Below, one piece after another: positions 1 to 60,763 of a stretch of 60,763 nucleotides of DNA. The number at the start of each line of letters is the position of its first letter. Position 1 is the first letter of the stretch. The stretch lies in NCBI RefSeq assembly GCF_904842695.1, contig NZ_CAJGWQ010000012.1, forward strand, positions 1 to 60,763, given 5' to 3'. The notes beneath the pieces were generated by a model, which was not told the origin of the DNA, searched no databases, and was given only the letters and a program-made list of their open reading frames with translations. The translations under genes and the position numbers were made by a program. The stretch is from Gulosibacter hominis. GTDB taxonomy: Bacteria > Actinomycetota > Actinomycetes > Actinomycetales > Microbacteriaceae.

Positions 1-1
1 C

Positions 2-247
2 GGCCGGCATCAACACACCCGCCCGTACACGCCACGACACAACGGCAAAGTTGAACGCTACAACCGGCTGTTGGCTGACGAGTGCCTCTATGCCCGGCCC
101 TACACGTCAGAACAACAGCGACGAGAAGCTCTTAAAGCCTGGAACCATCACTACAACTATCATCGACCCCACACCGCCTGCAGTGACCAGCCACCGGCCT
201 CACGCCTCCACACCCGTGTCGACAACGTCATGACCAACTACACCTAG
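2..247 (+). mobile_element. IS481-type transposase, C-terminal fragment
   Basis: An open frame enters from the left edge of the window and stops at TAG 245-247. The visible 81 residues contain YTPRHNGKVERYNRLL, the conserved C-terminal stretch of DDE integrase-core transposases with the catalytic Glu, followed by WNHHYNYHRPHTA. This combination is typical of IS481-like and related IS3-like enzymes. The N-terminal part and the first two catalytic Asp residues lie outside the window, so I cannot tell whether the gene is intact. A possible right terminal inverted repeat ends near 316 (outward-reading TGTCGGGTCAGAGATTCTG). The element borders the AT-richer gene cluster that follows. Confidence 0.85.
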
Positions 248-695
248 CAGCTGACTGATGAAGAAAAGCGGGCCCTCTAACATCTGACGCCAAGAATCAG
301 AATCTCTGACCCGACAGCCAACATGTGCATCGGTACGGTTAAGCACCACAGTTATCCTGGTGATCTTCGCTTAAACCACATCACCTCCACGTTGATCAGC
401 AGACTCAAGATCACTCAATCTTTAGATCAGAGAAGGCTGAAGTTCTTGAGATCAGGTGCACAATCTCGTGACGAGTCACACTACGAACACGATCTACAGC
501 AGCTGGCAACTTCCAACTCCGACAAGTGTTACGCGAACCAATTGTTAGCCACCGCCGCTAGCAGACGACTCCGCATAGCCCATGGGAGTAGCAAGATTCT
601 TTCAGGGCTTTCACAGGAAATACCTGTTGCCGGCCGGGGTAGGTCAACTAGGGTGTGCTTAAACCTATTGGGCTAAGTATTACAAGGAAGTAATC
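248..695. other. Intergenic stretch between transposase and peptide cluster
   Basis: No convincing gene was found in these 448 bases. The left part, to about 316, is the presumed end of the insertion sequence. The rest is AT-richer than the chromosome downstream. An open frame at 323-676 has no ribosome binding site and an unconvincing residue composition, so I do not call it. The right end carries the candidate promoter and ribosome binding site of the peptide gene at 696. Confidence 0.6.
627..654 (+). promoter_or_regulatory. Candidate promoter of the peptide/carbamoyltransferase cluster
   Basis: TTGCCG (627-632) and TAGGGT (649-654) are separated by 16 bases. The -10 box fits the actinobacterial TANNNT pattern, and a start site near 661 would leave a leader of about 35 bases before the ATG at 696. 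The -35 match is only moderate, so this is tentative. Confidence 0.35.
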
Positions 696-791
696 ATGGC
701 TAGAACAGAAATACCAAACCGGAACACAGCAGAACTTACCCAAGAACAGCGTAGGCAAGCCACGCAAGAACTAAAAAATTCTTCCAATTAG
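696..791 (+). CDS. 31-residue peptide, candidate RiPP precursor
   Basis: A small open frame begins with ATG 696 and ends with TAG 789-791. It is preceded by AAGGAAG at 684-690 with five bases of spacing, one of the better ribosome binding sites in this region. The product begins MARTEIPNRN, has a charged Gln/Glu/Arg-rich middle (TQEQRRQATQEL) and ends in KNSSN. It has no Cys, no signal peptide and no membrane segment. The next gene starts five bases after the stop, so the peptide is the first cistron of the modification/export cluster. A helical charged leader followed by a short polar tail is how precursors of ribosomally made, modified peptides often look. That role is inferred; I recognise no family. 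It could instead be a translational leader for the next gene. Confidence 0.55.
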   Translation: MARTEIPNRNTAELTQEQRRQATQELKNSSN

Positions 792-796
792 TAAAT

Positions 797-1114
797 ATGA
801 TTGATGTGGAAAAATACAAGATGTTCAGCGGCGCCGTCGACGCAGTGTGGCATGAATTGCTCAAGGATCCGGACGCCTACGCTGCGTTCCTGGAGGAAGC
901 GGGTGTGGTAGAAAACATCGGTCACATGCCGGGCAGTGGATTCGGCGTCATCCAATGGATTCAAGATTATCACCAAAGATATGGGAAACTGACGCCGATA
1001 TGGTTTACAGATGCGTCAGGTGTCCTAGATGAAAAGAGCTACAATGCTTACTTGTCTACAGATGTAGTCGTGGCGGCGTGGGACTGTGGTGTGATGGTGC
1101 CAGTACTAGAGTGA
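797..1114 (+). CDS. 105-aa hypothetical protein of the cluster
   Basis: A small acidic soluble protein (MIDVEKYKMF...) starting at ATG 797, five bases after the stop of the 31-residue peptide. It has no good ribosome binding site of its own, so translation is probably coupled. The N-terminal part has an amphipathic helical stretch (VWHELLKDPDAYAAFLEEAG) loosely like the helical leaders of Nif11 or nitrile-hydratase-type RiPP precursors. The C-terminal part contains a single Cys in AAWDCGVMVPVLE. It could be a second, larger precursor, a leader-binding partner or an accessory subunit. I cannot assign a family. The overlapping reverse-strand frame at 788-976 looks like a shadow. Confidence 0.7.
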   Translation: MIDVEKYKMFSGAVDAVWHELLKDPDAYAAFLEEAGVVENIGHMPGSGFGVIQWIQDYHQRYGKLTPIWFTDASGVLDEKSYNAYLSTDVVVAAWDCGVMVPVLE

Positions 1115-1173
1115 TCTTTATTGAGACGAGAGGTGCTGGCATCGATTAAAAGAATATGTGACTAGTTAGTCAG

Positions 1174-1740
1174 ATGAAATTAACAGAATACTGTAGATTT
1201 GTGCAACCAAGTATAGATGCTCACGCACTCTGGGTAAGGGATTCATCTGCTACAAAGAGCTGGGAACTTTTTCGGGATATTATCTTTGCTCTGTTAGAGT
1301 TCGTAGAGAAAAAAAGTCTGTTGGAAACTCGCAAGCATCCATTGGCTTGCGTGGTCCTCAGGGTTGATTCCATGCCTGATGTGAACAGTGTGGCTGAGGT
1401 TTTCTCGATGATCCGCATTGCTGTGATAGCGAACCAAATAACCATGGGGCTCATGCCGGGCGGCGCAGCTATTCTAGCTGAACAAAGGATAATCCAACAG
1501 GAGGGCTCCGAATCGCTTGTAGTGATTCGGAGTAAGCTCGAATCAGACAGCAGATTCAGGGCGCACATAACTTCGGATGCGGTCAATGCTCACTCGAAAC
1601 TTTTACATAAGTTCCTAGCAGCTGAAGCGAAGGTGCCTGATGTCACCAATACAGGAAAATGGCAGGAAGAGTACAACAGTCATGTTGCAGAGGTTGGGGA
1701 GTTATGCTTTCGAGTGCCACATGGCCAGTGTTGTCTGTAG
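1174..1740 (+). CDS. 188-aa cluster protein, possibly DUF6875-like
   Basis: The frame starts at ATG 1174; an in-frame stop lies 15 bases upstream, so a longer form is excluded. The pattern YCRFVQPSI...LWV near the N-terminus, then HPLACVVLRV in the middle and MGLMPGG...LVVIRSKLESDSRF later, recalls from memory the DUF6875 proteins found beside biosynthetic genes. That resemblance needs a profile search. No membrane segments are seen. Its last 37 bases overlap the start chosen for the kinase-like gene, which implies translational coupling. Function is unknown. The codon choice, including TTA codons, differs from the GC-rich housekeeping genes of the window. Confidence 0.65.
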   Translation: MKLTEYCRFVQPSIDAHALWVRDSSATKSWELFRDIIFALLEFVEKKSLLETRKHPLACVVLRVDSMPDVNSVAEVFSMIRIAVIANQITMGLMPGGAAILAEQRIIQQEGSESLVVIRSKLESDSRFRAHITSDAVNAHSKLLHKFLAAEAKVPDVTNTGKWQEEYNSHVAEVGELCFRVPHGQCCL

Positions 1741-2555
1741 AGCAGCAGAGGTCCGTTGAAGCTATAGTCGAAAATCTAAATATTGGGGGGGCGTCGTCGC
1801 TTAATGAGGTGCGGACCCTCTCTAATAGGCGCCATTATGCGCTGATGCTTATTACGCATGAGAGTCAGAAGCGTATCCTAAAAGTGGGAGAAGGTGCTGA
1901 TTTTGATATGATTCGATCCGAGTACAGCTCGTTGAAGAGGTTAGGTTATAGATACTCAGGGCGTGTGCTGGACTACAATCAAACAAAAAGTGCTGCTGCG
2001 ATTCTGCTGGACTGGGTAGAGGGGCGCAGTTTGGTAACGCATTGGCGACAGGTTGGGATGAAACCGAGCGTGTTGTTAACTGATATTGAACGTATAGGTA
2101 AGGAGCTAGATTACTTACATGCGCGGCAAGTAACTCATGGGGATCTTCAGCCGACACATATCCGATTTAGGGACTCTGAACCAACATTCATTGACTTTGG
2201 AGTCTCCGGGCCCTCCCATGAAGCTTACAGTGGCGGGTTGACCCACTATATGGCGCCGGAATTAGCTGCACAATGTTTGAGCGGGTCAGCTCCCACACGT
2301 AGCCCGGAAGCAGACTGGTATGCACTTATTGCGTGTGCGTATGTTGCAATAACTGGCCGCGCTCCGATGCAATACGGTGCAAATGCCCATAGGGATGAAC
2401 GATTGGATGCGATCAGTAACATGCGCACTGCATTCCATAAAGGGGACAGTCATCTTGCAATTATGCTGGGGCGAGCATTAAGTTTGCGGCCCGACGAAAG
2501 GCGTGAATATGTGCTCGCAATTTCTGACTTCTGGGAGCGTGAAAAGAGTGGGTGA
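1704..2555 (+). CDS. Ser/Thr protein kinase-like protein
   Basis: A 283-aa single-domain kinase fold. A likely ATP-binding Lys lies in RILKVG near residue 59. The catalytic loop is HGDLQPTH near residues 145-152, the metal-binding motif is FIDFG near 163, and MAPEL and EADWYALI follow as the APE and helix-F motifs. The usual Asn five residues after the catalytic Asp is His here, which may alter Mg binding. No membrane segment or sensor domain follows, so it differs from PknB-type receptors and looks like a small soluble kinase acting on a peptide, small molecule or partner. I chose ATG 1704, preceded by an AGG/GGGGA-rich site at 1692-1700, over ATG 1659. The gene overlaps the carbamoyltransferase by 8 bases. 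RiPP pathways use kinases for dehydration or tail phosphorylation; the role here is unknown. Confidence 0.8.
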   Translation: MLSSATWPVLSVEQQRSVEAIVENLNIGGASSLNEVRTLSNRRHYALMLITHESQKRILKVGEGADFDMIRSEYSSLKRLGYRYSGRVLDYNQTKSAAAILLDWVEGRSLVTHWRQVGMKPSVLLTDIERIGKELDYLHARQVTHGDLQPTHIRFRDSEPTFIDFGVSGPSHEAYSGGLTHYMAPELAAQCLSGSAPTRSPEADWYALIACAYVAITGRAPMQYGANAHRDERLDAISNMRTAFHKGDSHLAIMLGRALSLRPDERREYVLAISDFWEREKSG

Positions 2556-4245
2556 TGCTCCTGTTACGCTGGGGGTCAGCGCTTGGATCCCAAACTCTTC
2601 GGCATCTTTACTGCTCGGCGACCAGTACATTGGATCTATGGAAGAAGAGCGGTTTATTGGTATCAAGAAAGTACGCACATGGCCGAGCCGGGCTATCGGT
2701 GAACTTACAAGGTCGGCCTCTATTTCCTCAAACGATATCGACAAAGTAGTCGTCAATATAGATCCAAAGCTGTTTGCGACGGTGAGTCACGACGAATCGT
2801 ATTCACAAAGCATAATTGAGCAACGAGAGACTGCATGTCGCGAAGCGTTCCACAGGTGGACTAGTAGGATCAATGCAGTCAAAGAGAAGTACCCGTATGC
2901 TAGCGTGGTCGGCATACCGCATCATGAGGCCCATGCAATGTATGCTTTTCTCGCGTCGGGCTATGATCAAAGTGCAATAGTCGTTCTCGACAGTGTTGGT
3001 GAGGTTACTGCTTCGTCCGTTTGGCTTGGAAGCCGCGCAGAAAGAAATGTCATCAGAAACGTATGGAATTCTCCGGATTATTCCTCAATAGGATATTTCT
3101 ACGCATCTATAACTGACCACCTCGGGTGGATGCCGAATGATGAAGAGGGAACAGTGATGGCACTCGCTGCGCTCGGGGATCCATCACGTTTTAGAGAAAC
3201 TATAAAACGCCTGATACGATTTGTTGATGGCAGCATTCGCGTTGACTATGCGCTACTTCATCCGAGAGTACGTAGACAACGCAAAGGATTTACTTCGCAA
3301 TTCCATGAAATTGTGAGTCAGCGCAGAATGCCTGGGGAGAATATTGAGCAGGTGCACTGCGACTTGGCGGCTGCCGCTCAGCAGCGTCTAGAGGAACTCG
3401 TAAGCGAGATATGCGAATTCGCTCTAAAGATGACTGGGCAGCGAAAACTAGTATTAACTGGAGGAGTGGCGGAGAATTGCGTTGCCAATGGTGCAGTAAT
3501 GTCACTTTCGGATCTCGATTCAATCTATGTCCCGGCGGCGCCTGGCGACTCTGGGACCGCCTTGGGTTCCGCTCTAGCAGCTCATCCACAAGCGCTAGAC
3601 ATCTCGTATCATTCGATTGCCGATCCATTTGTGGGAGCCGTGGTTAAGCGCGCTCAGCTGTCTAATCAATTCAGACTGAAATGGGCTGGTTTATCTGCCG
3701 TAGAGCTAGCGGGGCAACTTAGTGAGTGGCTGCGAGCTGGTGAAGTTATAGCGATTGTGGAGGGAAGATTTGAGTTTGGGCCCCGCGCGTTGGGGAACCG
3801 GAGTTTGATAGCATCGGCAGGGGTTCCAGGCATAGTCGAAGTTCTTAACAGCAGCGTTAAAAAGCGAGAATCGTTTCGCCCATTTGCTCCAGTTGTCCGT
3901 TTAGAAACGTTTAACAAGTATTTTGACACCCCTAGAGTCGATTGTGATCTATCAATGATGAATTTCGCGATCCCAGCGAATCGGAATACTCTGGGGTTGA
4001 GGGGTGTGTTACATGCAAATGGTTTGGTTCGTGTGCAGGTAGTATCTGAAGAGAAACATCCGTTATTGTGGCACGCCTTATTGGCGGATGAAAGGGCAGG
4101 TGGCACTGGGGTGTTCATTAATACGAGCCTCAACGTGAAGGGTCAGCCATTGTGTGGAACTCCGCAGCTCTTGTTGGAGTTTGCCAACAAGAGTAAAGTA
4201 GATAAATTTATTATAAATGGATCCGTATATGAATTTCTAGGGTGA
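2548..4245 (+). CDS. NodU/CmcH/TobZ-family O-carbamoyltransferase
   Basis: About 565 aa, the usual length for the family. Members use carbamoyl phosphate and ATP to form carbamoyl-adenylate and then transfer the carbamoyl group to a hydroxyl of an antibiotic, Nod factor or peptide. Seen in order: an N-terminal actin-like domain beginning VTLGVSAWIPNSSASLL and EEERF, the His cluster PHHEAHA near residues 124-130, GGVAENCVANG, and then the C-terminal domain with EFGPRALGNRSL near 407, KKRESFRPFAP near 437 and FINTSLNVKGQP near 522. I chose GTG 2548, with GGGAG ten bases upstream and an 8-base overlap with the kinase gene. GTG 2539 and ATG 2503 are alternatives. The JmjC-type oxygenase gene follows after one base, so a hydroxylate-then-carbamoylate sequence is plausible. 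Confidence 0.9.
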   Translation: MGDAPVTLGVSAWIPNSSASLLLGDQYIGSMEEERFIGIKKVRTWPSRAIGELTRSASISSNDIDKVVVNIDPKLFATVSHDESYSQSIIEQRETACREAFHRWTSRINAVKEKYPYASVVGIPHHEAHAMYAFLASGYDQSAIVVLDSVGEVTASSVWLGSRAERNVIRNVWNSPDYSSIGYFYASITDHLGWMPNDEEGTVMALAALGDPSRFRETIKRLIRFVDGSIRVDYALLHPRVRRQRKGFTSQFHEIVSQRRMPGENIEQVHCDLAAAAQQRLEELVSEICEFALKMTGQRKLVLTGGVAENCVANGAVMSLSDLDSIYVPAAPGDSGTALGSALAAHPQALDISYHSIADPFVGAVVKRAQLSNQFRLKWAGLSAVELAGQLSEWLRAGEVIAIVEGRFEFGPRALGNRSLIASAGVPGIVEVLNSSVKKRESFRPFAPVVRLETFNKYFDTPRVDCDLSMMNFAIPANRNTLGLRGVLHANGLVRVQVVSEEKHPLLWHALLADERAGGTGVFINTSLNVKGQPLCGTPQLLLEFANKSKVDKFIINGSVYEFLG

Positions 4246-4246
4246 G

Positions 4247-4924
4247 ATGATGGGTGTGCTAGAGGAATTAGGATTATATCCGAGCGAAATCATTGGGCTT
4301 ATTGAAATCTGCAGTGTTGCGAGGCAGTGGAATCTAGAGACTAACGTAGGTGTGAGGGTTGCTATGTCTCTGGGTGACGCTTTGAATCTGATCTATCGAA
4401 GTGGTGTAGATCTTTCGACGGTAGAGATGGTGAAGCGGGGAGAGGGAGAAGGCAATTCGTTAAGGGACTACACCGTGGTTGATTTAGTGAACAGTTCTTT
4501 CGAGTCTGCCATCTTGTCCGGGGCTGCTCTGAAAGTTATTGGCTCGAATCAGGGGTTAACAAGCAATCCGCTTCTAAGAGCATATCTTGATAGTAGAGGG
4601 GTTCAGGCTCATTATTTCTTCTCTGGAGCCTTTTGTCAAGCATACCCTGGGCATTTTGACCTAGCCGATGCTGTGGTGATTCAGATAGTTGGCTGCAAAG
4701 ACTGGCAGCTATGGCCAACACTGCCTCCCGGTGATGTTCGTCGAAGCACACGTCGCTGGTGCTTTGAAGATGGACATGAACTGCTACAAATCCACGCCGG
4801 TGAATGCTTAACTATGCCTGCTTACACCCCTCATATAGTTTCGTCTAATTTCGTTCCATCCGCGCATTTGGCATTAGCGATTCGAGGAGCGGGGAGTGGG
4901 CATCTTGCTTCGGAGAACAACTGA
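4247..4924 (+). CDS. JmjC/cupin-type Fe(II)/2-oxoglutarate oxygenase-like protein
   Basis: A 225-aa protein whose core matches the cupin_4/NO66/RoxA-like hydroxylase pattern. H136 and D138 in PGHFDLADAVVIQIVG supply the HxD iron ligands, K151 in GCKDWQLW is the probable 2-oxoglutarate contact, and H196 in AYTPHIVSS is the distal His. Enzymes of this group hydroxylate amino-acid side chains (Arg, His, Asn) in proteins and peptides. The gene starts one base after the carbamoyltransferase stop (ATG 4247, or the adjacent ATG 4250) and overlaps the exporter gene by 29 bases. A hydroxyl group made here could be the acceptor of the carbamoyl group; this is inference. All three iron ligands appear intact. 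Confidence 0.75.
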   Translation: MMGVLEELGLYPSEIIGLIEICSVARQWNLETNVGVRVAMSLGDALNLIYRSGVDLSTVEMVKRGEGEGNSLRDYTVVDLVNSSFESAILSGAALKVIGSNQGLTSNPLLRAYLDSRGVQAHYFFSGAFCQAYPGHFDLADAVVIQIVGCKDWQLWPTLPPGDVRRSTRRWCFEDGHELLQIHAGECLTMPAYTPHIVSSNFVPSAHLALAIRGAGSGHLASENN

Positions 4925-6638
4925 GAGTTACTTGCAGCCGTCTGAGAAGGATATGAGTCAGCTGGCTCACTATCCAGTTTCCTGGAATAGGGCGTGGTCG
5001 TTTTTCTTCTCTGATCAGTGGAGATGGATTGTGCTGCTTATTGTGTGTAGCCTGATAGCGGCTTTATTGGGTTTAGGTGCTCCGCTCTTGATTCGTGAAA
5101 TTATTAATGTTGCACTACCGGAAGGTGATTTTAACCTGCTAACGGTCCTTGCTGGTCTAATGCTTGCTGTTGCGGTTGCTTTGCAAGTAGTCAATGTGAT
5201 TCTGACAATGGTTGCTTCTCGTATCGGTGATCAGTCGATTCTGAAAGTCAGGCACTCGGTCATTGAGCACAGTCTCCAGCTTGAGTTGTCATATCTACTC
5301 GAGCATGGGGAATCAAAAATACGCGCCCATTTGATGAATGATGTTAATGAGATTCGGAAAGTACTCGGTTCAACTGGCGTTGCAATCATTTCTAACTGTT
5401 TTGTGACTGTCGCGACAGTTGTGGTGATGTTTTATCTTGCCTGGCAATTAGCAATTGTTACTTGCGTGGCCATTGTCTTTTCAATTTGGGTCGCGCGTAG
5501 AAGTGGCCGGAACCGTCAGCTGTGGCGGGCTCGCGTCCAGGATCAGAATGCGGCTATTGATGCGAAACTCTCCCAGGTGATGAGCTCGGACGGAGCGATG
5601 CTGAACCGTACGACCGGAATGGTTGATAATGTAGGTGCATCATTGCACAGCCTCGCTAAGGAACTGTCTGCAGCTGAGTCTTCTTTGGAGCGGGTGGGAG
5701 GGGCTAGGCTTGCTGTTATCGGGATTTCGTTTGCAGCACTACCTGTCTGTATCTATTGGGTTGGTGGGCAATTATATATTACTGATGCAGTGCCCCTTGG
5801 TACTTTGGTGGCTTTCGCCTCATTGCAGTTTGGCGTTATGAGGCCAGCGATGGGGGTTATGAATATATATGCACAGCTGGTGAGTTCGAAGGCTTTGTTT
5901 TCGAGGTTGTTTGAGTTTCTTGATAGTCCAGTTGAGGAGCCCAGGTCGCTGAAATGGAATGTTTGTCCAGTTGGCAAATCGCTTCTTATAAAAGGTGTAG
6001 AGTTTTCATATGATGGTCTAACTGCGGTCTTGCGTGGTGTAAATGGTTGTTGTGCTCCTGGCGATTTTATTAGTATTGTTGGGCCTTCCGGTGTTGGTAA
6101 GAGTACACTGGGGCGGCTGTTAGCTGGCTTGCTGCGCCCGACGTGTGGATCAATTACAGTTGGTGGCGTCGATCTGTGTGCTCTTGAATACTCGGCGCTC
6201 GCTTCGTACGTTCGTTTCCTTCCTCAGGATAGCTTTATTTACGAAGGGACGTTACGTGAGAATTTACTGTGGGGAGTTGGGAATGTTGATAGTAGTGATG
6301 TCGACGAGGTGTTGGAGCTAGCTCAATTATCAGAGTTTGTTGAGGGATTACCATTGGGGCTGGATACCCCTGTTGGTGTCAGGGGAGCAATGCTATCTGG
6401 AGGGCAGAGGCAGAGAATAGCGATCGCTCGCGCTGTTTTAGCGGGTCCTCAGGTGCTGATCCTTGACGAGGCAACGAGTGCGCTGGACGAGGACACGGAG
6501 CGTAAAATTTTAGATGCGATCAATCGCGAGTTCGTCGATCGTATTGTCATTTTTATCACTCATCGCCCGCGGGTGGCTGCATATGCTTCGCGTAGCCTCG
6601 AAGTTAAGGACGGCGCTGTCATGCGTATTCAGTGCTAG
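4896..6638 (+). CDS. ABC exporter, fused permease and ATPase (half transporter)
   Basis: 580 aa with type I exporter architecture. The membrane domain spans roughly residues 40-330 (first helix WIVLLIVCSLIAALLGLGAP). The ATPase domain has Walker A GPSGVGKST near 395, the Q-loop FLPQDSFIYEG, signature LSGGQRQRIAIARA near 498, Walker B VLILDEATSALDE near 520 and the H-loop in FITHRP. It would act as a homodimer in the cytoplasmic membrane. No C39 peptidase domain precedes it, so any leader would have to be removed by something else. GTG 4896 has a strong GAGGAG at 4884-4889; ATG 4953, after GAGAAGG, is the alternative. It is the last gene of the cluster and probably exports the product, possibly also giving self-resistance. 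Confidence 0.9.
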   Translation: MGILLRRTTESYLQPSEKDMSQLAHYPVSWNRAWSFFFSDQWRWIVLLIVCSLIAALLGLGAPLLIREIINVALPEGDFNLLTVLAGLMLAVAVALQVVNVILTMVASRIGDQSILKVRHSVIEHSLQLELSYLLEHGESKIRAHLMNDVNEIRKVLGSTGVAIISNCFVTVATVVVMFYLAWQLAIVTCVAIVFSIWVARRSGRNRQLWRARVQDQNAAIDAKLSQVMSSDGAMLNRTTGMVDNVGASLHSLAKELSAAESSLERVGGARLAVIGISFAALPVCIYWVGGQLYITDAVPLGTLVAFASLQFGVMRPAMGVMNIYAQLVSSKALFSRLFEFLDSPVEEPRSLKWNVCPVGKSLLIKGVEFSYDGLTAVLRGVNGCCAPGDFISIVGPSGVGKSTLGRLLAGLLRPTCGSITVGGVDLCALEYSALASYVRFLPQDSFIYEGTLRENLLWGVGNVDSSDVDEVLELAQLSEFVEGLPLGLDTPVGVRGAMLSGGQRQRIAIARAVLAGPQVLILDEATSALDEDTERKILDAINREFVDRIVIFITHRPRVAAYASRSLEVKDGAVMRIQC

Positions 6639-6859
6639 GCCCAGAACGGATCTCATTCTGTATCCGGCACGTCTGGTCGTGGTTTTCATTGACTGGAGGG
6701 AATTTGGGCGTGCGTGGGTCGGTTGTTTTGACTTGTCATAGTGGCTGCTCGGGGGCAGCACATCTCGCATTTTGTCGCAGTAGATGTCAGAGTGTGACGT
6801 TACGTGACGCTGAACTGCGCTTTGTGACAGCTCGGCTGGGCAGCTGATGCGGCTCGCCA

Positions 6860-6865
6860 TACGGT
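6860..6865 (+). promoter_or_regulatory. -10 box of metF, leaderless arrangement
   Basis: TACGGT ends six bases before the metF ATG, so transcription would start at or next to the start codon. No ribosome binding site is visible before the ATG. The upstream intergenic region (6639-6859) marks the return from AT-rich to GC-rich sequence. Confidence 0.45.
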
Positions 6866-6871
6866 GGCTGC

Positions 6872-7873
6872 ATGACCGCCGTTCCGTTCTCATTTGAGCT
6901 ATTCCCGCCGCGCACGCCCGCCGTCGCGGCGCGAATGCCGGATGTTGCGCGCCAATTGGGTGCGCTGGGGCCGGAATTCATTTCGGTCACCTTCGGCGCC
7001 GGCGGCTCATCGCGGAAAGAGTCGCTGGGCGTACTCGAACTGGTGCGCGATCTTGCCCAGGTTCGTCCCCTCGCACACCTCACCTGCGTGGGCGCCACCA
7101 CCGCAGAGCTTTCAGCACTGATCGGTGAATTCATCGACCGCGGCATCCGCGACTTCCTCGCCCTGCGCGGCGATAAACCGGCGGACGCGGTAGGAGATGA
7201 GTGGCTCGGCGAAATCCGCACCGGAGCCGAACTCGCGCAACTCGTGCGCGGAGTGCGGCGCACCCGCATCCCCGAAGAACTCGAACGCGTCACCCCCACC
7301 GACGGACGCTGGCGCGTCAGGGACGCCCGCGGCGGCATCATCGCGGTCGCAGCGTACCCCACCGGCCACCCAGAATCTCGCGACGAACAGCAAGATCTCG
7401 ACACCCTCCTGGCCAAAGAAGCAGCGGGAGCCAACCTTGCGATCACCCAGCTGTTTTTTGAGGCCGACGATTACCTGCGCTTTGTCGAACGTGCCCGCGC
7501 CCACGGTGTGAGCATCCCCATCCTGCCGGGCATTATGCCGATCACCTCGATCGCGCGACTGAATCGCATGGCGCAGCTCAGCGGCGAACCGGTGCCACAG
7601 CGCTGGCAGCGCGCGCTCGAATCGTGCACCAGCGACGCCGCCCGCAAAGAACTCGGCATCGCCCAGGCAACCGCCATGTGTCACGACCTGCTCGACGGGG
7701 GCGCTCCGGGGCTGCACCTCTACACCCAAAACCGAGTCAGCGAACCGGTCGAACTGCTCTGCCGCGTCGGTGCAGTTGATCGAGCGCGAGCCGAAGCCCT
7801 GCTGGCCAAACAAGAGCCGGTTCCCGAGTCGAGCTCGAGTGCAGCGTTCCGAATGCTGATGCGCTCGCACTGA
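6872..7873 (+). CDS. metF: Methylenetetrahydrofolate reductase
   Basis: 333 aa. It reduces 5,10-methylene-THF to 5-methyl-THF with FAD, supplying the methyl group for methionine synthesis. Seen: FELFPPRTP at the N-terminus with the catalytic Glu, FISVTFGAGGSSR, HLTCVGAT, and FLALRGDKP with the Asp that contacts folate and flavin. It ends at 7873, 93 bases before metE, whose product uses the methyl-THF, so the pair probably forms one transcription unit. This is the first clearly chromosomal gene after the accessory cluster. Confidence 0.93.
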   Translation: MTAVPFSFELFPPRTPAVAARMPDVARQLGALGPEFISVTFGAGGSSRKESLGVLELVRDLAQVRPLAHLTCVGATTAELSALIGEFIDRGIRDFLALRGDKPADAVGDEWLGEIRTGAELAQLVRGVRRTRIPEELERVTPTDGRWRVRDARGGIIAVAAYPTGHPESRDEQQDLDTLLAKEAAGANLAITQLFFEADDYLRFVERARAHGVSIPILPGIMPITSIARLNRMAQLSGEPVPQRWQRALESCTSDAARKELGIAQATAMCHDLLDGGAPGLHLYTQNRVSEPVELLCRVGAVDRARAEALLAKQEPVPESSSSAAFRMLMRSH

Positions 7874-7966
7874 ACGCCACGGGCGACAGAGCCGAGCGCG
7901 CACCCCACCAGCATCCGGCGGTAGCTGACCGCACCGCATCCGAAAACGATCTGAAAGAAACACAGC

Positions 7967-10378
7967 ATGAGCATCCAGCACCAGTCATTCCCAACCGGCA
8001 CCGTCCTCGGTTACCCGCGCATCGGCCGCAATCGCGAACTCAAGCGCGCACTCGAGCAGTATTGGCGTGGTAAGACCACCCGCGACGAGCTCGAACAAGT
8101 GCGTGGTGAAGTGCGCGCCGCTGCCCGCGCCGCACTCGCCGCCGCGGGACTCGACCGCACCGACTCATCCATCCCCGAAGACTCATCAACCTACGACCAC
8201 GTGCTCGACACGCTCGTTACCGTGGGTGCGGTGCCGGCTCGCTTCGCTGACGCGATTCATGCCGAAACCGTGACCACCGACGATGCCTTCCTGCTCGCAC
8301 GCGGTGACGCCACGCATCCGGCACTCGAGATGACCAAATGGTTCGACACGAACTATCACTACCTGGTGCCCGAGATCGGCCCCGAAACCAATTTCGCCTA
8401 CGCCAATCGAGAGCGCGCCGAACAGGTGCGCGAGGCAAGAGCCGCCGGATACGTGACACGCCCGGTGCTGGTTGGCCCGGTCACCTTCCTCGCGCTCGCA
8501 AAGGCGAGCGATGCCGCACCCGAAGGATTCGATCCGCTCGACCGGCTCGACGACCTCGTGCCCGTGTACCGCGAACTGCTGGCCGATCTTCGGGATGCCG
8601 GTGCCGAGTGGGTGCAGCTGGATGAATCGGCGCTCGTTTCGCAGCTGCTCGGTGCCGACCAGACACGTCTGGGTGAGCTTGCCGGTCAGGTGTACCGCGA
8701 ACTGGCAGCGGCAAGCGACCGTCCCGCGATTTTTGTCGCCACCTCGTATGCAGCTCTTCCCGAAGCGAGCTTCGCACAGCTTGCCGAATCGGGAGTTGAG
8801 GCCGTCGGTATTGATCTCGTTAACGGTGAGGCGCCGGCGGCAGCGGCGAACGAGCAGCGCGTGCAGCTGGTCGCCGGAGTAATTAACGGACACAATATTT
8901 GGCGTGCCGATCTTGACCGCGCGCTCGGCAGGCTCGAGCAGCTGCGCGATGGTGGGGCCCGGGTTTCGGCGGCAACCTCCACGTCGCTCTTTCACGTGCC
9001 GCACACCCTGGCAGACGAGACCGAAGCGCTGCCCGAACAGCTGCGCTCATGGCTTGCATTCACCGATGAAAAAACCCGCGAAGTGGTGACACTGGCGCGC
9101 GGTCTCGAAAACGGACGCGAACACATCCAGGTCGAACTGGATGCGGCAAGCGCAGCCCTCGCCGACCGCGAGGCAGCCCCCGGCGTGCGCAACCCGGCGG
9201 TGCGCGAACGGGTGGCTGGAATCACCGCCGCCGATCGCCAACGCGAACCGTACAGCGAACGGGCCGCGGCACAGGCCGCCGCACTGGCGCTGCCGCCGCT
9301 ACCGACCACCACGATCGGTTCGTTCCCGCAGACCGGTGATATTCGCCGCGCCCGCCGCGACTTCCTGCGCGGTGACATTGATGAGCAGGCCTACAACGGC
9401 TTCCTACGCGACGAGATTCGCCGCGTGATCGAGCTGCAGCTCGAACTCGGTTTGGACGTGCTCGTGCATGGTGAACCCGAGCGCAACGATATGGTGCAGT
9501 ATTTTGCCGAGCACCTCGACGGTTTTGCCACCACCGCAAACGGTTGGGTGCAATCGTACGGATCTCGCTGTACCCGCCCGTCAATTTTGTGGGGCGATGT
9601 ATCGCGCCCGGCACCGATCACCGTGCCCTGGTCGCAGTACGCCCAGTCGCTCACCGACCGCCCGGTGAAGGGGATGCTGACCGGCCCGGTGACGATCCTC
9701 GCCTGGTCGTTCGTGCGCGATGACCAGCCGCTCGCCGACACCGCCGCCCAGGTGGCGTTGGCACTGCGCGATGAGGTGAGCGACCTCGAAGCCGCCGGCA
9801 TCCACATCATTCAGGTTGATGAGCCGGCGCTGCGTGAGCTGCTGCCGCTTGAGCGTGACCGCCACGACGACTACCTGCGCTGGTCGGTGGATGCATTCCG
9901 TCTCGCCACTGCCGCAGTGGCCGTGACGACGCAGATCCACACCCACCTGTGCTACTCGGAGTTCGGTGAAATCATCGCGGCAATTGACGGTCTCGATGCC
10001 GATGTCACCTCGATCGAGGCTGCCCGCTCGCGAATGGAAGTGGTGGCAGATCTGGCTGCGCATGACTACCCGCGCGGTATCGGCCCCGGCGTGTGGGATA
10101 TTCACTCGCCGCGCGTGCCCAGCGATGACGAGATTGCCGAGCTCGTGGAAATCGCCGCGAAAGCGATTCCCAGCGACCGACTGTGGGTTAACCCCGATTG
10201 CGGCCTAAAAACTCGCGGCTATGACGAGACAATCGCCTCGCTGCGTGGGCTCGTCAAGGCTGCCGCCGCCGCTCGCGACTACGCACTAGCAGGTGCAGCT
10301 AATGAGGGGCCCGGTCGAGTGACCGGGCCCCTCGCCGCTAGCGTCCAAATGCATCGGCGACAATGGATGCATGTCTGA
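7967..10378 (+). CDS. metE: Cobalamin-independent methionine synthase
   Basis: 803 aa. It transfers a methyl group from 5-methyl-tetrahydropteroyltri-glutamate to homocysteine, with zinc in the C-terminal barrel. Both halves are present: the N-terminal domain begins GTVLGYPRIGRNRELK, and the catalytic half contains TTTIGSFPQT, IIQVDEPALRE, HTHLCYSEF (zinc ligands His and Cys) and VNPDCGLKTR (second zinc Cys). Family similarity seems to end near LVKAAAAAR. About 33 further residues follow, and their codons run through a perfect 13-bp hairpin at 10304-10333. A one-base shift would end the protein at TAG near 10286-10288, so the natural end may be there. The start ATG has GAAAGAA upstream. Confidence 0.93.
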   Translation: MSIQHQSFPTGTVLGYPRIGRNRELKRALEQYWRGKTTRDELEQVRGEVRAAARAALAAAGLDRTDSSIPEDSSTYDHVLDTLVTVGAVPARFADAIHAETVTTDDAFLLARGDATHPALEMTKWFDTNYHYLVPEIGPETNFAYANRERAEQVREARAAGYVTRPVLVGPVTFLALAKASDAAPEGFDPLDRLDDLVPVYRELLADLRDAGAEWVQLDESALVSQLLGADQTRLGELAGQVYRELAAASDRPAIFVATSYAALPEASFAQLAESGVEAVGIDLVNGEAPAAAANEQRVQLVAGVINGHNIWRADLDRALGRLEQLRDGGARVSAATSTSLFHVPHTLADETEALPEQLRSWLAFTDEKTREVVTLARGLENGREHIQVELDAASAALADREAAPGVRNPAVRERVAGITAADRQREPYSERAAAQAAALALPPLPTTTIGSFPQTGDIRRARRDFLRGDIDEQAYNGFLRDEIRRVIELQLELGLDVLVHGEPERNDMVQYFAEHLDGFATTANGWVQSYGSRCTRPSILWGDVSRPAPITVPWSQYAQSLTDRPVKGMLTGPVTILAWSFVRDDQPLADTAAQVALALRDEVSDLEAAGIHIIQVDEPALRELLPLERDRHDDYLRWSVDAFRLATAAVAVTTQIHTHLCYSEFGEIIAAIDGLDADVTSIEAARSRMEVVADLAAHDYPRGIGPGVWDIHSPRVPSDDEIAELVEIAAKAIPSDRLWVNPDCGLKTRGYDETIASLRGLVKAAAAARDYALAGAANEGPGRVTGPLAASVQMHRRQWMHV
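10304..10333 (+). terminator. Strong hairpin inside the 3' end of metE
   Basis: GAGGGGCCCGGTC, loop GAGT, then GACCGGGCCCCTC: a perfect 13-bp stem. It looks like a factor-independent terminator without a long U tract, but it lies within the open metE frame. Confidence 0.6.
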
Positions 10379-11438
10379 TTCGAGCGGAGCTGCACTAGAG
10401 CGCTATCAGCCGGTGCCCGTCTCACTTCCCGAAAGTGAGGTTGGGTGGCGGCGCGATGGCAGCGACACCGATTTGCATTTTGTTGCGCCGGTGGGCGACC
10501 GGATGTGGCGCCGCAACGCAGTGCCAGCCGGAGCCATCCCGTTTTGGTCGGGTGTCGGCTGGGGCGCGCTGGGGATTGGTGCCGGGTCACTCGCCGGCAT
10601 GCTCGAACTTGCCGCGGTGCAACCGTTTATGCCGCTCATTATTGCCGGTGCCGGAGCCGCGGCCTTCATTGGTGGCTGGCTGGGTGGAAAACGCCGCCAG
10701 CGTCAGGTGCGAGCCCGTAACGCCGCGATCGAAGCGGCTGGTGAAGCGCTATCGCAGTCGTACGCGGTTGATTTGCACGGCGCGGCGGGTGCCCCGGTTC
10801 GGGCTCGGATCCGCGAGACTCTGCGCACTGGCGAGCCCGGATCGGTGAGCACCTTCACCGGCCGCGGCCACGCGAGCTTTCGGGTGCGAGCTGTGAGCGA
10901 CAACGAAATTGTCGTGAGCCCGTTCGAACGCCCATCGACTCGCAACTCGTTTATCGACGATGTGGTGCGAGCGACCGCGATGCCGATCACTTCCACCGGC
11001 GGGGCAAAAAGCGCAACCCCCGAGGCGGATACGCGTATGGGGCAGCTGGAGCAGCGGCTGCGGGTGCTCGAAAAAGCCGGCGCCATCACGGCCGCGCATC
11101 CCGCTTATACGAGGCTGGTGACGCTCAAGGTCGACCGGATGACCGAATACCGGGTGCTGGCTGCACGCATTTCCGCGGTAAAACGACTTAAAACCGGGCA
11201 GTCGGAGGCAACCGTGGTCGAGCTCGAACGCGATCTCGACCGCGTGGTTGAGCTGATGCGTCGCGGTGTCGACGAGCTCGAGCAAGAAGTGCTTGGGGAT
11301 GCTCGCCGCGATAGCGATGCCCACCTCGACTTTTTGCAACAAAAATACGGTCGACTCGACGCAGACCCTGCCGCTGCCGACACAAACGCCCCGGGCAGCC
11401 ACGAAGCCACTACCCGGGGCGAATCGAACGGCGACTAG
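10371..11438 (+). CDS. Hypothetical membrane protein, 355 aa
   Basis: I do not recognise the family. The first 55 residues are soluble. Two membrane segments follow (about residues 58-82 and 86-108, including GVGWGALGIGAGSLAGM and FMPLIIAGAGAAAFIGGW), then a basic GGKRRQRQVRAR stretch and a cytoplasmic part of about 240 residues with a coiled-coil-prone C-terminal region (RMGQLEQRLRVLEKAG; ELERDLDRVVELMRRGVDEL). The ATG at 10371 overlaps the metE stop by 8 bases. GACAAT six bases upstream could be a -10 box for a leaderless message. The stop codon shares CTAG with the convergent gnd stop. Confidence 0.75.
   Translation: MSDSSGAALERYQPVPVSLPESEVGWRRDGSDTDLHFVAPVGDRMWRRNAVPAGAIPFWSGVGWGALGIGAGSLAGMLELAAVQPFMPLIIAGAGAAAFIGGWLGGKRRQRQVRARNAAIEAAGEALSQSYAVDLHGAAGAPVRARIRETLRTGEPGSVSTFTGRGHASFRVRAVSDNEIVVSPFERPSTRNSFIDDVVRATAMPITSTGGAKSATPEADTRMGQLEQRLRVLEKAGAITAAHPAYTRLVTLKVDRMTEYRVLAARISAVKRLKTGQSEATVVELERDLDRVVELMRRGVDELEQEVLGDARRDSDAHLDFLQQKYGRLDADPAAADTNAPGSHEATTRGESNGD
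11387..11421. terminator. Hairpin at the 3' end of the 355-aa gene, before convergent gnd
   Basis: CGCCCCGGG and CCCGGGGCG pair over a 17-base loop. The hairpin lies within the last codons of the plus-strand gene and just beyond the gnd stop, so it could end transcription from both sides. Confidence 0.45.
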
Positions 11439-12898
11439 TTCAGCTGCTGCTCGGTGCGGTCACCCGACCAATTGGTGTGGAAGGTGCCATCCCGGTCAAC
11501 CCGTCCGTAGGTGTGCGCACCAAAAAAATCACGCTGCGCCTGGATGAGCGCGGCCGGCAGCCGGTCGGCGGCGAGCGAATCGTAGTAGGCGAGCGAGGCC
11601 GAAAACGCCGGTGCCGGCACACCCGAAAGCGCGGCGGTTGACACCACGTGGCGCCAGGCATCAGCACCCTTGGCAACCTCGGCGGCAAAGTACGGGTCGG
11701 CCAGCAGCGAGCTCAGCTGCGGGTTGCGGCCGTATGCCTCGGCGATGCGGTTGAGGAATCGGGCGCGGATGATGCATCCGGCGCGCCACACCTTCGCCAC
11801 TACACCGGGATCGATCTCCCAGCCGTATTCGCGGGCACCTTCGAGAATCAGGTCGAAGCCCTGCGCGTAGGCAATCACCTTCGATGCATAGAGCGCCAGT
11901 CGCACCTGCTCAACAAAGCTCTCGTCAACCGCGACCGGCTGTGGCGGGTTCGTAATCGTGGGGCGCACGGCCGCACGCTGCGCCGCGCGGCCCGACACAC
12001 CGCGAGCAAACACGGCCTCGCCGATTCCCGAAACCGGTACCGCGAGCGACAGCGCGGTCTGCACGGTCCAGGTGCCGGTGCCCTTCATCCCCGCTCGGTC
12101 GACAACAACGTCGATGAACGGCTTTCCCGTTTCGGCATCGGTGTGACGCAACACCTCGGAAGTGATTTCGATGAGATACGACTCGAGGTCGCCGCGGTTC
12201 CACTCGGCAAACACCTCGGCGATCTGCGCGGGTTCGAGGCCGCCCACGTGCCGCAGCAGATCGTAGGCCTCGCCGATGAGCTGCATATCGGCGTACTCGA
12301 TACCGTTGTGCACCATTTTTACAAAATGACCGGCGCCGTCGGTGCCGATATGGGCCACACACGGTTCGCCATCTTCGGGGGCGCGGGCCGCGATCGATTC
12401 GAGGATGGGGCCGAGGGTGCGGTACGACTCGGCGGGGCCGCCCGGCATAATCGCGGGGCCGTTCAGTGCGCCCTCTTCACCACCCGAAATACCGGCGCCC
12501 ACAAAGTGCAGACCGCGTGCACGCACCGCAGCCTCCCTGCGGATTGTGTCGGTGTAGAGCGCATTACCGCCGTCGACAATGATGTCGCCCGGCTCAAACA
12601 CCTCACAAAGCTGATCAATCACCGCATCCGTGGCGTTGCCGGCCTGCACCATGATGATCGCGGTACGGGGACGCTGCAGTGCGGCAGCAAACTGCTCCAG
12701 ACTGTGCGCGGCAACAAAACCGGCTTCGGGATGCGCGGCAATCAGCGCGTCGGTGCGTTCGGGGGAGCGGTTGTAAATAGCCACGGTATTACCGTCGCGG
12801 GAGGCGAGGTTGCGAGCCAGATTTGACCCCATTACTGCCAGTCCAACTACTCCGATATTGGCGGGTGCGCTTGCCGGGGTGGTACGGGTATCAGTCAT
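11435..12898 (-). CDS. gnd: 6-phosphogluconate dehydrogenase, decarboxylating
   Basis: 487 aa. It converts 6-phosphogluconate to ribulose 5-phosphate with NADP+ in the oxidative pentose phosphate pathway. The Rossmann motif is GVVGLAVMGSNLARNL, the substrate site is FVGAGISGGEEGA, and the catalytic Lys and His/Asn are in HFVKMVHNGIEYADMQLI. The C-terminal all-helical dimerisation domain is complete. The length fits the long (about 470-490 aa) class. The ATG at 12898 is preceded on the minus strand by GAAAGGCGAG. It is convergent with the 355-aa gene, with stops overlapping by 4 bases, and divergent from the gene at 13064. Confidence 0.95.
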   Translation of the reverse strand: MTDTRTTPASAPANIGVVGLAVMGSNLARNLASRDGNTVAIYNRSPERTDALIAAHPEAGFVAAHSLEQFAAALQRPRTAIIMVQAGNATDAVIDQLCEVFEPGDIIVDGGNALYTDTIRREAAVRARGLHFVGAGISGGEEGALNGPAIMPGGPAESYRTLGPILESIAARAPEDGEPCVAHIGTDGAGHFVKMVHNGIEYADMQLIGEAYDLLRHVGGLEPAQIAEVFAEWNRGDLESYLIEITSEVLRHTDAETGKPFIDVVVDRAGMKGTGTWTVQTALSLAVPVSGIGEAVFARGVSGRAAQRAAVRPTITNPPQPVAVDESFVEQVRLALYASKVIAYAQGFDLILEGAREYGWEIDPGVVAKVWRAGCIIRARFLNRIAEAYGRNPQLSSLLADPYFAAEVAKGADAWRHVVSTAALSGVPAPAFSASLAYYDSLAADRLPAALIQAQRDFFGAHTYGRVDRDGTFHTNWSGDRTEQQLN

Positions 12899-13063
12899 GG
12901 CTCGCCTTTCTTCGCTGAGTGCTTCCTTCGATTATGGATGGCCGCGGCCAAAATCGTTACCGAGGCTAACCGGAATCGACCGCCGAGGTCGTTACGCTAA
13001 AGCCAACCGTTCACAAGACCTATCGTTGCGAAACCACCTGTTACGAAAGAGGGGCACGATTTC

Positions 13064-13954
13064 ATGACCGATCAGCAGCCGTGGTGGAACCAGCCCGCAG
13101 CCAACAGCTCGGCACAGGACGAACCAACACCAACCCGCGCCTACGACCTGAACGTCGACGGTGTCAACGGGCAATCGGATGCATCCGGTCGCGATGGCGG
13201 AGTGCGGGATGCGGCCGAATCGGTTACTGCAACCAGCCGCTACGACACCGACGATCTCAACTATGCTCGGCAGCCAAGCGCGGCCACCCGAGCGGATGAA
13301 CCCACCCAGGTGCTTCCCGCCGCGGTACCGCCAGCATCGCAACAGCCCGGCGCCGCGGCCCCGCAACGCAACAACCCACCGCAGTGGCATAACCCGCAGC
13401 ACGCGGTGCCGCAGCAGATGCCCGCCGAACGCGATCTGCGCGCCCCCGGTTATCAGCTGGACCATCGCGGCGTGAACGTGATGGCGGTGCTCGAAGAGGG
13501 AACCGGCAGCCCCGGCACCGGTGCCCGGGTTGCCGCGATGGTGATCGGTGCGATCTTGGGTCTGGTCGTGCTGTTCATGAGCGTTGAACCCCATATTCCG
13601 GACAGCAACATCATGCAGAGTTTCTCTGAGTGGCTGATGTCAACCTTCAGCGACCAGCTCATCGTTGCGGGCGTATTGACGGGCATTGTCGGACTCATCA
13701 AGCTGCTGGTGGTGCTCAGCTCGATGCTTTCTGGTCTGGCACCACTGGTGTTCGGTGTGTTTATGCTGGCGCAGGGTGTGGCGGTGTCGATGATGGCCGG
13801 TGATCGCTTCGACGGCGCAGTAGGGAGCAGTATGCTGCAGTCTGCCATTGTTGAAGCGGTGCTGTTTTTTACGCTCGCACTTGTGGTGCACCTTGTGCGT
13901 GGCTCGGGATATCGAAAAGCACTTCGCCTGGTGCGTCAGGCATCCCGGCGATAA
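13064..13954 (+). CDS. Hypothetical membrane protein with disordered N-terminus, 296 aa
   Basis: The first 140 or so residues are rich in Pro, Gln, Ala and Asp and probably disordered (for example QQPGAAAPQRNNPPQW). Four membrane helices follow: AAMVIGAILGLVVLFMSV, VAGVLTGIVGLIKLLVVLSS, PLVFGVFMLAQGVAVSMM and SAIVEAVLFFTLALVVHLV. I do not recognise a family; similar proline-rich tetraspan proteins are common in actinobacteria. GAAAGAGG upstream of the ATG supports the start. A CGGATGCATCCG palindrome (13176-13187) lies inside the N-terminal coding part. Confidence 0.75.
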   Translation: MTDQQPWWNQPAANSSAQDEPTPTRAYDLNVDGVNGQSDASGRDGGVRDAAESVTATSRYDTDDLNYARQPSAATRADEPTQVLPAAVPPASQQPGAAAPQRNNPPQWHNPQHAVPQQMPAERDLRAPGYQLDHRGVNVMAVLEEGTGSPGTGARVAAMVIGAILGLVVLFMSVEPHIPDSNIMQSFSEWLMSTFSDQLIVAGVLTGIVGLIKLLVVLSSMLSGLAPLVFGVFMLAQGVAVSMMAGDRFDGAVGSSMLQSAIVEAVLFFTLALVVHLVRGSGYRKALRLVRQASRR

Positions 13955-14131
13955 TGCCCTGGGTTTGAGGACAGATCAAAAGCTCGTACCGGGTCACATA
14001 AATCGGTGTAGACTATCGGGCGTACTTCGGCGAGGGGCCAGCTGTGCCCGTTATCGACGCGGTGCGCAGGTTCCGTAATCGCGGGGTTTTGCGCGGGCGT
14101 CTCGCCTGCCACAATGCGAAAGGAAACCAAC

Positions 14132-14758
14132 ATGGCTAAAGAGCTCGACAACAAGCTCGACGTCACTGTCCGCACCGAATTCGGTAAGGGTGCCGCCCGC
14201 CGTCTGCGCGCCGCCGGCGAAATCCCCGCCGTGCTCTACGGTCACGGCACCGAACCGCAGCACCTCGCAATGCCCGGTCACAAGACCATGCTGCTCGTTC
14301 GTCGCGCCAACGCGCTGCTCGAGCTCAACATCGACGGCACCAAGCAGCTCGCGCTCGTAAAGGACGTGCAGCGCGACCCGGTGCTGCAGATCATCGAGCA
14401 CATCGACCTGCTCATCGTGAAGCAGGGCGAGCGCGTCGAGGTTGAAGTTCCGGTTATCGCCGAGGGCGAGCCGTTCTCGGGCACCATCCTGCTGCAGGAG
14501 ACCGCATCGGTGCTCGTTTCGGCCGAGGCCACCAACATTCCCGAGAGCGTCATCCACAGCGTCGAGGGTCTGGAAGAGGGCACTGTCGTGCTCGCCACCG
14601 ACCTCGCTCTGCCCAAGGGCACCAAGCTGGTTGACGAAGAGACCGAAATCGTCATCTTCACCATCGCTGTTCCGCAGGAAGAAGCACCTGAAGAAGACGA
14701 AGACGCCGCCGAAGAAGTGGCCGCCGAAGCTCCGGCCGAAGAAGCCTCGGAGGAGTAA
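14132..14758 (+). CDS. rplY: 50S ribosomal protein L25/general stress protein Ctc
   Basis: 208 aa, the long Ctc form: an N-terminal L25 5S-rRNA-binding domain (TEFGKGAARRLRAAGEIPAV, YGHG) followed by a TL5-type beta domain and an acidic, low-complexity tail of Glu/Ala. It binds 5S rRNA in the large subunit. The ATG at 14132, after GAAAGGAAACC, is the better start than ATG 14114. A TAGACT box at 14009-14014 may be its -10, giving a leader of about 110 bases. pth follows after six bases, a common pairing. Confidence 0.95.
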   Translation: MAKELDNKLDVTVRTEFGKGAARRLRAAGEIPAVLYGHGTEPQHLAMPGHKTMLLVRRANALLELNIDGTKQLALVKDVQRDPVLQIIEHIDLLIVKQGERVEVEVPVIAEGEPFSGTILLQETASVLVSAEATNIPESVIHSVEGLEEGTVVLATDLALPKGTKLVDEETEIVIFTIAVPQEEAPEEDEDAAEEVAAEAPAEEASEE

Positions 14759-14764
14759 TAAACA

Positions 14765-15349
14765 GTGGCTGGTGAGTGGCTCGTTGTCGGTCTCGGGAAC
14801 CCCGGTGACCGGTACGCGGCAACGCGTCACAACATCGGCCAGATGGTGGTCGATGCGCTCGCGCAGCGGATGGCGGCACGTTTCCGTCGCCATCCGCGCG
14901 CAAGCGCCGTCACCGCCGAGGGGCGTCTTGCCCCGGGTCAACCCAAATTGATACTCGCGAAATCGACCGGTTTTATGAACGTGTCGGGCGGGCCGGTTTC
15001 GCAGCTGGTGAAGTATCACAGCATCCCCATCGAACGGGTCATCGTGGTGCACGATGAGCTGGATATCCCCTTCGACACGTTGAAACTCAAGCGCGGTGGC
15101 GGGCACGGTGGCCACAATGGCCTGCGCGATATTTCCGCCGCAACCGGCGCTGACTACATCCGCGTGCGAGTTGGCATTGGCCGCCCGCCGGGCCGACAGG
15201 ACGTTGCCGACTTCGTGCTGCGTCCGTTTGGCAGTACCGAACGGGATGCGCTCCCGGTGCTAATTGAGGATGCGGCGGATGCCGTCGAACTGACGGTCAC
15301 CGACGGGCTGGTGGCCGCGCAACAAAAATTTCACGCCCCGGCCAGCTAG
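14765..15349 (+). CDS. pth: Peptidyl-tRNA hydrolase
   Basis: 194 aa. It frees tRNA from peptidyl-tRNA dropped by ribosomes. Family signatures are [19 protein letters not shown] with the catalytic His of [34 protein letters not shown] with the catalytic Asp, and GGHNGLRDI. The start is GTG 14765, six bases after the rplY stop. The two genes are probably co-transcribed. Confidence 0.95.
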
Positions 15350-15390
15350 CTATATGCCCGTCAGCGCCAACTGACGGCGGAGGTTTCACA

Positions 15391-15828
15391 ATGCGAGCGG
15401 TAGTCACACGGTGCTCAAGCGCCTCGGTTGAGGTCGAGGGCAAAATCGTCGGACAGCTACCTCGACCCGGGCTACTCGTGCTCGTGGGCGCGACCCACAG
15501 CGATACCGAAGCAGATGCCGCGAAGATCGTCCGCAAATTGGCGGGCCTGCGCATCCTCGAAGATGAGCGATCGGCACTCGACCTTGACGCGCCCGTGCTG
15601 GTGGTGAGCCAGTTCACCCTCTATGGCGACGTGCGCAAAGGTCGGCGGCCATCCTGGTCGCAGGCTTCGGGCCGCGAACACTCCGAACCGCTGATCGAAC
15701 ACTTTTGCGAACTGCTGCGCGAGGCCGGACTGCACGTCGAAACCGGTCAGTTCGGGGCGATGATGCGCGTCAGCTCGGTCAACGACGGTCCGTTCACGGT
15801 GCTGATCGACTCTGCCGACCTGGCCTAG
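15391..15828 (+). CDS. dtd: D-aminoacyl-tRNA deacylase
   Basis: 145 aa, the normal length. It hydrolyses D-aminoacyl-tRNA (and Gly-tRNA-Ala mischarging) so that D-amino acids do not enter translation. Seen: MRAVVTRCSSASVEVEG at the N-terminus, VSQFTLYGDVRKGRRP, which holds the SQFTLY motif, and NDGPFTVLID, a variant of the usual NGPVT cross-subunit motif. It follows pth after 41 bases and precedes mfd. Confidence 0.95.
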   Translation: MRAVVTRCSSASVEVEGKIVGQLPRPGLLVLVGATHSDTEADAAKIVRKLAGLRILEDERSALDLDAPVLVVSQFTLYGDVRKGRRPSWSQASGREHSEPLIEHFCELLREAGLHVETGQFGAMMRVSSVNDGPFTVLIDSADLA

Positions 15829-15886
15829 CAGAGCACGCCCGGCCAGTAACCAGGCACCCGGCTGGAGGCCGCCGCGGGCGGGCAAC

Positions 15887-15892
15887 TAGACT
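15887..15892 (+). promoter_or_regulatory. -10 box of mfd, leaderless arrangement
   Basis: TAGACT ends six bases before GTG 15899, so the transcript should begin at the start codon. There is no ribosome binding site. Confidence 0.5.
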
Positions 15893-15898
15893 GCTTGG

Positions 15899-18800
15899 GT
15901 GCGACTTCACGGATTTCTCGCGGCAGCCCAGCAAGCCGATAGCTTTGCGCGCGCAGTTTCGCGTGCCGATCGGGACACCGACTTCACCCTCGCTGAGGGA
16001 CTCAGCGCCCCGCTGCTGGCGGCGCTTGTCGAAGCTCGCTCACGCGAAGCGTCCGCACCCTCGTGCACGCTGGTGATTACCGCATCCAGTCGCGAAGCCG
16101 AACAGTACGCAACCGACCTCGCCGCCTTTTTGCCGGCGGCGCATATTGTTGAATTCCCCGCCTGGGAGACGCTGCCGCACGAACGCTTGAGCCCCAGCGC
16201 CGACACCACCGGTCGCCGGCTCGCGGCCATGCGTGCGCTCGGCCAGTGGCGCCGCGGTGAACCGGTCATCACCGGGGCCGCCAGTGTCGGCACCGCATCC
16301 CAAGTCGCTCCCGAAGCGCAGGTGCCGTTCATCATGTTTGCCTCGGTGCGTGCGGCGCTGCAGCCGCTGATGCCGCGGCTCGATTCGGCCCGGCAGCTCG
16401 AACTCGTGGCGGGGGAGCGCGACTACGATCTCGGCGACATCGCCGAGCAGCTCGTTGAACTGGCCTATGCCCGAGTCGATATGGTCACCCGCCGCGGCGA
16501 GTTTGCGGTGCGCGGCGGCATCCTCGATGTTTTCCCACCCGACGCCCAACACGCGGTGCGCGTCGACTTTTTTGGCGACGAAATCGACGAGATGCGGCCG
16601 TTTTCGGTGAGCGACCAGCGCTCATTCGACGAAACCATTGAGCGCATCACCCTCACCCCAAGCCGCGAGCTGCTGCTCACCGAATCGGTGCGCAACCGCG
16701 CGCGCGAAATGGAATACGAGTTCCCAAATATTTCCGGGATGCTCGGCAAAATTGCCGAGGGCATCGCCGTTGAGGGGATGGAGTCGCTCGCTCCGGCACT
16801 TGTCGACGAACTCGTGCCGATTATCAACTACCTCCCCGAAAACGCGGCAATCGCCGTGCTCCGCCCCGAACGGGTCACGACCCGCGCCAACGACCTGCGA
16901 CAAACCAACCGCGAGTTCCTCGAAGCCGCCTGGAGCGCTGCAACGGCGGGGGCTGAAGCCCCGATTGATCTCTCTGGTGGCGACTATCTCGCCCTCGGGC
17001 AATTGCGGGAGCTCAAAGGCGGGCGGCCCTGGTGGACCTTTTCGCAATTTGGTGGCGACGAGGATGCTGGCGACAACTCGGTGCGGCTTGCCGGCGACCC
17101 GGTGCCAAGTTTTGCGGGGAATACGGAATCAGCCGTCGACCACGTGGTTGACCGAATGCAATCCGGCTGGACCGTCGTGATGTCCGCAAACGGTCCGGGC
17201 CTTGTGGAACGCGCCGTGCAGGTGCTTGCCGAACGCGGCGCCGCCGGCCGCCCAGTGACGGCGCTGCCCGAAAACCCCGGCGAGGTCGAACCGGGTGTCT
17301 GTTACCTCGTCCACGCGCCGCTGAGCGTCGGTATCGAACTCACCAACCAAAAACTCGCGCTGCTGACCGAATCCGACTTCTATGGCCGCGCTGTCGGCTA
17401 TAACGCGGCAGCGCCCCGCAAACTCGCCCGCCGCCGCAGCGGGCAGGTGGTCGACCCGCTGCAGCTCAAAGCCGGCGACTATGTTGTTCACGATCAGCAC
17501 GGCATCGGCCGGTTCCAGCGGCTCGAACAGCGTGAAATCCCGGTTCCGGGGCGCCCCGGGCAACGGTCAACAAAAGAATTTCTCGTCATCGAATACGCCC
17601 CCTCCAAACGAGGACATCCCGGCGACAAACTGCTCGTTCCCACCGACCACCTTGACCAGCTCACCCGCTATGTGGGCGGTGAAGAACCCAGCCTCTCAAA
17701 AATGGGTGGCAGCGATTGGGCGCAGACAAAATCAAAGGCCCGCAAAGCCACGCACGAAATTGCAGTGGGGCTCGTCAAGCTCTACAGCCAACGGCAAGCC
17801 GCCCGCGGTTTTGCGTTCAGCACAGACACCCCCTTCCAGCACGAGTTCGAAGAAGCGTTCCCGTACGTCGAAACCGCCGACCAGCTGCAAACCATCGACG
17901 AAATCAAACGCGATATGGAATCGCCCCTGCCGATGGACCGGCTGCTCTCGGGCGATGTCGGTTTCGGTAAAACCGAAGTTGCGGTGCGTGCCGCATTCAA
18001 GGCGGTGCAAGACAACAAGCAGGTGGTGGTGCTCGTGCCAACCACCCTGCTGGTGCGTCAACACCTCGAAACCTTTACCGAGCGTATGGCCGGTTTCCCG
18101 GTGCAAATTCGCGGTGTCAGCCGATTCCAAAAATCAAAAGAAATCGCCGAAACCAAAGTCGGGCTTGCCGACGGCACCGTCGACATTGTGATCGGCACGC
18201 ACCGGCTGCTCAGCGACGACTTCACCTACCGCGACCTCGGGCTCGTCATCATCGACGAAGAACAGCGCTTCGGTGTCGAACACAAAGAGCAGCTCAAACA
18301 GCTCAAAACCAACGTCGATGTGCTTGCCATGAGCGCCACACCCATCCCGCGCACCCTCGAAATGGCGGCCACGGGCATCCGCGAAATGTCAACGCTCGCA
18401 ACCCCGCCCGAAGATCGGCACCCGATCCTCACCTTCGTCGGCCCCAAATCCGATAAGCAGATCACCGCCGCAATCCGCCGCGAACTGCTGCGCGAAGGAC
18501 AGGTGTTTTACGTCCACAACCGCACCGCATCCATTAACCGCGTCGCTCAGCACCTCGCCGAACTCGTACCCGAAGCGCGCATCGCCGTCGCCCACGGTCG
18601 GCTCAGCGAAAACAGCCTCGAACAGGTCATGGTCGACTTCTGGGAACGCAAATTCGATGTGCTGGTCACCACCACCATCGTCGAAACCGGGCTTGACATC
18701 CCCAACGCCAACACGCTCATCATCGACGACGCCGAACGCTACGGCCTCAGCCAGCTCCACCAGCTGCGCGGGCGAGTCGGGCGTGGTCGCGACCGGGCCT

Positions 18801-19579
18801 ACGCCTATTTCCTCTACGACGGCAACAAACCGCTCACCGAAACCGCCCACAACCGGCTCGAAACCATCGCCGCAAACAACGAACTCGGTGCCGGGATGCA
18901 GGTGGCAATGAAAGACCTCGAACTCCGCGGCGCCGGAAACCTGCTCGGCGGCGCACAATCCGGGCATATCGCCGGCGTTGGTTTCGACCTCTACCTGCGG
19001 ATGATCGGTGAGGCGGTCGAAGCGTTCCGCGGTGAACACCACGAGGCCCGCAACGAACTGCGCCTCGAACTGCCGCTGGATGCGCGCATCCCCGACGAAT
19101 ACATCGATTCAGAACGACTGCGTCTCGAGGCCTACCAAAAACTCTCGGCGGCCGCCGCAGCCAAGGCCAAACCCGGCCATATCGACCTCGTCGTAGAAGA
19201 ACTGCGCGACCGCTACGGCGAACTGCCCGACAGCGTGCAAACACTCGTGGCAGTGTCGCGCATCCGGCGCATGGCGGGCTTGCTCGAACTCTCGGAGGTC
19301 GTGGCGATGGGGAAGGTGCTGCGCATCACGCCCGTCAAACTCGCCGATTCAAAACAGATTCGACTGCGTCGCATGTATCCGGATGCAAAATATCAGGATG
19401 CACAGGGCGTTCTGACCCTGCCCCTCCCGGGCGGGCGGCTCGGCAAACCCATCAGCGATACCGAACTGATCGACTGGCTGCTCGGTATTTTCCGCGCCAT
19501 CTTTGAAGCCGAACCCGACCACGCCGAGTCCCCAGACGCTGCTCAAAACGAAACCTCAAAAACAGGTGCCTCATCGTGA
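15899..19579 (+). CDS. mfd: Transcription-repair coupling factor
   Basis: 1226 aa. It displaces RNA polymerase stalled at DNA lesions and recruits UvrA. Domains in order: a UvrB-like N-terminal module; an RNA polymerase interaction (CarD-like) domain near residues 510-580 (GDYVVHDQHGIGRFQ); a RecG-like translocase with Walker A SGDVGFGKTEVAVRAAF near 683, the DEEQ box IIDEEQRFGVEHKEQ near 786, motif III SATPIPRTLEM, and LVTTTIVETGLDIPNANT and QLRGRVGRGRDRAYAYF of the second lobe; then the C-terminal TRCF domain. The GTG start follows the leaderless -10 box. The stop overlaps mazG by four bases. Confidence 0.97.
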   Translation: MRLHGFLAAAQQADSFARAVSRADRDTDFTLAEGLSAPLLAALVEARSREASAPSCTLVITASSREAEQYATDLAAFLPAAHIVEFPAWETLPHERLSPSADTTGRRLAAMRALGQWRRGEPVITGAASVGTASQVAPEAQVPFIMFASVRAALQPLMPRLDSARQLELVAGERDYDLGDIAEQLVELAYARVDMVTRRGEFAVRGGILDVFPPDAQHAVRVDFFGDEIDEMRPFSVSDQRSFDETIERITLTPSRELLLTESVRNRAREMEYEFPNISGMLGKIAEGIAVEGMESLAPALVDELVPIINYLPENAAIAVLRPERVTTRANDLRQTNREFLEAAWSAATAGAEAPIDLSGGDYLALGQLRELKGGRPWWTFSQFGGDEDAGDNSVRLAGDPVPSFAGNTESAVDHVVDRMQSGWTVVMSANGPGLVERAVQVLAERGAAGRPVTALPENPGEVEPGVCYLVHAPLSVGIELTNQKLALLTESDFYGRAVGYNAAAPRKLARRRSGQVVDPLQLKAGDYVVHDQHGIGRFQRLEQREIPVPGRPGQRSTKEFLVIEYAPSKRGHPGDKLLVPTDHLDQLTRYVGGEEPSLSKMGGSDWAQTKSKARKATHEIAVGLVKLYSQRQAARGFAFSTDTPFQHEFEEAFPYVETADQLQTIDEIKRDMESPLPMDRLLSGDVGFGKTEVAVRAAFKAVQDNKQVVVLVPTTLLVRQHLETFTERMAGFPVQIRGVSRFQKSKEIAETKVGLADGTVDIVIGTHRLLSDDFTYRDLGLVIIDEEQRFGVEHKEQLKQLKTNVDVLAMSATPIPRTLEMAATGIREMSTLATPPEDRHPILTFVGPKSDKQITAAIRRELLREGQVFYVHNRTASINRVAQHLAELVPEARIAVAHGRLSENSLEQVMVDFWERKFDVLVTTTIVETGLDIPNANTLIIDDAERYGLSQLHQLRGRVGRGRDRAYAYFLYDGNKPLTETAHNRLETIAANNELGAGMQVAMKDLELRGAGNLLGGAQSGHIAGVGFDLYLRMIGEAVEAFRGEHHEARNELRLELPLDARIPDEYIDSERLRLEAYQKLSAAAAAKAKPGHIDLVVEELRDRYGELPDSVQTLVAVSRIRRMAGLLELSEVVAMGKVLRITPVKLADSKQIRLRRMYPDAKYQDAQGVLTLPLPGGRLGKPISDTELIDWLLGIFRAIFEAEPDHAESPDAAQNETSKTGASS

Positions 19580-20298
19580 GCGAATCAAGCAAACCGCATC
19601 CGCTCGATCGAGTAAATGAAGCCGCCGCAACAGCCCCCGATGCGCACCGTGAACTGCTGCGCCTTCTCGCCGTAGTTGATGCGTTTCGCGGTGAGCAGGG
19701 CTGCGCCTGGTACGAGGAACAAACACACCACAGCCTCGTGCCCTATTTGCAGGAAGAAAGCGCCGAATTGATCGACGCGATCGAATCGGGAACCGCGAGC
19801 GATATTCGTGAAGAGCTCGGTGATGTGCTGTTTCAGGTGCTCTTTCACGCCGATATTGCCGCCGACTTCGACCTTGAAGACGTGGCCCGTGATCAGGCCG
19901 ACAAACTACTGCGCCGCAACCCGCACGTATTCGGCCCGACCCCAACCCGCGATATCGACGAGATCATTCGGCTGTGGCACGAAGCCAAAGCCGTTGAAAA
20001 AGCCAACCGCACCTCGGTGCTCGACGGTGTCGCCTTCGGGATGCCGGCGCTTGCACTCGCGCAAAAAGTGCTGGGTAAAGCGGCAGCAGTTCCGGTCACA
20101 GTCACACCGGCCACACTCGAATCCGCCGACACCGACGCGATCGGAGACGCGCTGCTGGCGCTCGCGGCGGCAGTACACGAAGCGGGCGTGGACGCCGAAG
20201 CCGCGCTGCGCGATGCCACCCGCAGGCTCGCCGAGCGGGTGCGTGCGGCCGAAAAAATTCGCGAGGCCACTACAAATAGCGAGCTCGATGAAAACTAG
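19576..20298 (+). CDS. mazG: MazG-type nucleoside triphosphate pyrophosphohydrolase
   Basis: 240 aa. It hydrolyses NTPs to NMP and PPi and clears non-canonical nucleotides. The MazG motif set is present: LRLLAVVDAFRGEQGCAWYEEQ, then EESAELIDAI with the EExxE metal site and IREELGDVLFQVLFHADIA with the second ExxD. The C-terminal third is more divergent. GTG 19576 overlaps the mfd stop as GTGA, so translation is coupled to mfd, a gene order common in actinobacteria. Confidence 0.92.
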   Translation: MSESSKPHPLDRVNEAAATAPDAHRELLRLLAVVDAFRGEQGCAWYEEQTHHSLVPYLQEESAELIDAIESGTASDIREELGDVLFQVLFHADIAADFDLEDVARDQADKLLRRNPHVFGPTPTRDIDEIIRLWHEAKAVEKANRTSVLDGVAFGMPALALAQKVLGKAAAVPVTVTPATLESADTDAIGDALLALAAAVHEAGVDAEAALRDATRRLAERVRAAEKIREATTNSELDEN

Positions 20299-20313
20299 CG
20301 AGACCGCCGCAAA

Positions 20314-20913
20314 CTAGAGCGGGGTATTCACCCGGCCCTCATCGAGCAGCCGCCGATAGCGTGGCCCGGCCTGTCGACGCAGGAGCGCATCCAGTGGCTG
20401 CACCAGCTTCGGCATATCGCCAAACAGCATGGCAAAGGTGCCTGGCCCGGCAACCCCTTCGCTCGCACGCAGCGAACGGAACTCGAGCGCTCGACCGCGG
20501 CCGGCGGTAAAGAGCACGAGCCGCACGCGCTGGCGAGGCTTGATACGAGTGACGATCGACGTCGACGGGAGCCGCCCAACGTGGAGTTCGACCGCGTCGA
20601 GATCCTGCCAATTGAGCTGCCACTGTTCGTCCGGGAACTTCGGGTCGACATAGCGCAGCTGGTACGCGTCGGCTTCTATCCAGCGCTTGCGGCGAATCCA
20701 AAGCGGCGCCGCTAACAAAACCAGACCGAGCAGCAAAAAAATCACGCCCAAGATGGTGATCCCCACCGGGGGCGCTTCATCCGAAATACCGGGCACGAGC
20801 GCCGACAACACCGTCAGGCCGCCCAGCACGGTACAGATCACCCCACCGGCAATGATTATGCCGATCTGATTGGGGATCAGCACATGGTCAGCGCCGGGTT
20901 GTGGTTCAGACAT
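20314..20913 (-). CDS. Hypothetical two-TM membrane protein, 199 aa
   Basis: The N-terminus holds two membrane helices (about residues 18-42, GIIIAGGVICTVLGGLTVLSAL, written here in part, and about 51-71, ITILGVIFLLLGLVLLA) followed by basic RRKRW and a cytoplasmic domain of about 120 residues with beta-rich character (YQLRYVDPKFPDEQWQLNW; RVRLVLFTAGRGRALEF). It resembles bacterial PH-like membrane proteins in layout but I see no diagnostic motif. Its start overlaps the end of the flavodoxin-like gene by 8 bases, so the two form an operon. Confidence 0.7.
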   Translation of the reverse strand: MSEPQPGADHVLIPNQIGIIIAGGVICTVLGGLTVLSALVPGISDEAPPVGITILGVIFLLLGLVLLAAPLWIRRKRWIEADAYQLRYVDPKFPDEQWQLNWQDLDAVELHVGRLPSTSIVTRIKPRQRVRLVLFTAGRGRALEFRSLRASEGVAGPGTFAMLFGDMPKLVQPLDALLRRQAGPRYRRLLDEGRVNTPL

Positions 20914-21475
20914 TCGCCTGTCCTTTCTTATCGTTCACCGATCGTGCAAATTCGAGTACCGGTTCGAGGAGCGCGCGATCGGTGAAATCAATCGACTTGC
21001 CGTAGCTATCGCAAAACTTTTGCGCCTTCTCATCACCCTTCTTGGCGCGCTGCCGCATCATGCCGTACATCATCCGCATCATCATCCGATGCTTAAACCG
21101 CATCTGCTCATAGTCGAGACCGCCGCGCAGATGGAACCAGTTAATCCGCTCAAACACCGGCGCTGGCAGCGCGGCTTTGCACTTGCCGAGCACCTCACCG
21201 CGGCCGTCCGTATCGCTGTTGAGATCGTTCATACTCACCGTGGCAATCGCGATCGGCACCTCGGGCGAGGCCTCGGCAAGCTGCCCAACTCGCTTAACCG
21301 CCGTGAGATTTGCCGCGTACACAGGCAGAATAAAAATTGCGCAATCGGCACCAATGAGCGGCGTCGGTCGGCGATCTGCCAGATCAATAGGTGCCGTGGA
21401 CAGCGACTCGCCCAACCACTGTGCATATTTTTCGGTGTGGCCATACTCGGAACGAAACAACACGAGTGAATTCAT
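20906..21475 (-). CDS. Flavodoxin-domain protein
   Basis: 189 aa beginning MNSLVLFRSEYGHTEKYAQW, where the phosphate-binding loop SEYGHTEK fits the FMN site of flavodoxins and HemG-type protoporphyrinogen oxidases. ADCAIFILPVYAANLTAVKR supplies the second FMN loop. The Met/Arg-rich stretch RFKHRMMMRMMYGMMRQRA is unusual. I chose ATG 21475 because the flavodoxin fold starts directly there; the open frame continues upstream to 21748 without support. It would be a soluble electron-transfer or oxidoreductase protein; the partner is unknown. Confidence 0.75.
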   Translation of the reverse strand: MNSLVLFRSEYGHTEKYAQWLGESLSTAPIDLADRRPTPLIGADCAIFILPVYAANLTAVKRVGQLAEASPEVPIAIATVSMNDLNSDTDGRGEVLGKCKAALPAPVFERINWFHLRGGLDYEQMRFKHRMMMRMMYGMMRQRAKKGDEKAQKFCDSYGKSIDFTDRALLEPVLEFARSVNDKKGQANV

Positions 21476-21575
21476 GATCGACACCTCTGTTGAACGGAAT
21501 GCTTGGTTTAACGTAAACACGGGATGCTGAACACGGGCTTGGTGAACAAGATGCACACGCACTGCGTAGCCGAGA

Positions 21576-21581
21576 GATAAT
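21576..21581 (+). promoter_or_regulatory. -10 box of hisS
   Basis: GATAAT ends eight bases before the hisS ATG at 21590, giving an mRNA with little or no leader. Confidence 0.4.
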
Positions 21582-21589
21582 GAAGCACT

Positions 21590-24309
<2,720 letters not shown>

Positions 24310-24326
24310 TAGTCCCGTTTTCGACC

Positions 24327-24364
24327 CGCTGGGCCCGTCACCGATTCCGGTGCCGGGCCCAGCG
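24327..24364 (+). terminator. Terminator after eno
   Basis: CGCTGGGCCCG pairs with CGGGCCCAGCG; the loop contains an inner CACCG/CGGTG stem. GCGTTTTCC follows. Confidence 0.75.
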
Positions 24365-24587
24365 GCGTTTTCCGTGGTGGTGTGGTGGTGCTGTCGTGCC
24401 GTGGTGCTGCCGTGCTGCCGCCTACCCGCCGGCGCCGCCCTGCCGTCTGCTGTTTTCCGTTTGCCGCCTGCTGTCTGTCTTCTGTCGTCTGCTGCCGCAG
24501 CGCCGCCGTCCCTGCACCGCATCCCCGAGCCGCGCCGCCGCCTCCCCACACCTGTTCCCTGCACTGCATCCCCTCCAACAAACAAAA

Positions 24588-24657
24588 ACCAACTTTGGCC
24601 AAATGGGTGCCGGTATGCAGATATATGCGTATCGGCAGGGATTTGACCAAAGTTGAT
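24588..24657. repeat. 70-bp palindromic element, copy 1
   Basis: Begins ACCAACTTTGGCCA and ends TGACCAAAGTTGAT (one mismatch to the family end). The centre is TATGCAGATATATGCGTATC. Confidence 0.85.
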
Positions 24658-24737
24658 GTGGGTCCGGTGGGAGCGGTTGGTGCGGGCTGGTGGGAGCGCG
24701 CGGACCAGCGTTGGTGTGGTCGAGAGCTCGCCCAAAA

Positions 24738-24807
24738 ACCAACTTTGGCCAAATGGGTGCCGGTATGCAGATATATGCGTATCGACAGGTATATGACCAA
24801 AGTTGGT
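24738..24807. repeat. 70-bp palindromic element, copy 2
   Basis: Begins ACCAACTTTGGCCA, ends TGACCAAAGTTGGT, and shares the centre of copy 1. It starts 150 bases after copy 1. Confidence 0.9.
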
Positions 24808-24863
24808 GAGGGTCGGTGGGAGCGTGCTGACCGGCGTTGGTGGGGTGGAGTGTTTGCCTGAAA

Positions 24864-24933
24864 ACCAACTTTGGCCAAATGGGTGCCGGTGTGCAGATAT
24901 ATCCGTATCGGCAGGGATATGACCAAAGTTGGT
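24864..24933. repeat. 70-bp palindromic element, copy 3
   Basis: Same ends as copy 2; centre GTGCAGATATATCCGTATCG. It starts 126 bases after copy 2. Confidence 0.9.
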
Positions 24934-25053
24934 GAGGGCCTGGAGAGAGGCCAGGCGGGGCGAGTGTGGGGCGGAAGCAGCGCGGGCATCCGGGAAGCGT
25001 CACCGGATGCGCCTGCATCGGCGATGCGAGGCTCGGCTCCGCATCCAATCGAC

Positions 25054-25059
25054 GACAAT
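25054..25059 (+). promoter_or_regulatory. Candidate -10 box of the ftsB-like gene
   Basis: GACAAT ends seven bases before ATG 25067, consistent with a leaderless transcript. This also favours that ATG over ATG 25058, which overlaps the box. Confidence 0.35.
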
Positions 25060-25066
25060 GGACACC

Positions 25067-25537
25067 ATGACTGATCGGCGCCCAAACACCACTGCCTCCG
25101 CACGGCGGCGTTCGATGCGTCGCCCCGGACTCGGCTCGCTCATCATCCTCGGCGCCATAGTCGTTGGCATCGGCCTTGTCACCCCGAGCATTAACCAGTT
25201 GATTGAGCAGCAGGTGCGCATCTCCGAACTGCGCCAAGACATTGACGAAGCGAATCAGCAAACCGAAGCACTACGAACCGAGCAGCGCCGCTGGAGCGAC
25301 CCGGCCTATATCCGTTCGCAGGCCCGCGGGCGCCTGCTTTTCGTGAATCCCGGAGACACCAGCTACACCGTGCTCGACTCCGGCAAACAGACCGCCATGC
25401 GGGTCCCCATTGAAGTTTCGGTTGAACAGCACACGACCACCACCGACTCGAATGCGCTCTATCTCGACTCGCTTATTCGGGCCGCGAAGGCTGATGAACA
25501 ACCCCAAGGCGACCAGGCTGAGCAGGAGAAACCGTGA
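25067..25537 (+). CDS. FtsB/DivIC-family septum formation initiator
   Basis: 156 aa. A basic cytoplasmic N-terminus (RRPNTTASARRRSMRRPG) precedes one membrane helix (GSLIILGAIVVGIGLVTPSI) and a coiled coil (QLIEQQVRISELRQDIDEAN) with the family pattern RWSDPAYIRSQARGRLLFVNPGD that follows the coil. Proteins of this type link FtsL and FtsQ in the divisome on the outer face of the membrane. It overlaps the DUF501 gene as GTGA, and the eno-ftsB-DUF501 order is conserved in actinobacteria, here interrupted by the repeat interval. Confidence 0.88.
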   Translation: MTDRRPNTTASARRRSMRRPGLGSLIILGAIVVGIGLVTPSINQLIEQQVRISELRQDIDEANQQTEALRTEQRRWSDPAYIRSQARGRLLFVNPGDTSYTVLDSGKQTAMRVPIEVSVEQHTTTTDSNALYLDSLIRAAKADEQPQGDQAEQEKP

Positions 25538-26037
25538 CCGCATCACCCCACTACACACCGGCAACCGAGCATGATCTCGAGGTGCTTGAGCAGCAGCTCG
25601 GGCGCCCCATGCGCGGCGTGCTCGGAATCGGTGCGCGCTGCGTTTGCGGTAACCCGGTGGTGGTGGTGACGGCGCCGCGACTCGAAGATGGAACACCGTT
25701 CCCGACTCTCTACTACCTGTCGCATCCGGCGGCGACGGCCGAGATGTCGCGACTTGAGGTGGCGCACCTGATGGTGCAGATGCAGGATGCGCTGGCGGAA
25801 GATGAGCAGTTGCGGGCCGCCTACCAGCGCGCCCACGAACAGTACCTGCGGGAACGAGAATCGGTGGCGCACGTTGAAGAAATCGCGCACGTGACCGCGG
25901 GCGGGATGCCCACGCGCGTGAAATGCTTGCATGCTTTGGCAGCTCACTCGCTGGCAGCCGGCCCCGGGGTGAATCCGATGGGTGACTGGGCGCTGCGCGA
26001 GTCGCGCTGGAGTATTGATCGCTGCCAGTGTGCCTAG
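25534..26037 (+). CDS. DUF501 family protein
   Basis: 167 aa. The characteristic opening EHDLEVLEQQLGRPMRGVLGI, then RCVCGNPVVVVTAPRLEDGTPFPTLYYLSHP (quoted in part) and the Cys/His-containing GGMPTRVKCLHALAAHSLA fit DUF501, a small soluble actinobacterial family of unknown function. It is translationally coupled to the ftsB-like gene (GTGA overlap). The Ppx/GppA phosphatase gene that often follows is absent here. A CCGGATGCATCCGG palindrome directly follows the stop (26038-26051). Confidence 0.92.
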   Translation: MTASPHYTPATEHDLEVLEQQLGRPMRGVLGIGARCVCGNPVVVVTAPRLEDGTPFPTLYYLSHPAATAEMSRLEVAHLMVQMQDALAEDEQLRAAYQRAHEQYLRERESVAHVEEIAHVTAGGMPTRVKCLHALAAHSLAAGPGVNPMGDWALRESRWSIDRCQCA

Positions 26038-26202
26038 CCGGATGCATCCGGGCCACGGTGCCGTGCCACGGGTCGCCGCGGCCGCGCAGTTTTAGCATCC
26101 CCGCATCCCAGCTACATCCAGGTGATGTGAGGTTGCCGGTCTAGAATCGGCAGTGACAGTCCAGCTGTGTCCAGTTATTTAACTCAGCGAAAGAGGTTCG
26201 GC

Positions 26203-27567
26203 GTGACAAAGATTCTGATCATCGGCGGCGGTTATGCAGGGTTCACCACTGCTCGCCAGCTCGAAAAGAAACTTAACCCCGGTGAAGCACAGGTCACACT
26301 GGTTGACCCGCTGCCGTACATGACCTACCAGCCCTTCCTACCTGAGGTGGCGAGCGGCTCGATTGAGCCCCGTCACGCAGTGGTTTCGCACCGCCGGCAC
26401 CTCAAGCGCACTCGCGTGATTACCGCTGAGGTTGCCAAGCTCGACCACGCCAGCAAGACTGCAACGATTAAGCCGGCTGATGAGGATGAATACACGCTCG
26501 GCTACGACATTGTCGTGATGACTGCCGGTGCTGTGAGCCGCACCTTCCCGATTCCGGGTATTGCTGACAACGCGGTTGGGCTCAAGCAGATCGAAGAGGC
26601 GGTCTGGGTGCGCGACACCATGATCGACAACTTCAACCGCGCTTCGACCATGGCCCCCGGCCCCGAGCGTTCGCGTCTGCTCACCTTCGTTGTTGTCGGT
26701 GGCGGTTTTGCGGGTATCGAGGCGTTCGCCGAGATGCGTTCGCTGGCTACCGCGCTGCTGGCCGACTACCCGTCGCTGCAATTTGATGACGTGCAGTTCC
26801 ACCTCATTGAGGCCGCTGGCCGCATCATGCCCGAGGTTTCGGAAGAGACTGCGCTCAGCGTTATCAAGAACCTCGCCGAACGCGGCGCCACGGTGCACCT
26901 GAACACCCAGTGCACCTCGGCGGTTGATGGTGTTGTTGAGACTTCAAACGGCGACAAGTTCCCCACCGACGTCATTGTGTGGACCGCCGGCCAGATGGCC
27001 AACCCGCTGGCTCAGGGCTTCACCGACCTGCCGGTTAACCAGCGCGGCAATGTGCGCGTGCGTGCCGACCTGCGGGTTGAGGGTGACGAGGGCATCGTGC
27101 AGGATGCATGGGCTGCAGGTGACGTTGCCGCGGTACCCGACCTTTCGGGTGGCGGTGTTGCCGGATACTGCGTGCCGAACGCTCAGCATGCGGTGCGGCA
27201 GGCGAAGGTGCTCGCCAATAACCTCGTGGCGACGCTGCGTGGGGATGCGCCGACCGACTACTACCACGAGAACATGGGCGCTGTTGCCGGCCTCGGCCTT
27301 GGTTTCGGTGCCTTCCAGTCGGGTAAGCGCGGTATGACCGGTTTCATCGCGTGGCTGATGCACCGCGGCTACCACGGCATGGCGATCCCGACCTACGAGC
27401 GCAAGGCTCGTGTGTTCAGCAACTGGTGCAGCCAGACTGTGTGGGGTCGCGACTTTGTGTCGCTGTCGAAGGTGCGTGATCCGAAGCACTTCTTTGAGCG
27501 CTTCGCGGCACGTCCGAAGCCGGCCGCGAAGAAGCCTGCAGCCGCAGCGAAGAAGTCTGACTCGTAA
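26203..27567 (+). CDS. ndh: Type II NADH dehydrogenase
   Basis: 454 aa. A single-subunit, non-proton-pumping NADH:quinone oxidoreductase on the inner face of the membrane. The FAD-binding motif is ILIIGGGYAGFTTARQLEKK, the NAD-binding motif is FVVVGGGFAGIEAFAEM, the second FAD motif is AWAAGDVAAVPD, and the quinone-site segment is PNAQHAVRQAK. The C-terminal tail is rich in Lys/Ala/Pro. I chose GTG 26203, after GAAAGAGG, over an upstream GTG at 26167 because the FAD motif starts right after it. A strong terminator follows. Confidence 0.94.
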   Translation: MTKILIIGGGYAGFTTARQLEKKLNPGEAQVTLVDPLPYMTYQPFLPEVASGSIEPRHAVVSHRRHLKRTRVITAEVAKLDHASKTATIKPADEDEYTLGYDIVVMTAGAVSRTFPIPGIADNAVGLKQIEEAVWVRDTMIDNFNRASTMAPGPERSRLLTFVVVGGGFAGIEAFAEMRSLATALLADYPSLQFDDVQFHLIEAAGRIMPEVSEETALSVIKNLAERGATVHLNTQCTSAVDGVVETSNGDKFPTDVIVWTAGQMANPLAQGFTDLPVNQRGNVRVRADLRVEGDEGIVQDAWAAGDVAAVPDLSGGGVAGYCVPNAQHAVRQAKVLANNLVATLRGDAPTDYYHENMGAVAGLGLGFGAFQSGKRGMTGFIAWLMHRGYHGMAIPTYERKARVFSNWCSQTVWGRDFVSLSKVRDPKHFFERFAARPKPAAKKPAAAAKKSDS

Positions 27568-27585
27568 CCTTCAAGTTGCGATTTA

Positions 27586-27625
27586 GCGACGCCGCCGTAC
27601 CCTTAATAGGATGCGGCGGCGTCGC
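27586..27625 (+). terminator. Terminator after ndh
   Basis: GCGACGCCGCCG and CGGCGGCGTCGC form a 12-bp stem with a 16-base loop. Confidence 0.7.
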
Positions 27626-27658
27626 CGTTGCACCGGCATCGTTGGCTGTGTGCAAAAT

Positions 27659-27732
27659 CCCCTGGTAGCCCAATTGGCAGAGGCAGGCGACTTAAAATCG
27701 CCAAAGTGCGGGTTCGAGCCCCGCCCGGGGGA
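27659..27732 (+). tRNA. tRNA with anticodon UAA, short variable loop (tRNA-Leu?)
   Basis: A cloverleaf of 74 bases. Acceptor CCCCTGG pairs with CCGGGGG (one U-G). The D arm is GCC/GGC with TTGG in the loop. The anticodon stem is GGCGA/TCGCC with loop CTTAAAA, so the anticodon is UAA (codon UUA, Leu). The variable region is only AAAGT. The T arm is GCGGG TTCGAGC CCCGC, the discriminator is A, and CCA is not encoded. The anticodon loop equals that of ordinary tRNA-Leu(UAA), but the long variable arm of that class is missing and the molecule starts with C. It is therefore either an unusual tRNA-Leu or a tRNA of other identity. Confidence 0.8.
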
Positions 27733-27909
27733 CTGGTCAGTACCCGCCGAGTTCGGCTTGGCTACTCTGCCTACAGAGGCTTGCGCAGCCTTCCGCCGCT
27801 GCGCATCCGAGCCCTGCGCGGGCTGACGCGGGTGCCTTGTGATGACGTCGAGAACCTGTGGCCGAAGTCGTCGGCGGTAATGTCCCCTGCATCTGCAAAC
27901 TGCGCTCGC

Positions 27910-27915
27910 TAGAAT
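27910..27915 (+). promoter_or_regulatory. -10 box of lemA, leaderless arrangement
   Basis: TAGAAT ends seven bases before ATG 27923; no ribosome binding site is present. Confidence 0.5.
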
Positions 27916-27922
27916 TCGCGTC

Positions 27923-28498
27923 ATGGATAACCTCGGTTGGCTCATTCCCGTGATCATCGTTGCGGTCATCGTAATTGCTCTTGCGGCATGGTTTTTCATC
28001 ACCCGCAAACATTTGCAGACTGCCACCGCACAGGTGGATGCGAGCTGGAATGATGTCGCGGATCAGCTCAAGCGACGCAATGATCTGATCCCTAACCTGG
28101 TCGCCGCGGTCCGCGAATTTGCCGGCCCGGAACAACAGGTGTACGCCGAACTTGAAAGCGCCAGCGCAGACGCGGTGGCCAGCGCCGGTCCCAACGATGC
28201 TGCCGCGGCCGAAAACCGTTTCCAGGGCGCGCTGCGCAGCGTGTTCGGCCTCGTTTCGGGATACCCGCAGCTGTCAAACCAGCCAAACTTCCTGCAAATC
28301 AAAGCCGACCTCGTGCAAACCGAAGACAAAATTCAGGCCGCTCGACGCAATTACAACAGCACCGTGCGCGGCTACAACCGCCAAATTTCGCGCTTCCCCA
28401 ACAGCCTCGTCGCCGGCAGTGCCCACGCCGAAGAGCGCGCGATCTACGAGGTTACCGATCGCGCGGCCATCTCGGAGCCGCCGCGGGTCCAGTTCTAA
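27923..28498 (+). CDS. lemA: LemA family protein
   Basis: 191 aa. One N-terminal membrane helix (WLIPVIIVAVIVIALAAWFF) precedes a helical-bundle domain with the family marks KRRNDLIPNLVAAVREF and RRNYNSTVRGYNRQISRFPN followed by SLVAG. LemA proteins are membrane-anchored with the bundle outside or inside the cell depending on the species, and their role is uncertain. The stop shares one base with the start of the AI-2E-family gene, so the two are probably co-translated. Confidence 0.92.
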   Translation: MDNLGWLIPVIIVAVIVIALAAWFFITRKHLQTATAQVDASWNDVADQLKRRNDLIPNLVAAVREFAGPEQQVYAELESASADAVASAGPNDAAAAENRFQGALRSVFGLVSGYPQLSNQPNFLQIKADLVQTEDKIQAARRNYNSTVRGYNRQISRFPNSLVAGSAHAEERAIYEVTDRAAISEPPRVQF

Positions 28499-29715
28499 TG
28501 ACGGGCAACGAAAAAACCGGTGACAAAACCGTCATCGAACAATCACGCATCCCTGAAGACCGTGAATTTGTCACCAAACCAGTACGGATAGCCGCAGCCT
28601 GGGCCTGGCGACTGATCCTCATCGTCTTGGCCGCCATCCCCATCATCTGGCTGCTTGCCAAGGGCAGCATCGTGGTGATTCCGCTGCTGGTGGCAATTTT
28701 GTTGACCGCGCTCATCACCCCGATCGCGAACTATTTTCGTGACCGGCTGCGCTGGCCGGCGTGGATCGCCATTCTTATCGCCCTGCTCGCGCTGATTGCC
28801 GGACTATCAGCACTCATCGCCCTGGTGGTGGTCGCCTTCCGCAGCGGCCAGCAATTTGATGCTGACAGCATCCAACGCCGCGGCCAAGAGCTACTGAAAC
28901 TGCTCGAAGACAGCCCCCTGCACATCACCACCGACCACCTGCAGCAGTGGTACGGCGAGGCTACCAACTGGGTGAAACAAAACGCCGCCTCGCTCGTGCA
29001 GGGAACACTCGCCGCCAGCTCTACCGCCGCCTCGGTGGTCACCGGCGCCACGGTGGCCCTATTTGCCATCGTCTTTTATTTGGCGGATGGTCGGCGAATT
29101 TGGCTGTTCATCGTCTCGTTTTTGCCGGCGAGCGCCCGTGCCGCGGTCGACGGTGCGGGCGAGCGCGCCTGGATTTCCACCGGTCACTATGTGCGCGTAC
29201 AGGTCGTGGTGGCATTCATCGATGCGATCGGGATTTTCCTCGGCGCGCTCATCCTGCAGGTGCCCTACGCGCTCGCCATCGGCATCATCGTGTTCATCGC
29301 GGCGTTCGTGCCGCTGGTGGGTGCGGTTGCGTCGGGTGCGGTCGCGGTGCTCATCGCACTCATCGCCAATGGATTCTGGAACGCCGTCATCATGCTCGCC
29401 ATCGTCGTCGCGGTGATGGCGATCGAAGCGAATGTGTTGCAGCCGCTCATCATGGGGCAGGCCGTCGAGCTCCATCCGCTGGCGGTGCTGGTGTCGGTGA
29501 GCGCCGGCTCAATCTTCGCCGGTATCGCCGGGGCGGTTTTTGCGGTGCCGGTGGTCGCGGCGATACGTACGATGGTGAAATACATTCAATCAGGCAAATG
29601 GCGGGGCGACCCCGACCCCACCGTCGGGCTGTCAGACGACAGTGACTCGCTCGGTGGCCGGGTACCGAACCGTCAGCCGCTGTCCCTCCGTGTTAGAAAG
29701 AAGCCGAGCGCATGA
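28498..29715 (+). CDS. AI-2E family (TqsA/YdiK-like) transporter
   Basis: 405 aa, with about eight membrane helices arranged as in the family: an N-terminal pair, a soluble insert (about residues 115-170, LLKLLEDSPLHITTDHLQQW), then the conserved C-terminal block with GHYVRVQVVVAFIDAIGIF, IAAFVPLVGAVASGAVAVL and PLIMGQAVELHPLAVLVSV. The family includes putative AI-2 exporters and Na+/H+ or Na+/Li+ antiporters; the substrate cannot be told. It overlaps ilvA by four bases (ATGA). Confidence 0.88.
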   Translation: MTGNEKTGDKTVIEQSRIPEDREFVTKPVRIAAAWAWRLILIVLAAIPIIWLLAKGSIVVIPLLVAILLTALITPIANYFRDRLRWPAWIAILIALLALIAGLSALIALVVVAFRSGQQFDADSIQRRGQELLKLLEDSPLHITTDHLQQWYGEATNWVKQNAASLVQGTLAASSTAASVVTGATVALFAIVFYLADGRRIWLFIVSFLPASARAAVDGAGERAWISTGHYVRVQVVVAFIDAIGIFLGALILQVPYALAIGIIVFIAAFVPLVGAVASGAVAVLIALIANGFWNAVIMLAIVVAVMAIEANVLQPLIMGQAVELHPLAVLVSVSAGSIFAGIAGAVFAVPVVAAIRTMVKYIQSGKWRGDPDPTVGLSDDSDSLGGRVPNRQPLSLRVRKKPSA

Positions 29716-30968
29716 CCGCTGAACTTGACCTCACATTCGAACCCACCCTGGAACGAATCGAGCAGGCTCGCGAGATTGTGCAGCGCACCACGCGGGTTAC
29801 GCCGATGGAGTCGGCAAAATTCCTGCGCAAATATGTTGGCTCGCCCGTGTTTCTCAAATGCGAAAACATGCAGCGCACCGGTTCGTACAAGCTTCGCGGT
29901 GCCACCTACCGGCTCTCGCAGCTCTCAGAAGAAGAACGGGCGCGGGGGGTGGTGGCCGCATCCGCCGGTAACCACGCGCAGGGGGTCGCGTTCGCGGCCG
30001 CTGAGCTGGGTATTCCCGCCACTATTTATATGCCGATCGGCGTTCCCATCCCCAAACTCGAGGCCACCCGCAACTACGGCGCCGAGGTGGTGCTGCAGGG
30101 CTACAACGTGGCCGATTCACTCGCCGGCGCCCAGGAATTTGCCGAACGCACCGGCGCAACGTTCATTCATCCCTACGACCACCCCGACATCATCACCGGC
30201 CAGGCAACCCTCGGCCTCGACATTCTTGAGCAAACACCGGATGTCGACACCGTGATTGTGCCGATCGGTGGCGGCGGGCTCGCTTCGGGCGTGGCGGCGC
30301 TACTCAAACTCAAAGCGGCAGAACTCGGCCGGGACATTCGCGTGATTGGCGTACAAGCCGAGGGATCGGCCCCCTTCCGGCCGTCAATTGCTGCCGGACA
30401 TCCCGTGAAAGTTTCGGGACATCCGACCATCGCCGACGGTATCGCGGTCAATGAACCGGGCCGGCTCACTTTTGAGCTGGTGCGCAAATATGTGGATGAA
30501 ATTGTTGAGGTATCGGATGCCGATATTTCGCGGGCGATCCTGCTGCTGCTTGAGCGCGCGAAGCTCGTCGTTGAACCTGCCGGCGCCACGGGTGTGGCAG
30601 CGATGCTGGCCGGCAAAATTCACGACAGCGGTAAAACCGTGTCGGTGCTCTCGGGCGGCAATATTGACCCGATGATGCTCGAAAAGGTGATCGCGCAGGG
30701 TCTCACCGCATCCGACCGCTATATGCGCATCATTATTGGCCTGCACGATGTGCCGGGGCACCTGGCGCGTATTTCGACAATTCTCGCGGATATTAACGCG
30801 AACGTGATCGAGGTGCTGCACACGCGCCACAACAAGGGGCTGCAAATTACGCAGGTTGAACTGGAGATTTCGGTGGAGACGCGTGGCAGCGAGCATGCGG
30901 CGCTCGTACTTGATTCGCTGCGCGCCGCGGGATACGAACCTCGCGTCGATCGCTACGCCACGGTGTAG
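29712..30968 (+). CDS. ilvA: Threonine ammonia-lyase
   Basis: 418 aa, PLP fold type II. It deaminates threonine to 2-oxobutanoate, the first step towards isoleucine. The PLP Lys is in MQRTGSYKLRGATYRL, the Asn loop is ASAGNHAQGVAFAA, and the phosphate cup is PIGGGGLASGV. The C-terminal ACT-like domain starts near residue 335 (RIIIGLHDVPGHLARISTIL). With one ACT domain and this length it resembles the shorter, often catabolic form. It is translationally coupled to the permease gene and ends before a bidirectional terminator. Confidence 0.94.
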   Translation: MTAELDLTFEPTLERIEQAREIVQRTTRVTPMESAKFLRKYVGSPVFLKCENMQRTGSYKLRGATYRLSQLSEEERARGVVAASAGNHAQGVAFAAAELGIPATIYMPIGVPIPKLEATRNYGAEVVLQGYNVADSLAGAQEFAERTGATFIHPYDHPDIITGQATLGLDILEQTPDVDTVIVPIGGGGLASGVAALLKLKAAELGRDIRVIGVQAEGSAPFRPSIAAGHPVKVSGHPTIADGIAVNEPGRLTFELVRKYVDEIVEVSDADISRAILLLLERAKLVVEPAGATGVAAMLAGKIHDSGKTVSVLSGGNIDPMMLEKVIAQGLTASDRYMRIIIGLHDVPGHLARISTILADINANVIEVLHTRHNKGLQITQVELEISVETRGSEHAALVLDSLRAAGYEPRVDRYATV

Positions 30969-30985
30969 TGGATGCAAAACACAAG

Positions 30986-31020
30986 TCGGCCCCGAACACC
31001 ACTGCGGTGTGCGGGGCCGA
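30986..31020. terminator. Bidirectional terminator between ilvA and greA
   Basis: TCGGCCCCG pairs with CGGGGCCGA and the inner ACACC with GGTGT. It lies between convergent genes. Confidence 0.75.
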
Positions 31021-31036
31021 TTCGTACGCTGCGTAA

Positions 31037-31525
31037 TTAGCTGCGGAAGGTTTCGACGTCGATGATTTCGACGGGGATATCGCGACCGTTCGGTGCGAGA
31101 TAGCTGGTTGATTCGCCGATCTTCAGCCCTTCAATGGCCGCACCGATCGGGCTGTCGGGGGAGAACACCCGCAGGTCGGTTTGGGCTTCGAGTTCGGCAT
31201 CGGCATACAAAAACTTTTGTTCCCGGCCGGCGATTGTGGCACGCACAACGGTGCCGAGCTCAACCACGCCAGCGGCTTCGGGTGCCTCTGAAACCACGGC
31301 GGTTTTGAGCATGGCTTCGATTTCAACAATGCGGGCCTCGATGCGGCCCTGTTCTTCACGGGCAGCGTGGTAGCCGGCGTTTTCTTTCAGGTCGCCGTCT
31401 TCCCGAGCCTCTTGGATTTCTTTTGCGATATTGCGTCGACCGGTGGTCGAAAGTTCGTCAAGTTCGGCACGAAGACGGTCATACGCGGCTTGGGTGAGCC
31501 AGGTCGACTCGTTCTGCTGCGACAT
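31037..31525 (-). CDS. greA: Transcription elongation factor GreA
   Basis: 162 aa. It enters the RNA polymerase secondary channel and stimulates cleavage of backtracked RNA. The N-terminal coiled coil carries the acidic tip (EAREDGDLKENAGYHAAREE, with the DL pair), and the C-terminal FKBP-like domain contains SPDSPIGAAIEGLKIGES. The start at 31525 has AAGGAG five bases upstream. The leader is notable: a terminator hairpin with a U7 tract sits just before the ribosome binding site. Confidence 0.95.
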   Translation of the reverse strand: MSQQNESTWLTQAAYDRLRAELDELSTTGRRNIAKEIQEAREDGDLKENAGYHAAREEQGRIEARIVEIEAMLKTAVVSEAPEAAGVVELGTVVRATIAGREQKFLYADAELEAQTDLRVFSPDSPIGAAIEGLKIGESTSYLAPNGRDIPVEIIDVETFRS

Positions 31526-31542
31526 GGGGTCTCCTTTTGGAT

Positions 31543-31572
31543 AAAAAAATGCACCCCGACCTCCTGTCGGGG
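31543..31572 (-). terminator. Terminator hairpin in the greA leader
   Basis: On the minus strand CCCCGAC, loop AGGAG, GTCGGGG is followed by TGCA and seven T residues, ending 18 bases before the greA start. It may terminate the DUF4307 transcript, or act as an attenuator if greA is transcribed from the -10 box at 31583-31588. Confidence 0.75.
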
Positions 31573-31582
31573 CAGTTTTCAC

Positions 31583-31588
31583 ATTCTA
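31583..31588 (-). promoter_or_regulatory. Candidate -10 box of greA
   Basis: TAGAAT on the minus strand. A start site near 31576 would place the terminator hairpin at the very beginning of the greA mRNA. Confidence 0.45.
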
Positions 31589-31643
31589 GCGTATCCGCTC
31601 AATAGGCGGCCAGAATAAAGCGGTAATTGGATGCGGGGCTCAG

Positions 31644-32039
31644 TTAGTGGTCGGTGACCCAACACTCTTTTACCTGTACAACATCCGCAGCCTGGGTGGT
31701 TCGCAGCGTCACATCAATCACCTGATGCGCCTGTTCGCTCGGTGCCAGTTCGACAACCTTCCAGCCCACGACGGTGCCCGTCGTGTTGTGCGCCTCAACC
31801 GCGCAGGCGAGCGGTGTGCCAGGATGCACCGACACGCGTGCCTGCAGCGTCGCCGAAACGGGGGAGACGACCTCAAAGCGCGCGGTTTGCGTTTCGACAG
31901 TGGCGCTGGGTGAAAGCGCAGTCATCGCCCAAAACACCACCACGCCGACGAACAGGGCGGCCGCAGCCAGCCACACCCAGCGCGAGGAGTTTGACGTCAC
32001 GCGGCGACTTGTGCCGTAACGTTCGTCGAGTTCGCTCAC
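31644..32039 (-). CDS. DUF4307 family membrane protein
   Basis: 131 aa starting GTG with AGGAGT upstream. The opening SELDERYGTSRR and one membrane helix (WVWLAAAALFVGVVVFWAM) followed by a beta-rich extracytoplasmic domain (ARVSVHPGTPLACAVEAHN, and a second Cys near the C-terminus in KECWVTDH) fit the actinobacterial DUF4307 family. The two Cys could form a disulfide outside the cell. It is divergent from mca, its usual neighbour. Confidence 0.9.
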   Translation of the reverse strand: MSELDERYGTSRRVTSNSSRWVWLAAAALFVGVVVFWAMTALSPSATVETQTARFEVVSPVSATLQARVSVHPGTPLACAVEAHNTTGTVVGWKVVELAPSEQAHQVIDVTLRTTQAADVVQVKECWVTDH

Positions 32040-32143
32040 GGTACTCCTGGCTGGCGGATAGGCTTAGGCGTTGAATTACCAGCTTAGTCCGTTGGGTCAA
32101 CACGCGGTGCCGAACGGATCGGAATTGAGGCAGGAGCAGGGAA

Positions 32144-33043
32144 GTGACCTATCGGCTGCTGGCAGTGCACGCCCATCCCGACGACGAGTCGAGTAAGGGA
32201 GCCGGAACGTACGCAATGTACGAAGACCGTGGCGCCGAGGTCATGATTGTGAGCTGTACCGGCGGTGAAGCCGGCGACATTCTCAACACTGCCGTACCGT
32301 CCCGAGCACACGCCCAGCGCGACCTGCCGGGGCTGCGTCGAGTTGAGATGGCTGAGGCCCAGCGCATCCTCGGCATTGAGCACCGCTGGTTGGGGTACCG
32401 CGATTCGGGGATGCCCGCAGACGGCCTGGTGCCCGCCGACAGTTTTGCTGCCATCCCGATTGAAATATCGGTGCGCCCGCTGGTGCGGCTCATTCGTGAG
32501 TTTCGCCCGCATGTGATGGTCACCTATGACGAGAACGGTGGCTATCCGCATCCTGACCACATTCGCACCCACGAGGTGTCGATTCGCGCCTGGGAACTGT
32601 CTGGCGACGAAGAATATCGCCCCGAACTGGGGTCGGCGTGGAGCATCCAGAAGCTCTACTACGACCGCACCATGAACTCCAACCGCTACCAGTCGCTGCT
32701 GCACGAGTTAAAAAAGCACAGCGAGCATGAGCATCTGGCTGACCGCATGGAAGCCATGGTCGCGCGGGTGCTCGAGCACGAGCAAGCCCGGCAGGGGCGC
32801 ATCGGCGCGCGCATCAATGTGGCTGAGTATTTGCAGCGGCGGGATGCGGCGCTGCGTTCGCACTCGAGCCAGGTGGCGCCGAACGACGCGTTCTTTTTCG
32901 GCTATCCTCGCGATCTGGAGGCAGTTGCCTACCCGTTCGAAGATTACGAGTTGGTGATGTCGCGCGTGGCTGCCCCTGGCGGTGATCCGGCCGCGCTCGA
33001 AACGGATCTGTTCGCGGGCATCATCGACGAGGGAGCTTGGTAA
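32144..33043 (+). CDS. mca: Mycothiol S-conjugate amidase
   Basis: 299 aa zinc amidase. It cleaves mycothiol-toxin conjugates to a mercapturic acid and GlcN-Ins, part of thiol-based detoxification. The zinc motif AVHAHPDDESSKGAGT at the N-terminus and the later YPHPDHIRTHEVS carry the His and Asp ligands. The SSKG after HPDDE fits Mca rather than the deacetylase MshB. The start is GTG 32144. Its presence implies a mycothiol-producing actinobacterium. It contains a TTA codon near 32708. The next small gene overlaps its stop by one base. Confidence 0.94.
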   Translation: MTYRLLAVHAHPDDESSKGAGTYAMYEDRGAEVMIVSCTGGEAGDILNTAVPSRAHAQRDLPGLRRVEMAEAQRILGIEHRWLGYRDSGMPADGLVPADSFAAIPIEISVRPLVRLIREFRPHVMVTYDENGGYPHPDHIRTHEVSIRAWELSGDEEYRPELGSAWSIQKLYYDRTMNSNRYQSLLHELKKHSEHEHLADRMEAMVARVLEHEQARQGRIGARINVAEYLQRRDAALRSHSSQVAPNDAFFFGYPRDLEAVAYPFEDYELVMSRVAAPGGDPAALETDLFAGIIDEGAW

Positions 33044-33360
33044 TGAATCAACTGGCGCTGTGGGCCGTGTGGATGGGGATTGATGAGCCGCTCCCCACTC
33101 CGACCGACCCCGCCTTCAATCCCGCCGATGTGACACCCGGGCCGATCGGATTCATTTTTACCGCGGTGTTTATGGTTGCGGTCGGTTTGCTCGTGATGTC
33201 GATGATGACAAAAATGTCGCGGGTGAACGCCCGCTACCAGGTGCGCGAAGAACTCGAGCGCGAAGCAGCCGCGCAGCAAGCATCCGGCCAGAATGCGGCC
33301 GCTGAGCCTGAGCGCGAAACCGGCGAAAGTGACCCAACCTCGGGAGACATCAGCCGCTAG
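33043..33360 (+). CDS. Small single-TM protein, 105 aa
   Basis: Starts MNQLALWAVWMGIDEP. One membrane helix (GFIFTAVFMVAVGLLVMSMM) precedes a basic and then Glu/Ala-rich charged tail (RVNARYQVREELEREAAAQQ). I do not recognise a family, but small membrane proteins of this size follow mca in related actinobacteria. The ATG overlaps the mca stop as TAATG, so it is translationally coupled. Confidence 0.8.
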   Translation: MNQLALWAVWMGIDEPLPTPTDPAFNPADVTPGPIGFIFTAVFMVAVGLLVMSMMTKMSRVNARYQVREELEREAAAQQASGQNAAAEPERETGESDPTSGDISR

Positions 33361-33391
33361 GTCTCTCGACCAACGAGCCCAGGCGAACGAA

Positions 33392-33428
33392 CGAGCCCCG
33401 GCCACGCCCAGTGTGAGGTCGGGGCTCG
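33392..33428. terminator. Bidirectional terminator between convergent genes
   Basis: CGAGCCCCG pairs with CGGGGCTCG over a 19-base loop, between the mca operon and the hemolysin III gene. Confidence 0.65.
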
Positions 33429-33458
33429 GCTGCGGATGCGCTCGACTACCGGGATGCG

Positions 33459-34172
33459 CTAAGCAGCCGGGTTGAGCACAATCAACAGGATCGCAACCCA
33501 GTGGCAGGCCCAGGCAACCACCGTGTGTGCGTGAAAAATCTCGTGAAAACCGAAATAGCGCGGCCAAGGATTGGGTCGCTTAATTGCGTAGAACACGGCG
33601 CCGACCGTATAAACCACACCGCCCACGGCAACCAACACCATCATGGCGATGGATGCTGCCAGCAAATCACCCAGATACATGACGGCAAGCCAGCCGGTGG
33701 CGAGATAGAGCGCCACGTACAGCCAGCGGGGTGCGGTGATCCACAGCACATTAAAAGTGATGCCTGCGGCTGCGGCGCCCCACACCAGCCAGAACAGCAG
33801 CCAACCTTTTTCTGGTGGTAGCCCCAGCAGCGCGACCGGTGTGTAGGTGCCGGCAATGAGCAGGAAAATATTGGCGTGGTCGATGCGTCGCAGCACCGCC
33901 TTGGTGCGCGGCTGCCACGCGACCCGGTGGTACAGCGCCGACATTCCGAACAACACCACCGATGAGGCGGTGTACACGGTGATCGCGAACACTTGGCGGG
34001 CATTATCGGCGAACACCAGCAGCAGGCCGCCAAGCACTGCGGCAGCAACCGCAGCCCAGGTGTGCAGCGCTCCCCGCATCCGCGGTGGGATGAGCGCCGG
34101 CGGCTGCGGTGAAGCGTCGGCGGTATCTTGGGCGGAGGGATTTGCCGGAGCATCCGGCTTCGTGGCTGCCAT
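33459..34172 (-). CDS. Hemolysin III family protein (PAQR/TrhA type)
   Basis: 237 aa with seven predicted helices. Family residues are SALYHR, DHANIFLLIAGTYTPVALLG and, in the last loop, FGFHEIFHAHTVVAW; the His and Asp positions probably bind zinc as in PAQR receptors. The first 30 residues are Ala/Pro-rich and probably disordered. Homologues have been linked to membrane-energetic homeostasis; toxin activity should not be assumed from the name. It is divergent from the isoprenyl transferase gene. Confidence 0.92.
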   Translation of the reverse strand: MAATKPDAPANPSAQDTADASPQPPALIPPRMRGALHTWAAVAAAVLGGLLLVFADNARQVFAITVYTASSVVLFGMSALYHRVAWQPRTKAVLRRIDHANIFLLIAGTYTPVALLGLPPEKGWLLFWLVWGAAAAGITFNVLWITAPRWLYVALYLATGWLAVMYLGDLLAASIAMMVLVAVGGVVYTVGAVFYAIKRPNPWPRYFGFHEIFHAHTVVAWACHWVAILLIVLNPAA

Positions 34173-34194
34173 ACACTCACCCTACGCCGTGCAC

Positions 34195-34200
34195 TAGATT
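34195..34200 (+). promoter_or_regulatory. -10 box of the isoprenyl transferase gene, leaderless arrangement
   Basis: TAGATT ends six bases before GTG 34207. Confidence 0.5.
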
Positions 34201-34206
34201 AACGGT

Positions 34207-34995
34207 GTGAAAGTTCGTGTGCCGGTTGCTTCAGCGATGCTGTACCGCCTGTATACCCGTCGCCTGTGGCGTGCGCTTGACCGGATGAGCGCGCGGCCGC
34301 AACACGTGGCGATGATTATTGATGGCAATCGGCGCTGGGCTCGGCTTGCCGGTCACGAGGATGCGGCTGCCGGACACCGGGCCGGGGCCGCCAAAATGAT
34401 CGAGTTTCTCGGCTGGTGTGATCGGGCCCGGATTGGCACCGTCACGCTGTATTTGTTGTCACGCGACAATCTCACCAATCGCGAGAGCCGCGAACTGCAC
34501 GAACTGCAGCAGATCATCGCTCGGCTGGCCGACGCCATCGCCGCCAATGACCGCTGGCGGGTGCAGCATGTGGGCTCGAGCGACGGGCTTGACCCGCAGC
34601 TCGCTGCCACCCTCAAGCGCGTGCAGGAAGAGACCGCCACTCGCAAGGCGAGCCTGCACGTGAATCTGGCCGTCGGCTACGGCGGGCGTAGCGAAATCGT
34701 GGATGCGATGCGGTCGATCGTCAGCGCACACGCAGATTCGGGCGGGTCGATTGCCGAACTCGCGGATATTCTCACTCCCGAACTGATCGGTGAGCATCTT
34801 TATACCGGCGGGCAGCCCGATCCCGACCTGCTGATCCGCACCTCGGGTGAGCAGCGGCTCAGCGACTTCATGCTGTGGCAGGCGGCGCACTCGGAGTTTT
34901 ATTTTGTGGAGGCGCTCGGACCCGATCTGCGCGAGGTTGATTTTTTGCGCGCGGTGCGTGATTTTGCCAGCCGAGAGCGGCGCTACGGCAAATAG
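34207..34995 (+). CDS. uppS: Isoprenyl transferase (cis-prenyltransferase)
   Basis: 262 aa. It condenses isopentenyl diphosphate units in cis to make polyprenyl diphosphate for cell-wall carriers. The catalytic loop is HVAMIIDGNRRWAR with the Asp, followed by AGHRAGAAKM, and the later NLAVGYGGRSEIVDA and PDLLIRTSGEQRLSDFMLWQ complete the signature. Actinobacteria often carry two such enzymes (short Z,E-farnesyl-type and long-chain type); I cannot say which this is. A hairpin follows at 35005-35030. Confidence 0.93.
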   Translation: MKVRVPVASAMLYRLYTRRLWRALDRMSARPQHVAMIIDGNRRWARLAGHEDAAAGHRAGAAKMIEFLGWCDRARIGTVTLYLLSRDNLTNRESRELHELQQIIARLADAIAANDRWRVQHVGSSDGLDPQLAATLKRVQEETATRKASLHVNLAVGYGGRSEIVDAMRSIVSAHADSGGSIAELADILTPELIGEHLYTGGQPDPDLLIRTSGEQRLSDFMLWQAAHSEFYFVEALGPDLREVDFLRAVRDFASRERRYGK

Positions 34996-35331
34996 TTGCC
35001 TGCGCCGACACGCCCGGGCCGGCGTGTCGGAATCGGTGGCGGAACAGTTTTTCGGATGCTTTTTCGCCCGGTTTTTGTCACATTCGTCACAGCCGCATCA
35101 CCCGTAACAGCCAAGATGAACTTCGGGTAACCGTCGGGAAACGACTGCGCATAACCGCATCCAACTAACGCTCTCATCCAGCTGCGGGGCGATAGCTTGG
35201 CGGCATCAGGGGACATTCCTGATCGAAACGGCCACGCAAGTTCGTTTCGACATCGCGACGGGTTTCGACACCGAAACTGAGTGGCCGAATCGCAGCACCG
35301 ACGAGCGCAAGCTCGGCGAGGAGACGACGCC
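34996..35331 (+). other. Intergenic region upstream of the PIN-PhoH gene
   Basis: 336 bases containing the uppS terminator and no convincing gene. It is comparatively T-rich around 35046-35082. The right part could be coding if the PhoH-type protein starts at GTG 35281, but GTG 35332 has the better ribosome binding site. I found no antitoxin-like small gene of the PhoAT kind. Confidence 0.5.
35005..35030 (+). terminator. Terminator after uppS
   Basis: CCGACACGCC, loop CGGGCC, GGCGTGTCGG: a perfect 10-bp stem. Confidence 0.65.
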
Positions 35332-36750
35332 GTGACCACCGCGACCCCGACCACCGCGACCCCCACCACCATCGACCGCGGCAAAGAAGCCGCCGCAGCC
35401 ACCAACGCGGGGGATCACCCCGCTAACAACACCGAGTCAGCAACCCGAGTGCGCACCTATGTGCTCGACACCTCGGTGCTGCTGAGCGACCCGCGAGCAA
35501 TTTTTCACTTCGCTGAACACGAGGTCGTCATCCCGATCGTGGTGATCACCGAGCTCGAAAAAAAGCGCTCCGACCCCGAGATCGGCTATTTTGCTCGCCA
35601 AGCACTGCGGCTGCTCGACCGGTTCCGCATCGAACACGGCCGGCTCGACTTCCCGATGCCGGTGGGGGATGAAGGCGGCACCCTGCGGGTCGAACTCAAC
35701 CACTCCAACCAGCAGGTGCTGCCGAGCGGGATGCAGCTGGGCGACAACGATTCGCGCATCCTCGCCGTGGCCGCCAACCTGCAAAACGACGGCCTGGAAG
35801 TGACCGTTGTCTCAAAAGACCTGCCGATGCGCGTCAAAGCGTCGGCCATCGGCATCGCCGCCGATGAATACCGCCACGAACTCGCCCGTGACACCGGCTA
35901 CACCGGGCTCACCCAAATCGAACTTGGTAGCGAGGCGATCAGCGAGCTGTACGAACACGAAGAAATCGCCTGCGATGACATTGCTGACCAGCCGATCAAC
36001 ACCTCACTCGTGATCGCCTCCGAACGCGGGTCGGCACTGGGTCGTGTGGTGCGCAGCAGCGACGGCGAACGTCGTGTGCGCCTCGTGCGCGGCGACCGCG
36101 ACGTGTTTGGCGTACATGGCCGCTCAGCCGAACAGCGCCTGGCCATCGACCTGCTGCTCGACCCCTCGGTGGGCATCGTCTCGCTGGGTGGGCGCGCCGG
36201 AACCGGCAAATCGGCACTCGCGCTCGCGGCCGGGCTCGAAGCCGTCCTCGAACGCGGACTGCACCGCAAAATCATGGTGTTTCGGCCGCTGTTCGCGGTG
36301 GGCGGCCAAGAACTCGGCTACCTGCCCGGCGATCAGGACGAAAAGATGAACCCGTGGGGTCAAGCCGTCTACGACGCCCTCTCATCGATCGTCTCCGACA
36401 ACGTCATCGACGAAGTGCTCGACCGCGGCATCCTCGAAATCCTGCCGCTCACTCACATTCGCGGTCGCTCATTGCACGATGCCTTCGTAATTGTTGATGA
36501 AGCGCAATCGCTCGAACGCAATGTGCTGCTGACCATGCTGTCGCGCGTGGGACAAAACTCACGCGTGGTGCTCACACACGATGTCGCCCAGCGTGACAAC
36601 CTGCGCGTGGGGCGCCACGACGGCATCGCCTCGGTTATTGAAACGCTCAAGGGACAGCCACTTTTTGGACACATCACGCTCACCCGATCCGAACGCAGCG
36701 CTATCGCGGGACTCGTGACCGATCTGCTTGAGGGGTACGAAATCTACTAG
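35332..36750 (+). CDS. PIN-domain/PhoH ATPase fusion (PhoH2-like)
   Basis: 472 aa. After a Thr/Ala-rich leader the PIN nuclease domain begins at [19 protein letters not shown] with the first acidic residue, continues with [14 protein letters not shown] and has [11 protein letters not shown] as the second acidic patch. The C-terminal PhoH ATPase domain has Walker [20 protein letters not shown] and Walker [14 protein letters not shown], with [17 protein letters not shown] between. PhoH2 proteins are RNA helicase/RNases and in mycobacteria act as toxins with a small upstream antitoxin, which I do not see here. GTG 35332 follows GAGGAG with 8 bases of spacing. Confidence 0.92.
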
Positions 36751-36813
36751 CGCACTCGGCCCCAGCCGGCCGCATCCCTGTGGATAACCGCAGCGGCTGC
36801 GGCCGGTTCTCGC

Positions 36814-36819
36814 TAGGGT
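36814..36819 (+). promoter_or_regulatory. -10 box of the prepilin-peptidase-like gene, leaderless arrangement
   Basis: TAGGGT ends six bases before GTG 36826. Confidence 0.45.
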
Positions 36820-36825
36820 GCCGCC

Positions 36826-37320
36826 GTGGATGAAACCCAAGCGCAGCTCGCCGCAGCCGGCGCAATAGCCCTGTGGGCGGCTGCCGTCACGCCGTCCCTG
36901 GTGCAGCACGATCTGCGGGAGTTTCGGCTACCGAACCGGCTCACCCTGCCGGGCTGGTGGGTGGCGGCCGGTGCGCTCGCGGTGGTTACACCGCTCACCG
37001 GCCAGTTCCCAACCTCGGCTGCCCTGACAGCGCTCATCCTGCTGGTGGTGCTCGTTGCGGTCGCGTTCACCGGCGGGCTCGGGATGGGGGACGTCAAACT
37101 CGTGCTGCCGCTGGCGGTCGGGCTGCTGCTCGTGCATCCGCAAACAGCGCTCGTCGCCGCGATGCTGGCGCTGTGTAGCGGCGCGATCGTTGCGCTCGGC
37201 ACGGTGATTCAGCAGCGTAATCTGCGCGCTCACATCCCTTTTGGTCCGCCAATTTTGTTGGGTTATTGGACGGGATACACCTGGAGCGCCACGGGCATCC
37301 TGCCGGGCATTCTGCCGTAG
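36826..37320 (+). CDS. A24 family (prepilin-peptidase-like) membrane protein
   Basis: 164 aa with about five membrane helices. HDLREFRLPNRLTLPGWW carries the first Asp (usual pattern D..xxxIPN), and GGLGMGDVKLVLPLAVG holds the GxGD motif with the second catalytic Asp. This is the short A24A form without the methyltransferase domain. It would cleave leader peptides of type IV-like pilins (tad/flp), but no pilin genes lie in the window, so the partner must be elsewhere. It stands between the PIN-PhoH gene and fumC. Confidence 0.88.
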   Translation: MDETQAQLAAAGAIALWAAAVTPSLVQHDLREFRLPNRLTLPGWWVAAGALAVVTPLTGQFPTSAALTALILLVVLVAVAFTGGLGMGDVKLVLPLAVGLLLVHPQTALVAAMLALCSGAIVALGTVIQQRNLRAHIPFGPPILLGYWTGYTWSATGILPGILP

Positions 37321-37395
37321 GGATGCACTCGGGAAGTTATCGGCCAAGCAGCGTAGAATTGAGGGGCAAGAATCCCAGATCCGAAAGGGGACAGC

Positions 37396-38802
37396 GTGGT
37401 CGAGAACAACGACACCGAATACCGTATCGAGCACGACACCATGGGCGAGGTGCGCGTTCCAAAAAACGCCCTCTACGCCGCGCAGACGCAGCGTGCGGTC
37501 GAAAACTTCCCGATTTCGGGTCAGGTGCTTGAAGACCGTCAGATCATCGCGCTCGCACAGATCAAGCGTGCCGCAGCAATCGTCAACGCCAAGCTGGGCA
37601 TCCTCGACGAGGGTCGCTCGAAGGCAATCGTCGCCGCTGCCGAGCAGATCATCGGTGGTCAGCACCTCGACCAGTTCCCGATTGACATCTACCAGACCGG
37701 GTCGGGTACCTCGTCGAACATGAACACCAACGAGGTGCTCGCGAAGCTCGCCACCGACATCTTCGAAGACCAGGTGCACCCGAACGACCACGTCAACGCC
37801 TCGCAGTCGTCGAATGACGTGTTCCCCACCTCGGTGCACATTGCCGTCACCGGCGCGCTGATCGAGGATCTCGTGCCCGCGCTCGAGTACCTCGCCGAGG
37901 CCCTCGAAGAAAAGTCCGAGCTGTGGAAGGACGCTGTTAAGGCCGGCCGCACCCACCTGATGGATGCGACCCCGGTGACCCTCGGTCAGGAATTCGCCGG
38001 ATACGCCCGCCAGATTCGCCTGGGCATCGACCGCGTGAACGCCACCATTGAGCGCGTTGCCGAGGTGCCGCTGGGCGGTACCGCAGTGGGTACCGGTATC
38101 AACACGCCCAAGGGCTTCTCGGAGCAGGTCATTGCCGAGCTCGCTGCCAACACCGGCCTGCCGCTGCACGAAGCTGCCGACCACTTCGAGGCACAGAGCG
38201 CGCGTGACGGTCTGGTTGAGGCTTCGGGCGCGCTGCGCACCGTCGCGGTCTCGCTCACCAAGATCAACAACGACCTGCGCTGGATGGGTTCGGGCCCGAA
38301 CACCGGTCTTGGTGAACTGCACATCCCCGACCTGCAGCCCGGCTCGTCGATCATGCCCGGTAAGGTCAACCCGGTTGTTCCCGAAGCCGTGCTGATGGTG
38401 TGCTCGCGCGTCATCGGTAACGACGCCGGTATCGCGGTCGCCGGTGCCTCGGGTTCGTTCGAGCTCAACGTGCAGATTCCGTTCATGGGCACCGCACTGC
38501 TCGAGTCGATCCGTCTGCTCGGTAACGCATCCCGTGTGCTCGCCGACAAGACCATCAAGGGCCTCGAGGCCAACCTCGAGCACGCCCGCGAGCTGGCCGA
38601 GTCGTCGCCCTCGATCGTCACGCCGCTCAACCGCGTTATCGGTTACGAAGCATCCGCGAAGATCGCAAAGCACGCCGTTGCCAACAAGCTCACCGTGCGC
38701 CAGGCCGTGATCGACCTTGGCTACGTTGAGCGCGGCGAGATCACCGAAGAGGTGCTCGACGAAAAGCTTGACGTGCTCAAGATGACCTCGCCGAACCTCT
38801 AA
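37396..38802 (+). CDS. fumC: Class II fumarase
   Basis: 468 aa. It hydrates fumarate to L-malate in the TCA cycle without an iron-sulfur cluster. Seen: [64 protein letters not shown] with the catalytic His, and the superfamily signature [15 protein letters not shown] 37396 follows GAAAGGGGACA. A strong hairpin terminates the gene before the convergent DUF4245 gene. Confidence 0.96.
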
Positions 38803-38816
38803 GCGAGTCAAAAACG

Positions 38817-38852
38817 AGTTGTGGCCCGGAAGTTCGCCTCCGGGCCACAACT
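38817..38852. terminator. Terminator between fumC and DUF4245
   Basis: AGTTGTGGCCCGGA pairs perfectly with TCCGGGCCACAACT over an 8-base loop. It is symmetrical and probably bidirectional. Confidence 0.8.
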
Positions 38853-38922
38853 GTTGTAGGGGATGCACGCTCGGCGGCAGCCGAAACCGTGCGCTTAGTT
38901 TGCTAGACGGTCGGTTAGTTTG

Positions 38923-39561
38923 CTAGCCGGCCGTGGCGATACGCTCGGCCAGCAGGCGCACCTGCTCGGGGTCGTGCGAGCCGTAGACCACGAATAGCGA
39001 ACCGTCCAGCTCGCCGATCAGCGCGTAGCGGGTGTTTCCCGCTTCCTCGGGCGAGAGGTGGGTGGCATCAAACTCGCGCCACTGCACACCGCCGACCGTG
39101 ATCTCACCGGTCTGGCTGCGGCCGGCAAGTTTTTGCAATGCCCAGGTGTCGTTCGCGTTAAGCCCCTGGCTCATCCCCACGAACCCCTGGGCCTGGTCGC
39201 CGTCGTAGATCACAAAGCCGGTGTACCACTCGGTGACCTTGTCGGCGCCGGTGCGGATCTCAGCGGCATTGGAACGCCACGACTCGGGCACTTCGGGGGC
39301 GACCAGCGGCTGCGTGTAGTCGTGCTGTGCCTCGGCTGCCACAGCCCGATAGTCGACATCAAACACGCGCGGCGAATCATTGCGCGGCACAATCAGCACC
39401 AGCACCAGCACTGCCAGCCCACAAACCAGCAGCGAAGCCAGCAAATTGCGCACCGTCTGCCGCGAACGATGCAGCCGCGATGCTTCAGCTTTGCGCTCGG
39501 CGGTTTCAGCTGGGGTTTCGGGGCGGCCCAGGTCGGCGCGAATCGGACGCTCGCCGCTCAC
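38923..39561 (-). CDS. DUF4245 family membrane protein
   Basis: 212 aa. A basic cytoplasmic N-terminus (RLHRSRQTVRN) leads into one membrane helix (LLASLLVCGLAVLVLVLIVP), followed by an extracytoplasmic domain with VPESWRSNAAEI, WYTGFVIYDGDQAQGFVG and WREFDA. This matches the actinobacterial DUF4245 family, function unknown, normally found beside xseB and fumC as here. GTG 39561 overlaps the xseB stop as GTGA. Confidence 0.9.
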   Translation of the reverse strand: MSGERPIRADLGRPETPAETAERKAEASRLHRSRQTVRNLLASLLVCGLAVLVLVLIVPRNDSPRVFDVDYRAVAAEAQHDYTQPLVAPEVPESWRSNAAEIRTGADKVTEWYTGFVIYDGDQAQGFVGMSQGLNANDTWALQKLAGRSQTGEITVGGVQWREFDATHLSPEEAGNTRYALIGELDGSLFVVYGSHDPEQVRLLAERIATAG

Positions 39562-39827
39562 TTGGTCTGCTCGGCTTCGTCGCGGCCCTGCTCGGCCTCG
39601 TTACGAGCCTGCTCGAGCCGTTCGCGAGCGCCCTTCAACCAGTGTTCGCAGCGGCCCGCGAGCTGCTCGCCACGCTCCCACAGGCTCAGCGAGGTGGCCA
39701 GCGGTAGCGAGCCCTGCTCGAGTTTTTGGACCACGAGAATGAGTTCGTCGCGAGCCTGCTCGAAACTCATTTCAGCTACGGGGGTGGATGCGGGCACTTC
39801 GGCCGATTGGTCGGTCATATTGCTCAT
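39558..39827 (-). CDS. xseB: Exodeoxyribonuclease VII small subunit
   Basis: 89 aa. The coiled core MSFEQARDELILVVQKLEQG followed by LPLATSLSLWERGEQLAGRC is diagnostic. Several small subunits coat the large subunit to make the single-strand exonuclease. It is coupled to xseA upstream (ATGA overlap) and to the DUF4245 gene downstream. ATG 39818 (MTDQ) is a possible later start. Confidence 0.94.
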   Translation of the reverse strand: MSNMTDQSAEVPASTPVAEMSFEQARDELILVVQKLEQGSLPLATSLSLWERGEQLAGRCEHWLKGARERLEQARNEAEQGRDEAEQTK

Positions 39828-41032
39828 TCTACGGTCGCCTCGATTCGTCCATCGGTCACGCGGATGCTCAATGCATCCCCAGCGCGAACCTGCTCGGTAT
39901 TGGTAACAATTGCTGATTCATCATTGCGCTGCCGCTCAACGATGGCGTAGCCGCGCCGCAGCGTGCCCTCTGGCGAGAGCGCCGAAAGCCGCTGGGTGAG
40001 CGAGGCAAGATCGCGTTCGGCATCATCAACTTGGCGGCGCACCAGCTCCTCACCACGGGCCGCGAGCCGCATGAGTTCTTCACCGTGTCGATCAACAATC
40101 CATGACGGTTCGGCCAGCACCGGTCGTGAGCGCAGCGCGGCGAGCTGCCGGGTTTCGTTCACCACCTGTTCGGTGACTCGGCGACGCAGCCGGGCCCGCA
40201 GCTGCGTCACCAGGTCGAGCTGTTCGGCAGTGTCGGGAACCACTCGCTTGGCGGCATCGGTTGGCGTGGATGCGCGCAAATCCGCCACTTCGTCGAGTAG
40301 CGGCCGGTCGTTTTCGTGGCCGATGGCGCTGACGATCGGGGTGCGGGCCGCGGCCGCGGCACGAACCAGCGCCTCATCGCTGAACGGCAGCAGATGCATA
40401 AAATCGCCACCACCGCGGGCAATGATGATGACATCCACCTCGGGGTCTGCATCGAGTGTTTCGAGCGCGGCAATGACCTGCTCGGCGGTGCCTTCACCCT
40501 GCACGCGGGTGTGGATGGTGCGGAAGTGCACGGCTGGCCAACGCAGCTCGGCGTTGCGTCGCACATCTTTTTCAGCATCCGAATCTTTACCCGTGATCAG
40601 ACCGATGCACTGGGGCAGGAAGGGGAGCGGCTGCTTGCGTTCGGCCGCGAACAGCCCCTCGGCCGCGAGTTTTTCGGCGAGCTTGCGCAGTTGCTCGAGC
40701 AAGTTGCCCAGGCCCGCGTGGCGCATATTCATCACCTGTAGTGAGAGCGTGCCGCCCTTGACCCAAAAATCGATCTTGCCGAACACGACCACGCGGTCAC
40801 CCTGCTGGAACTGTTCGGTGAGTTTGGCGAGCGTTGAGCGCCACACCACCAGCGACAGCGACACATCCTCATTGAGGTCGCGCAGCTTGGCATAGGCGTG
40901 GCCGCCGCGGATCTGGTAGCTCGTGAGCTCACCCTCAACCCACACCGTGCCGAGCTTGTCGAGCCAGCCCTTGATGCCCTCCGATACTTCGCGCACCTGC
41001 ATTGGCTGCTCGGCCGTGGGCTGGATCGTCAC
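39824..41032 (-). CDS. xseA: Exodeoxyribonuclease VII large subunit
   Basis: 402 aa. N-terminal OB fold ([19 protein letters not shown]), then the catalytic domain with [28 protein letters not shown] and [20 protein letters not shown] followed by STPTDAA, and a long C-terminal coiled coil ending in [11 protein letters not shown]. It degrades single-stranded DNA from both ends in recombination and mismatch repair. The start is GTG 41032 with GGAGAA upstream. It is divergent from ispH with 91 bases between them. Confidence 0.95.
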
Positions 41033-41110
41033 CGTGGTTCTCCGTTCTGTTTGTGAGGGGATGCGGGTCAGCTGCTGGCGGACATCCGACAGAAAGTCGG
41101 TGGGTCACCG

Positions 41111-41116
41111 TACACT
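41111..41116 (+). promoter_or_regulatory. -10 box of ispH, leaderless arrangement
   Basis: TACACT ends seven bases before GTG 41124; the G-run between is not a convincing ribosome binding site. Confidence 0.45.
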
Positions 41117-41123
41117 GGGGGGC

Positions 41124-42191
41124 GTGAGTGAATCGGTTATTGCCCTGCCCACGCCGCGCATCCCGCGGCCCGCTGTCGTGCTCGAAGACCGGCCGGTTGC
41201 CGGATCGAAGCGGGTATTGCTTGCCGCACCACGAGGATACTGTGCCGGTGTTGACCGCGCGGTGGTGGCTGTGGAAAAAGCGCTCGAGGTGTACGGCCCG
41301 CCGGTGTATGTGCGCAAGCAGATCGTGCACAACCGTCACGTTGTGTCGGAGCTTGAAAAGCGCGGTGCGATTTTTGTGGATGAGGTTGATGAGGTGCCCG
41401 AGGGTGCCAATCTCGTGTTCTCGGCACACGGTGTGTCACCGATGGTGAAATCAGCGGCGGCCGAACGTGCACTCAACACCATCGACGCCACCTGTCCGCT
41501 CGTGACCAAAGTGCACCGTGAAGCAACCCGGTTTGCGAAACATAATCGAGAGATTTTGCTGATCGGGCACGACGGGCACGAAGAGGTCGAGGGCACGGCC
41601 GGTCACGGTGGCGACAGGGTCACCGTGGTGAACAATGTTGCCGAAGCCAAAACCGTCACCGTTGAAAATCCCGATAATGTCGTGTGGCTGTCGCAGACCA
41701 CGCTCTCGGTAGATGAGACCTACGAGATCGTCGGCGTGCTCCGCGAACGTTTCCCCGAGCTGCAAGACCCGCCGAGCGACGATATTTGCTACGCCACGCA
41801 GAACCGCCAGGTGGCGATCAAAAAGGTGGCTGCCGAATCCGATCTGGTGATTGTGGTGGGTTCAGCCAACTCATCCAACTCGGTTCGCCTCGTGGAGGTC
41901 GCATTGCAGCACGGTGCCCGTGCCGCCTACCGCATCGACTACGCGAACGAAATTAAACAGGAGTGGCTGGATGATGTGGTCACGGTTGGGGTGACCTCGG
42001 GTGCATCCGTACCGGAGGTGCTCGTGCAAGAAGTGGTTGCGGCGCTCAGCACCGCCGGCTATCACGATGTTGCCGAGGTAGAAACCGCCACCGAAGACCT
42101 CATGTTTTCGCTGCCCAAAGAACTGCGCGCCCAGCTGGGTGGCGAGCAGCAGCGCGGCGGACACGGCCAGGGTGTGCGCGACAAAAACTAG
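41124..42191 (+). CDS. ispH: 4-hydroxy-3-methylbut-2-enyl diphosphate reductase
   Basis: 355 aa. It carries out the last step of the MEP isoprenoid pathway with a [4Fe-4S] cluster. The three cluster cysteines are in [24 protein letters not shown] and [32 protein letters not shown] and [13 protein letters not shown] complete the active site, including the catalytic Glu of HEEVEGT. GTG 41124 is preferred over upstream starts because the upstream frame has no family similarity. The product feeds uppS-type prenyltransferases. Confidence 0.96.
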
Positions 42192-42238
42192 TTTGTCGCT
42201 CTGCTTCGCTGCTCGCCTCTGTAGCTCGCTTACCCAAA

Positions 42239-42718
42239 TTAGGGTGCGGTGGTGGCCGCCGGTGGGAATCCCTGCTGCACCATCGCGTCAATGAGACCGG
42301 GATGCGCGATCACGGCCGCCGCCATCAGCAGCGAACTAATAATCCAGGCCAGGAGCGCGCCCATCAGCGCAAACCAGGCGGTGAACTTCTTAGCGCGCCA
42401 GCGTCGCACCGAAAAATACAGCCAGATGGCGTAGTTGAGCGGATGCAGGATGATACCCGCCCACTCAATTGCGGCCAGACCCTCGGGGCGCACATAGTCG
42501 CCGAGCCCGTACTGCTCATAAAAATGAGCAATGGTCATCACCAGCACCCGCTCGGTGCTCGCGAGCATCATATTGATGGTCGCAAAAACACCGATGGCGA
42601 ATAGCGTGATGCCATAGAGCCGGTCGACTCGCAGCAGCTGCTCGCGTCGACCGCGAACGGGCGAGGGGCCCGAGCCATTTGGCTGAGACCCCTCACCGTG
42701 GTTGCTAGGGTTTGTCAT
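42239..42718 (-). CDS. Hypothetical membrane protein, 159 aa (possibly DUF6264)
   Basis: A Gly/Ser/Pro-rich N-terminus of about 30 residues is followed by four helices: RLYGITLFAIGVFATINMML, an amphipathic loop with IAHFYEQYGLGDYVRPEG, AAIEWAGIILHPLNYAIWLY, AWFALMGALLAWIISSLLMA and a short final stretch. Similar small tetraspan proteins in Microbacteriaceae are labelled DUF6264, but I cite that from memory. The ATG shares one base with the fbaA stop, so it is translated with fbaA. Confidence 0.7.
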   Translation of the reverse strand: MTNPSNHGEGSQPNGSGPSPVRGRREQLLRVDRLYGITLFAIGVFATINMMLASTERVLVMTIAHFYEQYGLGDYVRPEGLAAIEWAGIILHPLNYAIWLYFSVRRWRAKKFTAWFALMGALLAWIISSLLMAAAVIAHPGLIDAMVQQGFPPAATTAP

Positions 42719-43746
42719 TAGACAGTCAGCGAGTTGCCGTACGAACCGAGCTGCTGAGTGGCCTCAACCACACGAGCAGCCATCGCCGACTCTGCCTTCT
42801 TGCCCCACGAACGCGGGTCATACACCTTCTTGTTGCCGACCTCGCCATCGATCTTCAGGAAGCCGTCATAGTTTTTGAGCACCGAGTCGGCCACCGAACG
42901 CGAGTAGGCGTACTGCGTGTCGGTGTCGATGTTCATCTTCACCACACCGTTCGCAACCGCAGTGGCGATCTCCTCGGCGCTCGAGCCCGAACCACCGTGG
43001 AACACGAGGTCGAGCGGCTTCGGGCCGGTGCCGTACTTCTCTTGCAGACCAGCCTGAATTTCGGCAAGCAGCTCGGGGCGCAGCTTCACATTGCCGGGCT
43101 TGTAAACACCGTGCACATTACCGAAGGTGAGAGCAGTCATGTACCGGCCCTGCTCGCCGAGGCCGAGCGCCTCAACGGTGGCGATAGCATCCTCGAGATC
43201 GGTGTAGAGCTTTTCGTTGATCTCGGCAGCCACACCGTCTTCCTCGCCACCCACAACACCGATCTCAACCTCGAGGATCTGACCGTTGTTTTTCAGGCGG
43301 GGGAGCAGCTGCTTGGCAATTTCGAGGTTCTCCTCGAGCGGCACTGCCGAACCATCCCACATGTGCGACTGGAAAATCGGCTCGCCGCCGCGCTTCACGG
43401 TCTCTTCGCTGGCCGCAATCAGCGGCAGCACAAAGTCGTCAAGGGCGTTTTTGGGGCAGTGGTCGGTGTGCAGCGCGACAGTGATCGGGTAGTTCTTCGC
43501 CACCTCGTGTGCGAATGCGGCCATGGCGAGCGCACCGGATGCGCGCGCGGTGCGGGTCTGGCCGGCAAAGTAGTCAGCGCCACCGGTGGTCACCTGGATG
43601 ATGCCGTCAGAGCCAGCCTCAGTGAGGCCCTGCAGCACCGAATTAATGGTCTGCGAGCTCGACACGTTAATTGCCGGGAATGCGTAGCCGCGCTCCTTGG
43701 CACGGTTGAGCATTTCGGCGTACTGGTCGGGGGTTGCGATTGGCAT
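42718..43746 (-). CDS. fbaA: Class II fructose-bisphosphate aldolase
   Basis: 342 aa, zinc-dependent. It cleaves or forms fructose 1,6-bisphosphate in glycolysis and gluconeogenesis. Zinc and catalytic residues are in VALHTDHCPK, FGNVHGVYKPGNV and LVFHGGSGSS, with QSHMWDGSAVPLEEN and EVEIGVVGGEEDG as further family marks. The length and sequence fit the class IIA group. ATG 43746 has AAGGAGT four bases upstream. It lies divergent from glpX, and the two together allow both directions of the hexose phosphate pathway. Confidence 0.95.
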   Translation of the reverse strand: MPIATPDQYAEMLNRAKERGYAFPAINVSSSQTINSVLQGLTEAGSDGIIQVTTGGADYFAGQTRTARASGALAMAAFAHEVAKNYPITVALHTDHCPKNALDDFVLPLIAASEETVKRGGEPIFQSHMWDGSAVPLEENLEIAKQLLPRLKNNGQILEVEIGVVGGEEDGVAAEINEKLYTDLEDAIATVEALGLGEQGRYMTALTFGNVHGVYKPGNVKLRPELLAEIQAGLQEKYGTGPKPLDLVFHGGSGSSAEEIATAVANGVVKMNIDTDTQYAYSRSVADSVLKNYDGFLKIDGEVGNKKVYDPRSWGKKAESAMAARVVEATQQLGSYGNSLTV

Positions 43747-43889
43747 TGCGACTCCTTGCAAATAGCTGATGCGTGTGCGCGGTGCGAGACCTTCGCCCCA
43801 GGCAGTCTATCTACCGCTGTTCACGGAAAACCGAATCCTGCGCACTAGGCTGGAAGTACGAGTTTTGCACGACGAAAAAGGGGCAAAAA

Positions 43890-44900
43890 GTGACCGAACA
43901 AATTGGCACCACTGATCACGGGGCCGAGCTGATTTCTCACCCCGACCGCAACCTGGCAATGGAGCTGGTGCGCGCGACCGAAGCCGCCGCTATCCGGGCC
44001 GTGCCATGGATCGGTCGCGGGAACAAAAACGCTGCCGACGGGGCCGCCGTAGACGCCATGCGGAAGTTTCTCGCAACCGTCGACTTCCAGGGTGAGGTCG
44101 TGATCGGTGAGGGAGAAAAAGACGAGGCGCCGATGCTGTTCAACGGCGAGATCGTCGGTAACGGCACCGGCCCGCTGTGCGATATCGCCGTTGACCCGAT
44201 CGACGGCACCAGCCTGACCGCGGCCGGCCGGCCGAACGCGCTCTCGGTTATCGCCGTCGCCGACCGCGGCTCGATGTATAACCCGAAGGACGTTTTCTAC
44301 ATGGACAAAATCGTGACCGGAAGCGCCGGCCACGGTGTTATCGACCTCGAACGTCCCATCGGCGACAACATTCGCGCGCTCGCCAAAGCACTCGACAAAG
44401 ACCTCGTCGACATGAAGATCGCAGTGCTCGACCGGCCCCGCCACGAACAGCTCATCGCCGAAATCCGCGAGGCCGGCGCCGGCACCGAACTCATGCTCGA
44501 CGGTGACGTTGCCGGCGGTATCGTCGCCGCGCTCGGAACCGGTCGCATCGACATGTGCGTCGGAATCGGCGGCACCCCCGAAGGCGTGATCACCGCCTGC
44601 GCAGTCAAGGCACTCGGCGGGGTTATGCAGGGGCGTTTGCACCCGCGCAACGAAGAAGAGCACCAAAAGGCAATCGATGCCGGCCACGATCTCAGCCGCG
44701 TCCTCACCCAGGACGACCTCGTCACCACCGACAACACGTTTTTCGTGTGCACCGGTGTTACCGACGGGATGCTCGTGAAGGGCGTCGACCGCGAACGCAA
44801 CGCCATCACCACCGACTCGGTGGTGCTGCGCTCACACTCGGGAACCTTCCGTCGCGTGACCGCAACGCACCGCGTCGACAAGTGGTTGAACGACGACTAA
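43890..44900 (+). CDS. glpX: Class II fructose-1,6-bisphosphatase
   Basis: 336 aa, the GlpX type that is the main gluconeogenic FBPase in actinobacteria. Metal-binding and catalytic motifs are AVPWIGRGNKNAADGAAVDA, VIGEGEKDEAP and VDPIDGTSLTAAG, then GGTPEGVITACAVKALGG. GTG 43890 follows AAGGGG. A TAGGCT box near 43846-43851 is a likely -10, giving a leader of about 35 bases. A hairpin terminator follows. Confidence 0.95.
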   Translation: MTEQIGTTDHGAELISHPDRNLAMELVRATEAAAIRAVPWIGRGNKNAADGAAVDAMRKFLATVDFQGEVVIGEGEKDEAPMLFNGEIVGNGTGPLCDIAVDPIDGTSLTAAGRPNALSVIAVADRGSMYNPKDVFYMDKIVTGSAGHGVIDLERPIGDNIRALAKALDKDLVDMKIAVLDRPRHEQLIAEIREAGAGTELMLDGDVAGGIVAALGTGRIDMCVGIGGTPEGVITACAVKALGGVMQGRLHPRNEEEHQKAIDAGHDLSRVLTQDDLVTTDNTFFVCTGVTDGMLVKGVDRERNAITTDSVVLRSHSGTFRRVTATHRVDKWLNDD

Positions 44901-44926
44901 TAACAGTTGACACCACCATCGCGAGC

Positions 44927-44960
44927 GGGCCGCCTACCAACACCTTCAGGTAGGCGGCCC
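44927..44960. terminator. Terminator between glpX and the convergent 170-aa gene
   Basis: GGGCCGCCTACC and GGTAGGCGGCCC pair over a 10-base loop. Confidence 0.75.
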
Positions 44961-45023
44961 ACCCGCATCCGGACTGAAAATCTCGCGTGCGTTACCGGCG
45001 CATACACGACCACGGGGATGCAA

Positions 45024-45536
45024 TCAGGAACGCACGCTGAGCAGCAGCTCAATACGCGCATCCAAATACTCCGGCAGCGGTTGTGCCGATGCTGCCGGCG
45101 CCGAAGCCGACCAAATCACCATCGGCATCCCGTCGCGAACCAACACCGGCGCGCTCGTATCCGTGAGCTCGGAAGCGATAATCGGCACCGCATCCCAGTG
45201 CACCGTCTCACCCTCACGAAACCCACCACGAATCGCCGCGTGCCGAAGCTGATCCCGTTCACGAGCCGACTCGGACGGATAGTTAATATGCGGTTTCGGA
45301 ACGTGCGCGCGCAGCGTGTGCGTCGCCGCGAACAGCTCACCAGTCACCGACACGAGCAGCCGGCCAACAACCCATGCGCTGCCAACCCGCTCAATTCGTG
45401 GTGGTCGGGTGCCAAATAACCGGCGGCGCGCAGGCACAAAGCGGCCCAGCGCATCCGGTGAAACCCCGGCTGCGGTAAGCCGACCCGCCGCATCCGCAGC
45501 GGCCCGCGCCACAACCGCAGCCGTATCGCAAACCAT
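45024..45536 (-). CDS. Hypothetical protein, 170 aa
   Basis: A soluble protein without signal peptide or membrane segments. The N-terminus is Ala/Val-rich helical (AAVVARAAADAAGRLTAAGV), the middle has SAWVVGRLLVSVTGELFAATHTLR and the basic segment ESARERDQLRHAAIRGGFRE, and the C-terminus contains LPEYLDARIELLLSVRS. I do not recognise the family. It starts two bases after the end of the fatty acyl-CoA ligase gene, so it is the second gene of that transcription unit. Confidence 0.75.
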   Translation of the reverse strand: MVCDTAAVVARAAADAAGRLTAAGVSPDALGRFVPARRRLFGTRPPRIERVGSAWVVGRLLVSVTGELFAATHTLRAHVPKPHINYPSESARERDQLRHAAIRGGFREGETVHWDAVPIIASELTDTSAPVLVRDGMPMVIWSASAPAASAQPLPEYLDARIELLLSVRS

Positions 45537-45538
45537 CG

Positions 45539-47380
45539 CTACTCGCCGTAAAGCTCGCGCATCTCGTCGGCAAAATGTTCGAGCACCACGCGACGAATCA
45601 GCTTCGTCGAAGCCGAAACCTCACCGCGCCGCTCATCAAACTCGCGGTGCACAATCACAAACTTGCGGATCGACTCGGCCCGCGAAACTTTCTCGTTCGC
45701 CAGCTCAATAGCGCGCTCAATGGATGCCCGCACTGCCGGGTTCTGACTCGCCTCGGCAATTGACAGCGAGCTGTCCTCACCGTGGTTGCGCAGCCAGCTG
45801 GCGAGCATCTGCTTATCGAGCGCCACCAGCGCACCAATAAACGGCTTCCCCTCGCCAACAACCATGACCTCACCGATCAGCGGATGCGAACGCAGCGCGC
45901 CCTCCAACACTGCCGGCTGCACATTTTTACCGCCCGCGGTGACGATGATCTCCTTGCTGCGACCCGAAATTTTCAGATAGCCATCGTCATCAATCGAGCC
46001 CAAATCACCCGTGCGATACCAGCCATCCTCGGTGAACGCGGCCGCGGTTGCCTCGGGGTTGTTTCGGTAGCCCCGGAACACCCCCGTGCCCTTGACCTGC
46101 ACCTCACCGTCGGCCGAAATTCGCAGGCTCGTGCCGGGGTAGGGAGCACCAACCGTGCCGATCTTGATATTGCCGGGACGGTTCACCGAAGCCGGCGCGG
46201 TCGTCTCGGTCGCACCGTATCCCTCCATCACCGTGACGCCAATGCCGCGGAAAAAATGACCGTGACGGGTTGCCAGCGCGGCACCACCCGAAATGGCCAC
46301 CTCCAGGGCGCCACCCATCACCGCACGCAGCTGACCAAACACCAGCCGGTCGGCCACCCGCAGCCGCCAGCGCTGCTTCAGCGACGGCCCAGCCGCGGTG
46401 TCGAGTGCCATCGAATACGTCTGCGCCACTCGCGCGGCCCAGCGGAAAATCCGCAGCTTCAAACCTGAGCCCGCACGCGCATCCGCCGCGTTGTACACCT
46501 TTTCGAACACCCGCGGCACCGCAATCAGCCACGTGGGCTTGAACTCCTGCAGGTCTTCCACCAGCCGCGAAGTTGACGGGGCATAGCCCATAACCGAACC
46601 CGAATGCACGCAGAGCATCTGCGCGAACCGGCCATACGAGTGCGAAGGCGGCAAAAACAGCAGCGTGCGCTTTTGCACACCGTTTTCATCCGGGGTAACC
46701 ACATGGCCCAAACCGGGGTCGGCCACACCGTGATAGCAATGGGCGAGCAGATTACCGTGCGTCAGCTCAGCGCCCTTGGGTCGGCCGGTCGTGCCGGAGG
46801 TGTAACAGACCGTAGCCACCGTGTCATAGCGAACCGATGCCGAAAGCTCGGCGAGCTGCGCATCCGAAATATTTGCCGACCGACCAGCCTCGCGCAACTG
46901 CTCGAGCGCACCATCTGCATCCGACTCAGCATCGATCACAAAAACTTTTTCGAGGCAGGTGGAATCCAAAAGCGGCTCGACCAGTTGCGCCTGCTCGGCA
47001 CTCTCAACGAACAAGAACCGCACCTGCGAGTCGCTCACCATCCACTCCACCTGGGTGCGCGATGAGGTGTGGTAGACGGGAACCACCAGCCCGGCGACTT
47101 TCAACGTGGCGAAGTCGAGCACCGTCCACTCGTAGCGAGTTGGAGCCATGATGCCCACCGCATCACCGGGCTTGACACCCAGTGCCGCAAGTCCCTTCGC
47201 AACCGCATCCACAGTCGCCACGAATTCGTCAACGGTTACCGGCACGAACGCGGTGCCATCGCGGCGCTCAGCGAGAATAGAGTCGCCGCCGCGATCAGCA
47301 CGGTCCTGCAACATGGTGAGCAGCGAGTGCTGTTCAGACAGTTCGGCCAGGCCCTGGGTGTGGGTCGTCGTTAGGGACAT
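45539..47380 (-). CDS. Long-chain fatty acid-CoA ligase (AMP-forming)
   Basis: 613 aa of the FadD15-like group. It activates fatty acids to acyl-CoA through acyl-AMP. The P-loop YTSGTTGRPKGAELTHGN, EGYGATETTAPASVN, GWYRTGDLGSIDDDGYLKI and GRSKEIIVTAGGKNVQPAVL are the core adenylate-forming motifs; the last includes the hinge. I chose ATG 47380 (MSLTTTHTQG) because the sequence upstream has no family likeness. It is probably transcribed with the 170-aa gene downstream and is divergent from the MFS gene. Confidence 0.93.
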   Translation of the reverse strand: MSLTTTHTQGLAELSEQHSLLTMLQDRADRGGDSILAERRDGTAFVPVTVDEFVATVDAVAKGLAALGVKPGDAVGIMAPTRYEWTVLDFATLKVAGLVVPVYHTSSRTQVEWMVSDSQVRFLFVESAEQAQLVEPLLDSTCLEKVFVIDAESDADGALEQLREAGRSANISDAQLAELSASVRYDTVATVCYTSGTTGRPKGAELTHGNLLAHCYHGVADPGLGHVVTPDENGVQKRTLLFLPPSHSYGRFAQMLCVHSGSVMGYAPSTSRLVEDLQEFKPTWLIAVPRVFEKVYNAADARAGSGLKLRIFRWAARVAQTYSMALDTAAGPSLKQRWRLRVADRLVFGQLRAVMGGALEVAISGGAALATRHGHFFRGIGVTVMEGYGATETTAPASVNRPGNIKIGTVGAPYPGTSLRISADGEVQVKGTGVFRGYRNNPEATAAAFTEDGWYRTGDLGSIDDDGYLKISGRSKEIIVTAGGKNVQPAVLEGALRSHPLIGEVMVVGEGKPFIGALVALDKQMLASWLRNHGEDSSLSIAEASQNPAVRASIERAIELANEKVSRAESIRKFVIVHREFDERRGEVSASTKLIRRVVLEHFADEMRELYGE

Positions 47381-47619
47381 ATTTCGTAAGTGCTCCGATA
47401 AAGATGGCAAAAACCGGCCGAAAATTGTGGCCAAAGGTTGATAATACGGGCAGCCGAGGCGAATCCCATGCACGAAAACCACAAAGTTCGCCAATCTTTC
47501 TGCCGGAGGCAAGGTTCGCCGGGTAGTGTCATGCGCTTTTGGCAACTTGCAGCGCAACCGGTAGTTTTAGTGCTCAAATCACGCCAGCAACGAGCGTGAA
47601 CGTCACACATGAGGAAGCA

Positions 47620-48999
47620 ATGACAACCTCCATATCTCGGGATGCGCAATACGCGTCATCGCGTACCGACCGGCTTGACCGGCTCACATTCAACCGCGCC
47701 CACGGCAAACTGCTGGTCGGCTCAGGACTCGGATGGGCACTCGACGCCATGGACGTCGGGCTGCTGTCATTCGTGATCGCCGCGCTAGTTCAGCAGGGAT
47801 TTGCCACCGGTGAGCAGGCAAGCTGGCTCGCATCCATCGGCTTTGCCGGTATGGCCATCGGTGCGACGCTCGGCGGTCGTCTAGCCGACCGGTTCGGTCG
47901 CCGGCAGACATTTGCGCTCACCCTCGTGGTGTTCGGTATCGCAACCGGCGCCTCGGCCCTGGCTCCGTCGATCACCGCGCTCATGGTGCTGCGCTTTTTC
48001 ATCGGTCTCGGGCTGGGCGCCGAACTGCCCGTGGCTTCGACGCTCGTCTCGGAATTTTCGCCCACCAAAATTCGCGGCCGGATGGTCGTGTGGCTCGAAG
48101 CGTTTTGGGCACTGGGCTGGATTCTCGCGGCGCTTGTCGGCACCTATGTGGTTCCTACGAGTGAGGACGGCTGGCGCTGGGCGCTCGCCATCGGCATGCT
48201 GCCCGCCGCCTACGCGGTCGTGGTTCGCTGGGGGCTGCCAGAGTCGGTGCGCTTCCTTGAATCGCGCGGACGCCTTGATGAGGCCGAAGCGGCGGTGCGT
48301 AATTTTGAGCGATACGCAGGCACAACACCCGCAGCCGAACTCATCGCGCAGGCCGACCGTGAACGTGACCAGCGCCTGGCGGCCGAGGCAGCTGCGGAAG
48401 CGCGCGAGCACGGCGAATCGATTTGGGCGCCGCAGCTGCGTCGCCGCACCATCGCGCTGTGGACGATCTGGTTCTGCATTAATTTCAGCTACTACGGGGC
48501 CTTTTTGTGGATCCCGAACCTGCTGGTTGAAGCGGGCTTTGCGCTGGCGAAGTCATTTGAATTTACGCTCATCATTACGCTGGCACAGCTGCCTGGATAC
48601 GCGGTGGCTGCCTGGCTGATCGAGGTGTGGGGGCGCCGCGCGACACTGGCGACGTTCCTTGCCGGATCGATGGTTTCGGCCGCATTTTTTGGGTTCGCCA
48701 ACACCGAGGCACAGATCATCATCTCGGGATGTCTGCTGTCGTTCTTCAACCTGGGTGCGTGGGGCGCGCTCTATGCGATCGGGCCGGAGCTGTACCCGAC
48801 AACCATTCGTGGTACCGGCACCGGTGCTGCAGCCGGGTTTGGGCGCATCGCCTCGATTCTTGCGCCGATTGTGGCGCTCAGCCTCACCAAGTCGGGCGGT
48901 GTGGTACTGACTTTCACCGTGTTCGCGATTGCATTCGGCATCGCCGCGTTCGCCGCGTTCCTGCTGCCGGAGCAGCGGGGTAAAGAGCTCGCCGACTAG
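47620..48999 (+). CDS. Major facilitator superfamily transporter
   Basis: 459 aa with 12 predicted helices. After the first helix pair come the MFS loop GGRLADRFGRRQ and RFFIGLGLGAELPVASTLV, a pattern of the sugar/metabolite:H+ symporter branch, with a central cytoplasmic loop of about 60 residues and a second-half loop near IEVWGRRATLA and YPTTIRGTGTGAAAGFGRI. The substrate cannot be read from sequence; aromatic acids and niacin are typical for this branch. ATG 47620 is preceded by GAGGAAG. A terminator and two palindromic elements follow. Confidence 0.88.
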   Translation: MTTSISRDAQYASSRTDRLDRLTFNRAHGKLLVGSGLGWALDAMDVGLLSFVIAALVQQGFATGEQASWLASIGFAGMAIGATLGGRLADRFGRRQTFALTLVVFGIATGASALAPSITALMVLRFFIGLGLGAELPVASTLVSEFSPTKIRGRMVVWLEAFWALGWILAALVGTYVVPTSEDGWRWALAIGMLPAAYAVVVRWGLPESVRFLESRGRLDEAEAAVRNFERYAGTTPAAELIAQADRERDQRLAAEAAAEAREHGESIWAPQLRRRTIALWTIWFCINFSYYGAFLWIPNLLVEAGFALAKSFEFTLIITLAQLPGYAVAAWLIEVWGRRATLATFLAGSMVSAAFFGFANTEAQIIISGCLLSFFNLGAWGALYAIGPELYPTTIRGTGTGAAAGFGRIASILAPIVALSLTKSGGVVLTFTVFAIAFGIAAFAAFLLPEQRGKELAD

Positions 49000-49012
49000 C
49001 TTCCGCTTATTT

Positions 49013-49055
49013 CGACGGGTGTGGGGGAGTGCTGTAGCGCACCCCACACCCGTCG
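49013..49055 (+). terminator. Terminator after the MFS gene
   Basis: CGACGGGTGTGGGG pairs perfectly with CCCCACACCCGTCG over 15 bases. Confidence 0.75.
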
Positions 49056-49084
49056 TTGCGTTGCGCCGGTGCCGCTGCAGCCTC

Positions 49085-49154
49085 ACCAACTTTGGTCAAA
49101 TGCTGGCCGATATGCAGATATATGCGTATCGACACGCATGTGACCAAAGTTGGT
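49085..49154. repeat. 70-bp palindromic element, copy 4
   Basis: Ends ACCAACTTTGGTCA and TGACCAAAGTTGGT are perfect inverted repeats. The centre TATGCAGATATATGCGTATC is shared with copies 1, 2 and 5. It lies 30 bases after a terminator. Confidence 0.9.
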
Positions 49155-49308
49155 GCGGGGTGCACTTGTGCAGGGCGTGCGGGATGTGGTCGCTGCCTCG
49201 CGGGGTGGGTGCGCTGGCTCGCGGGTCTCGGTGGGCGGATCGTGGCGCGAGGATTCCCGCTCGAATCCGACACAACGCGTGGCTTCGCAGCGGGGCCAAT
49301 ACCCGAAC

Positions 49309-49378
49309 ACCAACTTTGGTCAGATAGCTGTCGCTATGCAGATATATGCGTATCGACACGCATGTGGCCAAAGTTGGT
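49309..49378. repeat. 70-bp palindromic element, copy 5
   Basis: Ends ACCAACTTTGGTCA and TGGCCAAAGTTGGT; centre as in copy 4. Confidence 0.9.
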
Positions 49379-49475
49379 GCGGGCAAGGGGAGTAGGGCCG
49401 GGCACGGGGAGCGTGAGCGAGGGTGGTTGAGTGATCCGGCTGTTGTTGGTATGACGCTGAGATCACGGCGCGGCG

Positions 49476-49481
49476 TAGGCT
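49476..49481 (+). promoter_or_regulatory. -10 box of the Rieske gene, leaderless arrangement
   Basis: TAGGCT ends six bases before ATG 49488. Confidence 0.5.
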
Positions 49482-49487
49482 GGATGC

Positions 49488-49904
49488 ATGTCAGACACCC
49501 AGCCCACGCGCCGCGCCTTCGTCCGCACCGTCACTGCCGCCGGCGGTGGCGCCGCACTGACCGCCTTCCTTGCCGCATGCTCGTCCGGCACCGGCGGGGC
49601 AGCCGCCGAGACGCCCGCACCCTTTGAACTGCCCACTTCGGAGGTGCCGGTGGGCGGTGGCGTGGTGCTCAACGAGCACAGTGCTGTGGTGGCGCAGCCA
49701 AGCGCCGGTGAATTCCGCGCCTTCGTCGCTATCTGCACCCACAAACAGTGCCCGCTGTCATCGGTTGAGAGCCTCGGCGCCTACTGTGCCTGCCACTCGA
49801 GCTACTTCGACATCGCCACCGGCCACCCGGTTGCCGGCCCCGCCCAAGAAGCGCTGCCGGAACTGCCCGTGACGGTTTCTGGCGACACTCTTCGCATCGG
49901 CTAG
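49488..49904 (+). CDS. Rieske [2Fe-2S] lipoprotein, Tat-exported
   Basis: 138 aa. The N-terminus has a twin-arginine motif (PTRRAFVRTVTAAGGG), a hydrophobic stretch and a lipobox ending LAAC, so the protein should be folded before export and lipid-anchored outside. The cluster ligands are CTHKQC (first Cys and His) and CACHSSYFD (second Cys and His). The domain is short, as in Rieske proteins not part of a full cytochrome bc complex. The electron partner is unknown; no cytochrome genes are adjacent. Confidence 0.9.
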   Translation: MSDTQPTRRAFVRTVTAAGGGAALTAFLAACSSGTGGAAAETPAPFELPTSEVPVGGGVVLNEHSAVVAQPSAGEFRAFVAICTHKQCPLSSVESLGAYCACHSSYFDIATGHPVAGPAQEALPELPVTVSGDTLRIG

Positions 49905-49975
49905 CACCCGCAGCGACACAACATCCTTCCAACCGGCGGCGCAGCGCATCCCACTGTTTGTTTGACGCGCACGGC

Positions 49976-49981
49976 TAGGAT
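49976..49981 (+). promoter_or_regulatory. -10 box of malQ, leaderless arrangement
   Basis: TAGGAT ends six bases before GTG 49988. Confidence 0.5.
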
Positions 49982-49987
49982 GCGCGT

Positions 49988-52201
49988 GTGACGACTACGA
50001 CCCCTAGCCCCACACTTTTGCAACTGGCTGAGCGATACGGGGTGGCCACCTCGTACCACAATTGGCGCGGCGAACACGTCGAGGTGCCAGCTGAGACACT
50101 CAAGGCGGTGCTTGCCGCACTCGACATTGATGTCACCGATGAGCACACTCTCACCGAAGCGCTCCGTGCCGCTGACGAGCAGCCCTGGCGCCACGGTGTG
50201 CCGCCAACCACGATGGTTCGGCAGGGGAGTGCCGGTGAGGTCGCGATCCACGTTCCCCACGGCGCATCGGTCGACGCGGTCGCGGTGCTCGAAACTGGCG
50301 AGTCGGTGCCCCTGCAGCAGGTCGACAATTGGAATGGCCCGGCAAATATCGACGGCCTCGAGGTGGGGGAGGCGAGCTTCCGCATCCCGAACGACCTCCC
50401 GCTCGGCTGGCACCGGGTGCGGGCAACTATGGGGCCCGAAGCGGCGGCCCAGGCCGAGATGCTCGGCTATCGACCCGATGAGGATGCGCGGCTGGTCGCC
50501 ACCGGCGCGCTGATCGTTGTGCCCGAACGCCCCGCAACCCAGCTCGATGAGCCGGTTTGGGGCTTGATGACGCAGATGTACCAGCTGCGCTCGCGGCGGT
50601 CGTGGGCGGTTGGCGACCTCGCCGACCTACAGGTGCTCGGGCAGTGGGGCGCCGAGCGGGACGCTGATTTTGTGCTGATCAATCCGGTGCACGCACCGGA
50701 TCCTGTGACGCCGATTACCCCGTCGCCCTATTTGCCCACCACGCGCCAGTTCATCGACCCGAGCATCCTCAGCGTTGAGGCGGTCATCGATGAGGTGGTT
50801 GTTGCGTCCGGCAAATCTTCGCTGGCTGATGTCGTGGATGCATCGACACTGCGGCGCTTGAGCGATCTGACCCGGGATGCTCGACTGGCGAATACCGGCG
50901 AGGTGATCGATCGCGATCGTGGCTGGCTCGCGAAGGTTGAAGCGCTGTGGCTGCTGTTCAAGGTGGCGGTGCGGCTCGATCACGAGCGTTGGCGAGCGTT
51001 TGGCGATTTTTGTGACGAAGAGGCTGAGCCACTGGTGAATTTCGCCACCTGGTGCGTGCTTGCCGAACAGTTTGGCAGCGATTGGCGCGAGTGGCCCGAG
51101 GCACTGCAAACGCCGCATTCACCCGAGGTAGAGGCGTTCCGTCAGCAGCACGCGCTGCGCGTGCAGTTTTACGCCTGGCTGCAGTTTGAGGCTCGCCAGC
51201 AGTCGATTGCGACTCAGGATGCGTTGCGTGACGCTGGCATGTCGATTGGTGTGATGCGTGACCTGGCGGTGGGGGTTGCTGGTGCTGGGGCGGATGCGTG
51301 GGCGCTCGGGCCGGCGATGGCGCGCGGTGTCACGGTTGGTGCGCCGCCGGATGCGTTCAACCAGCTCGGCCAGAACTGGGGCCAGCCGCCGCTGCGTCCC
51401 GATTCGCTGTACCTGCAGGGGTACGAGCCGATGCGTGCGCTTTTGCGTAATGCTTTTGCCGGGGCGGGCGCGCTGCGAATCGACCACATTCTTGGGTTTT
51501 TCCGGCTGTGGTGGGTGCCCGCGGGCGCATCCGCTGATGCTGGCACCTATGTTGCCTACGACTATGACGCGATGCTCGGTGTGCTGCTGTTGGAGGCGGG
51601 CCGAGCCGGAGCGATCGTGGTGGGCGAGGATCTCGGCGTGGTGTCGGATCTCACTCGTGAACAGATGCGGCAGCGTCACGTTTACGGCACCCAGATCATG
51701 TGGTTTGAACGGGATGCGCAGGGCCGGCCGAAAGCGCCGGCAGACTACCGGGCTGAGTGTTTGGCGACGGTCACCACGCATGATTTGCCGCCCACTGCCG
51801 GATACCTCGAGCTTGCCCACGTGGCGCTGCGTGACCAGCTGGGGCTCTACACCCGGCCGGTTGCCGAAGAGCGCGCTGAGGAGCAGGCGTGGGTTACGGC
51901 GCACATTCACGCGCTGCAGCAGGAAGGCTGGATTGGGGATGCACCGACCACCGAACAGGTGGTGCTGGGGCTGCATCGCCGCCTGGCAAGCGGTGCCTCG
52001 CGGATGTTTGGCGTGTCGGTTGCTGACCTTGCCGGCGATCGTCGGGCGATCAATCAGCCGGGTACCGATTCGGAATATCCGAACTGGCGACTGCCGCTAT
52101 CGGATGCATCCGGTGCAATGGTGAGTTTGGAAGCGCTTGTCGAGTCGAATTTTGCCGATGAGCTGGCACGCGCATCCCAGCGCCGCGAGCCGCAGCAGTA
52201 G
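49988..52201 (+). CDS. malQ: 4-alpha-glucanotransferase
   Basis: 737 aa of the long actinobacterial GH77 form, with an extra N-terminal beta domain before the catalytic barrel. It transfers alpha-1,4-glucan segments in maltodextrin and glycogen metabolism. GH77 residues are visible in AFAGAGALRIDHILGFFRLWW (quoted in part: the nucleophile region RIDHILG), VGEDLGVVSDLTR with the acid/base Glu, and TVTTHDLPPTAGY with the third acidic residue. GTG 49988 is set by the adjacent -10 box. No other maltose genes lie nearby. A CGGATGCATCCG palindrome lies near the 3' end. Confidence 0.94.
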   Translation: MTTTTPSPTLLQLAERYGVATSYHNWRGEHVEVPAETLKAVLAALDIDVTDEHTLTEALRAADEQPWRHGVPPTTMVRQGSAGEVAIHVPHGASVDAVAVLETGESVPLQQVDNWNGPANIDGLEVGEASFRIPNDLPLGWHRVRATMGPEAAAQAEMLGYRPDEDARLVATGALIVVPERPATQLDEPVWGLMTQMYQLRSRRSWAVGDLADLQVLGQWGAERDADFVLINPVHAPDPVTPITPSPYLPTTRQFIDPSILSVEAVIDEVVVASGKSSLADVVDASTLRRLSDLTRDARLANTGEVIDRDRGWLAKVEALWLLFKVAVRLDHERWRAFGDFCDEEAEPLVNFATWCVLAEQFGSDWREWPEALQTPHSPEVEAFRQQHALRVQFYAWLQFEARQQSIATQDALRDAGMSIGVMRDLAVGVAGAGADAWALGPAMARGVTVGAPPDAFNQLGQNWGQPPLRPDSLYLQGYEPMRALLRNAFAGAGALRIDHILGFFRLWWVPAGASADAGTYVAYDYDAMLGVLLLEAGRAGAIVVGEDLGVVSDLTREQMRQRHVYGTQIMWFERDAQGRPKAPADYRAECLATVTTHDLPPTAGYLELAHVALRDQLGLYTRPVAEERAEEQAWVTAHIHALQQEGWIGDAPTTEQVVLGLHRRLASGASRMFGVSVADLAGDRRAINQPGTDSEYPNWRLPLSDASGAMVSLEALVESNFADELARASQRREPQQ

Positions 52202-52244
52202 GCCGATGTGTGCGCTAAGTGAGGTTTCACCGGCAGCACTGGCT

Positions 52245-52274
52245 TTGACCAATTGCAATGCGGATGTGTACATT
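52245..52274 (+). promoter_or_regulatory. Candidate promoter of the oligopeptide ABC operon
   Basis: TTGACC (52245-52250) and TACATT (52269-52274) lie 18 bases apart. The leader to the first gene would be about 190 bases, and that region is relatively AT-rich and free of genes. No riboswitch class is recognised. Confidence 0.5.
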
Positions 52275-52471
52275 TTGTGCCATTTTCGCGTAGTATCGCC
52301 GGGGATTCGTTATCGAGTGCCTGCAAGGGAGCGGGTTTTCGGTAACAATATGCACGTCGAGTCGGAGAAACACCCAACTCTCCGATAGCGTGAATCACTA
52401 CTAACAATTACATCCGAGTCCACACAGACCCTCACCCGGGGTTCTGTCTCACAGTTAGGTCAAGATCCGAG

Positions 52472-53488
52472 ATGGCACTGACAAAGTTCGTCCTGCGACG
52501 ACTTGTCGGATACATCCTGTTGGCGTTTATTGCGACGTCGCTGACTTTCTTGCTGGCGCAAGCGCTCTTGAACCCGCAGGAAGTCATGTATCCGCCCAAC
52601 ACACAGGGAGGGAAACCGATTCCCCCCGAAGTTATGCAGGCGTACTTTGATGCGCGAAACATCAACCCCGATGTTTCGATCTGGCAGCGCTACCTGAACT
52701 GGCTGACCAACCTGTTCACCGCCCCGTGGGAACAAAAACTCGGCGTCACCACTGGTACCGACAAGAAGGCACTGTGGGTGATCCCCGAGATGGGTACTCG
52801 TATCTGGATCTCGCTGCGACTCGTGGTGATCGGAACCTTCCTCGGTGTGGTCCTGGGTATCGTGCTCGGCGCCTGGTCGGCCGTGCGTCGCGGTTCGTTT
52901 TCTGACAAAACCATCTCGACCATCAGCTTCATCGTGCTGGCCCTGCCCACCCCGGTGATCATTCTGTGCATCCAGGGCTTCAACCTGGCAATGGGCAACG
53001 CGATCGGTTTTAAGTTCCCGTCAACGAACCCCGTCGACCCGCTGGCTGCACCCGGAAGCTGGGAGTCAATCAGCTTCCAAATCAAGGCGATGGTGATGCC
53101 GACCATCGCGCTCGCGGTGATGGGTATTGCAAGCTACTCGCGCTACATGAAGGTCACCACGCTGGATGTGTTGAGTGCCGACTACCTGCGCACCGCCCGA
53201 GCTAAGGGGCTCACCAAGGGGCAGGCGATGCGCCGCCACGGTTTCCGCATGGCGCTGATCCCGATGGGCCAGTACTTTGCCTTTGCGCTCACCGGCGCGT
53301 TCGCCGGGTCGTTCTTCGTGGAGCGACTGTTCAACTGGCAGGGTATTGGTTCGTGGGCGGTCACCCAGCTGCAGATCGGTGACATTAATGGCACCACCGG
53401 CGTGATGATTTACGGCGCCATTTTGGTGCTGCTCGCGGCAACACTTGCCGACTTCTTCCAGGCCGTCCTCGACCCGCGGATTCGGTGA
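52472..53488 (+). CDS. Oligopeptide/dipeptide ABC transporter permease (DppB/OppB type)
   Basis: 338 aa. First permease of the importer: an N-terminal helix (LVGYILLAFIATSLTFLLAQ), a periplasmic loop, then five helices with the EAA-like cytoplasmic motif in DYLRTARAKGLTKGQAMRRH and the conserved GAFAGSFFVERLFNWQGIG. It forms the channel with the second permease, whose frame overlaps by four bases. The operon order here is permease, permease, fused ATPases, binding protein; the binding protein more often comes first. Confidence 0.92.
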   Translation: MALTKFVLRRLVGYILLAFIATSLTFLLAQALLNPQEVMYPPNTQGGKPIPPEVMQAYFDARNINPDVSIWQRYLNWLTNLFTAPWEQKLGVTTGTDKKALWVIPEMGTRIWISLRLVVIGTFLGVVLGIVLGAWSAVRRGSFSDKTISTISFIVLALPTPVIILCIQGFNLAMGNAIGFKFPSTNPVDPLAAPGSWESISFQIKAMVMPTIALAVMGIASYSRYMKVTTLDVLSADYLRTARAKGLTKGQAMRRHGFRMALIPMGQYFAFALTGAFAGSFFVERLFNWQGIGSWAVTQLQIGDINGTTGVMIYGAILVLLAATLADFFQAVLDPRIR

Positions 53489-54459
53489 TCACAATGACTC
53501 AAGTACCACCAAACCTCCCCGCCGGCAGCGACTCGGAGTCGATGCTCGAAGCTGAGCAGGCAGACCTCGAACAGACCCAGGAAGTAATTGCTGCCGAAAC
53601 GGGCAAGCCCACGCACGCGGCGAAGCGTTCGGCGCTCGTATGGCGTCGTTTCCGCCGTATGCCCTCAGCGTGGATTGGGATGAGCATCCTGCTGCTGCTC
53701 GCTCTGGCCGCCATCTTCATGCCGATGGTGTACCAGTACACCCCGATCGAGTACGACTTCGCCAACCAACTGAAGCCGCCGAGCGCCTATCACTGGTTTG
53801 GCACGAACAGCCAGGGACAAGACATCTTCGCCCAGATCATGGTGGGCTTGCGGATCTCGCTGATCATTGGGTTTGCGACAGCCCTGTTTGTGCTGTTCCT
53901 CTCGGTGCTGTTCGGCACGCTCGCCGGCTATTTTGGCGGCGTGATCGACAAGGTCGTCGTGACCTTCATCAACTTCCTGCTGATCGTGCCCTCGCTGCTG
54001 CTGATGCTGCTGCTGAGCCCGTTCCTGCAGGGCGTGCACTGGATCCTCATGGTGCCGCTGCTCGGTGCATTCTCGTGGATGATCACCGCGCGTGTGCTGC
54101 GCGCCCTCACCCAGAGCCTTGTCAACACCGAGTATGTGCAGGCCGCACGCTTCATGGGTGTGCCGCACCACCGCATCATTCGCCGCCACATCATCCCCAA
54201 CATTTCGTCGTGGATGATCATCGACACCACCCTCGGTGTTGGTGCCGCGGTGCTTGCCGAAACCGGTCTGTCGTTCCTGGGCTTCGGCATCCTCTACCCG
54301 AACTTCTCGCTCGGTTCGGTGCTGCAGAACTACAACATCGCCCACCCGCACACGTGGGTCTTCGCGGCAGCAATCCTCGCGCTGCTCGTGATTTCGATCA
54401 ACATGGTCGGCGAAGCTCTTCGCGACGCGCTCGACCCGACCAGCGGACGGGGGCACTAA
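53485..54459 (+). CDS. Oligopeptide/dipeptide ABC transporter permease (DppC/OppC type)
   Basis: 324 aa. A soluble Glu/Ala-rich N-terminus of about 50 residues leads to the first helix (AWIGMSILLLLALAAIFMPM). HWFGTNSQGQDIFAQIMVGL is the OppC/DppC hallmark (usually GTDxxGRD), and YVQAARFMGVPHHRIIRRHI is the EAA loop. GTG 53485 overlaps the previous stop; ATG 53494 is an equally possible start. It ends 3 bases before the ATPase gene. Confidence 0.92.
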   Translation: MITMTQVPPNLPAGSDSESMLEAEQADLEQTQEVIAAETGKPTHAAKRSALVWRRFRRMPSAWIGMSILLLLALAAIFMPMVYQYTPIEYDFANQLKPPSAYHWFGTNSQGQDIFAQIMVGLRISLIIGFATALFVLFLSVLFGTLAGYFGGVIDKVVVTFINFLLIVPSLLLMLLLSPFLQGVHWILMVPLLGAFSWMITARVLRALTQSLVNTEYVQAARFMGVPHHRIIRRHIIPNISSWMIIDTTLGVGAAVLAETGLSFLGFGILYPNFSLGSVLQNYNIAHPHTWVFAAAILALLVISINMVGEALRDALDPTSGRGH

Positions 54460-54462
54460 ACC

Positions 54463-56628
54463 ATGGCAAACACCAACACCGGATCGATCTTCACCAAGGC
54501 AAACCCCGTAATCGATCGCACCGATGTGCTGCTTGACGTGCGCAACCTCAGCGTCTCGTTCAAGTCGGAAGCCGGTATCGTGCAGGCGGTTCGCAACCTC
54601 AGCTACCAGGTGCACCGCGGCGAATCGCTCGCCATCGTGGGTGAATCGGGCTCGGGTAAATCGGTTTCATCACTCGCGGTGATGGGGCTACTCGCCGAAA
54701 ACGCGATGGTTGAAGGCGAGATCCTCTTCAAGGGTGAAAACCTCCTCAAACAGAACGACCGGCAGCTGTCGGCGCTGCGCGGCGAACAGATTTCGATGGT
54801 GTTCCAGGATCCGCTGTCGGCCCTGACCCCGGTTTACCGCATCGGCGACCAGATCGCCGAGGTGATTCTGGCGCATCACGATGTGTCGAAATCGGCAGCA
54901 CGCAAACGCGCCGTCGATCTGCTGGATGCGGTGGGCATCCCCAACCCGAAGCTGCGGGCGCAGTCGTTCCCGCACGAGTTCTCGGGCGGTATGCGCCAGC
55001 GCGCCATGATCGCTATGGCGATCGCTAACGAACCCGATCTCATCATTGCCGACGAGCCCACCACCGCACTCGATGTGACCATTCAGGCGCAGGTGATGGA
55101 ACTGCTCAAGATGGCGCAAGACATCACCGGTGCCGCAACCGTGCTCATCACCCACGACCTCGGTGTGGTGAGCGGTTTCGCCGATCGCGTGATGGTGATG
55201 TACGCAGGTAAGGCCGTCGAGTTTGGTGACGTGCACTCGCTGTATGAGTCGCCCCGGATGCCGTACACGGCGGGACTGCTCGCATCCATCCCACGCGCCG
55301 ACCGGCTCGTGCACGAACCGCTCACGCCGATCGAAGGATCGCCGCCGTCGCTTGTGAACCTGCCCACCGGCTGCCCGTTCGCGGCACGCTGCCCAATCGC
55401 CACCGATCTGTGCCGCACCGAAGAACCGCAGCTCACCGGCACTGACAAGCCGGGCATCCTGGCCGCCTGCCACCACAGCGACCAGCTTGTTGGCGGCGAA
55501 GAAATTTTTAAGCGCCCCGAAGCCCCCGAACAGACACTCACCGCACCCCGTGAAGAGCGCGCCTCGGTGCTCGAGCTCGACAGCGTTGAGCGGGTGTTCC
55601 CGATCACCAAGGGTGCGCTCGTAAAGCGCAAACTGGGCGAGGTGCACGCGGTCGACCAGGCCAGTTTCGATATTCGCGAGGGCGAGACGCTTGCGCTGGT
55701 GGGTGAGTCGGGATCTGGCAAGACCACGACCATCCTCGAAGTGATGCAGCTCAAGGCACCGCAGGCTGGCACCATCAAAATTGACGGCCGGGATGTGAGC
55801 GAACTCAACCGGCGCGAGCGGCTGGCGCTGCGCAGCGATATGGGCATCGTGTTCCAAGACCCGATGGCCTCGCTCGACCCGCGTATGCCCATCGGTGACA
55901 TTTTGCGCGAACCGATGGAAGTGCAGAACTACACGACCGAGCAAATGGAAGAGCGGGTCGACTGGCTGCTGCGCACCGTCGGGCTGCTGCCCGAGCACGC
56001 CGACCGATACCCGCAGGAATTCTCGGGCGGTCAGCGTCAGCGCATCGGTATCGCCCGCGCACTCGCCTGTGAACCGCGCTTCATCGTGCTCGACGAGCCG
56101 GTGTCAGCGCTTGACGTGTCGATCCAGGCGGGCGTGATCAACCTGCTCGACGAACTCAAGCACCGACTGGGGCTCAGCTACCTGTTCGTGTCACACGATC
56201 TGTCGGTGGTGGCGCACATCGCCGACCGGGTTGCCGTGATGTATCTCGGCCGCATCGTCGAACTCGGTTCGACCGACGAGATCTTCAGCGAAGGAATCAA
56301 CCACCCGTACACGCGGGCGCTGCTGTCGGCGGTGCCGATTCCCGACCCGGTAATCGAGCGCAAACGTGAGCGCATCGTGCTGGAAGGCGATCTGCCTTCG
56401 CCCACCGAACGCCCCACCGGGTGCCGTTTTGTGAGCCGCTGCTACATCTACCAGCACCTGCTTAACGAAGAACAGCGCCAGCGCTGTAGCGATGAAATTC
56501 CCGAGCTCGACCAGCTCGGTGACCGCGACCACGCCATCGCCTGTTTTTACCCAGAGCAAACTGACACGTATATTCCCCCTAAGCGAAAACTGAATATCGA
56601 TTCCACCTCACAAGGAGAAACCGAATGA
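54463..56628 (+). CDS. Fused double ATPase of the oligopeptide ABC transporter (DppD-DppF type)
   Basis: 721 aa with two complete ATPase domains in one chain. The first has Walker A VGESGSGKSVSSLA, signature FSGGMRQRAMIAMA and Walker B LIIADEPTTALD. The second has VGESGSGKTTTILEV, FSGGQRQRIGIARAL and FIVLDEPVSALD. Each is followed by the Cys-rich oligopeptide-ATPase C-terminal motif (CPFAARCPIATDLC; CRFVSRCYIYQ). Fusion removes the need for two separate subunits and is common in actinobacteria. The last four bases overlap the binding-protein gene as ATGA. Confidence 0.94.
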   Translation: MANTNTGSIFTKANPVIDRTDVLLDVRNLSVSFKSEAGIVQAVRNLSYQVHRGESLAIVGESGSGKSVSSLAVMGLLAENAMVEGEILFKGENLLKQNDRQLSALRGEQISMVFQDPLSALTPVYRIGDQIAEVILAHHDVSKSAARKRAVDLLDAVGIPNPKLRAQSFPHEFSGGMRQRAMIAMAIANEPDLIIADEPTTALDVTIQAQVMELLKMAQDITGAATVLITHDLGVVSGFADRVMVMYAGKAVEFGDVHSLYESPRMPYTAGLLASIPRADRLVHEPLTPIEGSPPSLVNLPTGCPFAARCPIATDLCRTEEPQLTGTDKPGILAACHHSDQLVGGEEIFKRPEAPEQTLTAPREERASVLELDSVERVFPITKGALVKRKLGEVHAVDQASFDIREGETLALVGESGSGKTTTILEVMQLKAPQAGTIKIDGRDVSELNRRERLALRSDMGIVFQDPMASLDPRMPIGDILREPMEVQNYTTEQMEERVDWLLRTVGLLPEHADRYPQEFSGGQRQRIGIARALACEPRFIVLDEPVSALDVSIQAGVINLLDELKHRLGLSYLFVSHDLSVVAHIADRVAVMYLGRIVELGSTDEIFSEGINHPYTRALLSAVPIPDPVIERKRERIVLEGDLPSPTERPTGCRFVSRCYIYQHLLNEEQRQRCSDEIPELDQLGDRDHAIACFYPEQTDTYIPPKRKLNIDSTSQGETE

Positions 56629-58349
56629 AGAAGCGAATTTTGACCGGTGTCGCTGCTGCAGCGGCACTGGCACTCGCACTGACCGGTTGTGCACGGGCCG
56701 ATGAAGACCCGAACAACACTCAGGCCGGCGGCGACCACATTGCAGCCGACCAGAACGAGATGAACGCTCAGCCCGAGGAGAACCTCGGTGAGGGCGGCAC
56801 GCTCCGGCTGTACAACAACGCCTTCCCGGCGAACTTCAACACCTCGACCGCTGACGGTAACGAGAAGAACACCAAAGACATCATGGACGCCGTGTACCCC
56901 AACCTGTACAAGTACACCGCTGACGGTCAGGTGATCCCGAACGAGCTCTACGCCAAGCGCATCGAGCAGACCAACGAGTCGCCCCAGACCATCGAAATCG
57001 AGCTGGTCGAGGGCAACAAGTGGTCGGACGGCACCCCCATCGACTGGAAGTCGATCAAGAACACCTTCGACGCCATGGTCAACGAAGAGTTCAACGTCGC
57101 TTCGCGTGAAGGTTTCGACCGCGTCGAAAAGGTTGAGAAGGGTGACAACGACTACACCGCAGTCGTGACCTTCAAGGAAGGCGAAGTCTACGCCGACTGG
57201 ATCGGCCTGGCTGGAGTCATGCCCGACCAGCTCGTCGCCTCGGCAAAGGAGTTCAACGAGGGCTGGGTGAACGGCCCCAAGGTGACCGCCGGCCCCTACA
57301 CGATCGACAAGATCGACTCGGCCAACAAGTCGGTTACCCTCAAGCCCGACGAGAACTGGACCGGCGAGCGCAAGGCCAAGCTTGACCGCATCTCGTTCCA
57401 GACCATTGAAGACCCGGCTGCTGCCGCTACCTCGTTCAACGGTGGCCAGCTTGACGTGATCGACGCCTCGAACCTCGCGATCTACTCGGTTGTCGAACCC
57501 GAGACCGGTGAAGGCACCGACTTCGAAATCCGCAAGGCCGCTGGCCCGAGCTGGACCCACTTCACCCTGAACGGTAAGGAGGGGTACATCCTCGAAGACC
57601 AGAACCTGCGTCAGGCATTCGCCTACGCCATCGACCGTAAGTCGATCTTCCAGGCTGTGAACGGCACCCTGCCCTACCCGAGCGGCATGGCTGACGACCT
57701 GCTCGGCAACCACATGCTCGTGCAGAACCAGGGCGGCTACGAGAACTACGCCGGCGAGTACGGCACCGCAAACGTCGAGAAGGCCAAGGAGCTCATCGAG
57801 AAGTCGGGCTGGACCATGGGTAACGACGGTTACTACCAGAAGGACGGCAAGACCCTCGAGATTCGCTACGTCTACAACGCTGGTTCGACCACTAACGGCA
57901 CCATCGCCCCGATCGCTACCGAGAACCTCAAGGCAGCCGGTATCAAGCTGAAGGTCGAGCAGGTTCCGCCGACCGACCTGTTCTCGAAGTACGTCATCCC
58001 CGGTGACTACGACATGACCCTGTTCGGCTGGAACGGTAACCCGTTCGTGACCTCGAGCGTGTCGATCTGGCGCACCGACGGTGAGCAGAACTTCTCGAGC
58101 GTCGGTACCGAAGAGATCGATGGTCTGCTCGACGAACTGCAGCGTACCACCGACCTCGACAAGCAGACCGAACTGCTCAACCAGATCGACGAGAAGCTGT
58201 GGCCGGTCATGGGCAACCTGCCCCTGTACCAGTCGTACGACTTCATCGTGACCCCGAAGGACCTCGCTAACTACGGCGCTCCCGGTTTCGAGAGCGTTGA
58301 CTGGACCCTCGTTGGTTACGTGAAAGACTCGCCGAAGCTTAAGGGCTAG
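56625..58349 (+). CDS. Peptide-binding lipoprotein (SBP family 5)
   Basis: 574 aa. A signal peptide with lipobox (ALALTGC, Cys near residue 22) is followed by an acidic linker and the family 5 binding domain (GGTLRLYNNAF, then NKWSDGTPIDWKSIKNTFDA, and later LRQAFAYAIDRKSIF). It captures peptides or related ligands outside the membrane and hands them to the permeases. AAGGAG seven bases upstream of the ATG gives strong translation, consistent with the higher copy number needed for binding proteins. A strong terminator follows. Confidence 0.93.
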   Translation: MKKRILTGVAAAAALALALTGCARADEDPNNTQAGGDHIAADQNEMNAQPEENLGEGGTLRLYNNAFPANFNTSTADGNEKNTKDIMDAVYPNLYKYTADGQVIPNELYAKRIEQTNESPQTIEIELVEGNKWSDGTPIDWKSIKNTFDAMVNEEFNVASREGFDRVEKVEKGDNDYTAVVTFKEGEVYADWIGLAGVMPDQLVASAKEFNEGWVNGPKVTAGPYTIDKIDSANKSVTLKPDENWTGERKAKLDRISFQTIEDPAAAATSFNGGQLDVIDASNLAIYSVVEPETGEGTDFEIRKAAGPSWTHFTLNGKEGYILEDQNLRQAFAYAIDRKSIFQAVNGTLPYPSGMADDLLGNHMLVQNQGGYENYAGEYGTANVEKAKELIEKSGWTMGNDGYYQKDGKTLEIRYVYNAGSTTNGTIAPIATENLKAAGIKLKVEQVPPTDLFSKYVIPGDYDMTLFGWNGNPFVTSSVSIWRTDGEQNFSSVGTEEIDGLLDELQRTTDLDKQTELLNQIDEKLWPVMGNLPLYQSYDFIVTPKDLANYGAPGFESVDWTLVGYVKDSPKLKG

Positions 58350-58365
58350 GCTGACTGTCTAACCT

Positions 58366-58404
58366 CCGGGGCTGGTGGCGCGCGTATTGCGCCACCAGCC
58401 CCGG
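58366..58404 (+). terminator. Terminator of the oligopeptide ABC operon
   Basis: CCGGGGCTGGTGGCGC and GCGCCACCAGCCCCGG form a perfect 16-bp stem with a 7-base loop; TTCGTTT follows. Confidence 0.8.
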
Positions 58405-58610
58405 TTCGTTTCCGAGGTCCGTTGCGTAGTCGCTGGGTTGTCGCTGCGCGGACGCCCCGGCCCGCGGGCGAGCTGGTGCCACGGCCCCGCGCTCCAGTGC
58501 CTCGCCCCAGGTACCGTATCCCGGTGCCGAGCCGCGGCTGCCGCATCCCAAGCGTCGTATTCCGACCGCATCCTTCACCGGGCCGCCGCCCGCCCAAACC
58601 GCCCCGCCTC

Positions 58611-58680
58611 ACCAACTTTGGCCACATAGCGGTTGATGCGGGGATATCTGCATAACGACAGCTCAATGACCAAAGTTGGT
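58611..58680. repeat. 70-bp palindromic element, copy 6
   Basis: Ends ACCAACTTTGGCCA and TGACCAAAGTTGGT. The interior differs most from copies 1-5, but several paired positions have changed on both sides. Confidence 0.88.
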
Positions 58681-58799
58681 GCGAGGGTGAGCAAGGCTGC
58701 TTCGGCTCGGACGGCTCCGCCTCCGGAAACCGGCAGAAACGAAGGCGCCGAAAACCTCTACGAGGCATGCGCGGGCGAAATCGCTGCCGGTATTCGGCC

Positions 58800-58805
58800 T
58801 AGGAT
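58800..58805 (+). promoter_or_regulatory. -10 box of the CPBP gene, leaderless arrangement
   Basis: TAGGAT ends six bases before ATG 58812. Confidence 0.5.
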
Positions 58806-58811
58806 GCATGC

Positions 58812-59612
58812 ATGGTCTCCACTCGCAGCGCCGCACGCACGCGCCTTCACTGGGAGATCTGGATCGTGTTGGCGCTGGCAATCCTGCCATCGTCTGTCTC
58901 CGCCATAGTTGCACTGCTGGAGACATCATTGCAGCACGCGACGCTTGGTGATGGCGTCCAGCAAATTAACCCCACAACCAGCACTTTTCCGATTGTCGAT
59001 CTGCTACGTCGCCTCAATTGGATCGCCGCATCGCTCGCCCCGGTCGCGCTCGCCATCTGGCTGCTGTGGACCCGGCACGAATCGGGCTTCCACCGCCTGG
59101 GAATCGATTGGCGGGGCCCTCAGCAGCTGGGGCGCGATTGCATCCGCGGCGCTGCACTCGCCGCAATCATCGGCATCCCCGGGCTCGCGCTCTACGCGGT
59201 TTCACGGCTCGTGGCCATGACTCCTCAGGTAGTGACATCTGACGCCAGCCTCACGGCCACGCAGATCACACTGCTCGTGATAGCAGCGCTGAGAGCCGCC
59301 CTGCTCGAAGAGATCGTCGTTGTCGGCTACCTCACTGTGCGGTTGCAGGCGCTCGGCTGGTCAATGTGGAAGATCATCGCGGTATCCGCACTTCTGCGTG
59401 GGTCGTACCACCTCTATCAGGGGGCCGGAATGGCACTCGGCAACGTCGCGATGGGAGTGCTGTTCGCGTGGTTGTTTTTGCGCGGTTCGCGACGCGATAC
59501 GTTCGCGAAACGACAGCGCTTAGCGCCCCTGATCATTGCGCATTTCACGCTCGACTGTGTTGCATTCCTGGGATACCCGATCGCAGTGGCGTTTTGGCCA
59601 AATCTTTTTTAG
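58812..59612 (+). CDS. CPBP family intramembrane metalloprotease
   Basis: 266 aa with about seven or eight helices. The CPBP (Abi/Rce1-like) motifs are RAALLEEIVVVGYLTVRL with the paired Glu, SALLRGSYHLYQG with the first His, and LIIAHFTLDCVAFLG with the second His. Members include CAAX-type proteases and bacteriocin self-immunity proteins; the substrate is unknown and no bacteriocin gene is adjacent. The stop overlaps that of the convergent DUF559 gene by four bases. Confidence 0.88.
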   Translation: MVSTRSAARTRLHWEIWIVLALAILPSSVSAIVALLETSLQHATLGDGVQQINPTTSTFPIVDLLRRLNWIAASLAPVALAIWLLWTRHESGFHRLGIDWRGPQQLGRDCIRGAALAAIIGIPGLALYAVSRLVAMTPQVVTSDASLTATQITLLVIAALRAALLEEIVVVGYLTVRLQALGWSMWKIIAVSALLRGSYHLYQGAGMALGNVAMGVLFAWLFLRGSRRDTFAKRQRLAPLIIAHFTLDCVAFLGYPIAVAFWPNLF

Positions 59613-60487
59613 GCGGTGAGCTCGACGGGTCTTCGCAGGTGCCAGCGGTGCCTGACAAATGTCAGTATTCGCTCGAGTGTGTCGGGCCATTCATGCACAA
59701 CATGCCGATAGGTGAGCCGCATCACGACGTATCCGCGGGAGACGGCGACTTGGTCGACATCACGGTCGTTGTGGAAGGCCTCGGGCCGGTCATGATGCTC
59801 ACGGCCGTCGGTCTCGATCAGTAGTGACCGGCCGATTTTCATGTCGTAGCGGCGGGCTCCGCGAACGGGCCACTGTGTGGTCAGCTTGATGCGAAGCGCT
59901 CGCAATCGGGCGCGCAGTAGCGACTCGAGTCCCGAATCGGATGCGACATCGCTGTATTGCAGCACCCGTCGCCCCTTGCGGCCAGATTGTTCGCAAATCT
60001 CTACGAAGGTTTCGTAGTCGAGTAGCTGTTCACGAATGAGGCTGTCTCCAATAGCCACGAGCTCGTCAATTGGTTGACATTCGAAGCAGGCCAGAAATGC
60101 AGCAGCCACGTTGTCGACGACCACCTGGGTTGCGTTTGCGAGTCGTGGCTCACGGTGTACGCACACATTTTTCGTGCGGCGGATGCGGTGCTTGCGGTCG
60201 ACTCGCACGTGTAATCGTCGGTCGTGTGCGCGCCAGGCGCCTCGGGGCTGCAGCGCTGAGGGGCCGGTGAGCGAGCCACCGGACACGCGGGCTCGGGAGA
60301 TGTCTGGATGCACATCTGAAACTGCATACCAGCCATACGCGGGGCGAATCAGCGTGCCGTTCGTAACGAGGCGCTTGAGTCCGTGCGGTGAGAGCCCGGC
60401 GCGCAGCAACCATTTGCGGCGTGCTGCACCGCCACAGCGCCGCAGCAAATCAGTTGCCTCAGGCGGTAGCCATTCGTCTCGAAACAT
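59609..60487 (-). CDS. DUF559/AbiEi-like protein with PD-(D/E)XK-type domain
   Basis: 292 aa. The N-terminal third resembles the winged-helix of AbiEi-type antitoxins (LRAGLSPHGLKRLVTNGTLI, RPAYGWYAV). The C-terminal part has the endonuclease-like core: ARRYDMKIGRSLLIETDGRE with D...E-x-D, then HNDRDVDQVAVSRGYVVMRL. Many such single-copy proteins occur in actinobacterial genomes and are not proven nucleases or antitoxins. No toxin partner (AbiEii-like nucleotidyltransferase) lies beside it within the window. Confidence 0.85.
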   Translation of the reverse strand: MFRDEWLPPEATDLLRRCGGAARRKWLLRAGLSPHGLKRLVTNGTLIRPAYGWYAVSDVHPDISRARVSGGSLTGPSALQPRGAWRAHDRRLHVRVDRKHRIRRTKNVCVHREPRLANATQVVVDNVAAAFLACFECQPIDELVAIGDSLIREQLLDYETFVEICEQSGRKGRRVLQYSDVASDSGLESLLRARLRALRIKLTTQWPVRGARRYDMKIGRSLLIETDGREHHDRPEAFHNDRDVDQVAVSRGYVVMRLTYRHVVHEWPDTLERILTFVRHRWHLRRPVELTA

Positions 60488-60763
60488 GGGAGTAGTGAAC
60501 CCGAATTGCTGGCTCGATGCGGGTGGAGCCGAGGATTCTGTGGATAAGTGACTTTCACAGGCGGAGCGGTCGCTGTATGCGTGGAATCGGATGGCTGCTG
60601 CTGTGCGCTGGCTCTAGCTGTGCGTCAGCTGCTGTTGTGCGCCTGTGGTCGCGGGCTGGCCGCGCCACACCAACTTTGGCCACACTGCTGCAGTTATGCG
60701 GATATCTGCACAGCAGCACGTATGTGGCCAAAGTTGGTGGAGGACCGGAGGGGAGGGAGAGTT
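60488..60763. other. Intergenic end of the window
   Basis: 276 bases upstream of the DUF559 gene, running off the right edge. They hold palindromic element copy 7 and no gene I can support. Confidence 0.6.
60669..60738. repeat. 70-bp palindromic element, copy 7
   Basis: Ends ACCAACTTTGGCCA and TGGCCAAAGTTGGT, perfect 14-bp inverted repeats; the central part is TATGCGGATATCTGCACA. Confidence 0.9.

What the first reader, a model, noticed from the sequence alone, without database searches (positions are those of the whole stretch)
627..6638. Candidate new biosynthetic cluster: short peptide, kinase, carbamoyltransferase, JmjC oxygenase, ABC exporter
Seen: seven tightly packed plus-strand genes, most overlapping or within a few bases, on an AT-richer segment beside a transposase. 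Known: NodU/TobZ carbamoyltransferases modify hydroxyls of secreted metabolites, cupin_4-type JmjC enzymes hydroxylate amino-acid side chains, and one-chain ABC exporters secrete peptides. There are no NRPS, PKS, LanC, YcaO, radical SAM or lasso cyclase genes. Inference: a ribosomal peptide, or a small amino-acid-derived product, is hydroxylated, O-carbamoylated, perhaps phosphorylated, and exported. I know of no described pathway with this gene set.
Basis: partly seen in the sequence, partly recalled or inferred. Interest (0 to 1): 0.87.

Follow-up and report, generated by a model that had tools for sequence, protein, structure and literature searches.

The report
Acquired operon with unknown modifying module
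A small foreign gene cluster in an actinobacterium joins a previously unnoticed three-gene set, also seen in Streptomyces and partly in Macrococcus, to carbamoyl-adding, oxygenase and export genes, and probably makes and exports a small modified compound that is not yet identified.

Summary
In detail: seven close-packed plus-strand genes (696-6638), 48.7% G+C against 62.7% for 6872-60763, between an IS481 fragment and metF-metE. Eight same-genus loci keep metF-metE without any cluster gene in the 1.5 kb or so held upstream.

The 105-aa p2 is 39-47% identical to the first gene of a Streptomyces operon p2-DUF6875-kinase-GNAT and 32-33% to proteins of two Macrococcus-type plasmids. The 188-aa p3 is probably a divergent DUF6875 protein. 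On one Macrococcus plasmid the p2 and kinase genes lie near a RamC_N (lanthipeptide-synthetase N-terminal) protein and an MFS exporter.

The 31-aa p1 has a good ribosome site but no relative in plasmids, phages or the fetched loci. None of 17 loci with the module or parts of it matches this carbamoyltransferase, JmjC protein or ABC exporter at E 0.01; none of 80 carbamoyltransferase loci matches the kinase or JmjC protein.

Verdict: a real, acquired, probably biosynthetic operon with a new gene combination. A RiPP is possible, not shown; substrate unknown; left edge cut by the contig end.

The parts
71..247 (+). 3' end of an IS481-type transposase; the window starts inside it (contig end)
   Evidence: PF13683 6.9e-10, NF033577 1.2e-14; six further places in the own genome match 127-253 bases of it at 96-100%, five of them at contig ends, and four weaker ones (contig lengths)
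696..791 (+). p1: 31-aa frame, strong Shine-Dalgarno, possible precursor or translational leader
   Evidence: sequence; AAGGAAG upstream; no relative found
797..1114 (+). p2: conserved 105-aa protein with W-D-C near its end; first gene of the conserved module
   Evidence: 48% over 88 aa to the L181 protein, E 1e-24; family alignment with 18 columns invariant in 7 representatives
1174..1740 (+). p3: probable divergent DUF6875-like protein
   Evidence: HMM 10.3 bits against a best of 5.1 in 200 shuffles, 10.5 against 5.2 in 500, but -1.2 bits with the module-only profile; same operon position as DUF6875; no curated library hit above cut-off (in one search only a weak NHLP-related match, E 0.034)
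1704..2555 (+). Protein kinase with beta-3 Lys, HxD and DFG Asp; His at the usual Asn position
   Evidence: PF00069 6.1e-16; partial LanL similarity 41 bits, cut-off 650; alignment
2539..4245 (+). NodU/TobZ-type carbamoyltransferase (start uncertain, 2503-2548)
   Evidence: PF02543, PF16861; novobiocin enzyme 9s2t 4.6e-64, GdmN 6.5e-63, TobZ 1.5e-40
4247..4924 (+). Small JmjC_2 (cupin) oxygenase with HFD...H
   Evidence: PF08007 2e-6 above cut-off; aligned to MINA HYD...H at E 0.11
4896..6638 (+). One-chain ABC exporter, TMD plus NBD, no C39 peptidase match
   Evidence: PF00664 5.4e-22, PF00005 1.6e-28

Best explanation
A horizontally acquired operon for a small modified product that is exported. 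Its core is a module p2-p3(DUF6875-like)-kinase that occurs elsewhere with an acetyltransferase and sometimes near an MFS gene. Here the module is coupled instead to an O- or N-carbamoyltransferase, a JmjC oxygenase and an ABC exporter. Proposed working (inference): p2 presents or is the substrate (its conserved W-D/N-C segment near the C-terminus, or a partner peptide such as p1); p3 and the JmjC protein bind or hydroxylate it; the kinase phosphorylates a Ser/Thr or hydroxyl, as protection, activation or (in Macrococcus, with the RamC_N protein) for elimination; the carbamoyltransferase caps a hydroxyl or amine; the ABC protein exports the product. Shown: the genes, their order, their families, the conserved module, foreign composition and absence from the congener flanks held. 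Not shown: any reaction, the substrate, or that p1 is made.
For: Operon structure and foreign base composition. metF-metE kept, with no cluster gene in the flank held, in 8 same-genus loci; 10 same-genus genomes were searched and two gave no metF match. p2-DUF6875-kinase in the same order and strand in 7 of 12 Streptomyces genome regions fetched and on plasmids L181, L182, L186, with GNAT next in all 7 genome loci (6 by similarity; L206 by Pfam). Macrococcus plasmid L184: p2, kinase, GNAT (opposite strand), RamC_N (1.3e-15), a DUF6875-like protein, MFS. The carbamoyltransferase aligns over residues 18-560 of 571 with the novobiocin enzyme. Precedents for NodU-type carbamoylation and JmjC hydroxylation in ribosomal peptide pathways: PMC13174530, PMC10070186, PMC12707348 (passages); carbamoyltransferases and JmjC_2 proteins fused to RiPP recognition elements, PMC12710340 (passages).
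Against: No substrate is identified; p1 has no relative found. The full gene set was found in no other genome, so co-function of the module with the last three genes rests on this one operon. The Streptomyces modules scanned stand beside HTH-DUF5753 regulators; an MFS gene was identified near two (L204, L206) and the surroundings of the others were not scanned that far, so a non-biosynthetic role is possible. p3 is weakly assigned: a five-sequence profile of the module's own DUF6875 proteins scored it at -1.2 bits, ranked 135th with its 500 shuffles; blastp against one of them gave E 0.94; hhalign probability only 12%. Kinase and ABC protein also match models of the MADS defence system, for the kinase far below NCBIfam's cut-off.
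Confidence: 0.5

Rival explanations
1. The product is not a peptide: free-standing enzymes modify an amino acid, sugar or nucleoside, and p1 is a leader frame that feeds ribosomes to p2.
For: The carbamoyltransferases of the 80 loci kept (35-39%) lie in a conserved actinobacterial operon: a gene family that is thymidylate-synthase-like in the one locus scanned occurs in 79 of 80 loci, a glycosyltransferase-like family in 78 of 80. p2 has no visible ribosome site and starts 5 nt after the p1 stop, which suggests coupling. p1 has no relative found.
Against: No thymidylate synthase, glycosyltransferase or sugar gene among the seven genes; the kinase is protein-kinase-like with partial LanL/LanKC similarity.
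Confidence: 0.27
2. One reading: p1 is a ribosomal precursor, hydroxylated, carbamoylated, perhaps phosphorylated, and exported.
For: p1 is first in the operon, short, rich in Thr, Asn, Gln and Arg, with a strong Shine-Dalgarno; RiPP precedents for both enzyme types; crocagin's precursor is only 21 aa.
Against: No p1-like frame upstream of p2 in 11 module loci examined; no protease family among the seven proteins; no relative found.
Confidence: 0.15
3. p2-p3-kinase is a regulatory or defence-type unit that happens to sit in front of a separate carbamoyltransferase-JmjC-ABC operon.
For: The kinase matches defence kinase models MkoA (4.2e-16), PD-T4-6 (1.8e-13 and weaker) and mad6 (5.3e-10), and the ABC protein matches mad3 (2.6e-27); NCBIfam's MAD6 scores 42.9 bits against a cut-off of 460. 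The module is found on plasmids and beside HTH-DUF5753 regulators.
Against: Such hits are to be expected for any protein kinase or ABC ATPase; p2 and p3 hit no PADLOC model at E 0.01; the kinase and carbamoyltransferase genes overlap; on a Macrococcus plasmid a RamC_N protein and an exporter lie in the same block.
Confidence: 0.08

Closest known systems
std cluster of Streptomyces thermodiastaticus (PMC13174530, passages read)
   Same: NodU-like carbamoyltransferase and an oxidative iron enzyme on a ribosomal peptide
   Different: std uses a carbamoyltransferase fused to an S8/S53 peptidase domain, MNIO, YcaO-TfuA and an MFS permease; none of these families apart from the carbamoyltransferase was hit by the seven window proteins
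Crocagin cluster (PMC10070186, passages read)
   Same: very short precursor (21 aa), carbamoyltransferase CgnI, dioxygenase
   Different: CgnB/CgnE binding proteins, CgnD hydrolase and CgnL methyltransferase; no kinase described in the passages read
Biphenomycin cluster (PMC12707348, passages read)
   Same: JmjC protein (BipG), reported as an ornithine hydroxylase acting on a ribosomal peptide
   Different: MNIO, radical SAM, arginase-type enzyme, metalloprotease; no carbamoyltransferase or kinase in the gene list read
Class III/IV lanthipeptide synthetases LanKC/LanL (PMC10604976, passages read)
   Same: kinase partly like LanL's; a RamC_N protein beside p2 and kinase on a Macrococcus plasmid
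   Different: no lyase or LanC domain hit in the window; separate proteins
Thymidylate-synthase-like/carbamoyltransferase/glycosyltransferase operon of actinomycetes (L045-L124; no name found)
   Same: closest carbamoyltransferases found by sequence
   Different: none of the window's kinase, p1, p2, p3 or JmjC proteins matched at E 0.01; ABC-type matches in 3 of 80 loci

Membership tests
NodU/TobZ O-carbamoyltransferase | both Carbam_trans N and C domains | tested here: met
   alignment to solved carbamoyltransferases
JmjC_2 oxygenase | JmjC_2 score above cut-off, HxD...H iron ligands | tested here: met
   27.8 bits against 22; HFD...H opposite HYD...H of MINA in a weak alignment, E 0.11
RiPP cluster | conserved precursor peptide next to enzymes | tested here: inconclusive
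   p1 without relatives; p2 conserved along its length, role unknown; a short frame of about 60 aa shared by 4 of 17 loci but not by the window
RiPP cluster | class-defining enzyme or RiPP recognition element | tested here: inconclusive
   no class-defining family above cut-off in Pfam or NCBIfam for the seven frames; recognition element not testable by fold, models too poor
Class III/IV lanthipeptide | lyase and LanC domains | tested here: not met
   only a partial kinase match to LanL/LanKC in the window; RamC_N only in Macrococcus L184
Peptidase-containing peptide exporter | C39 peptidase domain | tested here: not met
   Pfam shows TMD and NBD in 580 aa and no peptidase
DUF6875 | score above Pfam cut-off | tested here: not met
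   no hit for p3; session profiles of DUF6875 and synteny suggest a distant relation
DUF6875 heme enzyme | heme-binding motif | tested here: inconclusive
   the position that is His or Tyr in most DUF6875 proteins I read is neither in p3 and varies within the module; which residue binds heme was not in the passages read

The most novel reading that the evidence does not exclude
p2-type proteins are the substrates or carriers of a new class of ribosomal peptide product: a folded scaffold whose conserved W-D/N-C segment near the C-terminus is modified by the DUF6875-like protein and the kinase, with variable add-on enzymes (acetyltransferase, RamC_N protein, or here carbamoyltransferase and JmjC), spread across two phyla.
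Probability: 0.15. Interest if true: 0.8.

Novelty: new variant of a known kind. Interest (0 to 1): 0.55.

Why it matters
If the module makes a product, it marks a set of unrecognised small clusters in Streptomyces and, so far, two Staphylococcaceae plasmids. Of its three proteins p2 has no family and the second only a DUF name, so a standard cluster finder may pass over it (not tested here). The window copy would also be a rare ribosomal-peptide setting for a carbamoyltransferase: the std paper counts StdF as the second after crocagin.

Tried and rejected
JmjC as a handle: single-protein searches gave only weak, unrelated cupins (9 of 297 genomes, own included; none in viral contigs; 4 plasmid records). 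In 70 carbamoyltransferase-bearing genomes JmjC_2 matched 23 (own included); one other, G655, has the two about 5 kb apart on opposite strands, and G527 about 19 kb apart. Carbamoyltransferase neighbourhoods: 80 kept of 107 found; none matches the window's kinase, p1, p2, p3 or JmjC protein at E 0.01; three have an ABC-type match. p3 alone: no convincing relative in 296 genomes (best other E 8.7e-4) nor on plasmids. Kinase: only the own genome of 246 at E 1e-15. p2 as a single sequence: nothing but the own below E 0.01 in 248 genomes of the order. AlphaFold of p2 and p3 from single sequences: mean pLDDT 42.5 and 40.6, discarded. p2 in viral contigs: none. Promoter and terminator scans: no more than shuffles. 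Kinase context in Actinomyces oris (L178): an ordinary cell-wall and kinase locus. DUF6875 neighbourhoods in Moraxella and Methylophaga: DUF6875 plus an ATPase-like protein, and these records are not among the seven with p2. A resemblance of p2 to plant GRDP-like proteins is recalled only; Pfam gave no hit for four p2 relatives.

Rows dropped: one of 13 p2 places (G979) was not fetched; of the 12 regions fetched, L208-L212 hold no complete module (partial p2 or none) and are outside the count of seven. The partial Streptomyces albidoflavus hit was not fetched. The 17 loci include some with only parts of the module (L175, L179, L180 and L183 without p2; L185 without an annotated kinase gene; L187 with a shortened kinase).
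Full report
OBSERVATION. Pfam and NCBIfam name the kinase, carbamoyltransferase, JmjC_2 protein and ABC exporter, and the IS481 fragment; p1, p2 and p3 have no family above cut-off. The block is 48.7% G+C against 62.7% for 6872-60763. Downstream metF-metE is kept in 8 same-genus loci (metF 61-73% identical); 10 same-genus genomes were searched and two gave no metF match. No cluster gene is found in the roughly 1.5 kb held upstream of metF in these eight. The window's first base lies in an IS copy; six further places of the own genome match 127-253 bases of it at 96-100%, five of them at contig ends (contig lengths). So the block is an acquired island whose left edge is unknown.

THE CARBAMOYLTRANSFERASE. 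It matches the novobiocin enzyme, GdmN and TobZ. In 396 Actinomycetota genomes 70 have a match, the own included; the best other, 36% and E 5.8e-105, stands out. A scan of a collection of 84,980 species genomes with two conserved peptide patterns found 107 relatives, 80 kept, 35-39% identical in the best segment. In 79 of these 80 there is a gene family, upstream in the median, that is thymidylate-synthase-like in the one locus scanned, and in 78 a glycosyltransferase-like family, downstream in the median. Their flanks match none of the window's kinase, p1, p2, p3 or JmjC proteins at E 0.01, and three hold an ABC-type match. So the window enzyme has left, or never belonged to, that operon.

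THE MODULE. A recalled motif of DUF6875 led me to test p3 against nine DUF6875 proteins: 10.3 bits, above all of 200 shuffles (best 5.1); hhalign 26.6 against 18.35 at most in 100 shuffles, with a stated probability of only 12%. A 14-sequence profile gave 10.5 bits against 5.2 in 500 shuffles, but the module's own five DUF6875 proteins alone gave -1.2 bits. One of the nine, picked before I knew its neighbours, turned out to lie next to a relative of the window kinase with the same unusual H-x-D-L-Q-P-x-H loop. Following that kinase gave Streptomyces goshikiensis and strain P9-2B-2, where genes for a small protein, a DUF6875 protein and a kinase follow each other with overlaps. The small protein is a p2 relative: 48% over 88 residues, E 1e-24. 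A p2 profile matches 12 of 179 Streptomyces genomes at E 0.001 or better, with seven strong places in six genomes, but only the own genome of 169 in the family. On plasmids p2 relatives are in 7 of 72,556 records: five Streptomyces, two Macrococcus-type. In the seven strong genome loci p2, DUF6875 and kinase follow in the same order and strand, as in the window. A GNAT gene follows in all seven (L206 by Pfam). HTH-DUF5753 regulators stand upstream in the four loci scanned (L204-L207); DUF6879 was found in L206 and L207 and an MFS gene in L204 and L206, the only places scanned for these.

MACROCOCCUS. Plasmid L184 has p2, kinase, GNAT on the other strand, a 158-aa protein that is RamC_N (PF25816, 1.3e-15), a 161-aa DUF6875-like protein (14.8 bits against a best of 4.5 in 500 shuffles) and an MFS exporter. 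Plasmid L185 keeps p2 and MFS and, by reading, a cut piece of the DUF6875-like gene; no kinase gene is annotated. The RamC_N protein matches positions 46-158 of the LanKC model; in ThurKC the lyase domain is residues 29-213 (PMC10604976, passages). That it is a lyase is inference from this position. Phosphorylation followed by elimination is a fair guess there. No such protein was hit in the window.

RESIDUES. Across 15 kinases of this set the beta-3 Lys, the catalytic Asp and the DFG Asp are constant; the Asn of the catalytic loop is His in the window, L175, L180, L206 and L207. In p2, 18 columns are invariant in seven representatives, among them W18, H19, H43, W54, W69, W95 and C97; so W95 and C97 may be structural rather than a modified core. 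The C-terminal tails after W-D/N-C differ. p3 shares C-x-[FY], G-[LVI]-M and R...D-x-x-F positions with most of the module's DUF6875 proteins. One paper says that DUF6875 proteins were identified as heme-binding and able to oxidise tryptophan (PMC13307353, passages); p3 lacks the His or Tyr common after G-x-F in that family, and the module's own members vary there, so I do not claim heme for p3.

p1. It has AAGGAAG at good distance. p2 has no visible site and begins 5 nt after the p1 stop, so coupling alone could explain p1. It has no match in plasmids or phages at E 10. No p1-like frame lies upstream of p2 in 11 module loci. A different short frame of about 60 aa, several hundred bases upstream of p2, is shared by L181, L187, L201 and, without p2, L179 (4 of 17 loci), and has no match in window 1-7000; its meaning is open. 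The p1, carbamoyltransferase, JmjC and ABC queries give no hit at E 0.01 in 17 loci with the module or parts of it.

WHAT IT WORKS LIKE. A small tailoring and export operon. Precedents from papers (passages only): StdF and CgnI carbamoyltransferases and BipG JmjC act in ribosomal peptide pathways; recognition elements are fused to carbamoyltransferases and to JmjC_2 proteins. The searches listed no paper that showed this gene set or the p2-DUF6875-kinase module; I saw listings and abstract beginnings except for the six papers cited, and the library is open-access only.

VERDICT. Real operon, new combination, unknown product. The RiPP reading is open.

Noticed in passing
L045-L124, e.g. L053:5095-17656: A conserved actinomycete operon: in L053 a thymidylate-synthase-like protein, the carbamoyltransferase, a glycosyltransferase-like protein, a methyltransferase, a histidine phosphatase, an APH-type kinase and a sugar epimerase lie together; the first three families occur in 79, 80 and 78 of 80 loci. 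Suggests a carbamoylated hydroxymethyl-pyrimidine or glycoside product; I found no name for it.
   Followed up: partly
L012 (Streptomyces sp. NBC_00557 plasmid) 5172-10831: Another carbamoyltransferase gene with two cupin-domain genes close by, both matching the window JmjC protein weakly, plus peptidase genes and a ketosynthase gene further on.
   Followed up: no
L175:12339-15116 (Streptomyces sp. NBC_01116 plasmid): DUF6875 gene facing a gene for a kinase with the same HxDLQPxH loop, followed by an argininosuccinate synthase gene; the plasmid is not among the seven records with p2.
   Followed up: partly
L181:6289-6465, L187:6305-6490, L201:8614-8793 (minus), L179:2316-2453: A shared short frame of about 60 aa (46 aa matched in L179) upstream of the module, 68-77% identical to L181's; could be a second small component or part of the regulator set.
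   Followed up: partly
L187:7404-8558: DUF6875 frame running into a shortened kinase frame in S. zaomyceticus; the module looks decayed there.
   Followed up: no
L176/L177 (Moraxella, Methylophaga plasmids): DUF6875 gene directly followed by a gene for a 443-aa protein with an ATPase-like C-terminal part: a second DUF6875 pairing.
   Followed up: partly
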